The notes below the pieces were generated by a model, which ran no database searches, was not told the DNA's origin, and was given only the letters and a program-made list of their open reading frames with translations. Shown piece after piece: positions 1 to 41,914 of a stretch of 41,914 bases of DNA (positions are counted from its first letter, which is position 1; every line of letters begins with the position of its first letter). Source of the stretch: a virus; IMG/VR virus record IMGVR_UViG_3300037487_000675, positions 1-41,914 of that record. One strand, written 5' to 3'. Both the position numbers and the translations under genes were made by a program.

Positions 1-127
1 GATGTAAAGTGGAATACCTCCCACCTTGGCTGCTCACCCTTTAACTCTGAATCCTTCTGTTTGGCCTCGGCTATCTTATATAGTTTGGCCGCGTGCCGGG
101 GGTCCCGCGCTTTGGTGGTTGACCGGC
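1..127. repeat. Left copy of the 127-bp terminal direct repeat
   Basis: These 127 bases are identical to the last 127 bases of the window. An exact overlap of this length at both ends, lying inside one continuous reading frame (terminase large subunit), is what a circular assembly produces. It therefore marks a circular or circularly permuted genome rather than a biological repeat. The unit genome would be about 41,787 bp. Confidence 0.95.
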
Positions 128-611
128 TGTGAAGTGAGGGCGGTGTATAGATAAAGATGGCATCCCCATTGTTGTCCAGGAGCATCGGCGCGCCGACCAC
201 TTCCCAGGCCTCCTCATTCATTAACTGATATTCATCTAATATAAGCAGGGAGCAGAAGTCCCCCCTAAGCGTATCGGCGTTCCATGCTGTTTTGGCGCGT
301 ATCCTTTGCTTGGTGCCTGGGAGTTCAATGGTGTGCAGGGTTTCATTCTTATTATAGATGCCCGCGTCAATTGGCTCCGCTAATGCCCTTTTGACCTCAA
401 ACCAAAACGTATCAACCTGCTCTTGTGTGGGTGTAGCGTAGAGTATGCGTTGCCCAGCCAGGAACCCTTTAATAGCGATCTGGGAGCAGACTACCGTCTT
501 GCCTGATCGTCTGCCGGCCCGGATTATCTTACGCTTGGCTTTGGAGTTGATGATTGAGAGCTGCTTGGAATGAGGGCTGCGCAGGAATATATCATACTCT
601 GTCTTTATCAT
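1..611 (-). CDS. terL: Terminase large subunit, N-terminal ATPase part (continues at 41914)
   Basis: This is the packaging motor ATPase/nuclease that translocates DNA into the prohead. Read from the ATG at 611 on the minus strand, the frame stays open to base 1 and continues in phase at the other end to the stop at 41109, giving about 429 residues, a normal length. Visible here are a Walker A motif (GRRSGKT, residues 33-39) and a Walker B motif (LLILDE, acidic pair at 126-127). The start overlaps the end of the small subunit gene by 20 bases. No ribosome site was needed to choose this start; it is the first ATG after the upstream gene's coding end. Confidence 0.93.
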   Translation of the reverse strand, partial: MIKTEYDIFLRSPHSKQLSIINSKAKRKIIRAGRRSGKTVVCSQIAIKGFLAGQRILYATPTQEQVDTFWFEVKRALAEPIDAGIYNKNETLHTIELPGTKQRIRAKTAWNADTLRGDFCSLLILDEYQLMNEEAWEVVGAPMLLDNNGDAIFIYTPPSLHSRSTTKARDPRHAAKLYKIAEAKQKDSELKGEQPRWEVFHFT

Positions 612-1005
612 ATTTGACGTTCAATGTGATCGGTTTATCTAACTCCGGGTTCTCACCGAAGGCCAGTTTGCCCACCTTCTGGAAGTTGGCCAGGGCAACC
701 GCGATGTCTTTGGCCGGCTTACGCGCCTTGATATCCTCTTCCAGTAAGCTGTATCCTGCCCTTGCAAGTTTAAGGGAATCACTGTCAAATTGTGCCGACT
801 CACTGGCCATTATCTCTGACTTCTTTTCTACCCTGAGCGTTTCCACTTTATGAGTGAAGAGCTTGCGAGCTTCCGTCCAGTTCTCCCTTGCCGCCCTGAG
901 CCGGAGCGTTTGCGCCTTCACCTTGTGTTTGTCGGCCAGTTCTTGAAGGGTTATCTCTGTGCCCTCCGTGTATAACCGCTTGAGCTTTAACCAGTCTGTT
1001 TTCAT
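592..1005 (-). CDS. terS: Terminase small subunit (putative)
   Basis: A 137-residue protein lying directly upstream of the terminase ATPase and overlapping it. Residues about 15-45 read as a helix-turn-helix (TLQELADKHKVKAQTLRLRA), followed by a conserved W and a charged helical region, the usual plan of phage small terminases that recognise the packaging site. The C-terminal tail (NVKYDKDRV) overlaps the start of the large subunit. The family was assigned from position and the N-terminal HTH; there is no catalytic motif to confirm it. Confidence 0.75.
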   Translation of the reverse strand: MKTDWLKLKRLYTEGTEITLQELADKHKVKAQTLRLRAARENWTEARKLFTHKVETLRVEKKSEIMASESAQFDSDSLKLARAGYSLLEEDIKARKPAKDIAVALANFQKVGKLAFGENPELDKPITLNVKYDKDRV

Positions 1006-1045
1006 GTTGATTTTCCGTTGAATTGCTGTTGAATTTTAGCTTTGA

Positions 1046-1435
1046 TTAGATAAACTCATTTGCCGAGGGGATATAGCACCCCTCTTCTGCTGCCCAGCGC
1101 ATTATCTGTTCTATGTAATCAGTAAATTCTACCGTGCTGAGTTTCGTGGTGCTGCGGACTGTTACCAGCCCGGAGTCCTCATGGAGTTTCAGGAATTTGA
1201 ATTTTAAGGCCTCGTGCATTTCCTCTGAACTATACCCGTAATGGTTGCCGAGTATCTCAATAATGACTCCCCAGTAATAAGAGTTTTGGCTGAGTGATCG
1301 ATTATGGCGTTCCCTTTGAAGCGTTAGCTCTATCCGCTTGCCTTCCATGCTGGCTAAGTAGACCAGGTACTTATCGGGATGATCGAATTTTAACCGCCCC
1401 TGCTTTACCTCACCGTGGAATATAAAACTGTTCAT
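1046..1435 (-). CDS. ninB: NinB/Orf-like recombination protein
   Basis: A 129-residue protein resembling the lambda NinB (Orf) recombination-mediator family. The signature is the segment R-x-x-RSLSQNSYYW near residues 44-55 followed by a long helical region and the ending STTKLSTVEF...GCYIPSANEF, a pattern common in phage NinB-like proteins. Known family members bind single-stranded DNA and act with phage recombination functions, consistent with the RusA-type resolvase at 6218-6589. The ribosome site before ATG 1435 is weak. Assignment is by motif only. Confidence 0.6.
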   Translation of the reverse strand: MNSFIFHGEVKQGRLKFDHPDKYLVYLASMEGKRIELTLQRERHNRSLSQNSYYWGVIIEILGNHYGYSSEEMHEALKFKFLKLHEDSGLVTVRSTTKLSTVEFTDYIEQIMRWAAEEGCYIPSANEFI

Positions 1436-1469
1436 AGTCTTTTGGTAGCGGCCCCCCGGATGGGAGTGG

Positions 1470-1805
1470 TTAAATAATACAAAGCGGATTGGTGCTGCTG
1501 TGTCCTCTTAATCCAAATGGCGAGCCCGTGCGCAGAATCCGAAACCAGTGTTTCTTACAATAACCTTTGGCTTCGTGAGGTAAATTGCAATCGGGTATAC
1601 AGCAAACACCCTTTTTAATATGGTGATATCTTCTGTGGTCGCTTATTGCCCTGAGTTGCAAATTATCAATGCGGTTATCTTGTGTTTTCCTATTTATATG
1701 ATGCATTTCATAACCGATAGGAATCGGACCATTCACCTGCTCCCAAACATACCGATGCTCCATGACCATTTTCCCTTTGATCTTTATACGTTTGTATCTT
1801 TGCAT
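1470..1805 (-). CDS. HNH endonuclease (free-standing, homing type)
   Basis: A 111-residue protein with the HNH_3 pattern: EHRYVWEQ at residues 17-24, then MHHINRKTQDNRIDNLQL, giving the His-Asn-His core. A C-terminal cluster C-x4-C...C-x3-H (residues about 68-86) could bind zinc. Phage HNH proteins of this kind usually nick or cut DNA and spread as selfish genes. It sits between two unrelated genes with about 125 non-coding bases upstream, and I saw no group I core around it, so it looks free-standing. A second, longer HNH of the same type is at 29389-29988. Confidence 0.85.
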   Translation of the reverse strand: MQRYKRIKIKGKMVMEHRYVWEQVNGPIPIGYEMHHINRKTQDNRIDNLQLRAISDHRRYHHIKKGVCCIPDCNLPHEAKGYCKKHWFRILRTGSPFGLRGHSSTNPLCII

Positions 1806-1905
1806 ATTATTTTTCTACAGTTTATGAGGCTGTCGGCTTACTCTTTGCCCTGGCCGCGATAACATTTCAGCGGGCGTTATGGGCGTGAAAACCCATCTAA
1901 CTACC

Positions 1906-1934
1906 ATTGTCAACTATTTTATAGCTGTTGTCAA
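1906..1934 (-). promoter_or_regulatory. Possible promoter or operator upstream of the HNH gene
   Basis: On the minus strand a perfect TTGACA (1934-1929) is followed after 17 bases by GACAAT (1911-1906), a 4/6 match to a -10 box. TTGACAA occurs twice, 21 bp apart (1928-1934 and 1907-1913), which could equally be a paired operator. The 125-bp gap 1806-1930 otherwise holds only a 5-bp hairpin (ATGGG...CCCAT). Confidence 0.3.
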
Positions 1935-2359
1935 GTTTTATGCTCAGCGTTAGCAGGACTTTTGCCATTTAAGTAATTCCGCATCCGTCCAATAGTCCAG
2001 TCATTCTCACAATATGACGGGGCAAACTGCACACCACACCCGGCACACGACTCAATAATGCACGTACCCACTATCCTACGTTGCAATGCCGACAGTTGAG
2101 GGTGCCGGGCAGCCTGCAGTAACATCCCCGTGGTCATGTTGAGCGATAGCAGTCCCCATATATCATGTTTGGTCAGGCTGCTGATCGCCGCGTCTATGTC
2201 CGCTTTGATAATGATGATCGTCTGCTGCGCGGTGCCGCTTTTGCGTACTTTATTGAATTGCTTTAATTCATCGAGGACCCTGGGCGACAGCCCGCAGGAC
2301 AGATCGGCGTAGTTGACGAGCGCCCAACGGATTAGCTTTTTAGAATACGATAATGTCAT
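1931..2359 (-). CDS. Hypothetical protein, possible late-gene regulator
   Basis: A 142-residue, mostly helical protein directly upstream of the packaging genes. The start at 2359 has a good GAGG site and overlaps the previous gene by four bases. Residues about 85-105 (PQLSALQRRIVGTCIIESC) look like the end of an HTH, and the position before the terminase is where ArpU/RinA-type late regulators occur in many phages. That is positional inference only; I do not recognise a defined family. C-x2-C (CAGC) lies near residue 106. Confidence 0.5.
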   Translation of the reverse strand: MTLSYSKKLIRWALVNYADLSCGLSPRVLDELKQFNKVRKSGTAQQTIIIIKADIDAAISSLTKHDIWGLLSLNMTTGMLLQAARHPQLSALQRRIVGTCIIESCAGCGVQFAPSYCENDWTIGRMRNYLNGKSPANAEHKT

Positions 2360-2556
2360 TTACACCTCGCTAATTCTATTAGTTCACGGAGATATTGGGA
2401 AAATGGTTTCCAGTCGCTTGTGTAGGCGTACATATTAGAGTACCCTTGATACTCAACACCTATTTCATCCCACTCGGTATCAGATATCTCAATAGGTTCA
2501 TTCTGCCAGCATTTGCCGATGGGGTCATATCTTAGTATGCCGGTGGTTATTCTCAT
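2356..2556 (-). CDS. Small conserved-type protein (DEWDEI...QYLRELI family)
   Basis: A 66-residue acidic protein with GGAGG before ATG 2556. It shares a block with the product of 11703-11924: IEISDTEWDEI here against IEITDDEWDEI there, and FSQYLRELIEL against FAQYLRQLISL. So it is a paralog of a gene 9 kb away. No function is evident. It overlaps both neighbours by four bases and is likely translationally coupled. Confidence 0.7.
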   Translation of the reverse strand: MRITTGILRYDPIGKCWQNEPIEISDTEWDEIGVEYQGYSNMYAYTSDWKPFSQYLRELIELARCK

Positions 2557-2777
2557 TTATCCTCCATGCTCTTTAACCATTCCCGCAGGTAATAGGTTAC
2601 GTCTTTGTAACTTATCTGCCCGCCCTCTTTGCGCCAGATGTTGTCGTAATACCATTGGCTAAAATCGTCCAGGTCGTAGGTATCTTTGAACGGATACATA
2701 TAGTGAATACTTTTATCGGAATCTGGCGTAGCAATACTAACGCTGAGTAATCGTGCATCGTCAGGTACTATTCTCAC
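2553..2777 (-). CDS. Small protein of the MRI-PDDA paralog family
   Basis: A 74-residue protein. I chose GTG 2777 because GAGGTG lies seven bases before it and its GTGA overlaps the stop of the upstream gene; the frame is open further upstream without a site. The N-terminus (MRIVPDDARLLSV) matches that of the 11703-11924 product (MRIIPDDAELLSL), so the two are paralogs. It ends in a helical W-rich segment (LREWLKSMEDK). Function unknown. Confidence 0.65.
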   Translation of the reverse strand: MRIVPDDARLLSVSIATPDSDKSIHYMYPFKDTYDLDDFSQWYYDNIWRKEGGQISYKDVTYYLREWLKSMEDK

Positions 2778-3058
2778 TGTCCCACCTCTCGCTTGAATCG
2801 CTGCCAGTCCAGCGCAATACACCGCTTGCGCTCCTGCAAATCCTTTGACGATATACAGTAAAATTCTGCATTGCTATTAAAGTCAGCGCTCTCTTTATTC
2901 TGAGGGAAAGCTCTTTTATGTGATATTTTTTTTATCCACTCAACCCATTCTTTATCTGTCTTAACGAGTTGCGCTTTAAGAATAGGATTATAATCATCCT
3001 TCCACTCGCCATCGTCCTCAGCTTTTTCAAATTCGTCCTGAGTCAATAGTCTATCCAT
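2774..3058 (-). CDS. Tandem paralog family member 4 (KTDKEWVEW)
   Basis: A 94-residue hydrophilic protein starting MDRLLTQDEFE with AAAGGAGG before ATG 3058. It carries AQLVKTDKEWVEWIKKI (about residues 29-45) and a C-terminal QxRKxxxxxxWQRFKREVG. The same layout recurs in 3051-3287, 3284-3658 and 3655-3873. I know no function for this family; the conserved DKEWVxW core and variable centre suggest a small binding fold. Confidence 0.7.
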   Translation of the reverse strand: MDRLLTQDEFEKAEDDGEWKDDYNPILKAQLVKTDKEWVEWIKKISHKRAFPQNKESADFNSNAEFYCISSKDLQERKRCIALDWQRFKREVGQ

Positions 3059-3287
3059 TACGAGCCTCCTTTCGTATCCCTATCTCCTTCTTGCGTTCTT
3101 GCCACCACTCATGAAATTCTGCGGTAGGATGCAGATAATAGTTTCCGCCATCATCTTTTACAAGGAATTTCTGTAATCCTGCAATCCACCCCTTATCATG
3201 GGCAGCGATCATACTTTCAATTTCTTTTGCTGCTACATAAGCGCATGATGATGAGCTAATTACCTTCTCGATATCTTCTATACTCAT
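3051..3287 (-). CDS. Tandem paralog family member 3
   Basis: A 78-residue protein with AAGGAG before ATG 3287 and a four-base overlap with the upstream gene. It has the degenerate core IAAHDKGWIAGLQKF in place of KTDKEWVxW, then EFHEWWQERKKEIGI, which matches the ending of the 3284-3658 product (YNERRKEIGI). It is a member of the run of duplicated genes between 2774 and 3873. Function unknown. Confidence 0.7.
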   Translation of the reverse strand: MSIEDIEKVISSSSCAYVAAKEIESMIAAHDKGWIAGLQKFLVKDDGGNYYLHPTAEFHEWWQERKKEIGIRKEARNG

Positions 3288-3658
3288 ATCCCTATCTCCT
3301 TGCGGCGTTCATTATATAGTTTATAAAGTTTGTTAGCTGATATGTTAAATCCCATTGTCTGCCCATCATGGTCAAACCAAAATATTTTCTCTACCCACTC
3401 CACCCACTCTTTATTACAAGCAACCCTAACGTCACCTTTGATATTTTCTATCAGTGAATTATTGCTGAAGGTTATATCGCCGGCTGATTGCCGGATTACT
3501 TCCAGCGCTTGCATCACTGACATATCAGGTGTAGGACAGACATGAGCATAACTGACATCGTACAGATTACCGCAGGTTGCACACTGGTAAGATGTAGTGT
3601 TAGCCGGTACTTTGTCTTTATCTACGTTCAATGGGCTATCATCCGGTAGAAATATCAT
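3284..3658 (-). CDS. Tandem paralog family member 2, with Cys-x2-Cys N-terminal part
   Basis: A 124-residue protein. Start ATG 3658 is chosen over an in-frame TTG at 3688 because it forms an ATGA overlap with the upstream stop and has GGGAG about ten bases before it. The N-terminal half is specific to this copy: CATCGN...HVCPT looks like a zinc ribbon. The C-terminal half has NKEWVEWVEKI and YNERRKEIGI, as in its neighbours. Function unknown. Confidence 0.7.
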   Translation of the reverse strand: MIFLPDDSPLNVDKDKVPANTTSYQCATCGNLYDVSYAHVCPTPDMSVMQALEVIRQSAGDITFSNNSLIENIKGDVRVACNKEWVEWVEKIFWFDHDGQTMGFNISANKLYKLYNERRKEIGI

Positions 3659-3873
3659 AACCCTATACTCCCTTTGCGTTCTATCCAATGCTTATGCAAG
3701 ATGGTCATTCCACCATATACATCGCCAGTACAAAGTTTCTCAAACCATGTTACCCACTCTTTATCTGTCTTGGCGAGTTGGGCAGCAGCAGTAGCTTGGT
3801 GCAATTCATAATCAGGCATAGTAGGCCAGCCAAGTATGTCAATGATTTCCTGTTCACTCAATAGTCTATCCAT
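3655..3873 (-). CDS. Tandem paralog family member 1
   Basis: A 72-residue protein starting MDRLLSEQEI with TAGGAGGG before ATG 3873. It carries AQLAKTDKEWVTWFEKL and ends HWIERKGSIGL, closely parallel to the 2774-3058 product (MDRLLTQ..., AQLVKTDKEWVEWIKKI). It is the first of the run in transcription order. Function unknown. Confidence 0.7.
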   Translation of the reverse strand: MDRLLSEQEIIDILGWPTMPDYELHQATAAAQLAKTDKEWVTWFEKLCTGDVYGGMTILHKHWIERKGSIGL

Positions 3874-3881
3874 AATCCCTC

Positions 3882-4070
3882 CTAATTACTTAAATAGTGC
3901 AGGTCCGGCGTTAAATGCGCTTCGATAGTGGAGTCCCTTTTGCCCCTGATGCCGTCAAATTCAACGTGGGTATTGCAGTCTACATTTGCGCCCCTTATCC
4001 ATTGCGCCAACCTGCGCCTTTTGCCCTCATACTCAGGCTTGTTGATCGGCATTGTTCTATGAGTTTGCAT
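3882..4070 (-). CDS. Small hypothetical protein
   Basis: A 62-residue basic protein overlapping the upstream gene by 14 bases. GGGGAGG lies about nine bases before ATG 4070, which decides the start. It contains YEGKRRRLAQWIRGANVDC followed by acidic and His residues (HVEFDGIRGKRD). No known family is recognised. Confidence 0.55.
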   Translation of the reverse strand: MQTHRTMPINKPEYEGKRRRLAQWIRGANVDCNTHVEFDGIRGKRDSTIEAHLTPDLHYLSN

Positions 4071-4248
4071 CGCTTTTGTCCTCCCCAGGTTGTTGCCTTA
4101 GAATGTGGTCAATTTCCTCGATGCCTTCCAGTTTGGTATTTATCTCCAGCATCTTTTTGCGTTGCCCGTAGGCCATGCCAAGGTTCTGCATCAGTACATA
4201 CCATTCGGCGCGTGCTTGATCGGTTAAGCAGTCCAGGAAGTCAGGCAA
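4057..4248 (-). CDS. Small helical hypothetical protein
   Basis: A 63-residue protein, MPDFLDCLTDQARAEWYVLM followed by a charged helical stretch (QRKKMLEINTKLEGIEEI), probably a coiled coil. It overlaps the methyltransferase upstream by eight bases and the next gene by 14. The N-terminal LTDQARAEWY motif also occurs at the start of some phage small terminases, but the terminase pair is elsewhere, so I leave it unnamed. Confidence 0.55.
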   Translation of the reverse strand: MPDFLDCLTDQARAEWYVLMQNLGMAYGQRKKMLEINTKLEGIEEIDHILRQQPGEDKSDANS

Positions 4249-5404
4249 TGTTCACCTTCATTGGTATGCTAATATACTGCATACGTTTCTTGATTATCTG
4301 ACAATACTTCGGGGATAACTCTATAAGCACCGCTTTGCGGCCTAAACGCTTGCTCACGGCCCCGGTTGTCCCTGTGCCTGCGAATGGATCAAGCACCACG
4401 CCCGGATCAAAGGATGCGCCGCAGCCGCAATCTGTATAACCAATATCCTCTCGCTTTGCAGGACTAACCATTGTCCCGCTTGATGCAGTTCTGTTGCCCG
4501 CAGATGCACCCCAATCAGTACGCTTGATAACCATGTTTTCAGTTTCGTATATCTTCTCCCTCGCCTTCCCGCACTTGGTACAGATAGCAGCCGGACACCC
4601 TGCTAATATCGGCGTTTCGCATAGCTTCTCAGGATAGGCAGCATAATGGTCTGACTTGCCGCTTTCCGTGGGGATATCCCATACACAGCGAGCGTTACGC
4701 AAGCCGTTGGTTGGAATTGTGGCAATCAACTCACCCGTCTCGGCCATACGCTTAAATGAGGATCCCGTCCTGGCGCCGTTGCTACCATCATCTGTCCGGC
4801 CTGCCCACCCATACCTGGCACGTTCTATTGTGGATTCCGTTTGCTTATCAAACTGCTGCTCAAAGAAATACTTACCCTGCTTGCTAAACATATACAGGTA
4901 TTCAAAGTCCTCAGTAAACCTATCCTTTACGCTTTCCGGCATTGGATTGCGCTTCCACCAGATGATTGTGTTGCGCCGGATAAAACCAAGTTGGTCCGTC
5001 ATAGCCAGGGCAAAGCGTTCGGGGATACCGATTAGGGATTTGGCGGGGATACCAACTGGCTTATTTTCCCATTCTCCTGATTGCCTTGTACTTGATTTAC
5101 TTATGCCCGTGTTTTTATCTCCATGATGAGTCCCACCACCCGCATAACTATCCGCTATATTCACCCAACAAGTGCCTGTCTTTTTAATCACCCGTTTAAC
5201 CTCATCAAATATCTGCATGAGGTGGTCGATATATTCTTGAAAGGTCTTTTCAAGGCCAATCTGCCCGTCAGCATGATAATCACGCAATCCCCAATAAGGC
5301 GGTGAAGTCATGCACATATCAACACTTTCATCCGGCATTGTTTTCAGTACCGATAACGCATCACCCTGCAAAAGTGATATGTGCGTATCCTGGTACTCAG
5401 GCAT
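4241..5404 (-). CDS. DNA methyltransferase, beta class (probable N4-cytosine or N6-adenine)
   Basis: A 387-residue AdoMet-dependent DNA amino-methyltransferase. Motif order is beta-class: the catalytic motif IV TSPPYWGLRD lies near the N-terminus (about residues 35-45) and motif I DPFAGTGTTG near the C-terminus. TSPPYW is the form often seen in N4-cytosine enzymes. The centre has a CTKCG...CGCG cluster that may bind zinc and a variable target-recognition region. ATG 5404 was chosen over one 14 codons upstream because GAGGAGG sits eight bases before it and it overlaps the small gene upstream. No cognate restriction enzyme is visible, so it probably protects phage DNA. Confidence 0.88.
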   Translation of the reverse strand: MPEYQDTHISLLQGDALSVLKTMPDESVDMCMTSPPYWGLRDYHADGQIGLEKTFQEYIDHLMQIFDEVKRVIKKTGTCWVNIADSYAGGGTHHGDKNTGISKSSTRQSGEWENKPVGIPAKSLIGIPERFALAMTDQLGFIRRNTIIWWKRNPMPESVKDRFTEDFEYLYMFSKQGKYFFEQQFDKQTESTIERARYGWAGRTDDGSNGARTGSSFKRMAETGELIATIPTNGLRNARCVWDIPTESGKSDHYAAYPEKLCETPILAGCPAAICTKCGKAREKIYETENMVIKRTDWGASAGNRTASSGTMVSPAKREDIGYTDCGCGASFDPGVVLDPFAGTGTTGAVSKRLGRKAVLIELSPKYCQIIKKRMQYISIPMKVNIA

Positions 5405-5549
5405 AGTCGGCCTCCTCCTCGATATCGTCCGCTTCACCCCATTCAACTAACTGCTCAACGTATCTCAGTAATATGCAGCAGTTACGGTGTGCGCTCCATG
5501 CTTGACAGCTTATCTCGCACTCTTTGTCCCTTAAAAAGCATTGCTTCAT
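5397..5549 (-). CDS. Cys-rich microprotein (50 aa)
   Basis: A 50-residue ORF filling the gap between two methyltransferase genes. AGGAAG lies about seven bases before ATG 5549, and the stop overlaps the next gene's start (ATGCCTGA). Five cysteines (positions 4, 11, 15, 24, 25) lie in the N-terminal half and a strongly acidic tail (WGEADDIEEEADYA) ends it. It may bind metal. Function unknown. Confidence 0.6.
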   Translation of the reverse strand: MKQCFLRDKECEISCQAWSAHRNCCILLRYVEQLVEWGEADDIEEEADYA

Positions 5550-5559
5550 GGTTTACTTC

Positions 5560-6234
5560 CTAAAGTGATAACTCCATAACTTCCTGAGAACATCTTTTAG
5601 CGGAAATCTCACAGTAGCGTTCTTCTATTTCGATGCCAATTGAATAGCGGTTGAGTTTCTTGGCAGCAAACAAGGTTGTTCCCGAACCAAAGAACGGGTC
5701 TAATACGGTGTTATTATTTGCCGTAGTGTCCAAAATTAACTCCTGCAATAATTCAATGGGCTTCTGTGTTGGGTGCTGCCTGTCCACGGGAGATGTATAT
5801 TCAAAGATATTATGTTTGTAATCAGGATTGTAGATTGCTTTAGGCAATTTGCCATACGCCATCAATTCAGTCGCTTCAATGTATAACTTATCGCAGTTTA
5901 TAATTGTGGGGTTGGGTTTATGCCAAATAAGAGTGCGTGTAGAAAAACCTAATAGAATCAACCATTTGATAAGGTCGCTAAATTGTGTTTTGTGGCAAAA
6001 CACAATTACTGATTGTTTGCTTTTCCCTACAAAGGCATCAAACCATTCTCGTTCTGTGCCTGCTTGCTTGTCCCATTCCCCATAATCCAAGTTTCGCAAG
6101 CCTGCTGATTTTTGGCTTATGTTGTAAGGTATGTCAGTCAATACCAAATCCACCTTAACATCAAGTGAAGGCAATATCTCACGGCAATCTCCATGATAAA
6201 TAGTTACCCACTTGTCCTTATAGTACGGATTCAC
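5560..6234 (-). CDS. DNA methyltransferase, beta class (DIPY variant)
   Basis: A 224-residue site-specific DNA methyltransferase. The catalytic motif reads TDIPYN (residues about 34-39), a known variant of DPPY, and motif I is DPFFGSGTT near the C-terminus, so the order is beta-class. The start is GTG 6234, overlapping the RusA gene by 17 bases. Its N- and C-terminal ends are almost the same, at DNA level too, as those of the enzyme at 39966-40565, while the centre (target recognition) differs. It probably modifies phage DNA against host restriction. Confidence 0.87.
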   Translation of the reverse strand: MNPYYKDKWVTIYHGDCREILPSLDVKVDLVLTDIPYNISQKSAGLRNLDYGEWDKQAGTEREWFDAFVGKSKQSVIVFCHKTQFSDLIKWLILLGFSTRTLIWHKPNPTIINCDKLYIEATELMAYGKLPKAIYNPDYKHNIFEYTSPVDRQHPTQKPIELLQELILDTTANNNTVLDPFFGSGTTLFAAKKLNRYSIGIEIEERYCEISAKRCSQEVMELSL

Positions 6235-6589
6235 TGATTATTATCCTCGTCTCATCGTATTTAGAGTGAATTGCTTTAGCTCCCCCAATGGAGAGATGCC
6301 AGCAGTCATCTTTAAGCAGTATCCCGGCATCCCTTAATCCGTCGATCCAGCTTTTACAGGCTGAGATAGCATTGTCCAGGTCGAATACTTTTTTAGTGGA
6401 GCTGTGAAACTCAAAACTGATAATTGCCCTCTCAGGGGCTACCCACTGGCCTTTGTTCGATATCCCTAACAGTCGGGCATATTCCCTTTCCTGCTTGACC
6501 CTGGCGGCCCTGCTACGCCAGTGTAGGCGCCCGTTGCCGGATAGTGAGAGGTCGGGGAGTGAGTCGAAAACAAAAGTTATACTGAACAT
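6218..6589 (-). CDS. rusA: RusA-like Holliday junction resolvase
   Basis: A 123-residue protein of the RusA family of crossover-junction endonucleases, which resolve four-way DNA junctions as homodimers. The typical signature is present: DLDNAISACKSWIDGL then AGILLKDD (about residues 68-95), with the conserved acidic residues of the active site. ATG 6589 follows GGATAGGA and overlaps the upstream stop in a TAATG. It is expected to act on recombination or replication intermediates before packaging. Confidence 0.88.
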   Translation of the reverse strand: MFSITFVFDSLPDLSLSGNGRLHWRSRAARVKQEREYARLLGISNKGQWVAPERAIISFEFHSSTKKVFDLDNAISACKSWIDGLRDAGILLKDDCWHLSIGGAKAIHSKYDETRIIISESVL

Positions 6590-7518
6590 TAAAATCCTAT
6601 CCCATCTTTCTTAAAATATAATTCTTCCGGTGGCCTTATGTTCACAAATTCCACACCGTTCACTAAATTGTATTTCCACTCTAAGCCGTGAGGGTTAATT
6701 CCGTCAAATTCCTTGACCTTGATAATTTTAAGTTTATTCTCAGGCACGTTGTCCATAATCAAATAAATACTCGCTCTATCTATTGTCGGCCTGCCTCCTA
6801 CCCCTAATTCAACTTCGTGTATTTTACCGCCCCAGTCCTTTTGTGCGCTCTTTTTCTGTATCAATATAAAGGCTATCCCCGTTTTTAATTTCATCCAAAT
6901 ATCTTTTATTTCATTACCTATCATGTAGGGCGTAGCATTGTCTACGTCTAAAAAGTCAATCACATTTATATCATCAGGAAAAACCACGTCAGCATAATTA
7001 TCGTATCTTTCATAGAACTTAAAACCGACAGAGATATCAGCGAAGTTAGGAACTTTCAACAATCGTCTTTTTAGCCGGCCTGGTGTTAATTCCGAACTGA
7101 AATAATGGCAAAGATGCTTCCATTGATTTAACATCAGGAAGTTAATTGCGAAGGCGCTTTTACCAGAGCCGGTTGATCCCGCTAATAGAATAATGCTCTT
7201 CGGCATCGTTAAAAACAACTTCTCCAAATGAAGGGGGTACTGGATATCCATACCACTTGCCACTTCCGCAGAGAGGATGTCGGATTCAACTAAAGCTGTA
7301 TTTGGTTTACGGAAGCGCCCATTGATATGCTTATCCTTTACCAACAGTCCCTTGTTAGAAAAGGCATGGCATTGTACGCGAATATTAGTCTTGTCTTTTT
7401 CGGAAGTAATAGCCAGCGCCCTGTAGATATCTTCCAGGTAAAACCAACCAGAACTTATCTCGATATAGTCATAGAGTTTGTTTGAAATGGGTGTCGTGTC
7501 ACTCGTATTCATTAACAT
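6589..7518 (-). CDS. RecA/DnaB-like P-loop ATPase, probable replication protein
   Basis: A 309-residue protein with an N-terminal winged-helix-like part (residues about 15-75) and a RecA-type ATPase domain: Walker A AGSTGSGKSAF near residue 113, Walker B INVIDFLDVD, and a later FILIQKK strand. This layout fits RepA/DnaB-like or loader ATPases in phage replication blocks. It is the only replication motor I can see; no polymerase or primase was recognised. The ATG at 7518 (or 7512) lies inside an array of TTAAC repeats and has no clear Shine-Dalgarno site. Confidence 0.7.
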   Translation of the reverse strand: MLMNTSDTTPISNKLYDYIEISSGWFYLEDIYRALAITSEKDKTNIRVQCHAFSNKGLLVKDKHINGRFRKPNTALVESDILSAEVASGMDIQYPLHLEKLFLTMPKSIILLAGSTGSGKSAFAINFLMLNQWKHLCHYFSSELTPGRLKRRLLKVPNFADISVGFKFYERYDNYADVVFPDDINVIDFLDVDNATPYMIGNEIKDIWMKLKTGIAFILIQKKSAQKDWGGKIHEVELGVGGRPTIDRASIYLIMDNVPENKLKIIKVKEFDGINPHGLEWKYNLVNGVEFVNIRPPEELYFKKDGIGF

Positions 7519-7574
7519 ATATTAACACTTTTAACATTCATTAACACTTTTACAAGGTTTTAACATTTATTAAC
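7511..7574. repeat. Helically phased TTAAC repeats (origin iterons or operator)
   Basis: Plus-strand TTAAC occurs at 7512, 7522, 7531, 7541, 7560 and 7570, i.e. at about 10-bp steps with one step skipped. The units pair into three 16-mers of the form WTTAACATNYATTAAC (7511-7526, 7530-7545, 7559-7574). They overlap the start of the replication ATPase gene. Phasing by one helical turn suggests cooperative binding of a protein on one DNA face, as at iteron origins or repressor operators. Confidence 0.65.
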
Positions 7575-7651
7575 CACACGTGGAAGGTAGTATCTGCTAT
7601 GGGAATAACCCTCGCGGGCGCGACTGAAGAAAGAGAACGGGTTTATATTAT

Positions 7652-7954
7652 TCATAGTTCTCTTAATGCTTGTAAGTATTTATTACGGTGTTCTTCATGT
7701 TTTAATGCCTTCTTACAAAATTCAAACTCTGCCAGCAGCGCATCCACCATTGGCAGGTCGTTGTGGTTATCCCTGGCCTTCAACCGTTCCAATTCCTCGA
7801 TAAGTTGCCGGACATTTAATGATCGAAGCCATCCTTTGTAGGCGTCAATGTCCAGTAATCGGGTGGACCAGTCCTCAACTATCGCCTCGGCCCCGGCCTG
7901 CTCTTCTGCGGTCAGTGGTTTGTGGCTGATACCTTCGTCAGCAGTAAATGGCAT
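7652..7954 (-). CDS. Hypothetical helical protein
   Basis: A 100-residue, mostly alpha-helical, acidic protein with GGGAGG before ATG 7954. It is the first gene behind the promoter at 8075-8103 and the structured leader at 7973-8037. The C-terminal half (LIEELERLKARDN...EFEFCKKALKHEEHRNKYLQAL) looks like a coiled coil. No family is recognised. About 130 bp without a gene follow it (7519-7651); they hold the phased repeats and a CCC-GCGA-GGG mini-hairpin. Confidence 0.65.
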   Translation of the reverse strand: MPFTADEGISHKPLTAEEQAGAEAIVEDWSTRLLDIDAYKGWLRSLNVRQLIEELERLKARDNHNDLPMVDALLAEFEFCKKALKHEEHRNKYLQALREL

Positions 7955-7972
7955 TACATCCTCCCAATAACA

Positions 7973-8037
7973 AAACCCCTGATAGAACGCTGGGCAAGCA
8001 GCTTACTACACAAGAGCATAGTTTCTACCAGGGGTTT
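7973..8037 (-). ncRNA. Structured 5' leader with 15-bp stem (riboswitch-like or attenuator)
   Basis: On the minus strand, bases 8037-8023 pair with 7987-7973 in a continuous 15-bp helix (AAACCCCTGGTAGAA with TTCTATCAGGGGTTT). One pair is G-U, which works only in the minus-strand RNA. The 35-base interior can form two short hairpins (ACTA/TAGT and GCTG/CAGC), giving a three-way junction. It lies between a consensus promoter and the ribosome site of the 7652-7954 gene. UUUUGUUAUU follows the stem, so it could also act as a conditional terminator. Confidence 0.6.
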
Positions 8038-8074
8038 AATTATTCGGCGGATGTATCTTGCCATACAGTTTTAT

Positions 8075-8103
8075 AAGATAAACCATTTGGCTCAATTTGT
8101 CAA
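8075..8103 (-). promoter_or_regulatory. Sigma70-type promoter
   Basis: On the minus strand TTGACA (8103-8098) and TATCTT (8080-8075) are separated by exactly 17 bp. The expected start of transcription is near 8068, which puts the structured leader 8037-7973 at the beginning of the message for 7652-7954 and the replication ATPase. Confidence 0.75.
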
Positions 8104-8117
8104 TACCTTTGGATAAT

Positions 8118-8450
8118 TTATAACCCTGCCAGCAACTTAATACCCAGGGCAGCGGCTATCAGTCCGCATAATAACATCGTTGAGAGGATAGCCGTTATCA
8201 GATAATATATCGGATCGGTTGCAGGATGCTGTATCGTGGTGTTCGATGTAGTTTCTGTCGGCGCGTACACCGCATCAGCAACGGTGGGGCTGCATACTAC
8301 GGGTTGCAAAGGGGTTGCATCCTCTTCTACTATGGGTTTAATAGTGTCCATTTTTACGTGTTTGTTTTTATGCTTTAACCACACTAACCGGTAAGAAAAT
8401 GTCTTGTTGCAATACTGGCAGATATACCGCTTGGGAGTTGCTTCTTTCAT
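8118..8450 (-). CDS. C2H2 zinc-finger protein with C-terminal membrane segment
   Basis: A 110-residue protein. ATG 8450 has AAAGGAGG eight bases before it; the frame stays open to an ATG at 8573 that has no site, though an internal ATG at 8543 follows GGGGAG, so a longer form is possible. Residues about 12-32 form a classic C2H2 finger (C-x2-C...H-x3-4-H: CQYCNKTFSYRLVWLKHKNKH region). A Thr/Pro-rich linker leads to a hydrophobic helix (ITAILSTMLLCGLIAAALG) at the end. A single finger joined to a membrane anchor is unusual in a phage. Function unknown. Confidence 0.7.
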   Translation of the reverse strand: MKEATPKRYICQYCNKTFSYRLVWLKHKNKHVKMDTIKPIVEEDATPLQPVVCSPTVADAVYAPTETTSNTTIQHPATDPIYYLITAILSTMLLCGLIAAALGIKLLAGL

Positions 8451-8573
8451 TGTTTTTACCTCCTTTAATATGTCGGCATCCGGCCTGATAAATTCTGGGT
8501 GCCTTTTTGCCCAGTCCCGGGCTATGGCTTCGGGGTCAACCATACGTCTCCCCATAGACTGCGACCGCTTCAT

Positions 8574-8747
8574 CTGAGTAATAAAGATAATGTATCAGTA
8601 TGAAGAAGTGCCATGCTTCGGTGACCGGGGGCGTATCAAACCCCCGGCCACTTAAAAAGGAGGGAGGCCCGGCTCGGCAGCTCGCGCCAGCAACGGTTAG
8701 GCTTGCCGATGGTTTTGTAACTGGACACCAGGCACCTTCCCTCACAG
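8574..8747. other. Gene-less, GC-rich stretch with nested hairpin
   Basis: No credible gene fits here. A perfect stem CCGGGGG/CCCCCGG (8625-8631 with 8641-8647) sits inside flanking AAGTG/CACTT pairing (8606-8610 with 8650-8654), with a plus-strand C(UUCG)G loop in the left arm. There is no T-run on either side, so it is not an obvious terminator. It may be a structured RNA or a protein-binding site. Confidence 0.4.
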
Positions 8748-9011
8748 TTAGCTCACCGTTATTTCGTTCACTGTTATTTGTAGTTCCGGATCGGCATCGT
8801 GGATAGCATTTACCAGCGGTGAATCGACCGGCTTCCACCTCTCTGATAGTATCCTATTCCTGCGGTCCCGTTTGCACGCCTTGGAGCATGTCAGTGATCC
8901 TTTGCGCCCCAAGAACTCCTGCTTACATTCTGTGCAGGTGCAGGTCGTTGGTTTGGCATCGGCTCGCTTCTTAGGGAATAAAGCCTTCCATAGTCTTTTG
9001 ATGACGTTCAT
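8748..9011 (-). CDS. Basic zinc-ribbon-like protein
   Basis: An 87-residue protein with AAGGAGG before ATG 9011. The N-terminal part is strongly basic (LWKALFPKKRADAK); C-x-C-x2-C and C-x3-C (residues about 23-46, TCTCTECKQEF and TCSKACKRD) make a likely zinc site. The C-terminus is acidic (NAIHDADPELQITVNEITVS). It could bind nucleic acid. No named family is recognised. Confidence 0.65.
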   Translation of the reverse strand: MNVIKRLWKALFPKKRADAKPTTCTCTECKQEFLGRKGSLTCSKACKRDRRNRILSERWKPVDSPLVNAIHDADPELQITVNEITVS

Positions 9012-9175
9012 TTACCCTCCTTATTAGTATAGTATAGATATGCTATTAAGAATACTGTTAAAATGGCGCAGCCTAAATGTATCCACATCGCCAATCTTGC
9101 AAAGGCTCCAATGCACATGCCCATGTTTAGGCATATAATTAGCCAAACAATGAATCGTTTAGGATTAGTTATCAT
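9008..9175 (-). CDS. Small membrane protein (55 aa, two spans)
   Basis: A 55-residue ORF with TAAGGAGGG before ATG 9175 and an ATGA overlap with the next gene. Two hydrophobic stretches (about residues 8-25 and 34-50) are separated by a short positively charged turn, with a charged tail NKEGK. It belongs to a run of coupled microgenes (9008-9539). Function unknown. Confidence 0.65.
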   Translation of the reverse strand: MITNPKRFIVWLIICLNMGMCIGAFARLAMWIHLGCAILTVFLIAYLYYTNKEGK

Positions 9176-9282
9176 TTACCCTCCTTAAATTTTTCTGATC
9201 GGCTTTCCTTTTCGCACTTTGGTAACGGACAGTCTATGCACTTCTTTGAGTGCCGGCACCCTCTATCAGGCGGATGGGGCAT
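9172..9282 (-). CDS. Cys-rich microprotein (36 aa)
   Basis: A 36-residue ORF with GGAGG nine bases before ATG 9282 and an ATGA overlap with the next gene. Its residues C9, H11, C15, C18 and C23 could hold one metal ion; the rest is lysine-rich. Function unknown. Confidence 0.6.
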   Translation of the reverse strand: MPHPPDRGCRHSKKCIDCPLPKCEKESRSEKFKEGK

Positions 9283-9369
9283 TTATTTTAACCTCCTATC
9301 ATTACTGGCTACTATTAAAGCCATCACGAATATGGCCACGATAAGTATTACTGCGACAGCGTAAGGCAT
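9283..9369 (-). CDS. Single-span membrane microprotein (28 aa)
   Basis: A 28-residue ORF: MPYAVAVILIVAIFVMALIV, then a short charged tail. CGGAGG precedes ATG 9369, which overlaps the upstream stop in a TAATG, and its stop abuts the next ATG. The regular coupling to both neighbours is the main evidence that it is translated. Confidence 0.55.
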   Translation of the reverse strand: MPYAVAVILIVAIFVMALIVASNDRRLK

Positions 9370-9539
9370 TACGGCCTCCGTTGATCGCAATCGCGGACTG
9401 TATTTGTTTGATTATCAACTTCTATAACTACAGCTTTAATACAGTCAATGGGATATGCAGTGCAACCAACACATGGCATATCAGGCGGAATTTTCGTGGG
9501 TTTTGAGTAACCCAGTTTGTTCATTATTTTTTCTATCAT
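9369..9539 (-). CDS. Small protein with Cys pairs
   Basis: A 56-residue protein. ATG 9539 is chosen because CAGGAG precedes it; the frame extends five codons upstream to a TTG with no site. It has PPDMPCVGCTAYPIDC (three Cys in 11 residues) and a fourth Cys near the end (RDCDQRRP), again a potential metal site. Function unknown. Confidence 0.6.
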   Translation of the reverse strand: MIEKIMNKLGYSKPTKIPPDMPCVGCTAYPIDCIKAVVIEVDNQTNTVRDCDQRRP

Positions 9540-9540
9540 A

Positions 9541-9738
9541 CTAATCTCCTGCAACTCGTTTCATGTAATTTAACAATTCGTGCTTATATATCCTCCATGA
9601 TTTTCCAATCTTAAAACCTTTAATCTCCCCGGCTTTAATCATTTTGGTTAATTTCATTTGACCAATATCTAAGTAAGAGCAGATTTCCTGTGAAGTCATA
9701 AGTGGTTCTATGTCGCACCATAACTGCTGTATACCCAT
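9541..9738 (-). CDS. Excisionase/HTH_17-type DNA-binding protein
   Basis: A 65-residue protein with a MerR-like winged helix-turn-helix: MTSQEICSYLDIGQMKLTKM then IKAGEIKGFKIGKSWRI, the standard pattern of the excisionase-family HTH_17 domain. These bind DNA as small architectural or regulatory factors. With no integrase in the genome, a regulatory role in the early operon is more likely than excision. ATG 9738 overlaps the upstream stop in a TAATG. Confidence 0.8.
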   Translation of the reverse strand: MGIQQLWCDIEPLMTSQEICSYLDIGQMKLTKMIKAGEIKGFKIGKSWRIYKHELLNYMKRVAGD

Positions 9739-10421
9739 TAACTGAACCTGCTCACAGTATGACTGCGCGCCGTTATCATTACGCCGGGGATCGGCAGCTT
9801 ATCATACTTGTGTTTAGCCTTAATTTTCTTGAGGTCTCCGCTGCAAAGCTCGCGGGGAATTGCATTGTCGTCAATTATCTCATAGTCGAATGTATCTACT
9901 ATCCTCGTACTACCCATGTTACCGGCTATGCTCTGCTTTACCGGCTCTACTATGATGGCCTCGGTCTCAGGTAGCGCGGGCAGCGGCGCCGGTTCGAATA
10001 CTTCGCCGGTTGTCTTTGACTCTTCAAGTGCGGCGCGGTTGGCCAACATGGTCTCAATGAGCGCGGCTTCGGCGGCCAGGCGCTTCGTCTCCTGCTCTTC
10101 GTACTGCAGCTTGAGGAGCGCATCCGCTTCGGCTTTGGCTTTGCGGTGATAGGTTATCAGGCCATCATCCAACCGGCCAACGGCCATCTGTATGCGGTTC
10201 TTAGCCGGGGAGTAAAGGTCGTCTACCGCTTTGGCCTGGTCTATCAATGGCTGCTTTTCGGCCTTCCTGGCCTCTTCCAGTGACTTAAACAGAGCTTTGC
10301 CTATCGCTAACATGTCTGAGCAGTTCTTGGCCTGCTCCGGGGTCTCTATGGTCAGGTGCTCTATAACCCACGGGTAGAACTCGGTCTCGGCTTTTTTAAC
10401 TAATGCTTGTAATTCGCTCAT
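9738..10421 (-). CDS. Conserved phage early protein with long coiled coil
   Basis: A 227-residue protein. ATG 10421 is fixed by GGAG before it and by the ATGA overlap with 10418-10573; the frame runs 12 codons further without a site. Most of it is a charged coiled coil (about residues 25-130), followed by an Ala/Pro linker and a compact C-terminal domain with TRIVDTFDYEIIDD...IPREL and IPGVMI. This plan is typical of a common uncharacterised phage protein found beside recombination genes. Role unknown. Confidence 0.7.
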   Translation of the reverse strand: MSELQALVKKAETEFYPWVIEHLTIETPEQAKNCSDMLAIGKALFKSLEEARKAEKQPLIDQAKAVDDLYSPAKNRIQMAVGRLDDGLITYHRKAKAEADALLKLQYEEQETKRLAAEAALIETMLANRAALEESKTTGEVFEPAPLPALPETEAIIVEPVKQSIAGNMGSTRIVDTFDYEIIDDNAIPRELCSGDLKKIKAKHKYDKLPIPGVMITARSHTVSRFS

Positions 10422-10573
10422 TTTGGCTCCAATGGCATTTCCTTGTAGATGCAGCATTTTATCTTAGAGTCGCCTATAAATACTGTGCCACTGATTAAAC
10501 ACTTGTGCGAGGATGCGCCTTTCGGGGGGAGATACCACCTGCAAGTTGGACAACACTTAATTCTGAATTTCAT
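10418..10573 (-). CDS. Cys-rich small protein (51 aa)
   Basis: A 51-residue ORF with ATGA overlaps at both ends, to 10570-11250 upstream and 9738-10421 downstream. Cysteines at about 7, 8, 11, 25, 41 and 42 suggest a zinc ribbon (CCPTC...C...CC). The position between two certain genes and the exact overlaps make it likely real. Function unknown. Confidence 0.65.
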   Translation of the reverse strand: MKFRIKCCPTCRWYLPPKGASSHKCLISGTVFIGDSKIKCCIYKEMPLEPK

Positions 10574-11250
10574 GATACTTTACTCAGCGCCGCGATAACT
10601 TCATTACGTTTTGCTATCGGTATCATGGAACTGGACTCGATGCCAAATTTATCAATCAAGAACGCTTTAGCCGAGGCTCCGCTCATATTTCTATTTTTTG
10701 CCACACCTGCCAATGCCTGGTCATAGTTCTTTTTATCGAAGGTTGCCCAGTCGCAGGCCAGCACTTCGTCAAGGTTAAATTCTGCGACAGGAGCCGCTGG
10801 TGGCGTTGCAACGGCAGGCGCGGCTGTTACTGCGGGCGGTACGGCGGCGGGCGGCGCGTAGGCCGGGTCGGTCATTATCCTGATAAGGTCGCTGGCCTTC
10901 TTGATAGCCACTCCATGCCGGATTATCATTGTCTCTGTTAAGTTTGCATATTCCTCTTTACCGGCAATTATCAGGTCAATGAGCCCCTTGTAGGCTACCT
11001 GCGCGATAATGAGGTCATCGTTCTTTTGATAGGATGCCTTCTTATCCTGCCAGCTTTTACCATCCGTCCCGCTCTTGAACTTGTAGGAGTCTCCTCGATC
11101 GTTGAGCACCAAATTGTCGGGGTTTACGTCAGATCCGAGCGCCAGTTTGTTAAAGCTGATAATCTGCTTATCAAGCGCTTCACAGGTAATGATGTAATAT
11201 GCCTTCCCCGCCTGGGAAGTCTTTTCGAGTACGCTGAGTATTTTAGCCAT
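10570..11250 (-). CDS. Putative single-strand-binding-like or recombination accessory protein
   Basis: A 226-residue protein with AAGGAGGG before ATG 11250. The first 95 residues are beta-rich with aromatic and Lys residues and could be an OB-like fold. A long Ala/Pro linker (about residues 133-155) leads to a C-terminal helical domain (FNLDEVLACDWATFDKKNYD...). A nucleic-acid-binding domain plus flexible linker would suit an SSB-type protein, but I do not recognise the family and this is inference from shape and position in the early operon. Confidence 0.5.
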   Translation of the reverse strand: MAKILSVLEKTSQAGKAYYIITCEALDKQIISFNKLALGSDVNPDNLVLNDRGDSYKFKSGTDGKSWQDKKASYQKNDDLIIAQVAYKGLIDLIIAGKEEYANLTETMIIRHGVAIKKASDLIRIMTDPAYAPPAAVPPAVTAAPAVATPPAAPVAEFNLDEVLACDWATFDKKNYDQALAGVAKNRNMSGASAKAFLIDKFGIESSSMIPIAKRNEVIAALSKVS

Positions 11251-11270
11251 TATCCCTCCTTATCTATTTT

Positions 11271-11528
11271 TTACCACTGTGGTGGATTCACGCAAGGCCC
11301 ACTGCTGCCAGTCGGGTTTTTATCAAATGAAGGCAATATGCCTCCATCCGTTATCAGTCGTGATTCATCAAACCATTCCCACTCAGCAACTTTGCCTTCC
11401 TTATTTACTGACCGCGCAGCGAGCCCGTAATGCCGGCAACCAGTGGCGTATTCAGTCCTTCCCAGTATCACACCTGAATAACCTGATACCTTGTCCTTAA
11501 CAATCTCGTACATCTCAAACTTAAACAT
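11271..11528 (-). CDS. Hypothetical protein, SH3-like beta fold possible
   Basis: An 85-residue protein with AAGGAGGG before ATG 11528. The sequence MFKFEMYEIVKDKVSGYSGVILGRTEYATGC... with a WFDESRL motif near residue 52 resembles short phage proteins with a small beta-barrel (a strand carrying GxI then a D-E-x-R-L). Function unknown. Confidence 0.6.
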   Translation of the reverse strand: MFKFEMYEIVKDKVSGYSGVILGRTEYATGCRHYGLAARSVNKEGKVAEWEWFDESRLITDGGILPSFDKNPTGSSGPCVNPPQW

Positions 11529-11706
11529 TATCCCTCCTTATATTTTCTACGATGTGGTTGATCCATTGCATTGTTGCCGTGTCGTCAAAGCCGTGTAGTA
11601 GTATACCATGCCTGTGTAACTGTAATTCCCCATCAGCCATAACCATCAGGCCAAAGCCTGCGGCGCGGTGTTCTGGTAATAAGATGCCGTCAAGTAATCT
11701 CTTCAT
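11521..11706 (-). CDS. Small hypothetical protein
   Basis: A 61-residue protein with AAGGTG before ATG 11706, overlapping both neighbours. It has a hydrophobic centre (GFGLMVMADGELQLHRHGILL) followed by a helical tail (MQWINHIVENIRRDN). No family is recognised. Confidence 0.55.
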   Translation of the reverse strand: MKRLLDGILLPEHRAAGFGLMVMADGELQLHRHGILLHGFDDTATMQWINHIVENIRRDNV

Positions 11707-11924
11707 TGGCTCACCTTTAACGAGATAAGTTGACGTAGATATTGGGCAAATGTGTACGTTCGTTCAAGTCGAGTATCCCACATTTCGGGGTAGTCGTACG
11801 CCTCGTATATCTCATCCCACTCATCATCTGTGATTTCGATGGTGTCCACTATGTCATAGCAATCAATTGTACGTATCATGCCGTCAAGGGAAAGCAATTC
11901 TGCATCATCAGGTATTATTCTCAT
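11703..11924 (-). CDS. Small protein, paralog of 2356-2556 and 2553-2777 products
   Basis: A 73-residue acidic protein in an ATGA overlap with its upstream gene. Its N-terminus (MRIIPDDAELLSL) matches the 2553-2777 product and its second half (IEITDDEWDEI, FAQYLRQLISL) matches the 2356-2556 product. So the two smaller genes near 2.5 kb look like halves or relatives of this one. Function unknown. Confidence 0.7.
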   Translation of the reverse strand: MRIIPDDAELLSLDGMIRTIDCYDIVDTIEITDDEWDEIYEAYDYPEMWDTRLERTYTFAQYLRQLISLKVSQ

Positions 11925-12142
11925 ATCTGGCCCCGCGCTTCGGCCTTACGCTCCGCTAAGTCCTCGGAGTCCATGCGGTTAGTAGTGTTCTGTGTTATCT
12001 CGATATCGTCCATTTCCAGGCTTCCTTTGCGAAGCTCATCGAATATCTCGGCTGCGCGTTCCCCGGCTTCATCGTCACCCATCGCTTCAAATTCCATGTA
12101 ATGGGTGCCTCGATAGTTAATTGTCGCTGTATAGATCGGCAT
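11921..12142 (-). CDS. Small acidic hypothetical protein
   Basis: A 73-residue protein with GAGGATG before ATG 12142 and a TAATG overlap with the gene upstream. It begins with a beta-hairpin-like MPIYTATINYRGTHYMEFEA and continues as a charged helix (DDEAGERAAEIFDELRKG). This resembles short host-takeover or DUF-type phage proteins, but no name can be given. Confidence 0.6.
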   Translation of the reverse strand: MPIYTATINYRGTHYMEFEAMGDDEAGERAAEIFDELRKGSLEMDDIEITQNTTNRMDSEDLAERKAEARGQI

Positions 12143-12453
12143 TATTCATCATCCTCCGGGTCACTTAACGATGCCAGCCAATTCTCATAGTCGGCATCAA
12201 TATAATCCTCCGGGCCATCGCCCATTTCCAGCGGGATCTCGCAGTGTAACCGTTCTACCCATTTGCCATTTTCCATTTGCATTACTACGCTCACAGTGTC
12301 GATAGTTTTGAACGATTCCAGGTAAGCATCATTGAGCGATTCTGCCCAGATATCCTCGCTTTTTATGTACCTGTAAGTGCGCGGCTCGTAGAAGTTGATA
12401 CGGAACTGCCTCATCCCTGCGCCTGTTTCCTTGGTTATCATCTGATGTGCCAT
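12142..12453 (-). CDS. Hypothetical acidic protein
   Basis: A 103-residue protein with AAGGTGG before ATG 12453 and a TAATG overlap. It contains FRINFYEPRTYRYIKSEDIWAES and a very acidic C-terminus (DPEDDE). No family is recognised. It is likely coupled with the genes on both sides. Confidence 0.6.
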   Translation of the reverse strand: MAHQMITKETGAGMRQFRINFYEPRTYRYIKSEDIWAESLNDAYLESFKTIDTVSVVMQMENGKWVERLHCEIPLEMGDGPEDYIDADYENWLASLSDPEDDE

Positions 12454-12647
12454 TACAGTTCCACCTTCGGCATGCCGTCATTGCAGCGCCAGTCCAGCGC
12501 TTCAAGCACGTAGACTTTGCGCCCTTTGTTCTCCGGCAGCATCGCTATCCTGTCGGCCTCGCCCCTGGCGGTCTCGTAACTCATGTGTCGGCGTGTTGTT
12601 TTCGGGCTGGCTTCTAACCAGCACATCCAAAACTTTTGTGGTGTCAT
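12453..12647 (-). CDS. Small hypothetical protein
   Basis: A 64-residue protein with AAGGAGGG before ATG 12647. Features are MTPQKFWMCWLEASPKT and a helix ARGEADRIAMLPENKGRKVYVLEAL; such 'YETARGEAdRiA' layouts occur in small phage proteins of unknown role. It lies directly after the antirepressor gene. Confidence 0.6.
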   Translation of the reverse strand: MTPQKFWMCWLEASPKTTRRHMSYETARGEADRIAMLPENKGRKVYVLEALDWRCNDGMPKVEL

Positions 12648-12662
12648 TGATACCCTCCTTTT

Positions 12663-13349
12663 TTATTTGCCTACAAACAGCGCCACAGCCAGAGTGAACA
12701 GGTCGTCGAGACAACCTAACTGCTCTGCTGTATCAAGCACTGTTTTATTGCCGTTGTTATGAGTCCTGCCCACCAGGTCAATGCCGTATCTGTACTTAAA
12801 TTCATAATACAGGGTCTTAAAACATTCCCGGTAGTCTTTATCGTGGTGCTGCGCGTAAGTCCTGACGATTTGGTTTATCTTTAACCTGGTGGATACCTCT
12901 TTTACCGGCGCAAGAATGGCATTAACGGCCTGCTGGTTTGCCTCATACTTATCCATGCGCTGCTCAAGTAATATCTGGTTATCAATCAGTATTTTTAGAG
13001 CTTGTAATGACACGATGTTATCAGACACAGCCGGGACGGTTGCCTGTTTGCGTAAATCAGCAAACTTGCTTAATAGCACCGCTGTGAGTTCCTTCGCTAA
13101 AGGTTTACGGCTCCCAACCAAAACGGTATACAATCCGGCTTCTGTTACATACCACATCTGCTGCTCACCACCATTGGTAAGGGTGCCCACAGTAAAGGCA
13201 TCCTTGCCCGAAAGCCGATAAACCACGTTGCGGGATTTCTGTATGCCCACAGCAGTGCAAATATCTTCCAGACAAGCCCCTGCTTCACCTTCTTTGCTTG
13301 TTGCCATCCTGATGTTGAACCCCTTGAATAAAATTAAGTCAGTTGTCAT
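12663..13349 (-). CDS. BRO-N domain antirepressor-like protein
   Basis: A 228-residue protein. Residues about 5-95 form a BRO-N domain: F-x-G-x-x-I-R, W/C-L-x-D-I-C-x-A-V-G, N-V-x-x-R-L, and WYVTEAGLYTVLVGSRKPLAKE. The C-terminal 100 residues (KEVSTRLKINQIVRTYAQHHDKDYRECFKTLYYEF...) match the DNA-binding C-terminal module paired with such antirepressors. In temperate phages these lift repression; here no CI-type repressor is visible. AAGGAGG precedes ATG 13349. Confidence 0.82.
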   Translation of the reverse strand: MTTDLILFKGFNIRMATSKEGEAGACLEDICTAVGIQKSRNVVYRLSGKDAFTVGTLTNGGEQQMWYVTEAGLYTVLVGSRKPLAKELTAVLLSKFADLRKQATVPAVSDNIVSLQALKILIDNQILLEQRMDKYEANQQAVNAILAPVKEVSTRLKINQIVRTYAQHHDKDYRECFKTLYYEFKYRYGIDLVGRTHNNGNKTVLDTAEQLGCLDDLFTLAVALFVGK

Positions 13350-13477
13350 TTAACCTCCTTTATCTTACGTTCTCTGTCCCAATAGGGCGTTTTGCACTTC
13401 GGACAGATAGCTGGCTTAGTCGGCTTGCGCGCCGCCCAGTCGTGGCTGCATCTTTTGCACTTATATACTTTTACCAT
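13346..13477 (-). CDS. Zinc-ribbon microprotein, probably from a leaderless message
   Basis: A 43-residue basic zinc ribbon: CKRC at about residues 7-10 and CPKC at about 25-28, with conserved W and aromatic residues. The frame extends 20 codons upstream, but a near-perfect promoter lies in that extension with its -10 box only seven bases before ATG 13477. The transcript should therefore begin at or next to this ATG, so translation is probably leaderless. First gene of the leftward early operon. Confidence 0.7.
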   Translation of the reverse strand: MVKVYKCKRCSHDWAARKPTKPAICPKCKTPYWDRERKIKEVK

Positions 13478-13484
13478 ACCTATT

Positions 13485-13512
13485 ATTATATACCTTATAT
13501 TCCATTTGTCAA
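13485..13512 (-). promoter_or_regulatory. Near-consensus sigma70 promoter of the early operon
   Basis: On the minus strand a perfect TTGACA (13512-13507) and a perfect TATAAT (13490-13485) are separated by 16 bp. Expected transcription start is about 13478, one base from ATG 13477. It lies just after a strong terminator, so it marks the head of a separate transcription unit that runs toward 8118. Confidence 0.85.
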
Positions 13513-13533
13513 GCACTTTTACTAAAATTTTGC

Positions 13534-13576
13534 ACAAAAAATAAGCCCGGCAACGTGGTCGAATACGTCACCGGGC
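13534..13576 (-). terminator. Rho-independent terminator
   Basis: On the minus strand GCCCGGTGACGT (13576-13565) pairs with ACGTTGCCGGGC (13556-13545) in a 12-bp stem with two G-U pairs and an 8-base loop, followed by TTATTTTTTG. The G-U pairs work only in this orientation. It ends transcription of the gene at 13595-13831 and everything upstream of it. Confidence 0.9.
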
Positions 13577-13594
13577 AAATCAGGAGAAGTTGTA

Positions 13595-13831
13595 TTATTC
13601 TATGATTTCGGATATTTCTTTTGATAAGCGGTCATCCCGCATTATCTCAGGATGGTGTACCCCATAAAGTCCAGTCAAACATTCCGCGAGGGTATCAAAT
13701 ACGAGTTGGCTTTTGCATACTAACATAAGTTGAGGTAATTGTCCTATTGCCTGCCAGTATAGGTAGAACTGGTCATTGTCCTCATGGACATACCACATTC
13801 CTTTGTCGCATTTTCTTAATACTGTGTTCAC
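13595..13831 (-). CDS. Hypothetical protein
   Basis: A 78-residue protein starting at GTG 13831, whose GTGA overlaps the stop of the metallophosphoesterase gene. It begins MNTVLRKCDKGMWYVHEDNDQFYLYW and has a mixed alpha/beta look with an acidic C-terminal helix. No family is recognised. The operon ends just after it at the 13534-13576 terminator. Confidence 0.6.
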   Translation of the reverse strand: MNTVLRKCDKGMWYVHEDNDQFYLYWQAIGQLPQLMLVCKSQLVFDTLAECLTGLYGVHHPEIMRDDRLSKEISEIIE

Positions 13832-14655
13832 ATCTCTACTCGTATTCTTGGTTTACCTTCGCCTTTGAGCTTTATCTCGATAATGTTTAAACTGACCGGA
13901 TCATACCCGCCCCGCGCGGCATATCCTCCCCGCTTGAGGTACGCGCCGGTTTTGACCAGCTTCTTGTCTATGCTCATCATGCTGCCCACTTTGAAGCCGG
14001 TTGCTTTGTCGATGTACGTCCGGGCGTGAGGGGTTAAGAAAGCGCCCTCTTGAATACTGGCATCGTGGTCGTGGCTCATAATGTAAGCGTGGGCAAATAC
14101 CTGATGGCTGGTGCGCTCCACCTTGACATTCTTAGCGCCCTTTGTCCTGGCACCGCCGTAGCCATGCGTGGCATAGATAAAATATGAGTATGGTTGAGAT
14201 GGATGCCTCTCGTTACCACTGCCAAAACTAACCCTCAGTAGTATCTCTTCCGGGCCGTAGGGACAAGCTAAAGCCGATGCAATGTCCCTGCAGATGTCCA
14301 GGCCGGTCAGTTCAAATATCCTTGATTCATGGTTGCCGGAGGTCATGCCGAGCACCCGGCTTTTTATCGGTTCAAATGCCTCGATGATATAGTCACGTTG
14401 CTTTTGAGGTGTTGCGGTTTGGGAATACACATCGCCTTTGCTGGTTTTAAGCACACACTCACACAGATCCCCGTTGAGTATTGTGTAGATATTCGGTGAA
14501 GATTTGATGAAGTCTATGGTCTTTTGCAGGTGGTGCTTAGAAAACATCGGGTTCCCGTAGTGGACATCGCTGATAGGGACAATTATTACTTCTTTGAATT
14601 TGCTGGATAGGTCCTGGCAGTGATAGATAAGCTCGCCTGGTAAAATATCACTCAT
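13828..14655 (-). CDS. Calcineurin-like metallophosphoesterase
   Basis: A 275-residue protein with all the metal-binding motifs of the family in order: DVHYG (D-x-H, about residue 29), NGDLCE (G-D), GNHESR (G-N-H-E), and paired His in HGYGG and SHDHD. Phage members of this type are DNA exonuclease- or phosphatase-like and occur in replication or accessory blocks; the substrate here is not known. The start overlaps the upstream zinc-ribbon gene by eight bases. Confidence 0.88.
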   Translation of the reverse strand: MSDILPGELIYHCQDLSSKFKEVIIVPISDVHYGNPMFSKHHLQKTIDFIKSSPNIYTILNGDLCECVLKTSKGDVYSQTATPQKQRDYIIEAFEPIKSRVLGMTSGNHESRIFELTGLDICRDIASALACPYGPEEILLRVSFGSGNERHPSQPYSYFIYATHGYGGARTKGAKNVKVERTSHQVFAHAYIMSHDHDASIQEGAFLTPHARTYIDKATGFKVGSMMSIDKKLVKTGAYLKRGGYAARGGYDPVSLNIIEIKLKGEGKPRIRVEM

Positions 14656-14791
14656 CAGTAAGCGCCGGAGCGCCTAAAGCCTCCTGTATTTGAAGATAAC
14701 ATTTAAGGCAATACGGCAGTCCGTCTATCACTCCGTATTCCAGTCCGCTGTGCAGTACCATCCGGCAACCGCTACAATAAAAGTTAGACAC
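14648..14791 (-). CDS. Zinc-ribbon microprotein
   Basis: A 47-residue protein with CSGC near the start and CLKC about 25 residues later, a likely zinc ribbon, followed by an acidic tail. I favour GTG 14791 as the start because it overlaps the stop of the 14784-14897 microgene and GAGAGG lies about ten bases upstream. The frame is open to another GTG at 14842 without a site, so the start is not certain. Confidence 0.55.
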   Translation of the reverse strand: MSNFYCSGCRMVLHSGLEYGVIDGLPYCLKCYLQIQEALGAPALTDE

Positions 14792-14897
14792 GATTCTTAT
14801 GCCTCTCTCGTAAGATATCAACCAGTGTGCATACCGTGACACAGACGGGGCAGCACACGCTAACGCAGATGGCTACCTCTATCCAGTTAATATTCAT
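14784..14897 (-). CDS. Cys-rich membrane microprotein (37 aa)
   Basis: A 37-residue ORF with one hydrophobic segment (residues about 5-26) that holds five cysteines, then a basic tail (RERHKNRV). ATG 14897 forms an ATGA overlap with the upstream stop, with GGTGG before it, and its stop overlaps the next GTG. Cysteines inside a membrane span are unusual. Function unknown. Confidence 0.5.
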   Translation of the reverse strand: MNINWIEVAICVSVCCPVCVTVCTLVDILRERHKNRV

Positions 14898-15082
14898 TCA
14901 TCCACCGTACAAAATTCATCAATTATATGCTGGCAATTCACGGCCATTTCCTCACAGACGGTATAGAGCAGTCCCGGTTGGATGCGCACCAATATCTCGG
15001 CGCAGGTGGCCAGGTTCTTGACGCTTTCAAGATAGCCTGCTAATACTTCCAGTTGGTCATTGTTGAGTGCTTTGTGTGGCAC
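14894..15082 (-). CDS. Small helical hypothetical protein
   Basis: A 62-residue protein. GTG 15082 is chosen because GGAGG stands directly before it; the longer frame would need a TTG. The product is helical and acidic, with cysteines in TCAEIL, TVCEEM, NCQHII and EFCTVDE. It overlaps the basic microgene 15057-15194 by 26 bases in another frame. Function unknown. Confidence 0.5.
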   Translation of the reverse strand: MPHKALNNDQLEVLAGYLESVKNLATCAEILVRIQPGLLYTVCEEMAVNCQHIIDEFCTVDE

Positions 15083-15194
15083 GTTTCCTCCATGCTTCAC
15101 TGTATATCGTTCCAAGTTCCTTTGAGTGTACCTTGTAGCGCTTGGCCCGGCGTTTCTTTGTGCCTTCCCTGCGCTCGGCCTTTGTCTTTTTCAT
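15057..15194 (-). CDS. Highly basic microprotein (45 aa)
   Basis: A 45-residue ORF starting at ATG 15194 in an ATGA overlap with the gene upstream. About one residue in three is Lys or Arg (MKKTKAERREGTKKRRAKRY at the N-terminus), which suggests nucleic-acid binding. Function unknown. Confidence 0.55.
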   Translation of the reverse strand: MKKTKAERREGTKKRRAKRYKVHSKELGTIYSEAWRKRATQSTQQ

Positions 15195-15592
15195 TGGCTT
15201 TTCAGATAGGTTATTATCTTTCCATACGCTTCAAACCACCGGGCGTTCCAGTTGACGGTGTTATAGTCCGTGGCATCGCTACCCGCGTGACTGGCCTGCG
15301 CTTTGTATAACAACTGTATGCACTCCTCTTTAGAGAGTTTGCACGGCTCCCGCTTTATCCTGGCTATTATCTCGGTGAAGTCATCCACCCATTGCGTGTG
15401 ACTTTTCCAGGTGCCTGTATCGTTGTCCTCTGGCAGGTAGATGTACGTCTCGTGAATATCCCGGTCCCATTCCAACCACCAGATACAGTCAGCCTGGGTG
15501 AAGTCCGATAGAGGAGATGGCATTTGCAATATCGCTATAACTATTAACAGCACCGCCGCGAAGAGACAGGCAAAGAAGTAAGTATTTTTCAT
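15191..15592 (-). CDS. Exported or membrane-anchored hypothetical protein
   Basis: A 133-residue protein with an N-terminal hydrophobic segment (FFACLFAAVLLIVIAILQ, about residues 5-23) and a soluble remainder rich in W and acidic residues. The part HTQWVDDFTEIIARI and the ending WNARWFEAYGKII recall the KTDKEWVxW family at 2774-3873, weakly. Two 20-bp tandem repeats lie directly upstream (15599-15638). No ribosome site of note was seen before ATG 15592. Confidence 0.6.
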   Translation of the reverse strand: MKNTYFFACLFAAVLLIVIAILQMPSPLSDFTQADCIWWLEWDRDIHETYIYLPEDNDTGTWKSHTQWVDDFTEIIARIKREPCKLSKEECIQLLYKAQASHAGSDATDYNTVNWNARWFEAYGKIITYLKSQ

Positions 15593-15598
15593 AGTTAA

Positions 15599-15638
15599 TG
15601 TCCATTAAATTGAGCGCGTGTCCATTTATTTGAGCGTC
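15599..15638. repeat. Two tandem 20-bp repeats
   Basis: Read on the plus strand, 15599-15618 is TGTCCATTAAATTGAGCGCG and 15619-15638 is TGTCCATTTATTTGAGCGTC, 16 of 20 positions alike. They end seven bases before the ATG at 15592 (minus strand), where an operator would sit. The look is also like the repeated ends of some IS21-type elements, but no transposase or second end was found. Confidence 0.55.
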
Positions 15639-15724
15639 CCATCGGTGAGCCACTACGAACTTAGCGTCTCATATTACGGCATTTTCGCCATAATTAGTGC
15701 CAGGATAGTATGGTTGCTGCTCAT

Positions 15725-16843
15725 CGTTATATTGCAGAGGATGTAATTTTCCACTGCAACCGTAGAATTGCATTGCGAATATAACGCTATAGCCTTATTT
15801 TCAGCGATTATAAGGTTTCAGCAAACGCTGAATGTTTAGTGCGCAGTAAACACTTGTTGATAAGTGGTGATGGTTTGTCCGTTCCATGACACACGCAACA
15901 CGTTTGTTAGTGAAACAGTTTTCGTGAACAGGGGGACAGGTTGTCCCCTTGAACCGGTAAGCCGGGCTTGCAAGTTAGCCTATGCTTAACCGCTCAAGCA
16001 TTTTGTCATTAGTTTGTTATGGAAAGTGTTACAATTTGTCACGGGTTGAACTGGTACTTACAAGTTGTCTATCATCTCAAAACGTGACCTTAAAGGTTGC
16101 AGTTGTTACCTTAGATGTCACGACCTTGTCACATAAAATACTACGAAAGTGTGACAGCAAACGGGAGGGGCTTAAAAGCATTCGCTTTTGGTTTACCCTC
16201 CCGCCGCCGTTGAGGAACCGCCTGCCTGGGGATATACGGTGCAAAACCTTAAACCCCCAGGACTTACGGCAGAAATTCATATCGGTTCGGGGTGAATTTC
16301 GCATCATGCACCTGAGTGGTGATACCCCGATAGTTTCAAATGACACCGACATTAAAATGCAACGGGCGGCCCTACCATAGGTTGCGGCCAGCTCTAATGA
16401 CCGCCCGAAGTTGCTTTTCTACACTTACGTTCTTACGAACTGGCAGATAGCACAAAATACGACCGCCCCAGAAGTGACGCTCATGTTTCAGAGCCTCCCT
16501 TCGGGGCGGCCTCCATCGCGGGGCGTGAGTCACAGCGTCCTGTCTCCGTTACCCGCTGGCGGCGCAGACTCCTGCGCCCATTAGCCGCAGATACTATCGG
16601 CGGCGTTGTGTGGACTGCGCTATACGCAAATTATGACACGAACGGCTACTAACCGCCATGCCTAACGACCGTGGTGGCGGTGCGTATTTTCACGGCAGAT
16701 TCAAAACACGGGGGAGTTGGCTTTCCTTATCCCGTGTCGCCCACCATCTGTTGTCAGAGCCAACCGACACGCAGTCCGTTGCCGGGCATTGACCCGACCC
16801 ATACAGTCCTGGGCCTTCTATTCCCAGGACATAGATTAGAAGG
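15725..16843. ncRNA. Candidate giant structured RNA (about 1.1 kb hairpin-dense, non-coding)
   Basis: The whole gap 15593-16843 has no protein-like frame with a ribosome site. From 15725 on it is packed with perfect helices (plus coordinates): 15725-33/15778-86; 15793-98/15810-15; 15817-22/15827-32; 15833-38/15847-52; 15932-38/15942-48; 16083-88/16117-22 enclosing 16093-97/16108-12; 16127-33/16150-56; 16162-69/16196-203 enclosing 16174-79/16184-89; 16226-31/16255-60; 16272-79/16293-300; 16363-69/16401-07; 16463-69/16503-09; 16561-67/16572-78; 16622-28/16681-87 enclosing 16653-58/16675-80; 16706-12/16731-37; 16806-13/16823-30. Three loops pair with downstream sequence as pseudoknots (15800-06/15826-32, 16716-22/16758-64, 16814-20/16837-43). 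Strand is uncertain: a C(UUCG)G loop at 16499-16504 and a G-U pair favour plus, the gene order favours minus. Size and phage context recall GOLLD and ROOL RNAs. Confidence 0.65.
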
Positions 16844-17407
16844 CTATTTGAATGTCCCAATTTCCTCGATGGTTTTCTGTGCCGGCCGGTATATTCTACC
16901 AACCTCGACAACTTCGATGGTATCATACCGCGGCTCGATGTAGACTATCGTGCCATCTTTCAAAGGAAAGGCAACGACAGCGTGGGAACCGCCTTCGGCA
17001 AAGTTCATCACTACGCCATAGGCATCCCAATCGTATGACCTTGCCGATGCGGTTAGACATTCGGCGCGAGCCAGGCAACTATCCTCTGGTTCATAGACTG
17101 CCGATGTACACCTGTCACACTGGTCGAGTTTCAAGAAGGCTGCCAGTTTATCCTTTGTTATCAGGTTGAGTTCAACGTCTGCCCGTGGCACAACTTCTGC
17201 CTTTGCTTTAGCGTATCCGTTGGCGTATCCCTCTGTGCAGCATTGATCCATTGTTTTCTGCAACATATCAGGGGTCATGCAGATTGCGCCGTTTTCAGGC
17301 TTCTCAGGGGGCATACAGCTAAGTGCAAGGACAAGCATCAGCAACAGAAAGGCGGCAGTCCAGAAAAGCAGGAACTTACCGAAGCCATCCACCTTGCCGT
17401 CCTCCAT
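16844..17407 (-). CDS. Membrane- or lipid-anchored protein with possible transglutaminase-like domain
   Basis: A 187-residue protein with an N-terminal membrane segment (residues about 11-30) ending in ALSC, a marginal lipobox. The C-terminal half has a conserved-looking Cys (SCLARAECLTASARSYDWDAYGV), then GGSHAVVAFPLKDGTIVYIEPRYD. A Cys followed by H-A-x-V and D/E-P is the order seen in transglutaminase- or papain-like phage proteins. It lies in the presumed lysis block, so a cell-envelope role is possible. Its stop directly abuts the structured region. Confidence 0.5.
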   Translation of the reverse strand: MEDGKVDGFGKFLLFWTAAFLLLMLVLALSCMPPEKPENGAICMTPDMLQKTMDQCCTEGYANGYAKAKAEVVPRADVELNLITKDKLAAFLKLDQCDRCTSAVYEPEDSCLARAECLTASARSYDWDAYGVVMNFAEGGSHAVVAFPLKDGTIVYIEPRYDTIEVVEVGRIYRPAQKTIEEIGTFK

Positions 17408-18069
17408 TAGATGTTTTCCTTGCGGTTCAAGAGGTCACGAAGCGTCATCAGTACCGCCTTTGCCTGTCCGGCAGGAGCCTTGCAAGCCGCCTTATTGTTG
17501 CGCCACCATTTGTTATAGTCGGCAACTTCGGCATAAGTCTGCGGCACTTTCTTGAGGCCAGTGACGGATAAATAGGCATCTTCGGCGTAGTCTATTCCGT
17601 AACCGATCAACTCTTTCTTTTCGGCATCAGTCAATTCATCTTCGTGTGAGGCCAACCAGGATACAATGTGACTCGCAACATAAGCGGTGTCAGCTTCCAA
17701 CCCGTCTTTCTTAGCCTGCGCCATGATATCGTTAATGGTTTCAGCTACCACGTCCCCATCATCATAGGTTACGTCAGGTTTAAGCCAGTTGGCTGCGGAT
17801 GAATCAGTCCCACAATCACCCCAACCTGCCACCTTTCCGGGTGTACCTGTGATTGGGGGATTAGCTTTTGGGTCTGAATAAGTAAAGTTCTTTATTGCAG
17901 TATAACCGAACCAGAATAGAATTATCCCTCCGACTACCCAGAAAACCTGGTCGCTTGTAAACCATTGTTTGCCGGCATACATAAAGAATACAGCTACGGC
18001 CACAAAGGTCAACATCGGCTGCATCAACTTCTTTATGAAGTCAGCCACGTTATCGAGTATCTCTTTCAT
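17407..18069 (-). CDS. Membrane protein of the putative lysis block
   Basis: A 220-residue protein with AGGAGG before ATG 18069. Two hydrophobic helices lie near the N-terminus (about residues 20-35 and 43-60) and a long soluble, helical C-terminal domain follows, ending YNKWWRNNKAACKAPAGQAKAVLMTLRDLLNRK. It sits between a holin-like gene and a membrane-anchored protein. No family is recognised; it might be a holin partner or an exported effector. Confidence 0.5.
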   Translation of the reverse strand: MKEILDNVADFIKKLMQPMLTFVAVAVFFMYAGKQWFTSDQVFWVVGGIILFWFGYTAIKNFTYSDPKANPPITGTPGKVAGWGDCGTDSSAANWLKPDVTYDDGDVVAETINDIMAQAKKDGLEADTAYVASHIVSWLASHEDELTDAEKKELIGYGIDYAEDAYLSVTGLKKVPQTYAEVADYNKWWRNNKAACKAPAGQAKAVLMTLRDLLNRKENI

Positions 18070-18125
18070 GTTACCTCCTGGTAAAAGAAAACCACCGCGT
18101 TAAGATTTCGTGATGGTCAATTTAA

Positions 18126-18139
18126 CGGGCGCCTGCCCG
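18126..18139 (-). terminator. Weak hairpin after the holin-like gene
   Basis: On the minus strand CGGGC/GCCCG forms a 5-bp stem with a 4-base loop followed by TTAAATT. The stem is short and the U-run poor, so it would be at most a partial terminator between the holin-like gene and 17407-18069. Confidence 0.25.
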
Positions 18140-18140
18140 G

Positions 18141-18407
18141 TTACTTGCTGTGTACACTTAGATTTATTTCATCGAGTTTCCTTTCTACCTTGGCGAATAA
18201 TTCCTGCCGATCATCGAGGGTCTTTTGTACCTGGTCAATTTTGGATAATACGGTTTGGTGCTGCTCCCAACAGTCACGACTTTGTTTTGTGCCGTTGCCG
18301 TTAGTCTTTGGTTTATCAGCAATAAAGGATTTTACAAGAAGCGCAACAATGCCAACGATGACAGTAACTGAGCCAACAAGACTAACAATAACAGCGTTCT
18401 GGTCCAC
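18141..18407 (-). CDS. Holin-like protein (one membrane span plus coiled coil)
   Basis: An 88-residue protein from GTG 18407 with GGGGGTG before it. Residues about 6-27 (IVSLVGSVTVIVGIVALLVKSF) span the membrane; the rest is a hydrophilic coiled coil (HQTVLSKIDQVQKTLDDRQELFAKVERKLDEINL). This is the plan of small phage holins and XhlA-type proteins, which permeabilise the inner membrane at lysis. A second short membrane ORF overlaps its start in another frame (18332-18454). Confidence 0.6.
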   Translation of the reverse strand: MDQNAVIVSLVGSVTVIVGIVALLVKSFIADKPKTNGNGTKQSRDCWEQHQTVLSKIDQVQKTLDDRQELFAKVERKLDEINLSVHSK

Positions 18408-18454
18408 TTATCACCCCCTTTCAGATTCTCGTGCGGTGGAGTCTGTACAGCCAT
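18332..18454 (-). CDS. Membrane microprotein overlapping the holin-like gene (40 aa)
   Basis: A 40-residue ORF from ATG 18454, preceded by GGGGGTG. It has a hydrophilic N-terminus and a C-terminal run of Leu (TLLLLVLLAQLLSSLALLRFL). Its last 76 bases overlap the holin-like gene in the +1 relative frame. Both have strong ribosome sites, so a holin/antiholin or two-component arrangement is possible; this is inference. Confidence 0.45.
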   Translation of the reverse strand: MAVQTPPHENLKGGDKWTRTLLLLVLLAQLLSSLALLRFL

Positions 18455-18456
18455 AG

Positions 18457-18570
18457 TTACACCCCCATAGTTTGTATTGGATGACACGTTGGGTCAAAGT
18501 TAATCGCTGTGTAGATAAGCACCGAAGTTGTTATTGCCAGTAAGATTAAAAGCCAGTAAAGTCGTTTCAT
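18457..18570 (-). CDS. Membrane or exported microprotein (37 aa)
   Basis: A 37-residue ORF with GAGGATGG before ATG 18570. It starts MKRLYWLLILLAITTSVLIY, a signal-anchor-like segment, then a short hydrophilic tail. Its stop is two bases before the next start. It may be a small lysis or membrane protein. Confidence 0.5.
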   Translation of the reverse strand: MKRLYWLLILLAITTSVLIYTAINFDPTCHPIQTMGV

Positions 18571-18596
18571 GCCATCCTCTTTGAGCAGTACATACA

Positions 18597-18917
18597 TTAG
18601 GCTGCCTTTTCTATCTCAACTTTGGTAGCGGTTGCTACTGTATCCATATTCTTTTTAAGCAAAGCAATCTCAGCTTCAAGTTTTTTAATCTTGGCTTCAG
18701 GATTTAATTTAGTCTCTATGGCATCTATTTGATTTTCTGTGAATTCCCCATCTATTTCTATCTCTATGCCTTCGAAGAAGATTGGTTCTTGACGAATCCC
18801 TACTGTTCTATATCCAGTTATAATCCCACCAGTAGAAACACGGTTAATCTTTATTCCGAGTTCAGTTTCGAGTTCTTCTTTTTTAGGGAATCCTGTTTTT
18901 ATGTATTTATATATCAT
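18597..18917 (-). CDS. Tail-associated hypothetical protein with coiled coil
   Basis: A 106-residue protein. The N-terminal part is beta-like (INRVSTGGIITGYRTVGIRQEP...); residues about 70-95 (PEAKIKKLEAEIALLKKNM) are a coiled coil. Small proteins of this type often follow tail-fibre genes in siphoviruses. Function unknown. Confidence 0.55.
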   Translation of the reverse strand: MIYKYIKTGFPKKEELETELGIKINRVSTGGIITGYRTVGIRQEPIFFEGIEIEIDGEFTENQIDAIETKLNPEAKIKKLEAEIALLKKNMDTVATATKVEIEKAA

Positions 18918-18925
18918 GCTTGCTC

Positions 18926-19984
18926 CTATGGATTATTCCCAACCTTAAAACCTGTAAGCTGGCACATCTTGTCAACGGCTTCAGTATTCTTAACCCACAT
19001 CCCCGAGTAAAGACTTACTCCTGTTGGTATATTGTCAACATGCGTTGCGCCCAATGTCCATGTTACAGCATCAGTGGAATAGTAGTAATAAATTGTACTT
19101 GCCTTATAAATAACCATTAAATAATAACCTTCATAAGGGGCAACACTCGCTACAATGACGGTGGCTTTCTCTGTCGCCCCATCACCGTTAGTTGCCGAAA
19201 GCACCGCATTTGTACCATCTACTGTACTTATGAATTTGAATCCATAATGGTTTGAGGTAGCGGTAGGGAGAGCATTATTAGCGGCGAACCAACCAGCCCA
19301 AGCCTCTATCTTATCTGTTAGCTCTAACATAGCAGCAAAACTTGAAATCCAGCAATACACAGGTTCGGTTTTTGAGTGCCACCTATTCCCTGTAAATACT
19401 GAGCCAGCAGTAGAGTTAATAGTTGTTCCAGTATATCCGAAAATAGCAAACTTATGGGAACTTGCCCATCCAGAATCCGTCACGGTGCAAGTAACTCCAG
19501 AATCACCTTCCAATAACCACGTAGGTTTAGTGGCTAACAGCAAGTATTGAACATTTATCTTGTCAGCACCATCCCATTCATGTCTTGCCGAATGGTCTGC
19601 CAACCCCCAAGCCGTAGCACCATTCAAATCTACCATGATGTCGGTCTTATTTGTTCTCAATGCAGGTACATCATCTGCTGTATGACCAATGCCGATCCAG
19701 GAATCGTTATCCGCATCCACCGCTGCTATTACAGGCTGGGTATAACCGTTGAAAAAGCCTAAGTCCGCATTAATAATTGACTGGTCGCCAACTGCCAGCA
19801 CAGGCACGTTGGTTGCCCCACCATCAGGCAGAGCAACTATCAGAGCATTGGCATTGGCATCTGCTGTTTCCCATATCAGAGAAGCATCGGAGGAAGTACC
19901 TAAAACAAGTGCAGTATCGTCTGGATATGTAGCGGTAGAAGATGACAATTTTCTGCCCGTTGCATCATAAAATGTTACTGCCAT
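18926..19984 (-). CDS. Tail fibre or receptor-binding protein
   Basis: A 352-residue protein. ATG 19984 is chosen because GAGGAG lies before it; the frame runs five codons further. It is rich in Thr, Ala, Asn and aromatic residues with a beta-sandwich look in the C-terminal 230 residues (VQYLLLATKPTWLLEGDSG..., SSHKFAIFGYTGTTI, YYYYSTDAVTWTLGATH), typical of a carbohydrate-binding distal tail domain. The role in host recognition is inferred from position and composition. Confidence 0.6.
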   Translation of the reverse strand: MAVTFYDATGRKLSSSTATYPDDTALVLGTSSDASLIWETADANANALIVALPDGGATNVPVLAVGDQSIINADLGFFNGYTQPVIAAVDADNDSWIGIGHTADDVPALRTNKTDIMVDLNGATAWGLADHSARHEWDGADKINVQYLLLATKPTWLLEGDSGVTCTVTDSGWASSHKFAIFGYTGTTINSTAGSVFTGNRWHSKTEPVYCWISSFAAMLELTDKIEAWAGWFAANNALPTATSNHYGFKFISTVDGTNAVLSATNGDGATEKATVIVASVAPYEGYYLMVIYKASTIYYYYSTDAVTWTLGATHVDNIPTGVSLYSGMWVKNTEAVDKMCQLTGFKVGNNP

Positions 19985-19985
19985 A

Positions 19986-20315
19986 TTAACTCTCCTCAAT
20001 GCCAGAGATTACGTAATTCACTTTTGAGGCAGTCGTTGTATTGCCCTGTATCTTATCCCCTGCCGCTAAAGTGTATTCAGTATCATCTATGCAGTATCCA
20101 CCACTTAATGCCAACGAGCCGCCTATTATCTGTCTTACGGTTTGCCCCGATACAAGAATATGTATTGCTACAATTTCGGCAGAAGTGTTTGTATTGAACA
20201 AGTTGATAGATTTAATTATCGCTTGAGTAGCGGCTGGTACAGTATAGATATCACCTATCGAACTTGCCAGTTGCCCCCTCGCTAAATTCTTAACTGTGAC
20301 TATTGTAGTTCCCAT
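19986..20315 (-). CDS. Small tail structural protein
   Basis: A 109-residue beta-rich protein (MGTTIVTVKNLARGQLASSIGDIYTVP...) ending in a TAA next to the fibre gene start. Short proteins with a VPAATQAIIKSI...NTNTSAEIVAIHI pattern are common in tail-fibre clusters and may form a jelly-roll decorating the fibre. The exact role is unknown. Confidence 0.6.
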   Translation of the reverse strand: MGTTIVTVKNLARGQLASSIGDIYTVPAATQAIIKSINLFNTNTSAEIVAIHILVSGQTVRQIIGGSLALSGGYCIDDTEYTLAAGDKIQGNTTTASKVNYVISGIEES

Positions 20316-20316
20316 A

Positions 20317-22608
20317 TTACACTCCTACCCATTGAAGTATTTTTACATAGTGCAATTCAATGTCTGTTGCTAACGTAGTCAACAAAGCGGCAGTTTCGGC
20401 GGCAGTCTTTCCTTCAATGCCGTTAGCCGTGGCATAACAGAAATCGTTATCTTCAAGTGTGCCGTCAACTTGTAGAACATTATCATCGGCAATACCCAAA
20501 GCAATACCATCAATAGCACCGCCTGTTAATCTGCCGACTACTTCCTGTGCGTTGACTGTCAAGGCTACTGGCGTATCATCTGTGGTAGCCATCAGGATTG
20601 AATAGGCATCATAAAGGCTTCGTGGTACAAGTCCTGATGTGTCGGTTGACGTTGCTGCACCGCCACCCGAAGTTATACGGCCTCGTAAATCTTTCCAATA
20701 CAATCCAGTATCAAATGTCTGAAACTCGTTGTCGTTATCTTCGCTGATTATTGTACGGGCAATCGGCAGGAATACCTTTTTAAGTTCGCTATCAGGTGGA
20801 AAGTAATTAGTAGCATCGTATAAATCCTGTCGTGCTAAAGCAAGTGTTGAGTAATTAACTGTCGGGTCGGTTTGAAGGACAGCGATTAGCTTAACAGTTG
20901 TGGGTAAGGTTCCGCTTGCCGTTGTGGTAGTAGGTACTATTCCCCACACGATATTGGCAAACTCATGGTTGCCGACTGCCGTGCCGTCATTATAAAACTT
21001 CAGGTCGGTTAATGCCGTGCCTGCGAACCAGTTATATACCCCTGCAACTTGCTTCATATAATAGAAAGCTGCTGAAGTTACGGTATTGGCTGCCTCCAAC
21101 GGGAATATGCCCTGTAACCATTTACCACCTGAAGCCACGCTGATTGAACCGATTAATACAGTCGGCAAAGCACCACTATCATAAAGAGTACCTGCCAGGA
21201 TTGCCCTGTTGATTGTTCTGTTAATCATCGTATCGACTTCCCGCCTGTTGCGATGATAGGAATAGATTGTGTAATTGGCACCTGCTACAGCACCCACGAT
21301 AAATGTTGCCACCCTGATATGTACACCTGTAGGTTCGGCATCAAGGGAAACCGCTAAAGTAGGCACGTCAGCCACCAGGTAAAAGTAAACATAATTTGTT
21401 TTAGGTACTGCATCCGTACCGCCTGTCAGGGCGATTGATGCGCTTGCCACGGCAGCAGGATAAACAACGCCGTTAAAGTTCCACGTTCCCGTACCATAAT
21501 AAGCATACAAGGTATAGGTCAGTACACCGCCCGTACAGGACAATGTAGAACGGCTCTTATCCAGCAAAGTATCGGTTGCCATTTCGGACAGATGCCGTGT
21601 CATGTGGCTTAATCGGTTGGAATGACCACGGCTATCATAGTGCAGGATATCGCCTTCAACGGTTATCTCGCCACCCGTATATTCCTTGACGGACACATCA
21701 CTTATTACGCCTGCAAATGTGGCATCAGGAGTGAATATCAGGTTGCCCGTGGTGAACGGGTTGACATAGCGCATGATGGTCTGGTCGCCTGAACACACAG
21801 ACGATACCACACCGCCAAGGGTCATTGTTATTGTGCCTGCGGTATAAGACGATATGGTAAATGATACCTTGTAAGTCTTGGCAACGTCAGGAACGATTGC
21901 GGAAGTCGGGACAAGAGTTGTAGATGCAGCAGCCACACGGGTAGCGATGCCAGTTAAATCGGTGATGGTCCAGCCTGCGCCCTCTGTCCATAAAAGCTGT
22001 GTCATGGCCGGGGCAAGTTCTGTGCCGAGGTCGATGGTGAGGTCGGATTCTTTCAGATATTGGGTATGGTCGTCATCCAGCAATCCGGTAAGGGCAAGCC
22101 CGTGGTCTAATTGCCCAGCTTGTGCGCCGGCTGATTGATGCGTATGGTCAGCAGATTCCAGACGATAGCCGGTATGCGGGTCGGCAGCCGCAGCATGGGC
22201 GGCCAGGCCACCTCCAATGACTATCCAATTAGTCCCGTTGTGCTGCAGTAAACAGTATTTATCCGTGCTGTCCAGGGAGATATCGTCGCCCGCCGGGTTG
22301 ATTATATTGCCCGCGCCCGTATCAATTACCACTGTCCTGTCGGTGTGCGCCGCCCTTAATAAAATAACCTCGCCCTCGGCTCCGCCCGAGATCGTCACCA
22401 GGTTGTCAGAGGCCGCGTCCTCAAACGTATCGACGGTGTGGTGCGAGTAGGTCTTAGTAATAATGCCGTTGGTGTCTAACGTCAGTTCAACGGCGGCCTC
22501 CAACGCGATATTGGTTTTCAGGAAGTTGAGGTTGTCGCGCACCTGGGCGTTCATGTCGGTTGACGTTAAGACTTCTGCGGACCAAGTGCGGGGTGTCGTC
22601 CAGCTCAT
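20317..22608 (-). CDS. Large tail fibre/baseplate protein
   Basis: A 763-residue protein, the largest of the tail-fibre group. The N-terminus (SWTTPRTWSAEVLTSTDMNAQVRDNLNFL) is the motif with which many phage distal tail proteins begin. Then come a beta-rich part, a His-rich linker (HAAAADPHTGYRLESADHTH) and a repeat-poor, Thr/Ala/Gly-rich C-terminal half. It probably attaches to the tail tip and carries receptor contacts. Confidence 0.75.
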   Translation of the reverse strand: MSWTTPRTWSAEVLTSTDMNAQVRDNLNFLKTNIALEAAVELTLDTNGIITKTYSHHTVDTFEDAASDNLVTISGGAEGEVILLRAAHTDRTVVIDTGAGNIINPAGDDISLDSTDKYCLLQHNGTNWIVIGGGLAAHAAAADPHTGYRLESADHTHQSAGAQAGQLDHGLALTGLLDDDHTQYLKESDLTIDLGTELAPAMTQLLWTEGAGWTITDLTGIATRVAAASTTLVPTSAIVPDVAKTYKVSFTISSYTAGTITMTLGGVVSSVCSGDQTIMRYVNPFTTGNLIFTPDATFAGVISDVSVKEYTGGEITVEGDILHYDSRGHSNRLSHMTRHLSEMATDTLLDKSRSTLSCTGGVLTYTLYAYYGTGTWNFNGVVYPAAVASASIALTGGTDAVPKTNYVYFYLVADVPTLAVSLDAEPTGVHIRVATFIVGAVAGANYTIYSYHRNRREVDTMINRTINRAILAGTLYDSGALPTVLIGSISVASGGKWLQGIFPLEAANTVTSAAFYYMKQVAGVYNWFAGTALTDLKFYNDGTAVGNHEFANIVWGIVPTTTTASGTLPTTVKLIAVLQTDPTVNYSTLALARQDLYDATNYFPPDSELKKVFLPIARTIISEDNDNEFQTFDTGLYWKDLRGRITSGGGAATSTDTSGLVPRSLYDAYSILMATTDDTPVALTVNAQEVVGRLTGGAIDGIALGIADDNVLQVDGTLEDNDFCYATANGIEGKTAAETAALLTTLATDIELHYVKILQWVGV

Positions 22609-22609
22609 A

Positions 22610-23152
22610 TTACCATCCTAATACGTGATCTCCGTCGATTGAATCAGTGTCTATCCAAAAGAGGTCTATTTGCTGATCAGTGTCCAGTTCCTTTAATCCA
22701 AGGGTGCAGGTTGTGATCCCCGGACGGGCTTCCAATACCCAATTGGTCACGATGTATTCATTATTCACCCCTGAGGTGGTTTCTGTGACCGTCAGCACAT
22801 CGGATATTTTGGTGGTCAGCATCTTGACGATCTGTTCGGGTGAGAGAGTGGCCTGCAGCGAATAAAACGGCTCGGCGTATTCCTGCTTCTGCATCCCGGA
22901 CCAGGCATCCTGAAACGATTTATCCATGACCTGGTGTTTGTTAATCTTAGTCCGCCTGCCGTACTTGCTAATGGAATCCGAATCAACCGTGGTCAGCACC
23001 AGGTCGTTATAAGTGATGGTGTCCACCAGCAGCCCAACGTAAGAGATTTCATAATCATAATGCGGGATCAGTATCCTCAAATCGTTGCGGATCTCGGAGT
23101 CGTCGATATTGATTTTAAGGTTTTGTAATTCAGCAGTGGTTAAGGTTGTCAT
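22610..23152 (-). CDS. Tail-tip protein, paralog of 23149-23616 product
   Basis: A 180-residue protein that shares blocks with the neighbour upstream: DSISKYGRRTKI against GSITKYGRRSFKI, and ISDVLTVTETTSG against ISDKVTVTETTMG. Both look like the C-terminal module of Tal/gp37-like tail proteins. The start overlaps the upstream gene by four bases. It is likely part of the tail tip. Confidence 0.65.
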   Translation of the reverse strand: MTTLTTAELQNLKINIDDSEIRNDLRILIPHYDYEISYVGLLVDTITYNDLVLTTVDSDSISKYGRRTKINKHQVMDKSFQDAWSGMQKQEYAEPFYSLQATLSPEQIVKMLTTKISDVLTVTETTSGVNNEYIVTNWVLEARPGITTCTLGLKELDTDQQIDLFWIDTDSIDGDHVLGW

Positions 23153-23616
23153 TCCCCTGCCCTGGCCTGCACCATCCCGTAAGTTGCTGTGATTAAATTA
23201 TTGGTGTCCAGTGCCATATCAATGTTCTCAACGATAAAATCCACCGCTGATAAACCCATCGTGGTCTCTGTGACTGTTACTTTGTCGCTGATCTCTATAT
23301 CCAAAATGCCTTTAATCAGCGCGTCCGTGGTTGACTGAACGGTGATCGAGAGGTTCGGGTATGGTTCGATGGTGCGGTCCAGCATGGCGTCTATTAAGGT
23401 GTCCGCCCCGGCATCGTCAACATTCAACGGCTGGTCTATTTTGAAAGACCTGCGCCCATATTTAGTTATCGAGCCTGCGTCAATCCACCTCACAAGATTT
23501 TCGGCATCGGGTTCGCCCACAATGGCCATCACGTCATTGAAGAGCTCACCATCGTTTAACTCGTAGGTTAAATCGGTGATGTTGGCATCAGTAAAGGTAA
23601 ACACGCTGGCCGGCAT
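23149..23616 (-). CDS. Tail-tip protein (Tal/gp37-like C-terminal module)
   Basis: A 155-residue beta-rich protein, tandem paralog of the 22610-23152 product. In many phages the equivalent segment (DxxITDLTYELNDGELFNDV...KYGRRSF) is fused behind a ...DGAGNxxYESR segment in one long tail protein. Here the segments are separate genes (25334-26119, 25151-25333, 23616-25151, 23149-23616). Confidence 0.65.
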   Translation of the reverse strand: MPASVFTFTDANITDLTYELNDGELFNDVMAIVGEPDAENLVRWIDAGSITKYGRRSFKIDQPLNVDDAGADTLIDAMLDRTIEPYPNLSITVQSTTDALIKGILDIEISDKVTVTETTMGLSAVDFIVENIDMALDTNNLITATYGMVQARAGE

Positions 23617-25151
23617 TATGCGTTCCTCCGCAGTCTGCTCTCGTACTGAAAATTACCCGCGCCGTCGGCATAATACCTTCCCACGCCCACCTTTGAGATA
23701 GTGTCGAGTGATTGTTTGGCCGTGCGATAATCATATCCCGGTGAGAATACAACCGTCACGGGTAAAGTGGTAAAGGATAACGTCGATCCATAAGTATAGT
23801 CAGAGTCAACCTTATAGAACGCCCTGAAATTATAGGTGCGGCTGGCATTCAATCCCGATAACGTGTACCAAAAGGTTAAATCCCACGCTATGTAGTTTGG
23901 AGTTTTTGCCCACCAATAAGTTGTCCAGGACGACATAGTGGAGGGTTTCCACTGGAGACCCATTTCAACGTGAGTATCATTTCCTGCGGTGTATTTACCG
24001 CCTATCATGGCGGAGTGCTTTGCGATGTTTATGGCCGCCAGGGTTTCTATAATAGTGAATTGCGATCCTGCCCAGCCAAGGTAAGGATACCCACTATTCA
24101 TCAGAGAATCGATTGCCCAGATATCCTCAAAATCCCAGTTCACAAAGGTAGATTGGGTTTTCATCAGGGTAGTGGTTTTGCCTGATGCTGCACCTACTAC
24201 CGTGCCAGTGCCAGCCGTAACAACTCCTTGCGTTGCCCATCCTGATGTTTCGGTATCCCAATAGCAAGATGAGAAGGTTATTGTGCCATTCAAGTCAGCA
24301 CGACATTCACCAAAGAAACCGCCAACTCCCTCGTCTGTGTTAGGGGGCGAGGGAATAGGTACAGCGCCAGTAGAGTAACAGTTGGTAATCGTTATATCGC
24401 CCGTGGGTGCTGTGTTGGCAGTTATTGCCCCGGTGAAACCTCCCGTATGGCCAATTAAACCACCTGACCCGTCTATGATGCTTCCCGTAGAGTAACAGTC
24501 CAATATATTGATATTGCCTGCCCAAGAATATACTGCACCACATAAACCGCCCAATAAATCAGAACCCCAAGGTACGCCCCCAGTCACCCCACCGGTACCA
24601 GTAACAGTAGCGGTAGAATAACATTCCTGTATATTTAGAGTATCAGTAGCATGGCTTGTATAACATTCTCCTATTAACCCACCAGTGTCCATATCACCTG
24701 TTACGCTGCCACTTACCGAACAACGGTAGATTAGAATAGTTCCTGTGTCTTGCCAATCAAATGCTGCTACCAATCCAGCAACGAAATCATCGCCTCTCAT
24801 ATTTACATTTGTTAATGTTACGTCTTGGATAACGGCTGGCGCACCAATATACCCAAACAAAGCGGCCTCGCCATACTGGACATCAAATCTATCAATGGTT
24901 AGATTTGAGATAGCATATCCCTTCCCATCAAATGTTCCCGTGAATGGTATGTCGTTGCCCTCACTATCTATGCCGATAGGGATAAAGTCTGTTATCCCCG
25001 TCATGTCTATATTATTGCCGAGTTCATAGTCACCCGATAGATTGTTAGTGACTGCCTGTAACTCAGCAGGTGTAGTTATTATCGTTGCCATCTTATAATG
25101 TCCACATCCTGAAAATAATATACAGGCAAGTAATAAAATCCTTAACCACAT
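23616..25151 (-). CDS. GLUG-repeat protein with signal-like N-terminus and tail-module C-terminus
   Basis: A 511-residue protein. The start at 25151 (TAATG overlap, AGGGA before it) gives MWLRILLLACILFSGCGHYK, a signal peptide with a near-lipobox ending in Cys; an internal ATG 20 codons on would remove it but lacks a ribosome site. Residues about 70-330 hold GLUG-type repeats (GGLIGE..CYSTATVTG..GGLxG). A fibronectin-III-like part follows, and the last 45 residues (GRYYADGAGNFQYESRLRR) repeat the 25151-25333 product. It may be an adhesion domain built into the tail tip. Confidence 0.65.
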   Translation of the reverse strand: MWLRILLLACILFSGCGHYKMATIITTPAELQAVTNNLSGDYELGNNIDMTGITDFIPIGIDSEGNDIPFTGTFDGKGYAISNLTIDRFDVQYGEAALFGYIGAPAVIQDVTLTNVNMRGDDFVAGLVAAFDWQDTGTILIYRCSVSGSVTGDMDTGGLIGECYTSHATDTLNIQECYSTATVTGTGGVTGGVPWGSDLLGGLCGAVYSWAGNINILDCYSTGSIIDGSGGLIGHTGGFTGAITANTAPTGDITITNCYSTGAVPIPSPPNTDEGVGGFFGECRADLNGTITFSSCYWDTETSGWATQGVVTAGTGTVVGAASGKTTTLMKTQSTFVNWDFEDIWAIDSLMNSGYPYLGWAGSQFTIIETLAAINIAKHSAMIGGKYTAGNDTHVEMGLQWKPSTMSSWTTYWWAKTPNYIAWDLTFWYTLSGLNASRTYNFRAFYKVDSDYTYGSTLSFTTLPVTVVFSPGYDYRTAKQSLDTISKVGVGRYYADGAGNFQYESRLRRNA

Positions 25152-25333
25152 TACGCTTCCCTGTGGAGTCGGCTTTCATAGACCAAATTCCCCGCTCCGT
25201 CGATATAGATTCTCCCCACTGAGGTGTCGGCTATTTTACGCAGCAATTCCTCGGCGGTCACGAAGTCATAACCTTCGGGGTGTTCTGAACCTTTATTGAA
25301 AGGGGTCGTTAATGTGTGGTCTGTATATGCCAT
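25151..25333 (-). CDS. Tail-tip module (60 aa)
   Basis: A 60-residue protein, MAYTDHTLTTPFNKGSEHPE, then GYDFVTAEELLRKIADTSVG and GRIYIDGAGNLVYESRLHR. The last two blocks recur at the C-terminus of the GLUG protein. It abuts the upstream gene (TAAATG) and overlaps the next (TAATG). It looks like one segment of a tail protein that is continuous in other phages. Confidence 0.6.
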   Translation of the reverse strand: MAYTDHTLTTPFNKGSEHPEGYDFVTAEELLRKIADTSVGRIYIDGAGNLVYESRLHREA

Positions 25334-26119
25334 TTAAGCCTCAAACTCAAACGTATCAGGGAATGACGTTATGTCCCCGCCGTCCACATCGACTGACCGT
25401 CTTAAAATCTTATGGTAGTTCCCGGAGCCATCCCCGGCGAACACTACCGCACCTCCGCCGACTGACGTTTCAACCTGGAAGGTATTGTTGGTTTTGTTTA
25501 CCACATAGTAGGTCGTGTATTCATCCAGTGCGGCAGGGATAGAAGCCCCATTAAACATCACCTTGTTGGCGTTTGATAATCCGTGGCCGTTCTTTGTAAC
25601 CGTGTCCCCGGTGTTTTGCATGGTGCAGGCCACGTCAGCCGTCCGCCAGTCAGCGGCGTTCAATACTTGATTGACCGCCTCACCGTCGTTAATAGTCGTC
25701 TTGTGATCCATATCTTGAACCACTATCTGTTTGGCCAGCAGGTCAATCCCGTCAGTGCAGTAAAAGTAAATCTCCTGTTTGTTCTTGATCGGGTAAGCTG
25801 TGATCCGGTTGATATATCCATAGAATAAATCATAGGTCGTGCCCGAATAGGTGGCCTGGACCCTCACGGGCAGCCAGATTCTTACTTTGGGACCGGGTGT
25901 GCCGCCTGAGTTGGTCGGATAATAATTGCCTGAGGAGTTTTCGATGGTCAGTTCCAGGGTGGCCGCAGGGTATGAATTGGAGTCCTTATCTTTGCCCCTT
26001 GCTATCCTGAAGGCTTTTACAACGGCAGTAATATCATCCCCGGACGTTGTGAAATCATGGGCGCCTGCCCAGTCGGTACAGTCCCAGTCACAGCAAATGG
26101 TGTACGTCGGCTGGGTCAC
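25334..26119 (-). CDS. Tail-tip protein, N-terminal module (Tal/Dit-like)
   Basis: A 261-residue protein from GTG 26119, with GGAGG six bases before it and an overlap with the tape measure gene. The N-terminal 150 residues (CDWDCTDWAGAHDFTTSG...LYGYINRI..., YFYCTDGIDLLAKQ) are typical of the first domain of gp37/Tal-like tail-tip proteins. Residues about 165-240 (TVTKNGHGLSNANKVMFNG..., TYYVVNKTNNTFQVE) form an inserted beta domain known from virion proteins of many phages. Confidence 0.7.
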   Translation of the reverse strand: MTQPTYTICCDWDCTDWAGAHDFTTSGDDITAVVKAFRIARGKDKDSNSYPAATLELTIENSSGNYYPTNSGGTPGPKVRIWLPVRVQATYSGTTYDLFYGYINRITAYPIKNKQEIYFYCTDGIDLLAKQIVVQDMDHKTTINDGEAVNQVLNAADWRTADVACTMQNTGDTVTKNGHGLSNANKVMFNGASIPAALDEYTTYYVVNKTNNTFQVETSVGGGAVVFAGDGSGNYHKILRRSVDVDGGDITSFPDTFEFEA

Positions 26120-27282
26120 AGGTGGCCTCCAACAGAATAATAATCAGTCTTTGCCGAGGGCGTAATTGACCGCCGGCTCTCCTCGTTTAATATCTTTTGA
26201 ATATCTCTCACCAGGGCGCGCTTACTGATCTCGTCACCCATGTAGTTGCCTACGTTGACTGTAACTGATCCACCGCCCATGCTACCCATCTGTGACAGCG
26301 GGATGATGGCCTCCGGCCCAGCCTCGCCGACCATAGCAAGTGACGGCTTACTGATAATGCCACCTTCTGCTTTAGCTCCTGCCCAGTTGATAGAAGAACC
26401 TGCGGGATACCCCATCACCATCAATGCTGCATTCCATGGCGTGCCACCTCCACCAAGCAAAACCTTCAGTTTTGGGTCTAACTTATTCCATTCTACAGCT
26501 AATGCCGTTATTGCGTTCAACAGTGCGGTGATATCTGATGCCAGAGGGCCTAAGTTAGGTATAACTGTCAAGGCGAGTTGATCGGATAATCCTTTCCATG
26601 CCACTTCCAGCTTCTTTATCTGAATGGCTGTCGATTCCACTGCGGCTATTTGCTCAGGGGTCATACTCCCTAATTTCTTTTGCTGTTCTTCTAATTGTTT
26701 ATATTGTTCAATAAGTGGTAAGAAGTCAGCGCTACCGAGAAGTTCCTGTGTAGCTAATGCCCGTGCCAGCGGATCATGTATTTTATTTATGGCTTCAAAT
26801 ATCAACCGCCACTGTTCTTCAGGCTTTTTATCCTTTAACTTATCATAGGATAAACCTACATCTAACAAAGATTTAACAGCAGCCTTCTGCCCTTCGCCTG
26901 CCTTTGCGATAATAAGAGTAAGCCGTTGTGATATTTGCTCGACATCTTTTAACTTGCCGCCAGTCATTTCTGCGGCATAACCCATGGCCTGCAAGAAATC
27001 AGTAGATAAACCCGTGCGCTTTGACATTATTGTCAGTTCATGCCCCAAGGCAATCGTATTTTTAACCATTTCCGCAAAGGCACCGGCTACCACTAATCCT
27101 ACTGCGGCTATGCCCGCCATCACCCCAGGGCTAATACCTTTGCCTGCAGTTGCCCCGGATAGACTATCCTGCATCTTCTTGCCGCTGTCCGCCGTGACCT
27201 TTTCAGCTTTAGCAAGTTCGGCTTTTAGTTTATCTGTCCGGGCGGTAATTTCTACGTACAGTTCGGCCAATTTGTCAGACAT
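26116..27282 (-). CDS. Tail tape measure protein (short)
   Basis: A 388-residue protein that sets tail length. It has an N-terminal coiled coil (KLAELYVEITARTDKLKAELAKAEK), a membrane-like helix (GVMAGIAAVGLVVAGAFAEMV, about residues 52-72), long helices, and the typical ending AEGGIISKPSLAMVGEAGPEAIIPLSQ. At about 0.15 nm per residue it would span roughly 58 nm, short for a siphovirus. It follows two chaperone-like genes, as expected. Confidence 0.85.
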   Translation of the reverse strand: MSDKLAELYVEITARTDKLKAELAKAEKVTADSGKKMQDSLSGATAGKGISPGVMAGIAAVGLVVAGAFAEMVKNTIALGHELTIMSKRTGLSTDFLQAMGYAAEMTGGKLKDVEQISQRLTLIIAKAGEGQKAAVKSLLDVGLSYDKLKDKKPEEQWRLIFEAINKIHDPLARALATQELLGSADFLPLIEQYKQLEEQQKKLGSMTPEQIAAVESTAIQIKKLEVAWKGLSDQLALTVIPNLGPLASDITALLNAITALAVEWNKLDPKLKVLLGGGGTPWNAALMVMGYPAGSSINWAGAKAEGGIISKPSLAMVGEAGPEAIIPLSQMGSMGGGSVTVNVGNYMGDEISKRALVRDIQKILNEESRRSITPSAKTDYYSVGGHL

Positions 27283-27592
27283 TATTCACTCCAAAGAAGT
27301 CTGATAATATACTGGTAACTGCTGATGTCATCCCCATTATCTCTTCGTGATTGGTTACTTTGCCTATTTCCTCTTTAGTTAATTCAGGATACTTATCACG
27401 CAACATCACCCAGGCTAACGTCAATGTAGATTTGTAAATGGACTTCTGCAATAGCGGTATCAATTCGATAAAATTACATTGGAGCTCCTCTTCAATCCCC
27501 GACAGGACGTTCCAGTTGACCGGCGCGAGTTCATATTCCTTGCCCTCGATCTTGACGATGTACTTTTTATCCTTTGAAGTGAGAACGTCCAT
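27275..27592 (-). CDS. Tail assembly chaperone
   Basis: A 105-residue protein ending eight bases inside the tape measure gene. Features are YELAPVNWNVLSGIEEELQC and LTLAWVMLRDKYPELTKEEIGKV, a pattern of phage tail chaperones that bind the tape measure. The neighbour 27592-27894 would be its partner; the two meet at 27592 rather than by a visible slippery frameshift. Confidence 0.65.
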   Translation of the reverse strand: MDVLTSKDKKYIVKIEGKEYELAPVNWNVLSGIEEELQCNFIELIPLLQKSIYKSTLTLAWVMLRDKYPELTKEEIGKVTNHEEIMGMTSAVTSILSDFFGVNNV

Positions 27593-27894
27593 TAATCCTC
27601 CAGTTTAATACCCGCTTTATCAGCGGCCTGTTTGAGTTCGGATGGTTCGACTTTGCGCGCGGGTGGCTGCCCGATGATATCTGTCACTTTGTATTTGCGT
27701 TGTTTAGAAGAGGCCAGGGTTGCCACTATCACCGCGAAGTTACTGGCCAGCCTGTAATCCTCAACGGCCTTCTGGTATTGAAGCTCCTCGATAAAAGCGT
27801 TCAGCTTCTTGATAGGTGTTTGCCGCACGAATTTCAAAGACTCTTCATACGGCCAGTGCAAAACCAGACATAGCCAGACGATCAATTCATCCAT
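27592..27894 (-). CDS. Probable tail assembly chaperone partner
   Basis: A 100-residue helical protein, DELIVWLCLVLHWPYEESLKFVRQTPIK..., in which W-P-x-E and a C-terminal basic/acidic tail recur in tail-chaperone positions of siphoviruses. It lies between the tail tube genes and the second chaperone. Assignment is mostly positional. Confidence 0.55.
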   Translation of the reverse strand: MDELIVWLCLVLHWPYEESLKFVRQTPIKKLNAFIEELQYQKAVEDYRLASNFAVIVATLASSKQRKYKVTDIIGQPPARKVEPSELKQAADKAGIKLED

Positions 27895-28154
27895 ATCATT
27901 TCCTGTCCTGAAAGGATTACTTTATGGCTGGCCATCAGCACTAATCGGCCTTTAATTAACTGGTAGTAATTAGCGATGATTTCATTCGATGGCTCTGAAA
28001 AGTAAAAGTATTTCCTGGCCGTGGCTTTGATCTGTTGGGTTTTGTATATATGCCCGTCCGGGCTATTCAGTCTGATTAAAGAGAGCGTGATCTCCCAGTC
28101 ATAGAACCCGCCGATCTGTTCCCCGCAGATTAAGGTCCCGAGCTGGCCGGTCAC
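27882..28154 (-). CDS. Hypothetical tail-region protein
   Basis: A 90-residue protein overlapping the tube gene upstream (four bases) and the chaperone gene downstream (13 bases). It has a beta-rich core (GEQIGGFYDWEITLSLI...KATARKYFYF, KGRLVLMASHKVILSGQEMIW). This could be a tube-like or completion protein. No family is recognised. Confidence 0.55.
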   Translation of the reverse strand: MTGQLGTLICGEQIGGFYDWEITLSLIRLNSPDGHIYKTQQIKATARKYFYFSEPSNEIIANYYQLIKGRLVLMASHKVILSGQEMIWMN

Positions 28155-28945
28155 GCTACCGGCACTTGAAGGGCACCCGAGCCCTGGAATGTATAAGAAT
28201 AGGATACGGCGCCGTCATGCGCTACGTTGGCACTTACGCCTGTGATAAAAGCATCCCCAATCCAGTGCTGGCCGGGTGTCTGTGATTCCCCCAGGGCCAG
28301 TATGACGGATGAACCTATGCCCAAAGGAACGCCGTCTTTCAATCCTTCAAAGGTTCCACTCCACCCGGTTCCTGCCGCAATAAATTCCTTTACCCCGGCT
28401 GACCCGAAGTCCGTGGTCTCGAGCATATCAACGTTGTAATCCAGCGTCCACGCCTTGATACCGTCCACCTCCGCTATGGCCTCAACATCGTCAATATCAA
28501 ACGTCCCATCGGCCAGGTCAGTCTGTTGATAAATGCCGACCGACTGGACAGCGTTCAGCGCCGAAGGCGTGGTCATGGGCAATAGGACGCGCTGCCATAC
28601 ATTCGCTGTGAGTATTGGTATCTGAAGGTTCTCTTCCGCTGCCGAAGCCCCGGTGCCCTCGTCAATCAATAACCGCAGATCCCCGGCCGCGATGGTTAGG
28701 CTTGACCTTAACCAGCAATAAATAGCTTCGTAAGACGAGATATCCTTGGATGAGATATCCTCATACATCATCAAGGCGGTGCCGGCTAAATTAAGCGTCG
28801 TGCCCCTGACACAGTTCGTTCCTACTTTGCCAGTGGTGGTGCTGACCGTAGTCGCTGCTGTACCCTGGACCCACACGTCCTCGCAGTCCTCAATTACGGT
28901 CGCGCCTGTATAGACGGCTCCTGTTTTACCGCTTAAGTGGCTCAT
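28151..28945 (-). CDS. Tail tube-like protein with inserted jelly-roll domain
   Basis: A 264-residue paralog of the 28957-29319 product. The start (SHLSGKTGAVYTGATV) and the last 120 residues (IKAWTLDYNVDMLETTDF..., WSGTFEGLKDGVP, SYSYTFQGSGALQVPVA) match it. Between them lie about 145 extra residues (CEDVWVQGTAATT...FDIDDVEAI) with the look of a carbohydrate-binding beta-sandwich. It is probably a decorated tube subunit on the tail shaft. Confidence 0.75.
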   Translation of the reverse strand: MSHLSGKTGAVYTGATVIEDCEDVWVQGTAATTVSTTTGKVGTNCVRGTTLNLAGTALMMYEDISSKDISSYEAIYCWLRSSLTIAAGDLRLLIDEGTGASAAEENLQIPILTANVWQRVLLPMTTPSALNAVQSVGIYQQTDLADGTFDIDDVEAIAEVDGIKAWTLDYNVDMLETTDFGSAGVKEFIAAGTGWSGTFEGLKDGVPLGIGSSVILALGESQTPGQHWIGDAFITGVSANVAHDGAVSYSYTFQGSGALQVPVA

Positions 28946-28956
28946 ATCTCACCCCC

Positions 28957-29319
28957 TTACGCGATAGGAACGGTCAACGCGCCGGTGCCCTGGAATGTGT
29001 AACTATATCCCACTATTCCGTCAGTTGCCGCAGTTGACGATACACCGGTTATAAAAGCGGTCCCTGTCCAATATGCTCCGGCGGCTACTTCGTACAGTTT
29101 CAAGGTGATAGATGCGCCGATAGTCTGTGGCACGCCATCCTTGTATCCCTCAAAAGTTCCCGACCAACCGGAGCATCCGGCCAGGAATGTCTTAACGCCT
29201 GCATCGGCGAAGTCGGTCGATTCCAGCATATCCACATTGTAGTCGAGCGTCCATGATTTGATTCCGCTTACCGCGGAGCCGGTGTCGACCTGGCCTGTTT
29301 TGCCGCTTAAATGTGCCAT
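28957..29319 (-). CDS. Major tail tube protein (probable)
   Basis: A 120-residue beta-rich protein: AHLSGKTGQVDTG, GIKSWTLDYNVDMLESTDF, GWSGTFEGYKDGVP, YSYTFQGTGALTVPIA. The pattern is that of small tail-tube proteins whose variants occur in duplicate. It is the first tail gene downstream of the HNH insertion. Its length fits a minimal tube domain. Confidence 0.75.
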   Translation of the reverse strand: MAHLSGKTGQVDTGSAVSGIKSWTLDYNVDMLESTDFADAGVKTFLAGCSGWSGTFEGYKDGVPQTIGASITLKLYEVAAGAYWTGTAFITGVSSTAATDGIVGYSYTFQGTGALTVPIA

Positions 29320-29334
29320 GTTAATACCTCCATG

Positions 29335-29385
29335 TTGATACTTTACTATTGAGCTAACCCCTGATATAATTATATCAGGAGGCTA
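29335..29385 (+). promoter_or_regulatory. Promoter with perfect 20-bp palindrome before the HNH gene
   Basis: On the plus strand a perfect TATAAT (29365-29370) lies 17 bp after TTTACT (29342-29347). The palindrome CCTGATATAATTATATCAGG (29360-29379) covers the -10 box and runs into the ribosome site AGGAGG (29377-29382). It could be an operator for self-repression or an RNA hairpin hiding the ribosome site. Confidence 0.7.
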
Positions 29386-29388
29386 AGA

Positions 29389-29988
29389 ATGTTTATTTGT
29401 CAATGTGGATGCAACCAGGAAATACCACCTGCCAAGTGGCATGAAACTCATCCACCCCGATTCATTAAAGGTCACAATACCCAGCGAGGGGATCATTTAT
29501 ACGCGAGATATTCTACTCACCGCGTCCCGCCTGGCGGAGTACCTTGTGATTGTGGGTGTGGCGGAATAGTGACTGAGTATAAACCGAGTGGATACCCGCG
29601 TTACCAGCGAGCCAAAGATGGCAAATTCTATCTGCCAAACCATAATCCCGTGAAGCGAGGCCCCGCGAGCCATAAATGGAAAGGTGGCCGGTATAAGAAT
29701 AGTGATGGATATGTCTTTATTTATATGCCAGAACACCCAAATGCTAACAAAGATGGGTGTGTCTCTGAACATCGATATGTTTGGGAGCAGGCTAACCGCC
29801 CCCTTAAATCAAGTGAAGATGTCCATCATATCAACGGAATACGTGATGATAACCGGATCGAAAATTTAATAGCGTTGACCAAAGGTCAGCACTGTAGCCT
29901 CGAAGTTAAAAAACGAGGTGGCATCCCAACTACCAAAGAGAGTTGTAGTAGAGGCGGAAAACTCGGCGCGAAAGCCCGCTGGGGCTAA
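29389..29988 (+). CDS. HNH endonuclease (plus strand, free-standing)
   Basis: A 199-residue protein, the only convincing plus-strand gene. The N-terminal half has C-x-C-G-C and CDCGCGG zinc clusters (residues about 4-9 and 53-59) with GHNTQRGD and NHNPVKRG turns, a DNA-binding arrangement. The C-terminal HNH is SEHRYVWEQ...EDVHHINGIRDDNRIENL. It has its own promoter and AGGAGG site. It lies between convergent tail genes and overlaps 29985-30182 by four bases, so it looks like an inserted homing element. Confidence 0.88.
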   Translation: MFICQCGCNQEIPPAKWHETHPPRFIKGHNTQRGDHLYARYSTHRVPPGGVPCDCGCGGIVTEYKPSGYPRYQRAKDGKFYLPNHNPVKRGPASHKWKGGRYKNSDGYVFIYMPEHPNANKDGCVSEHRYVWEQANRPLKSSEDVHHINGIRDDNRIENLIALTKGQHCSLEVKKRGGIPTTKESCSRGGKLGAKARWG

Positions 29989-30182
29989 TCCTTGTAGATC
30001 TCGATTACGGTATCACGCCCTTTCACGACGTGTACCGCTTTGAGTTTGTATTTAGCCAATTCTGCCAGTTTAACCGGATCCCCGTTGATGTAATCAGAAT
30101 CCGGGACCGTTATCACCTGTGCCTTATGCACTGGTTTAACATCGTCGTTTAATATCGCGGTGTTTTTAATTTTCTTTATCAT
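29985..30182 (-). CDS. Small tail-completion-region protein
   Basis: A 65-residue basic protein. ATG 30182 is chosen because GGGGGAG precedes it and it overlaps the upstream gene. It includes AQVITVPDSDYINGDPVKLAELAKYKLKAVHVVKGRDTVIEIYKD. Similar small proteins lie between tail terminator and tube genes in other siphoviruses. Function unknown. Confidence 0.55.
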   Translation of the reverse strand: MIKKIKNTAILNDDVKPVHKAQVITVPDSDYINGDPVKLAELAKYKLKAVHVVKGRDTVIEIYKD

Positions 30183-30748
30183 AAGCTCCCCCATACCCGA
30201 TATCTTAAGGGTATCTGATAGACTGGTTTATCAGGGTCATCGATAATAACGCTCCCGACATATTCCCGGACACACTTCATGGCAGTATATCCGGTGATCG
30301 ATAAAGCAACGTTCTGTAAGGCAGTATTAACAAGCCCCGCTAATGTCATGACGTGAGCGATAGATGTCGAGCTAAATACATTCACATAAAACGTCATATC
30401 CTCAATGATGGCCGGGTTTTCAAACGTCCCCATCGGCACGTCTGTTAAAAGTCCAAAGGTCACATAGGGGATTGTAGATGTCTGCCGGGCGATAACATTG
30501 TAGGTTTTCTCGTCATAACACGTCCATACCAGCGTACCGGCACCGTCCGCCGTGGTCCCGCCGTTGGTAGTGCCCCAAGATGGCTCAGTTACCGCCGCCG
30601 AGGTGCCTGCTGTCGTGCAGACATAACAATGGTTGGCATAGGTTGTCGGCTTCATTATCGCGCCCAGGGCATAAGCAGTCCCGGCCGCCCAGGTCGTAGG
30701 CCAGAGTTTCAGTTTATTATAAAATGCTGTCGTAAAGGCGCTAATCAT
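30179..30748 (-). CDS. Tail terminator-like protein with carbohydrate-binding-like insert
   Basis: A 189-residue protein. The two ends (MISAFTTAFYNKLK and TYNVIARQTSTIPYVTFGLL...QIPLRYRVWGSL) fit a tail terminator/completion protein. Residues about 15-78 are an insert of the common virion module WAAGTAYALGAIMKPTTYANHCYVC...WGTTNGGTTADGAGTLVWTC, related to CBM5/12-like domains. The insert would sit on the outside near the neck and could touch surface sugars. Confidence 0.7.
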   Translation of the reverse strand: MISAFTTAFYNKLKLWPTTWAAGTAYALGAIMKPTTYANHCYVCTTAGTSAAVTEPSWGTTNGGTTADGAGTLVWTCYDEKTYNVIARQTSTIPYVTFGLLTDVPMGTFENPAIIEDMTFYVNVFSSTSIAHVMTLAGLVNTALQNVALSITGYTAMKCVREYVGSVIIDDPDKPVYQIPLRYRVWGSL

Positions 30749-31130
30749 CTAATAAATCCTTTATGCGTAATTTGCTACGCTCGAAAGCAGGGAATAACCA
30801 AGGCCGATTCGCCATTTTTGAAGTTCCATGCTCCAGCCACTTTGAATAAATAACATTGGTTCCAACGCGTCCGATAATATCATCCCCAATCTTTTCTACC
30901 TCATGGGTAATTGATGACCTTAACCTATCGGTATCAACTGCCGGGGGTTTACCAGGCGCACTTGCCCTGTGTTTCCCATAAAGTCTTCCTGTCCCTGGCA
31001 CCGAAAAATTCTCTCTGGCCTCTTTTTCAACGACCGAACAGGCCTTCGGCATATTCTTTTCCAATCTGGCTATTATTTCACTGAATCTTTCATCCCCATA
31101 CCAAACCAGAGTGGTCTTTTCAATATTCAT
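30741..31130 (-). CDS. HK97 gp10-like neck protein
   Basis: A 129-residue protein with the pattern of the gp10 family: GKHRASAPGKPPAVDTDRLRSSI, then GTNVIYSKWLEHGTSKMANRPWLFPAFE. These proteins join the head stopper to the tail. It overlaps the terminator gene by eight bases. Confidence 0.85.
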   Translation of the reverse strand: MNIEKTTLVWYGDERFSEIIARLEKNMPKACSVVEKEARENFSVPGTGRLYGKHRASAPGKPPAVDTDRLRSSITHEVEKIGDDIIGRVGTNVIYSKWLEHGTSKMANRPWLFPAFERSKLRIKDLLDD

Positions 31131-31170
31131 CAGTCAATTTCCAATTTTCCTTGGCTTTTTAGGCTCCATA

Positions 31171-31518
31171 TCATGAAATTTCAAGTACGTCCACTTCTTG
31201 ATGGCCAATTCCGGTGGATAAGTTGGAGGGCAAGCGGATAGATTTGATCTGAAAGGTACGCGTCCCGGTCATTATTTTGCCCTGCTCTGTCAGGCTCACA
31301 GATGCGTCACAATACAGCCGATGGGTTGCATAAACTGTGATCTTGTCAGCAGATACGCTTTCCGTATTAGCATATTTGCCATACACACTTAGAGTAGACA
31401 GTCTCCCCTGAAAGGCGGTGCCTGCCGTATATGCTTCTGTCTGGCCTCCCATGCCGTCGTCTGTATAGGCCAACGTGTAGGGCGTGAACGTGTCTTTTAG
31501 TAACTGTGTGAATCCCAT
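31171..31518 (-). CDS. Head-tail stopper protein (gp9-like)
   Basis: A 115-residue beta-rich protein (MGFTQLLKDTFTPYTLAYTDDGMGG...AFQGRLSTLS) of the head closure family that caps the connector. The 40 bases downstream hold no gene over 15 codons. Its first bases overlap the microgene 31497-31589. Confidence 0.75.
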   Translation of the reverse strand: MGFTQLLKDTFTPYTLAYTDDGMGGQTEAYTAGTAFQGRLSTLSVYGKYANTESVSADKITVYATHRLYCDASVSLTEQGKIMTGTRTFQIKSIRLPSNLSTGIGHQEVDVLEIS

Positions 31519-31589
31519 AATGCCTCCAAGACACGCACCAGTACGATAATTATGCCTATTGTAATAGATATGGCTATTTCACGTTCCAT
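31497..31589 (-). CDS. Single-span membrane microprotein (30 aa) in the head operon
   Basis: A 30-residue ORF, MEREIAISITIGIIIVLVRV then a short tail. ATG 31589 overlaps the connector gene stop in a TAATG, with AGGTG before it, and the end overlaps the stopper gene by 22 bases. Hydrophobic and coupled, it is probably translated. Role unknown. Confidence 0.5.
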   Translation of the reverse strand: MEREIAISITIGIIIVLVRVLEALWDSHSY

Positions 31590-32395
31590 TAAACCATCAC
31601 CTTGCGGTAGTCTTTGAGGTAATCGCTGCAGATCGTGCCGGCCTGTGATTTATCCAAAGAGTAAGAGTAATCCCCCAGGCGCTCGCTTGATATCCCGGCT
31701 TTGTTGCGGTTCTGATAGACCGCCGAGGACAGGGCCAGGCACGCCGACCACACATCCAAGGGGTACTGGTAGATATAGATTGACTTTGCCGTGTCATGCG
31801 TGGCCGCTGTGGTGCCGTTCACTCCCCGGATAACCGTCAAGGTGCTGGTCGATATGCTTTCAATGAACATCTGCTCACTTTCCACCAGGATAGTTTGGCC
31901 GGCTGAGAGGTTGGTGGCCGCCGTCACATCAACGCCCGTCTCTGTTGCGTCGAGCGCTTCGTTGGTGGTGGTATCCACAAGATAAGGCGTGGCGCTTATG
32001 CCGTCACCATATCCCCATGTGCCCACGATTTGCACAGACTTTTTACCCGCACCGAATCCTGAGTAATCAGAGTCATCGCTTGTTTCGATGTAAATCTTAG
32101 GATAAGTGTTCAGCGGGTAAAGGATATAATCGGTTGTGGCATAAGTGTTATCGTAGTCCAGGTCGCCATCCTCGTCTGTCTTTAACGTGGTAATTGACAG
32201 AAGGTCGTCGATCCACAGGCGCGCGGGAGCCGCGTCAAAGTAGCGCGTCTCGCTTTTAACAGCAAAGGACCGGCCGCAATATTTATCGATCATCCGGCTG
32301 GCGCTGTCAATCATCTTCCGCATGATTACGTCGTCAGTAGTTGACGTTACAGCCAATGCGCTTTTAAGATCGCTCACGCTACAATAACAGTTCAT
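31589..32395 (-). CDS. Head-tail connector (gp6-like) with inserted domain
   Basis: A 268-residue protein. The N-terminal part (VSDLKSALAVTSTTDDVIMRKMIDSASRMIDKYCGRSF) is the typical start of gp6-like connectors, and the C-terminal helix (YPLDVWSACLALSSAVYQNRNKAG...) completes the fold. Residues about 140-205 (TETGVDVTAATNLSAGQTILVESEQMFIE...VNGTTAATH) form an extra beta domain common in virion proteins. Confidence 0.8.
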   Translation of the reverse strand: MNCYCSVSDLKSALAVTSTTDDVIMRKMIDSASRMIDKYCGRSFAVKSETRYFDAAPARLWIDDLLSITTLKTDEDGDLDYDNTYATTDYILYPLNTYPKIYIETSDDSDYSGFGAGKKSVQIVGTWGYGDGISATPYLVDTTTNEALDATETGVDVTAATNLSAGQTILVESEQMFIESISTSTLTVIRGVNGTTAATHDTAKSIYIYQYPLDVWSACLALSSAVYQNRNKAGISSERLGDYSYSLDKSQAGTICSDYLKDYRKVMV

Positions 32396-32556
32396 CTAAA
32401 CACCTTCTCACAGATTGGGCAGGCTTTCTCGCCCGCACTATTTACTTTCAATGGCCAGGCGCAGTCCGGGCACTCGTTGTTAGCGAGGCATTGTTCATTG
32501 ATACTCGGTTGCGCTTTATTAAAGTCGAGGATGTTTTTCAGAGTTTCAAAGCCCAT
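32392..32556 (-). CDS. Zinc-ribbon microprotein in the head operon (54 aa)
   Basis: A 54-residue ORF. ATG 32556 directly follows the stop of the gene upstream and its stop overlaps the connector gene (ATGA). CPDC (about residues 29-32) and CPIC (about 46-49) make a plausible zinc ribbon. Function unknown. Confidence 0.6.
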   Translation of the reverse strand: MGFETLKNILDFNKAQPSINEQCLANNECPDCAWPLKVNSAGEKACPICEKVFR

Positions 32557-33012
32557 TTACGCGCTCGCCACAACAATACTTAATGCCGACAACGGCTGAT
32601 AAACCAGGAACCATCTAATCTTCCCGGTATTAGCCGCGCTGAATGTGGCCTGTAGATAACCAGGTGTGAGAATCCACGGCAGCATTGTGGTTGACTGTAT
32701 AAATGAACCTGCGGTCACTGGCGTGAATACACCAAGCGCGGTGCTGTCGATGTAATAGAACGTGCCCACTGCATCGGTATCAATCCTCACCGCGGTTGAC
32801 AGGGCAATATCAGCCGCCGGATCGGTGCAGGCGTGCTGGATAGTGACGGTTGCGCTTGTGTTACCTATCAATGTGGCAACCAGTCCATAAAAACCAGTTA
32901 CCCTGATTGGCCCGCCGGAGACAGTAAACAGGTTGTCGTCACCGATTCCACACGCGCCGTCTGTTTTTTCGATGCAGTGTTCTATGAGTTTAGCTTCATT
33001 ATATACAGTCAT
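32557..33012 (-). CDS. Putative virion structural protein
   Basis: A 151-residue beta-rich protein (FTVSGGPIRVTGFYGLVATLIGNTSATVTIQ...YIDSTALGVFTPVTAGS...). AGGAGG precedes ATG 33012. It resembles small decoration- or fibre-like proteins of head operons. Assignment is by composition and position. Confidence 0.6.
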   Translation of the reverse strand: MTVYNEAKLIEHCIEKTDGACGIGDDNLFTVSGGPIRVTGFYGLVATLIGNTSATVTIQHACTDPAADIALSTAVRIDTDAVGTFYYIDSTALGVFTPVTAGSFIQSTTMLPWILTPGYLQATFSAANTGKIRWFLVYQPLSALSIVVASA

Positions 33013-33014
33013 GG

Positions 33015-33128
33015 TTAGCCTCCTAACCGTTCATTCTTTTCCTCGACGGTCTCCTCGCGCCTTTCAACGATGATTTCCTCAGTCTCCTCTCCCTCTTTTA
33101 TAACCTTGTTTTTCTTTTCCTTTGCCAT
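33015..33128 (-). CDS. Charged microprotein (37 aa)
   Basis: A 37-residue ORF almost wholly of Lys, Glu and Arg (MAKEKKNKVIKEGEETEEII...). ATG 33128 overlaps the upstream stop in a TAATG with AGGAGG before it. It would be a disordered or coiled-coil peptide. Function unknown. Confidence 0.55.
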   Translation of the reverse strand: MAKEKKNKVIKEGEETEEIIVERREETVEEKNERLGG

Positions 33129-33439
33129 TATTGACCTCCTATGAATCGCTCGTACAGTGGGATATGCTGCTCGGTGAGCTTCTTTTCTTTGTTGAGTTTC
33201 TTGAGTGCCTCCACGATTATGTCCGTGGCCTTCTCACCGATCTCAATGTCCTTTTTAACGTCGGCATCCTCTTTCCACATTATCTGCCCATCTTCATTCT
33301 TGAATTGCAGGGCAGTGTGTTCTTCTTCGGAGAATGACAGGTTGTCCTTTAATTTGCTGATTATTTTCAGCATGGTAATGTCGCCCTCTTTGGGCATGAT
33401 ATTCAAAAGGATGAGCCGGTCGAATACTGATAAAATCAT
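33128..33439 (-). CDS. Hypothetical head-operon protein
   Basis: A 103-residue helical protein with a charged centre (FKNEDGQIMWKEDADVKKDIEIGEKATDIIVEALKKLNKEKKL) and the ending IPLYERFIGG. Proteins with this DGxIxW...DIEIGEKATDII pattern are common in head operons of siphoviruses, but their role is not known. ATG 33439 follows GGAGCG. Confidence 0.6.
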   Translation of the reverse strand: MILSVFDRLILLNIMPKEGDITMLKIISKLKDNLSFSEEEHTALQFKNEDGQIMWKEDADVKKDIEIGEKATDIIVEALKKLNKEKKLTEQHIPLYERFIGGQ

Positions 33440-33495
33440 ATCGCTCCTATTAAAATATGGCGGTTATTCAAAGCCTACTCCGCCAAAGGCTCAGT

Positions 33496-33663
33496 TTACG
33501 CAGGTTTTGGTTCAGTCACGCTTATGCCATCAGGAGTCCTGCCAAATATCTCAATGCCCTGCTCTATTGCGAAGTCATAGGCAGCTTTGATATTGTTTTT
33601 ATCCTTGTAAAGCGTAACCGATGTGCTTGGGTTTATCCTGAGTTTAATTTCGTAGAGCGCCAT
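33496..33663 (-). CDS. Small hypothetical protein (55 aa)
   Basis: A 55-residue ORF with TAGGAGG before ATG 33663. MALYEIKLRINPSTSVTLYKD then a helix (KAAYDFAIEQGIEIFG) suggest a small alpha/beta protein. The 56 bases that follow it (33440-33495) hold a TGGCGG/CCGCCA stem and TATTTTAAT, a weak terminator-like element. Confidence 0.6.
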   Translation of the reverse strand: MALYEIKLRINPSTSVTLYKDKNNIKAAYDFAIEQGIEIFGRTPDGISVTEPKPA

Positions 33664-33673
33664 TTAGCACCTC

Positions 33674-34438
33674 CTACGAGGCTGTCCATTGTGCATCGAA
33701 GAATACCGGGATATAACCGAGTTGCCCGGCTATGCTGACAATCATGGCAGCGAAGGTGTTATTGGTTGTCATCGCGGTGGTCGATGCCACAAAGCCGTTG
33801 CCCATAGTGTTAGAGCCGTAAACGACATCATAACCGATTGCGTCAACAGTCTCAGCGTAGATGGCTGCGAGTAGGCCGGTGGTGGTCGCGCCTGATACGA
33901 AGTTGTTGCTAAGTTTCAGGCCGCAGACATAACCCGTTGCGTTGATGACTGCATCAGCGGGTAGTGCTACCCAGGATTCCAGGCCGCAGACGAATACGTT
34001 TTTGCCAGATGACCCGCCGACTACGGGAGCCGCAGCGCCGCCCATTTCGTCATTGAGGTATATCCAGCCGCCCGCGCCGGAGATGTTCATGTTATCTTCG
34101 GTGGCGATTAGGTCATACCCGCCATAGAATACGCCTTCAAGAGCCGTTGCGCTCCATCCGGTTGACCAATCAACGGACTGAGTAAAGGTGTGGCAGGATG
34201 ATTCGATACGGTCAGTCGGGTCATGGCCTCCGTCATTTGCGCCGACTACAAAGGCTCGGGTCCTGCGGGTGCTTACGCCCGCCAGGGTTACGCGCGTGCC
34301 GAGTTCAAAGCCGTTTAACGTGGGAGCGGTCCCGCACTCCGGCCATCGGCCTACCTGAATTTGGCCGTTGCTGTCGCGTACCTGCTCAAAGATTAGTTTA
34401 CCAGTTGACCATTTGGTTTTTACGTTGGTTACAGGCAT
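33674..34438 (-). CDS. Virion structural protein
   Basis: A 254-residue Gly/Ala/Thr-rich protein with TAGGAGG before ATG 34438. It has long beta segments (WSTGKLIFEQVRDSNGQIQVG, FVVGANDGGHD, GYVCGLKLSNNFVSGATTTGLLAAIYAET). The late position after capsid genes suggests a head decoration or fibre protein. No family is recognised. Confidence 0.6.
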   Translation of the reverse strand: MPVTNVKTKWSTGKLIFEQVRDSNGQIQVGRWPECGTAPTLNGFELGTRVTLAGVSTRRTRAFVVGANDGGHDPTDRIESSCHTFTQSVDWSTGWSATALEGVFYGGYDLIATEDNMNISGAGGWIYLNDEMGGAAAPVVGGSSGKNVFVCGLESWVALPADAVINATGYVCGLKLSNNFVSGATTTGLLAAIYAETVDAIGYDVVYGSNTMGNGFVASTTAMTTNNTFAAMIVSIAGQLGYIPVFFDAQWTAS

Positions 34439-34439
34439 A

Positions 34440-34556
34440 TTACCTCCTATCCATGCCTTTCGGCTTTAGGCGTGGTTCGCCTTTATTTTTCTTTGAAGGT
34501 GGAGCGACCTTATCCCTCTCCACCTTCTTGTTCTTGTTACGCTTGGGGATGGTCAT
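34440..34556 (-). CDS. Highly basic microprotein (38 aa)
   Basis: A 38-residue ORF, MTIPKRNKNKKVERDKVAPP and a Lys-rich rest. It lies between two structural genes with starts and stops within a few bases. It is probably disordered; binding to capsid or DNA is possible. The ribosome site is unclear. Confidence 0.5.
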   Translation of the reverse strand: MTIPKRNKNKKVERDKVAPPSKKNKGEPRLKPKGMDRR

Positions 34557-34558
34557 GT

Positions 34559-35035
34559 TTAGGTCAGTGCGCCGGCATTGGTCTCCTTGGGGTATTTCGG
34601 CCAGCACAGAGCGATGATCACCATGGTAAGATTGCCCGATGCAGCATCCGTAAAGGTCAGGCCAGCGTAAGGTTTCGCTTCGGTGGTCATATCCTGAGAA
34701 TCAATGCTGACAATCAGGGTCAAAGTGGCGTGCGCCGTGGTAATGGCAAGCCCTGTCGAAGCCAATACAGTCGTAGCCGCGAGGGTATCAGTGCCAGCCG
34801 CAGCAGTCAACCTGTAATGAGCCGCAATAGCGGTAGATGTAGAGCCTGCCGTGGCTGCGCTCTGGGTGGCTGTTACTGTGAAGTCGTTGGCTGCAACTGC
34901 TTCCAAATGTACGATAAACTCTACTTTGTCGTAAAGTTTCATGTTGATGTGCGGGGCTACATAGTCCGCAGTCTTAGCGGCACGGGTCGATATCGGGACA
35001 ATATGAATGTTCTGTGATAAGTTTTTTATTCCCAT
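34559..35035 (-). CDS. Putative capsid decoration protein
   Basis: A 158-residue beta-rich protein. ATG 35035 is chosen because CAGGAGG precedes it; the frame extends 20 codons further into the post-capsid hairpin. It is rich in Ala and Thr (NDFTVTATQSAATAGSTSTAIAAHYRLTAAAG...). It directly follows the major capsid gene, the usual place of a decoration or head-fibre protein. Confidence 0.6.
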   Translation of the reverse strand: MGIKNLSQNIHIVPISTRAAKTADYVAPHINMKLYDKVEFIVHLEAVAANDFTVTATQSAATAGSTSTAIAAHYRLTAAAGTDTLAATTVLASTGLAITTAHATLTLIVSIDSQDMTTEAKPYAGLTFTDAASGNLTMVIIALCWPKYPKETNAGALT

Positions 35036-35059
35036 TGTTAAACCTCCTGAATTTGATAC

Positions 35060-35081
35060 GGGGGCAGGTTTCCCCGCCCCC
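35060..35081 (-). promoter_or_regulatory. GNRA-capped hairpin after the capsid gene
   Basis: On the minus strand GGGGGCGGG (35081-35073) pairs with CCTGCCCCC (35068-35060) in a 9-bp stem with one G-U pair and a GAAA tetraloop. No T-run follows, so it is more likely a message-stabilising or processing hairpin between capsid and decoration genes than a terminator. Confidence 0.6.
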
Positions 35082-35097
35082 GGCTGGTTGGTCAAGT

Positions 35098-36011
35098 TTA
35101 GGTCCTTGTGCTGGACAGAGCGACGAAGGGGCTCTGGTAAGAGGTCGTGCCCTTATACGGGGTCAGGTAAGTGTCCCACATGGGCTGCCCGTCGCAGCGG
35201 TAGACAAACCTGAAGGCGGTCTGGTCGGTCTGGAAGTTGACGTGAATGCTCGAAGCGCTGGCCATTGAGCCTTTGTCGATCATGACGTACTGTGAGAGGT
35301 CGGCCAGGATGATGTCGCCTACGGTGCCGAGGGCTGCGCACTGCTCGCAAGGAATTACCGGGCGTCCGAAGAGCGTCCCGTAAGGTGCGCCGGACAGTCC
35401 GCCAGCGGGCATATAGACGGCGATGCCGCCTGCGCCTACTGCGAGGCCCATGGTGTAGAGCTGCGGTTCGATGTTCTGGTTGATTAACCAGACATAATTT
35501 GCAGCGTTGGGGCCGAAGCGGGAAGCCCACATTTTGATGATGTTTTCCGCAACGATGGTGCTTGAGCCCTGGCCGGTTTCAGCCGTGACAGTCACCAATG
35601 CGCCGGAGTTGAGGATGCCGAGGGGTTTGCCTGCGCCGTCGCCGTTGATGATGGCGTCCGCCAGTTTGAAGTCAAACTCAGCGGCAAATGCCTTCTGTAT
35701 CCATGCCTCAAGAGCCGAGGCGTCCTGCAGGAGCTCGTCAGTTGCGGTACAGTAACCGATCAGCTTTTTCAGTTCAAGGCTAACCTGTTTGAATGAGGGG
35801 TTGGATTCGGTTTTAGAGCCGCCCTCATTCATCCAATATGCCCGGATGCCGCCGAAGCGTGAGCCGTCCGCGCGGTTGGAGTCGGACACTGCCGGTATTT
35901 TCAGCGCGTTGCTGTTGGCCGAGATGGGGATGCGGAATACCCGGTTCACAATGTCGCTGGCCAGGAAGGTCTTTTCGAGTAGCTGAGTGGCGAAGTCGGT
36001 CTGTACTAAAA
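35098..36011 (-). CDS. Major capsid protein (HK97 fold), exon 2
   Basis: Downstream exon of the interrupted capsid gene. In frame it gives LVQTDFATQLLEKTF...RVFRIPISANSNALKIPAVSD..., through GFKLADAIINGDGAG-like, LGILNSGALVTVT, VWLINQNIEPQL and ending YKGTTSYQSPFVALSSTRT, the HK97-type capsid shell protein. There is no start codon or ribosome site at its head; an in-frame TAA lies in the intron just before it. Joined to exon 1 (36916-37159) the protein has 385 residues. An internal ATG at 35949 is an artefact start. Confidence 0.92.
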
Positions 36012-36915
36012 CATTCTGTTACCACCGATTGCTCGGCGGTTAGGTCATTTCTGCCTAACTCTTACACTTTCGCTGTAAGTTCGGACTCTATCTTCACAGA
36101 TTGATTAACGGGTATTAGATATTGATATCTTTCGTGGTTATTGCGTTGGAATGTATATCTACATTCCCTGGAACAGAAGTGCGTTTGATGTTTGCCAAAC
36201 CGGGATGGAGAACCTATCATAGTTCCCCCACAGTTGGCACACTTGCGTTCCTCTCGCATATTCAATTCATGTACTCGTTGTTCTTGTATCTTCCTGATTT
36301 CACTGCGTTCAATCTGTGCCCTGCGTATAGTCTCTGAGGCTCCCCGTCGTTGAAGTGGTAAGCAGGCTTCTAAAATTTCCAATTCCTTTTCGGTGTATGG
36401 ACAATCGTGTTTGCCTGGTATATAGGTTACTTTTCTTGACTCGCAATATGCTAATACTAATTGGCTTCTTACATATTTGTTGCCGGTTAAATGCTCGCCA
36501 ACACAATCTAATAGTTTAATCAAGTTTGATTGATGCTTGACTTGCAATTTATAACACAATTTATCTTTGGTTTTATATTGTCCTTGGATTGCTGAAAAAT
36601 GAGTTATTCCGAGCTTGCCAAATATAGAAGATGCCCTTAGAATTATTGCCTCATCAGTATTATTGATACATACCATAGGAGTTACTGTAAATCTACCACT
36701 CTTGGAATGTGTGCCCGTAACCAGTCCCACATATCCCTCGCCATCAATAATACCTGCGAGCCATCCTAATTCAACTTGGGTTGCCTGCTGATTGCCCATT
36801 GTGCCATCCTTCACATTTTCACTCTCACTAATTATATCATAATTAGCTTCAAGTAGCGAAGGCTTTAGGGGTTTCCAGCATACAGCAGGGTTTAGGGAGA
36901 GCATTTAGTTGTTAT
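36012..36915 (-). ncRNA. Group I intron (904 nt) in the major capsid gene
   Basis: The 5' exon ends GGAGGGU (36922-36916) and pairs with the guide GCUCUCC (36902-36896), giving a 7-bp P1 with the standard U-G pair at the splice site. The core motif TGCTGGAAACCCCTAAAGCC (36880-36861) fits P4/P5, and TGTGAAGATAGAGTCCGAAC (36098-36079) is the P7-region signature of phage group I introns. A P9-like hairpin with GCAA loop lies at 36022-36039, and the intron ends in G at 36012. Splicing makes GGA GGG TTT TTA GTA CAG, i.e. GGFLVQTDF, the expected capsid motif. Confidence 0.93.
36062..36799 (-). CDS. LAGLIDADG homing endonuclease in the intron
   Basis: A 245-residue protein. ATG 36799 is chosen for its AAGGA site eight bases upstream; the frame continues 35 codons back through the intron core without a site. 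Residues 11-22 (LGWLAGIIDGEGYV) form the LAGLIDADG motif. Only one clear motif is seen, so it may act as a dimer. The C-terminal part has CANCGG...HFCSREC, a zinc finger. The last codons overlap the P7/P8 core. It should cut intronless capsid genes. Confidence 0.9.
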   Translation of the reverse strand: MGNQQATQVELGWLAGIIDGEGYVGLVTGTHSKSGRFTVTPMVCINNTDEAIILRASSIFGKLGITHFSAIQGQYKTKDKLCYKLQVKHQSNLIKLLDCVGEHLTGNKYVRSQLVLAYCESRKVTYIPGKHDCPYTEKELEILEACLPLQRRGASETIRRAQIERSEIRKIQEQRVHELNMREERKCANCGGTMIGSPSRFGKHQTHFCSRECRYTFQRNNHERYQYLIPVNQSVKIESELTAKV

Positions 36916-37159
36916 ACCCTCCGTCCGCCGGGACACCTTCGCTGTTTCCAACGATGGCCTTTAGGCGGGGGTCTTCACCGCCGCCGGTCTTGGCACGCAT
37001 GACAGCGTGGAGTTGCTCACCCAGGGATTTGAAGCCCGTGGTCTCCTCTGCCTGTCCGCCAGGGGTGAAGCGATTGACGATTTTCTTGTCCTCTTTGGCC
37101 TGATATTCCGCGACTGCTTTCGCGGCTATTTCAGCGGTCATTTCATCTGTAAGTTCCAT
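36916..37159 (-). CDS. Major capsid protein (HK97 fold), exon 1
   Basis: The first 81 codons plus one base of the capsid gene. AGGAGG lies seven bases before ATG 37159, which decides the start; the frame runs 19 codons further back. It reads MELTDEMTAEIAAKAVAEYQ, a charged helix (the delta-like N-terminal arm that is usually cleaved), then FKSLGEQLHAVMRAKTGGGEDPRLKAIVG and GVPADGG, after which the frame enters the intron and stops at 36905. With exon 2 it makes a 385-residue protein. Confidence 0.92.
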
Positions 37160-37163
37160 TGAT

Positions 37164-38087
37164 TTACCTCCTAAAATGTGATACGGTTTGGTTAATGATG
37201 CGATTGATTCGCTCATTGTCGATGATTTGAGTGGCCTGATTAAGCACTTCCTTTACTTCGGGCAGTCCTTTTATATCAAGCACTATATCGTTGGCGGCCA
37301 TGTCGCTGGCCGGTGTGCGTGCTATTTCCTGTGCTATGTCTGATAATAGTTTGCGGTTCTCATCAGAGAGGCCGTTCTCTTTGGCCAATGTCCTGATGTA
37401 GTCGAGCTCGTCAGTTATCTCCTGTTGGCTGTGTACGCGCGGGGAATTGATTATTACCTCATTTGTTACCACACTTGTTGTAACAGTCGTGGTATCATCT
37501 GTGCTATTAGTCGTGGTGGCCACAATGACATCGCCGGTCATATCAACGATCTCTGCACTGACAATATCCTCGATTATGCTATTTACCAGCGGGTCAGCCG
37601 ACTTGCCCCTCAGTCCCTGGATGGCATCCCTATTTGAAGGTACCACCACATGGCTGATTTCCAGTAATTCCTGTTCGGTATATGTCCGGGCCGGGGTCTT
37701 TTCGCCGTCCCCGTCAGTCCATGACTTAGGAATAAACCCCACTGAATAGGCGGCCATGCCCTTTGAGGCCAACTTGAAAGCCCAGTCAGCTTCCTCGTTT
37801 CCTTCCCCGATATAGTAGCGCGGGCTGGCAAACAACCCGTCCTCGGAGACTTTGACCTTGGTAAACTCGCCGATCTGCTTTCTTAAATCCCCGTAGTTAT
37901 GAGAGGACAACAGCACCGGGCGCTTCCTGAAGGCCGGGAGAGATTTGCGCCAACCAAGGGGGTCTATACTCTCCCCGTCCCTGTCTGTTGAGGCCGTACT
38001 CATGGGGATTAACATATCTATCTCGCCCGTTTCAGCATTAACCGCTTTGACCTCCGGACGGAAGGTCTTAAAAATTGTTTCAGCCAT
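37164..38087 (-). CDS. HK97-type prohead protease
   Basis: A 307-residue protein that matures the capsid. The catalytic pair fits His63 (LLSSHNYG) and Ser115 (AAYSVGF), and LLEISHVVVPSNRDA follows as in the family. The C-terminal third (about residues 170-307) is a Thr/Val-rich linker and charged helix that may serve as scaffold. TAGGAGG precedes ATG 38087. It lies between portal and capsid genes as expected. Confidence 0.92.
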   Translation of the reverse strand: MAETIFKTFRPEVKAVNAETGEIDMLIPMSTASTDRDGESIDPLGWRKSLPAFRKRPVLLSSHNYGDLRKQIGEFTKVKVSEDGLFASPRYYIGEGNEEADWAFKLASKGMAAYSVGFIPKSWTDGDGEKTPARTYTEQELLEISHVVVPSNRDAIQGLRGKSADPLVNSIIEDIVSAEIVDMTGDVIVATTTNSTDDTTTVTTSVVTNEVIINSPRVHSQQEITDELDYIRTLAKENGLSDENRKLLSDIAQEIARTPASDMAANDIVLDIKGLPEVKEVLNQATQIIDNERINRIINQTVSHFRR

Positions 38088-38097
38088 AAATTACCTC

Positions 38098-39969
38098 CTA
38101 AATAACAGGTGCAGGAGCGCATACACAATTTGGATGCAGCGGCGGATTAGGCATTTCGTCCAGCGTGAATACCTGCCCATCATAAGGTTCGCAATCAGGG
38201 CAAGGGTCGGGGCCGCATAACCATTTCCACTGCTCCACGCCTGCTTCCCTGTATCGTTCAATGGCCGCCTTATTAGCAGCCTGCATGGTTTCATATCGCG
38301 CTATACGCTCGGCGCGATAACTCTCCGGGCCTATGTAATCTGTGAATATACCCTGGACGCGGGCGGTTAATTCAGGGACTGTCTCCCCGGCACGCATCCC
38401 TTCAGCTAATGCCTCTCTTAGTTTAGAAATTGTCCCATCATCGATGAATTTAATCATCTCGCCAGCATGGGCAAGTATCCACTGCTCGGCGGACGGGGTT
38501 ATGTGATAAGTTACCCCTGGATTAACAATGGCATCCGCTTCACGTGACGATGCTATATAGATCGCTGTCAATACGGGAATAAGTAACAACAACCAGGCCG
38601 CTTTGGATTTATCCCGATCGAATAATTCACCTTCGGGATCGTCCAGATTGCCTAAGACTTCCTCTAATTGGTCGCGCCATCTGCGCCTCGCAACCTCTTC
38701 AATGTCTTTTTTCTTTTGGTCTATACCTTTAATATATGAGTACCAGTAGGAATGGTCAGTTGCCTTTTTTTTTACACCAAGCGTCATGCCACCAAATGGA
38801 TTAGATGGTGCAACCAGCACATCACCTTCGGGCAGCGGATCCAGGCCTTGAAGTTCGCGCGCCTCGTTGATGGTCATGTAACCAGACTTAATCCCGGACT
38901 CTGCGAGCGCCCGCTTCTCTTCCACTGACTCAGGAACCACGTCGTCAAAATCAAGATAAAGGTTCTCGGAGTGCGGCCACATCGGGATAAACTGCTCATT
39001 AAGTTTGCCTTGCAGCCTTTTAAGTCTCGGGGTGACTACCCAACGTGCAAAGGTGTAATCCCCGGCCTCTGCATTAGCGCGGTTGACGTTCTCGGTTATA
39101 CCCATCACGTTTAAAGGCATACCGAATATCCCTAAGATGTTGTCCCTGTTAAGTAGTCTCAGTTCTTTGAAGTCCATATCTTTAGCTGTTTGGGATATTT
39201 GCTGGTAGCCTTTACCTGCGCCCACATCTTGTATAATAGCCATACCGTGAGCCTTAGCTGTACCTTGATGCCTCTCTCTCCATTGCATCCTTAACCGGTT
39301 AAATTGTTCTTCTGATAGTGTCCCTTCAAATGAAATCACCCCGTCCGGGCGGGCAGAGTTATAGAAAAAGTTACGGTTCCACTTGCCCGCGTACAGTTCG
39401 GAGTCCAGGTCATAGGCCAATGCTTGCACAGGGCCGAGGCCCCGGTAAGGGTTAGATGGATTGGGCAGCTTATGATGTATGACCAGTTCCTTGTCCAGCG
39501 GTATCTTCTCGTTGCCGATCTGGTAAACATACCCGGCAATAAAATCTTTCTTCGAAGGGACAACCGACATCTTATCCGGCGGCACAATCCACATTTCCCC
39601 AGGTAAGCCGCCTTTGTTGCGGTTAATTACCCAAAAGCACTCACCCGTTAGCCCCATGTAAATCTCATGCAGTTCGATAAACTCTTGGAAGGTTTGGAAG
39701 GGGTTTACAAAATCTAACAGTTGTATGATAGGGCTGTTCTCAACCTCTGTCAGTTCCCCGTTCCTTTCAGTGTACAGGCACCAGTTAGCATCGGCCACGC
39801 CCTGGGCGATCTTGGAAATGACGGCGAACAACCATCCGACCTCGCCGAAAGCACTTATAAAACCCCTCATGTCCCGGTCAGGAGGAACGGCTGATGAGTA
39901 GTTCCATAAATAGGGAGTGGCCGGCGATTTAATTTCCTTGGGCTTAAATAATCTGTCAAATATACTCAA
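38098..39969 (-). CDS. Portal protein fused to a MuF-type minor head domain
   Basis: About 623 residues. The first 400 are an HK97-type portal (WLFAVISKIAQGVADANW..., GLGPVQALAYDLDSELYAGKWNRNFFYNSARPDGVIS, GMPLNVMGITENVNRANAEA). After a helical linker and a hydrophobic stretch, residues about 520-623 form a Phage_Mu_F domain (AERIARYETMQAANKAAIERYREAG, CPDCEPYDGQVF, PPLHPNCVCAPAPV) with Cys/His residues. I favour TTG 39969, whose TTGA overlaps the upstream stop and which has GGAG before it, over ATG 39999. Confidence 0.9.
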   Translation of the reverse strand: MSIFDRLFKPKEIKSPATPYLWNYSSAVPPDRDMRGFISAFGEVGWLFAVISKIAQGVADANWCLYTERNGELTEVENSPIIQLLDFVNPFQTFQEFIELHEIYMGLTGECFWVINRNKGGLPGEMWIVPPDKMSVVPSKKDFIAGYVYQIGNEKIPLDKELVIHHKLPNPSNPYRGLGPVQALAYDLDSELYAGKWNRNFFYNSARPDGVISFEGTLSEEQFNRLRMQWRERHQGTAKAHGMAIIQDVGAGKGYQQISQTAKDMDFKELRLLNRDNILGIFGMPLNVMGITENVNRANAEAGDYTFARWVVTPRLKRLQGKLNEQFIPMWPHSENLYLDFDDVVPESVEEKRALAESGIKSGYMTINEARELQGLDPLPEGDVLVAPSNPFGGMTLGVKKKATDHSYWYSYIKGIDQKKKDIEEVARRRWRDQLEEVLGNLDDPEGELFDRDKSKAAWLLLLIPVLTAIYIASSREADAIVNPGVTYHITPSAEQWILAHAGEMIKFIDDGTISKLREALAEGMRAGETVPELTARVQGIFTDYIGPESYRAERIARYETMQAANKAAIERYREAGVEQWKWLCGPDPCPDCEPYDGQVFTLDEMPNPPLHPNCVCAPAPVI

Positions 39970-40565
39970 TAGACCATCTCCATAACTTCTTGCGAGCATC
40001 TACGGGCTGCGATTTCACAGTATTTTTCAGAGATTTCGATTCCAATGGAATAGCGGTTGAGTTTCTTGGCGGCAACAAGCGTTGTGCCACTTCCCATAAA
40101 CGGGTCAAGAACCAAACCCGTAGTCTTTGAATGTTGAATACACCATGCCATAAGAGCGATTGGCTTTTGTGTCGGATGCCCAACTCTTTCCGCATTTACG
40201 GCTGCGATAGGATAATCAAAAACATGGGTATTGATATCAAGGTTAGTCCATGCCAATTCTGCATCGCTCATTGACGTAGCAGAGTCACGCTTATACCACA
40301 CCAACCATCCACGATTGACAGGTAATTGATAATACTGCCCGCCCCAGATAATAGACGGCCTATCTACAACAAGTGATGGGATTATTTCGCTTATTTGGTT
40401 GTCCCAACTTTCGTGATTTCCCCATGTCCCACCTGCTAACCTTTTACCGAGACCGTATGGAGGGTCAGTTAGTACTAAATCCACCTTAACATCAAGTGAA
40501 GGCAATACCTCACGGCAGTCTCCATGATAAATCTTTACCCATTTATCAGAATAATATGGCTGCAC
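39966..40565 (-). CDS. DNA methyltransferase, beta class (DPPY)
   Basis: A 199-residue site-specific DNA methyltransferase with the catalytic TDPPYGLGK (about residues 34-42) and motif I DPFMGSGTTL near the C-terminus. It starts at GTG 40565. The first 38 and last 45 residues nearly match those of the 5560-6234 enzyme, while the middle differs and is shorter. It stands between packaging genes, an odd place that fits insertion of a copied cassette. Confidence 0.88.
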   Translation of the reverse strand: MQPYYSDKWVKIYHGDCREVLPSLDVKVDLVLTDPPYGLGKRLAGGTWGNHESWDNQISEIIPSLVVDRPSIIWGGQYYQLPVNRGWLVWYKRDSATSMSDAELAWTNLDINTHVFDYPIAAVNAERVGHPTQKPIALMAWCIQHSKTTGLVLDPFMGSGTTLVAAKKLNRYSIGIEISEKYCEIAARRCSQEVMEMVY

Positions 40566-40837
40566 TAATATCCCCTAAACCTTCTGACCGCCATTTCCTG
40601 CCGTTCCTTTATTTCAAGCGGCATTTTCAAGACTTGCCTGCGCCGGGTCTCAGCGTCAACAGCATATTTTAATGACGGCGGGAGCTGGTCTATTTCGGCC
40701 TGCGTAACGCCCTGCGTTACTTGGGTGTTATTCGGCTTTGATTCAGCCTTAGAACTTTCTGCAACCTTCTTGGCCCGGAACCTTGCCTGCCGTGCCCGGT
40801 TAGCCTCGGCCTTTTTGATGGGGTCTTTAGTCGGCAT
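40565..40837 (-). CDS. Basic conserved-type phage protein
   Basis: A 90-residue protein with a basic N-terminus (KKAEANRARQARFRAKKVAE), a Ser/Asn linker, and RRRQVLKMPLEIKERQEMAVRRF. The layout MPTKDPxKxxxxNRxRQARFRxKK is common in phage genomes near packaging genes; it may bind DNA. It overlaps the Cys-rich gene by 11 bases. Function unknown. Confidence 0.6.
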   Translation of the reverse strand: MPTKDPIKKAEANRARQARFRAKKVAESSKAESKPNNTQVTQGVTQAEIDQLPPSLKYAVDAETRRRQVLKMPLEIKERQEMAVRRFRGY

Positions 40838-41108
40838 TATGGCACCTTAACCCATGTTTTTCTACACAGCAACCATAACAAAGTCCGCATGATTGTAGAT
40901 GCTCTTTGCAACAAGTATCTCTACAGCCAATGCACCAATAAAGGGTATCGTGTTCAATATGGTCTACTGGTATAAATTTGTCCTTGCCACTTTCATCTAC
41001 ACCATCAGGTTTACAGGTATCGCAACAGCAACACCGCCCAATGGATTCAGCCGATGTTCCCTTTGAAATCATTGTTCCTGCAGGTAAGTCCCTGATTTGA
41101 TTAGCCAT
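40827..41108 (-). CDS. Cys/His-rich putative zinc-binding protein
   Basis: A 93-residue protein with about 14 cysteines and several His: CCCCDTC (residues about 26-32), CIGCRDTCCKEHLQSCGLCYGCC, and a final CH. The order suggests two zinc sites, like a B-box or cross-brace finger. It abuts the terminase stop (TAAATG). Function unknown. Confidence 0.65.
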   Translation of the reverse strand: MANQIRDLPAGTMISKGTSAESIGRCCCCDTCKPDGVDESGKDKFIPVDHIEHDTLYWCIGCRDTCCKEHLQSCGLCYGCCVEKHGLRCHNAD

Positions 41109-41914
41109 TTACAACCACCTTATATTCGGGTCTTTACCCGTAATCATTAACTCGTAGATACACCATACTGCGCTATCTACGCGATTAGGACTGTCTTTCG
41201 TTTCCCCAGGTATCCAGTTGCACATCTCCTCTTCTAAGAGAGCGAGTTCCCCCACGATATGGCAGCGGCCCTGCTCAAAGAGTGCGACTACCGGCTCGGC
41301 GCGCACCGCCTTCCCTCTGGTGGCCTGGACATCTTTATAAGATACTGACATGTTGCGGGAACGGGCAGCCTGTTCGATGGTGTTCTGTACCATGTTGCCG
41401 CCATAGTTGGCTTCACCCACTATCCTATCAGCACCGCAGAAGTTATAGGCTCTCAGCACTTCACCCGCCCACGCGTCCGGCAGTGCCTTTAATGAGTAGT
41501 CAAGTAAAATATACCCATGTTGCACGCCGTCTATCTTAGCGGTGCCCGCTGCAACAATCCCGCACTCTGTACCCATTGAACCCGGCGGGTCAACGCCTAT
41601 CACTACCCTGGTCAGAGGGGGCACTTCATCCAACCGCTTGCGGGTATGGTCCAGTAAAGCGTGTGTCCACAGCGCCCCGGGTATCTCGTCTAAGTCCTCG
41701 GCAAGTATCTCCTGCCTGTAAGATATGGCGCTCATGTCACTGGCTATCTCGTCAAGCGCCTCCCTTGATAGCACCGGGTTATCCAGTGATGTAAAGTGGA
41801 ATACCTCCCACCTTGGCTGCTCACCCTTTAACTCTGAATCCTTCTGTTTGGCCTCGGCTATCTTATATAGTTTGGCCGCGTGCCGGGGGTCCCGCGCTTT
41901 GGTGGTTGACCGGC
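41109..41914 (-). CDS. terL: Terminase large subunit, C-terminal nuclease part (continues at base 1 side)
   Basis: The last 268 codons of the terminase in this end of the window; the gene begins at 611 on the other end. The nuclease domain shows VVIGVDPPGS (first metal-binding Asp, about residue 270 of the whole protein), IVGEANYGG (second acidic residue, about 329) and a C-terminal NRVDSAVW (third acidic residue). This RNase H-like domain cuts concatemeric DNA during packaging. The frame matches exactly across the 127-bp overlap. Confidence 0.93.
   Translation of the reverse strand, partial: RSTTKARDPRHAAKLYKIAEAKQKDSELKGEQPRWEVFHFTSLDNPVLSREALDEIASDMSAISYRQEILAEDLDEIPGALWTHALLDHTRKRLDEVPPLTRVVIGVDPPGSMGTECGIVAAGTAKIDGVQHGYILLDYSLKALPDAWAGEVLRAYNFCGADRIVGEANYGGNMVQNTIEQAARSRNMSVSYKDVQATRGKAVRAEPVVALFEQGRCHIVGELALLEEEMCNWIPGETKDSPNRVDSAVWCIYELMITGKDPNIRWL
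41788..41914. repeat. Right copy of the 127-bp terminal direct repeat
   Basis: Identical to bases 1-127. It lies inside the terminase large subunit frame, which reads through without interruption when the two ends are joined. Confidence 0.95.

Follow-up and report, generated by a model that had tools for sequence, protein, structure and literature searches.

GOLLD and ROOL are large, ornate non-coding RNAs borne by phages; GOLLD includes a variable part, and its linker can carry tRNAs (PMC12286853). Phage RNAs that imitate the antitoxins of host defence systems are exemplified by the pseudo-ToxI repeats of phage PhiTE, which mimic a type III RNA antitoxin acting against the toxin ToxN and constitute a tested precedent (PMC3475682). 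In C. difficile, abiF motifs form an RNA antitoxin that neutralises the AbiF toxin through direct binding, and AbiF has itself been tied to the origin of Cas13 (PMC12373285). The phage locus described here belongs to no described family and combines two of these known kinds, the ornate phage RNA and phage RNA antitoxin mimicry. Like GOLLD, it is large, ornate, phage-borne, equipped with pseudoknots and endowed with a variable part, but it shows neither a sequence nor a covariance match to GOLLD and has no adjoining tRNA island; proximity to such an island is frequent though not universal for GOLLD, and no tRNA was found in the window, by which we mean the whole stretch of 41,914 nt that was analysed. 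With ROOL the locus shares its size, its ornateness and its occurrence in a phage, but it gives no covariance match and its length varies about twofold among close relatives. The resemblance to PhiTE lies in an antitoxin-resembling phage non-coding RNA that evolves via recombination and repeat change; the PhiTE array, however, consists of simple repeats of one antitoxin and has been tested, whereas here we find a mosaic of different structures in which the sole recognised module, a putative antitoxin mimic, sits in a relative (L003).

The locus was found in the virus record IMGVR_UViG_3300037487_000675 (41.9 kb), nearly all genes of which are encoded on the minus strand and in which portal, tape-measure and other head and tail genes were recognised. 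A gene-free gap of 1251 nt (15593-16843) lies exactly between the minus-strand genes 15191-15592 and 16844-17407, with structural genes on one side and a module containing an exonuclease gene on the other (Table 1). Frames within the gap reach 132 codons, their tblastn matches coincided with conserved RNA blocks, and no intact counterpart is kept in the relatives. Protein coding was rejected on account of these broken frames, in agreement with the preliminary description of this DNA, which had seen no protein-like frame. Scanning the region revealed no convincing minus-strand promoter or terminator at a suitable place, and no GC-skew switch was detected at 15593-16843. The cluster of TGTCAC/GTGACA motifs is a possible protein site or helix; related motifs also occur within the gaps of both relatives. 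Elsewhere in the window, two adjacent N6/N4 DNA methyltransferase genes are located at 4241-5446 and 5560-6234, and a 763-aa protein without known family (20317-22608) contains a stretch, residues ~135-190, that is 35-86% identical to proteins of many otherwise unrelated viral contigs and resembles an exchangeable tail domain.

Table 1. Features of the structured region and its flanks (window coordinates), and abiF RNAs in phage isolates (coordinates of the respective records).
Feature	Position	Strand	Remarks
Whole non-coding structured region	15593..16843	- (most likely the sense strand)	Flanked by two co-directional genes
Upstream flanking gene, 187 aa	16844..17407	-	Without known family; L002 and L003 have orthologues adjoining the gap
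Downstream flanking gene, 133 aa	15191..15592	-	Without known family; L002 and L003 have orthologues
5' block	16506..16843	-	98% identical to L002; divergent beyond, recombination boundary near 16505
P1 stem GCCTTCTA/TAGAAGGC	16813..16844	-	Begins within the upstream gene's stop codon; L003 has compensatory changes (GCCTTCCT/AGGAAGGC)
PK1 pseudoknot GTCCTGG/CCAGGAC	16806..16830	-	P1 loop pairs with bases after P1
Perfect hairpin GGCGCAG-GAGT-CTGCGCC	16561..16578	-	
51-nt hairpin module (CCTGGGG...CCCCAGG)	16220..16270	-	94% identical to L003; position in the array differs
Hairpin GCGGGAGGG/CCCTCCCGU	16161..16204	-	Follows shared GGCGGTTCCTCAACGGCGG; G-C to U-A in L003 (GCGGGAGGT/ACCTCCCGC)
Four TGTCAC/GTGACA motifs in 120 bp	16037..16156	unassigned	Include hairpin TGTCACA/TGTGACA
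Short hairpin AACTTGTA/TACCAGTT	16049..16066	-	Counterpart in L003 is longer
Hairpin GGGGACA/TGTCCCC	15931..15949	-	Preserved in L003
Terminal-domain stem CGTTATATT/AATATAACG	15725..15786	-	L003 counterpart has a U-G pair
Two near-repeats CGCTCAAATAAATGGACA / CGCTCAATTTAATGGACA	15593..15637	-	Abut the downstream gene; identical in L003
Unannotated abiF RNA, Redno2	L180:1501-1537		
Unannotated abiF RNA, PZL-Ah8	L181:1504-1540		
Unannotated abiF RNA, S-SRM01	L183:1501-1537		

Perfect helices of at least 7 bp numbered 18 in the region, as against 3.6 ± 1.9 (maximum 9) in shuffled sequences and a maximum of 7 in other segments of the genome. Lowering the limit to 6 bp, with up to 60 nt allowed in the loop, gave 33 helices in the gap, compared to 13.5 ± 3.9 in 300 shuffles (maximum 26) and a mean of 12 (maximum 20) in other segments. 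When an H-type pseudoknot was defined as a 5-bp stem plus a 6-bp loop pairing, the region contained 7, versus 1.4 in shuffles (maximum 4), and the genome tile covering it contained 8, the other 1.25-kb tiles ranging from 0 to 5. Folding-energy z-scores on the minus strand were -4.6 for the first 700 nt and -3.6 for the rest, most other tested stretches of the genome being close to 0, and the corresponding gaps of the relatives L002 and L003 scored -4.1 and -6.9. Helices, pseudoknots and folding z-scores therefore confirmed the dense structure of perfect helices and pseudoknots that the preliminary description had reported, and nothing similar was seen elsewhere in the genome. Its leaning towards the plus strand is not favoured by the data. 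The minimum energy was lower on the minus strand, on which the centroid was also much better defined (-423 versus -312 kcal/mol on the plus strand), the z-score of the region was better on minus than on plus, and the relatives differ by three pair changes of wobble type that give G-U only if minus is read. Because these observations agree with one another and with the direction of nearly all genes, the minus strand is most likely the sense strand; some doubt remains, since for the L002 gap alone the antisense z-score was slightly better (-4.7) than the sense one (-4.1).

The structured RNA had been proposed to be one of the GOLLD/ROOL classes or a new one. No Rfam family reached threshold in the window gap with cmscan. 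The covariance model of GOLLD (RF02032) gave no match at E values up to 10 in the records of the window, L002 and L003, and that of ROOL (RF03087) gave none up to the same value in the window or its relatives, although this model was equally silent in control genomes. GOLLD, ROOL and the other Rfam families were consequently rejected as the identity of the locus, given the absence of covariance matches. What stands of the proposal is that the RNA is structured; it is a new class only in the narrow sense of being covered by no described family, with just three members in the data searched.

Only two relatives, L002 and L003, both from metagenome 3300037042, were found among the 2.9 million viral contigs searched, which brings the known members to three, no fewer than two of which share a metagenome. 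Neither an alignment of the flanking protein nor the exonuclease or the 763-aa protein, used as queries, led to further syntenic relatives, and phage and plasmid records contained no direct DNA homologues of the region. The sole match of the L003 gap in the phage collection was a 29-nt stretch (E = 0.05), and the window region gave only matches of ~20-45 nt, at chance level, in 296 genomes belonging to the same phylum as the Bacteroidetes MAG mentioned below. In L002 and L003 the gaps occupy the same place between the same neighbours but measure about 680 and 560 nt, so that the locus ranges from 560 to 1251 nt among close relatives; the upstream protein is 99% identical to that of L002 and 72-74% identical to that of L003. 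By local alignment, the region shares its first 340-355 nt with L002 at 98% identity, beyond which only scattered blocks of similarity to L002 remain; its final 45 nt match L003 exactly. The order of two elements is reversed between the window and L002. The 51-nt hairpin, present among viral contigs only in L003 and absent from genome contigs and from 395 genomes (up to 3 mismatches), adjoins the 5' stem in L003 and is fused to the shared GGCGGTTCCTC element in the window; a deletion between short TGGC matches could have turned an L003-like layout into that of the window at this point, with loss of the abiF module described below. The region is thus a mosaic, the elements of which have been gained, lost and moved between relatives. 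A recombination boundary was noted within the RNA region at window position 16505, upstream of which the sequence is almost identical to L002 and downstream of which it is nearer to L003.

Pairing was retained in several elements despite sequence change. P1 of L003 departs from that of the window at two pairs, neither of which is broken; PK1 reads GGTGCC/GGCACC in L003, nearly every pair having been replaced relative to the window with pairing preserved, and in L002 one PK1 pair is broken. Shuffling the same 80 nt 20,000 times produced a comparable pseudoknot at the 5' end only 7 (window) and 49 (L003) times. One additional double change that keeps pairing was found in the GCGGGAGG hairpin. 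Compensatory changes in P1, PK1 and the GCGGGAGG hairpin thus support a structured RNA, within the limited depth afforded by three sequences, which falls short of the covariation test among homologues proposed in the preliminary description.

The L003 gap contains a match to the abiF RNA (RF03085) at 6721-6758, in sense with the genes, which scored 31.2 bits (gathering score 37), with an E value of 0.0013 against all of Rfam and of 8e-6 for the L003 record alone. No abiF motif was found in the window gap at E values up to 10, and elsewhere in that genome there was only a 13-bit match. The 22-nt core ACGCCTCTCGAAGAAGCGCAAC is exactly the same in L003, in an unrelated phage contig from another metagenome (L009), where it lies within a tRNA array at 14233-14268 and has a different outer stem, and in a Bacteroidetes (L044) and an Ignavibacteria (L043) MAG. 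Both MAGs carry a full abiF RNA (47.6 bits) with outer stems that differ from that of L003; in L044 it immediately precedes an Abi_2 gene (PF07751, E = 6e-56), and in L043 a similar frame downstream of it is interrupted by stops. These were the only genuine abiF RNAs among nine genome matches to the core. The other seven fell below the model threshold and are probably due to chance or perhaps to coding, as the core can encode PLEEAQ. Abi_2 genes were absent from the window record and from those of L002, L003 and L009. The L003 module has the identical core and the same hairpin layout as the abiF RNA, but its outer stem differs, its score stays below gathering and the toxin gene is missing. A toxin-less antitoxin in a phage fits the expected look of an inhibitor of the abiF defence, the missing Abi_2 gene being what would be expected of a mimic, unlike a complete system.

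We tentatively favour, with somewhat less than even confidence, the interpretation of the locus as a mosaic of RNA modules, at least some of which would disarm RNA-controlled host defences. The predicted transcript would run on the minus strand with the surrounding genes, starting from the stop codon of the 187-aa gene, and its small hairpin and pseudoknot modules would be gained, lost and reordered among related phages by recombination. Acting as decoys or antitoxins, the module RNAs would bind host defence toxins that are under RNA control, the AbiF (Abi_2) protein among them, and silence them; the L003 module would be an abiF antitoxin mimic carried without the AbiF toxin gene, and the window's own modules would serve targets other than AbiF. 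Structure, minus-strand bias, mosaic evolution, the abiF core of L003 and the absence of the toxin gene were all observed; from them we infer that the region is transcribed, that its modules bind toxins and counter defence, and that what holds for L003 extends to the modules of the window. Against this interpretation counts the fact that no window module could be traced to any bacterial antitoxin in the phages, plasmids and genomes searched, as do the lack of an abiF motif in the window, the L003 score below gathering, the lack of a recognisable minus-strand promoter and the small number of members.

A close rival of the module array is a single ornate RNA with variable insertions. According to this possible, if rather doubtful, explanation, one large phage RNA would fold as a whole into a scaffold or nanocage of the GOLLD/ROOL type, unrelated to these in sequence, and abiF would be an insertion into a variable arm in L003. 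The 5' P1/PK1 unit, the middle element GGCGGTTCCTC and the 3' elements are common to all or most members, pseudoknots are numerous, and GOLLD too has a variable part (PMC12286853); indeed, the scaffold-like appearance of P1/PK1 and of the common 3' elements is as compatible with one coherent RNA as with an array. This has to be set against the unmatched GOLLD and ROOL models, the lack of tRNAs nearby, the length spread among close relatives and a module that shifts position. As the relatives show elements gained, lost and moved, an array of modules fits at least as well as the one continuous giant RNA envisaged in the preliminary description. A cis-acting transcript region, in which the RNA would be processed, stabilised as a 3' UTR or used to control the genes downstream, appears improbable: P1 does begin in the upstream stop codon, and the location between the structural genes and the exonuclease module would suit such a role, but 1.2 kb with many pseudoknots far exceeds what processing needs, and the trans-acting antitoxin core of L003 would be left unexplained. 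We consider even less probable an element acting at the DNA level, such as a replication origin or a recombination site with hairpins and protein sites, for which the four TGTCAC motifs in 120 bp, the near-repeats at the 3' end and the internal mosaic boundary could be invoked, but which is at odds with wobble-type changes that fit one strand only, with the absent GC-skew switch and with the abiF RNA of L003. Functionless debris of decay or mobile elements would account for the rapid turnover of content but is very improbable given the great excess of perfect helices and the compensatory changes, and 1.2 kb of debris is rarely kept in compact phage genomes.

Returning to the counter-defence interpretation, abiF hairpins detached from any toxin gene proved frequent in other phages. 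A degenerate pattern of the abiF core matched at least 120 viral contigs (L060-L179). Among the matches listed, an outer stem of 5 bp or more closes 109 of the 120 core copies. A tRNA is found no more than 200 nt from 63 of these 109 stem-bearing copies, mostly at a distance of 13-19 nt, as compared to 15% of random positions in the same stretches. RF03085 matched 36 of the 42 larger records, in 30 of them above the curated score, and none of the 42 contained an Abi_2 gene. The loops of these orphan hairpins are constant, as is partly demanded by the pattern, and the stems vary yet stay paired. Scores above the curated one were also obtained in three isolates, Mycobacterium phage Redno2, Aeromonas phage PZL-Ah8, in which the RNA lies between the connector and capsid assembly genes, and Synechococcus phage S-SRM01. 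In cyanophage S-CREM1 an abiF hairpin has been annotated between two tRNAs, its role being left open by the authors and by a later review. The S-CREM1 array (L182:718-1540) intersperses wcaG, manA and abiF RNAs among its tRNAs; wcaG and manA, which are regarded as cis-regulators, might be trans-acting there. In the open-access literature searched we found no paper tying phage abiF RNAs to counter-defence.

In a broader and rather unlikely reading, the locus would be a multi-target counter-defence array: each recombining RNA mimic would disarm a different toxin under RNA control, abiF being the first recognised, and the modules of the window would correspond to as yet undescribed defence RNAs. 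The array would then be one case of a wider strategy, given that many tRNA arrays of phages contain abiF hairpins of the orphan type.

Very few phage RNA inhibitors of toxins are known, and a locus of module turnover among sister phages that includes an exact copy of an antitoxin core offers a route both to such inhibitors and to the matching defence systems. The frequency of orphan abiF hairpins in phage tRNA arrays is maybe a weightier result than the locus itself. Given the connection of AbiF with the origin of Cas13 (PMC12373285), the abiF RNAs of phages could act as naturally occurring inhibitors of that lineage. The presence of the hairpin in named, culturable phages, such as Redno2 on M. 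smegmatis mc2 155, makes the counter-defence idea directly testable.

Follow-up and report, generated by a model that had tools for sequence, protein, structure and literature searches.

Group I introns that carry endonuclease genes have been described within the major capsid protein (MCP) genes of several phages. In the mycobacteriophage LittleE (Cluster J), splicing of the capsid intron was shown both by RT-PCR and by N-terminal sequencing, and the GG(F/Y) motif closely follows the capsid maturation site (PMC3706429). The MCP genes of Delta and Zeta crAss-like phages likewise contain group I introns with endonuclease domains (PMC7886860), and for the phiPA3 intron endonuclease gp210 an advantage in co-infection has been shown (PMC11620839). 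The major head protein gene of Tuc2009 (mp4) is also interrupted by a group I intron, which carries an endonuclease ORF. I-CreI, I-CvuI and I-MsoI, which are encoded by algal introns and share the single-motif LAGLIDADG fold, target organelle rRNA genes.

The stretch of viral DNA analyzed here (termed the window) is the 41,914-nucleotide IMG/VR record IMGVR_UViG_3300037487_000675. Its MCP gene is interrupted by a group I intron that carries a LAGLIDADG gene and is very probably mobile, acting as in the mechanism proposed below; such an arrangement is of a known kind, but there is a notable family behind it. Like LittleE, the window has an HK97-type MCP gene interrupted by a group I intron that carries a LAGLIDADG gene; both endonucleases match phrog_5046, and both introns are inserted at the GG(F/Y) motif, the two Gly codons of which form P1. 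Unlike the window, LittleE encodes its endonuclease on the opposite strand (23% identity over 115 residues) and has its insertion 1 nt upstream (phase 0), a position fixed by the P1 register; an exactly shared insertion site was therefore rejected. Tuc2009 mp4 differs in that its ORF belongs to other endonuclease families (phrog_559) and in its capsid family and site, whereas the crAss-like MCP introns, also of group I and with endonuclease domains, belong to an infestation that affects core genes generally (PMC7886860). The algal enzymes share the fold of the window endonuclease, but are only 12-17% identical to it and lack its C-terminal finger. The initial annotation was only partly right in calling a capsid gene an unusual host: the LittleE, Tuc2009 and crAss-like introns were already published, and the lineage to which the window intron belongs occurs mainly in MCP genes.

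The interrupted capsid gene and its intronless relatives

The features of the locus are collected in Table 1. The capsid frame had initially been annotated as split into two exons, both with correct coordinates, and joining these exons confirms that the proposed splice sites restore an unbroken frame of 385 codons plus a stop, with GGFLVQTDF across the junction; the range given (36012-37159), however, comprises the intron and exon 1 rather than the whole gene. The annotated capsid identity also holds, the protein being of the HK97 type: in a profile search exon 2 matches PF05065 (Phage_capsid; E 4.7e-49), and genes for the portal and for a prohead protease (Peptidase_S78) lie upstream of the MCP gene. 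The GC content is 41% in the intron versus 58% in the exons.

Table 1. Coordinates of the capsid gene, the intron and its structural elements, and the intron-encoded endonuclease
Feature	Position	Strand	Remarks
MCP gene including intron	35098-37159	-	
Shine-Dalgarno AGGAGGT ahead of MCP exon 1	37172-37166	-	strong
MCP exon 1	36916-37159	-	244 nt; 81 codons + 1 base
Group I intron	36012-36915	-	904 nt; preceded by U, terminal G
MCP exon 2	35098-36011	-	914 nt; HK97-type Phage_capsid
Intronless site			GGCGGCTTCCTGGTA
P1 5' strand GGAGGGU	36916-36922	-	codons Gly-Gly + first base of Phe
Internal guide sequence GCUCUCC (P1 3' strand)	36896-36902	-	
P10 strand ACUAAAU	36903-36909	-	partner UUUUAGU at exon 2 start, 36011-36005
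P3 5' strand CCCUGC	36885-36890	-	partner 36319-36324
P3 3' strand GCAGGG	36319-36324	-	
P4 5' strand UGCUG	36876-36880	-	partner CAGCA, 36786-36790; invariant
Core strand AUGGGCAAUCAGCAGGC (P5/P4/P6)	36783-36799	-	contains AUG, the probable endonuclease start
P6 3' strand (GCC), J6/7, P7 5' strand (GAGACUA)	36328-36340	-	
P8 5' strand CACAGAUUGA	36309-36318	-	partner 36095-36104
P7 3' strand AAGAUAGAGUCC	36083-36094	-	
P9 hairpin	36061-36079	-	GAAA loop
P9.1	36059-36039	-	
P9.2 hairpin ACCGCCGA-GCAA-UCGGUGGU	36021-36040	-	
LAGLIDADG endonuclease gene	36062-36799	-	245 aa; frame open to 280 aa from ATG 36904
Shine-Dalgarno-like GAAGGA of endonuclease gene	36807-36812	-	predicted paired with CCUUC (36862-36858) in P5a; single-sequence prediction
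UAAAUG	36902-36907	-	exon-1 frame stop, then in-frame intron-ORF ATG
C-terminal Cys-rich finger CANCG...HFCSRECR	36161-36241	-	coded in P8 loop

A search of IMG/VR with exon 2 returned 45 relatives, none of which is interrupted among those covering the site (L011 and L038 start downstream of it). The nearest intronless alleles (L001, L002, L003 and L034; about 91-92% nucleotide identity) align with zero gap at 36916/36011; in the DNA alignments of these four and six others there is no insertion at the predicted junction, and one of the ten contains a single-base gap well downstream. Because the empty alleles align straight across the predicted junction, the insertion is fixed to 36915-36012; shifting the splice site by 1 nt changes the conserved Phe to Val.

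Intron-bearing relatives were found through a DNA scan for the core motif ATGGGCAATCAGCAGSC, an MCP HMM and then an endonuclease alignment. Seven distinct alleles--the window, L168/L169, L170, L171, L172/L173, L175 and L330 (the 3' junction of which lies beyond the piece of contig read)--are interrupted at the identical base of the conserved GG(F/Y) motif, namely between the first and second bases of the F/Y codon; in L174 the insertion is shifted 4 nt upstream and separates the two Gly codons. The endonucleases at the GG(F/Y) motif form one clade (support 98/97). Where long enough to compare, the MCPs of intron-bearing hosts are about 22-54% identical to that of the window (42-54% for the nearer kin, and 47-49% for the host of the nearest), while the intronless L001 and L003 MCPs are 99% identical to it at the amino acid level. 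In other words, the intron is present sporadically and discordantly with its host gene, as a homing intron is.

Relative to L001, the window has mismatches at 5 of 18 positions flanking the junction versus 84 of 1140 elsewhere (p 0.009); these junction differences (from GGC GGC TTC CTG in L001 to GGA GGG TTT TTA in the window) are synonymous and create P1 and P10. The second Gly codon is GGG in 6 of 6 intron-bearing and 10 of 43 intronless alleles (p 0.0006, uncorrected for phylogeny). Such changes would fit either co-conversion or later adaptation to the guide, which are indistinguishable here.

That the intron is mobile, as the initial annotation had proposed, is strongly, if indirectly, supported by the empty alleles in 99%-identical capsids, the related introns in 42-54%-identical ones and the synonymous excess at the junction. 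The same pattern of absence and presence and the same junction changes, along with an open endonuclease frame and a conserved catalytic motif, argue against an intron that splices but is immobile, being inherited vertically with an inactive endonuclease. This alternative is unlikely, although the window copy is the sole one found in its MCP subfamily and no direct donor of it was found, the nearest endonuclease being about 50% identical.

Ribozyme fold and selection on the exons

The fold was examined in an alignment of seven introns (the window, L168, L170, L171, L172, L174 and L175) that is nearly gap-free within the core, with pairs counted on hand-registered segments (one bulged G in the window P9 being omitted); full-length covariance models are impractical for introns with ORFs inserted in P6 and P8. 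Over P1, P10 and P3-P9, 325 of 350 cells contain standard pairs, and two-sided changes occur in 30 of the 50 pairs, including pairs of P1 and P10, which involve exon bases. P3 is paired in all 42 cells, with five of its six pairs covarying, and P8 in 51 of 56, with seven of eight covarying; when the 3' strands were re-dealt 2000 times, the pairing observed in P3 or P8 was never attained. P4, being invariant, is uninformative on covariation. The 5' half of the intron has a folding z of -4.25, and in all seven aligned alleles a U precedes the intron, a G ends it and P1 contains a U.G pair. Thus a group I core (P3-P8, P4-P6, P7 and P9) is recovered by covariation, and comparison with homologues puts the predicted fold beyond reasonable doubt.

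The 7-bp P1 ending in U.G and the P4/P5 and P7 motifs noted initially were all found; the GCAA-capped hairpin is likewise present, but is better termed P9.2 than P9, since a GAAA-capped P9 and P9.1 precede it. The Rfam check that the initial annotation suggested gave a mixed result: a search at the gathering threshold returned no match, while RF00028 matches the correct strand and region with 24.7 bits (E 7e-4) against a gathering score of 50, a shortfall probably due to the long ORF insertions.

Between the window MCP and that of the intronless L001 there are 79 synonymous and 4 nonsynonymous codon differences (dN 0.011, dS 0.36), a substitution pattern resembling that between two intronless alleles. 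Judged by these codons, the interrupted MCP is under purifying selection, which, given 79 versus 4 differences, would not be expected of an unspliceable gene unless the insertion were very recent. This bears on whether the intron might be degenerate, its splicing lost and the phage defective for want of an intact MCP. The sub-threshold Rfam score favors such a reading, but every core helix is intact and covarying, the exons are still under purifying selection, and the endonuclease retains both an intact frame and its IDGEG motif, so that this reading is very improbable. Insertions of another type have virtually no probability: nothing beyond the low Rfam score speaks for them, an intein is excluded by the stops in the exon-1 frame, the covarying group I P3-P9 core is decisive against any of them (a group II intron included), and an assembly artefact is at odds with the homologous introns present in contigs from other metagenomes.

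The intron-encoded endonuclease and the proposed mechanism

The LAGLIDADG gene reported initially is upheld by its conserved motif and its predicted fold. The motif, WLAGIIDGEG with its catalytic acid, is nearly invariant among 22 relatives, and Pfam LAGLIDADG_3 matches with E 5e-4, just under its cut-off. A PDB sequence search with the endonuclease found no relative, and the best Foldseek matches of its AlphaFold model (mean pLDDT 79.8; about 95 over most of the domain) are the LAGLIDADG proteins I-CvuI, I-CreI and I-MsoI. Given its single motif, the endonuclease is probably a homodimer. The complete Cys finger is found only in the window and in its two nearest members (L146/L168).

The endonuclease ORF overlaps nearly the whole ribozyme core. 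Homologues of its product share the sequence from MGNQQAT onwards, which makes AUG 36799, a codon that sits within the P5 3' strand, a likelier start than ATG 36904. In five of eight inspected alleles (the window, L168, L170, L171 and L175; the adjacency is not clear in L172, L174 and L330) the exon-1 stop adjoins or overlaps the intron-ORF start, hinting at translational coupling of the endonuclease.

In the proposed mechanism, the late transcript would fold so that the end of exon 1 (GGAGGGU) pairs with the guide (GCUCUCC) to form P1; exogenous guanosine would cut after the U at the exon 1 end, the 3'-OH of which would then attack after the terminal G (36012), with P10 (UUUUAGU paired with ACUAAAU) aligning exon 2 to yield a continuous MCP message. 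The intron ORF would give rise to a LAGLIDADG endonuclease that would cut intronless MCP genes of co-infecting phages at their GG(F/Y)LV codons, after which the intron and a few flanking bases would be copied in by repair. On unspliced RNA, ribosomes coming from exon 1 would halt at the UAA beside the ORF start, and translation of the endonuclease would probably compete with ribozyme folding. We infer splicing in the cell, cleavage, homing and translational coupling from the features described above.

The wider lineage and its capsid-gene hosts

With the endonuclease protein alone as query nothing was found in viral contigs, cultured phages or bacterial genomes, nor did its alignment find anything in genomes; it was the pattern scan for the core-motif DNA that opened up the intron family after protein queries had failed. 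A repeat endonuclease scan with 22 sequences yielded almost no new loci, so the motif search is saturated. Cultured phages yielded almost no members of the lineage, and the open-access papers searched do not describe it.

For 29 core-bearing loci outside the set with close HK97-type matches, the ORF following the endonuclease was classed using PHROGs: 23 of these ORFs encode major head proteins of several families, and the remaining six are either short, located far downstream, without a match or coding for another nuclease. In contrast, among the 25 commonest families of 67 ORFs that follow group I cores lacking this endonuclease, only phrog_267 (two members) is a major head protein, a contrast that is qualitative because many of the 67 are other endonucleases. 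The window intron is part of a LAGLIDADG lineage whose members sit mostly in MCP genes. We lean toward the broader view that this is an undescribed LAGLIDADG group I lineage specialized on capsid genes, clades of which would home into codons conserved in MCP families unrelated to one another, and whose ribozyme core also serves as the beginning and a portion of the endonuclease gene, perhaps helping a phage to disable the capsid gene of rivals in co-infection.

The MCP genes of uncultured phages recurrently harbor group I introns, which break both MCP annotation and marker-gene surveys. The sets of occupied and empty alleles provide natural material for testing how an endonuclease keeps to a conserved protein motif when its codons vary synonymously, and the cutting of capsid genes as a co-infection advantage becomes testable, as with phiPA3 gp210 (PMC11620839).

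Several minor observations concern individual loci. L176 and L179 (the only loci besides the HK97 set with exon 1 inspected and P1 assigned by eye) contain related introns at one site in N4-gp56-like capsid genes, between YG and DI(S/T)P, with UACGGU/GCCGUA as P1; this is a second conserved capsid site. In L193-L198, L202 and L204, a LAGLIDADG gene without a recognized intron core immediately precedes a capsid gene (phrog_267 for L196), as though free-standing beside its target; in L193-L198 this neighbor is an MCP gene. In L060 and L070, which have a group I core without this endonuclease, the following ORF is also capsid-like. In L170, at about 4690-4740, the frame of MCP exon 2 changes ~70 nt past the junction, through either an assembly error or a broken gene.

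Elsewhere in the window, an HNH endonuclease gene (29389-29988, + strand; phrog_20891, 6e-25) runs counter to the structural genes around it and is probably a free-standing homing gene. There are also two DNA methyltransferase genes (39966-40565 and 4241-5446, - strand), the former of which matches N6_N4_Mtase in two stretches and is flanked by the genes for the large terminase and the portal.
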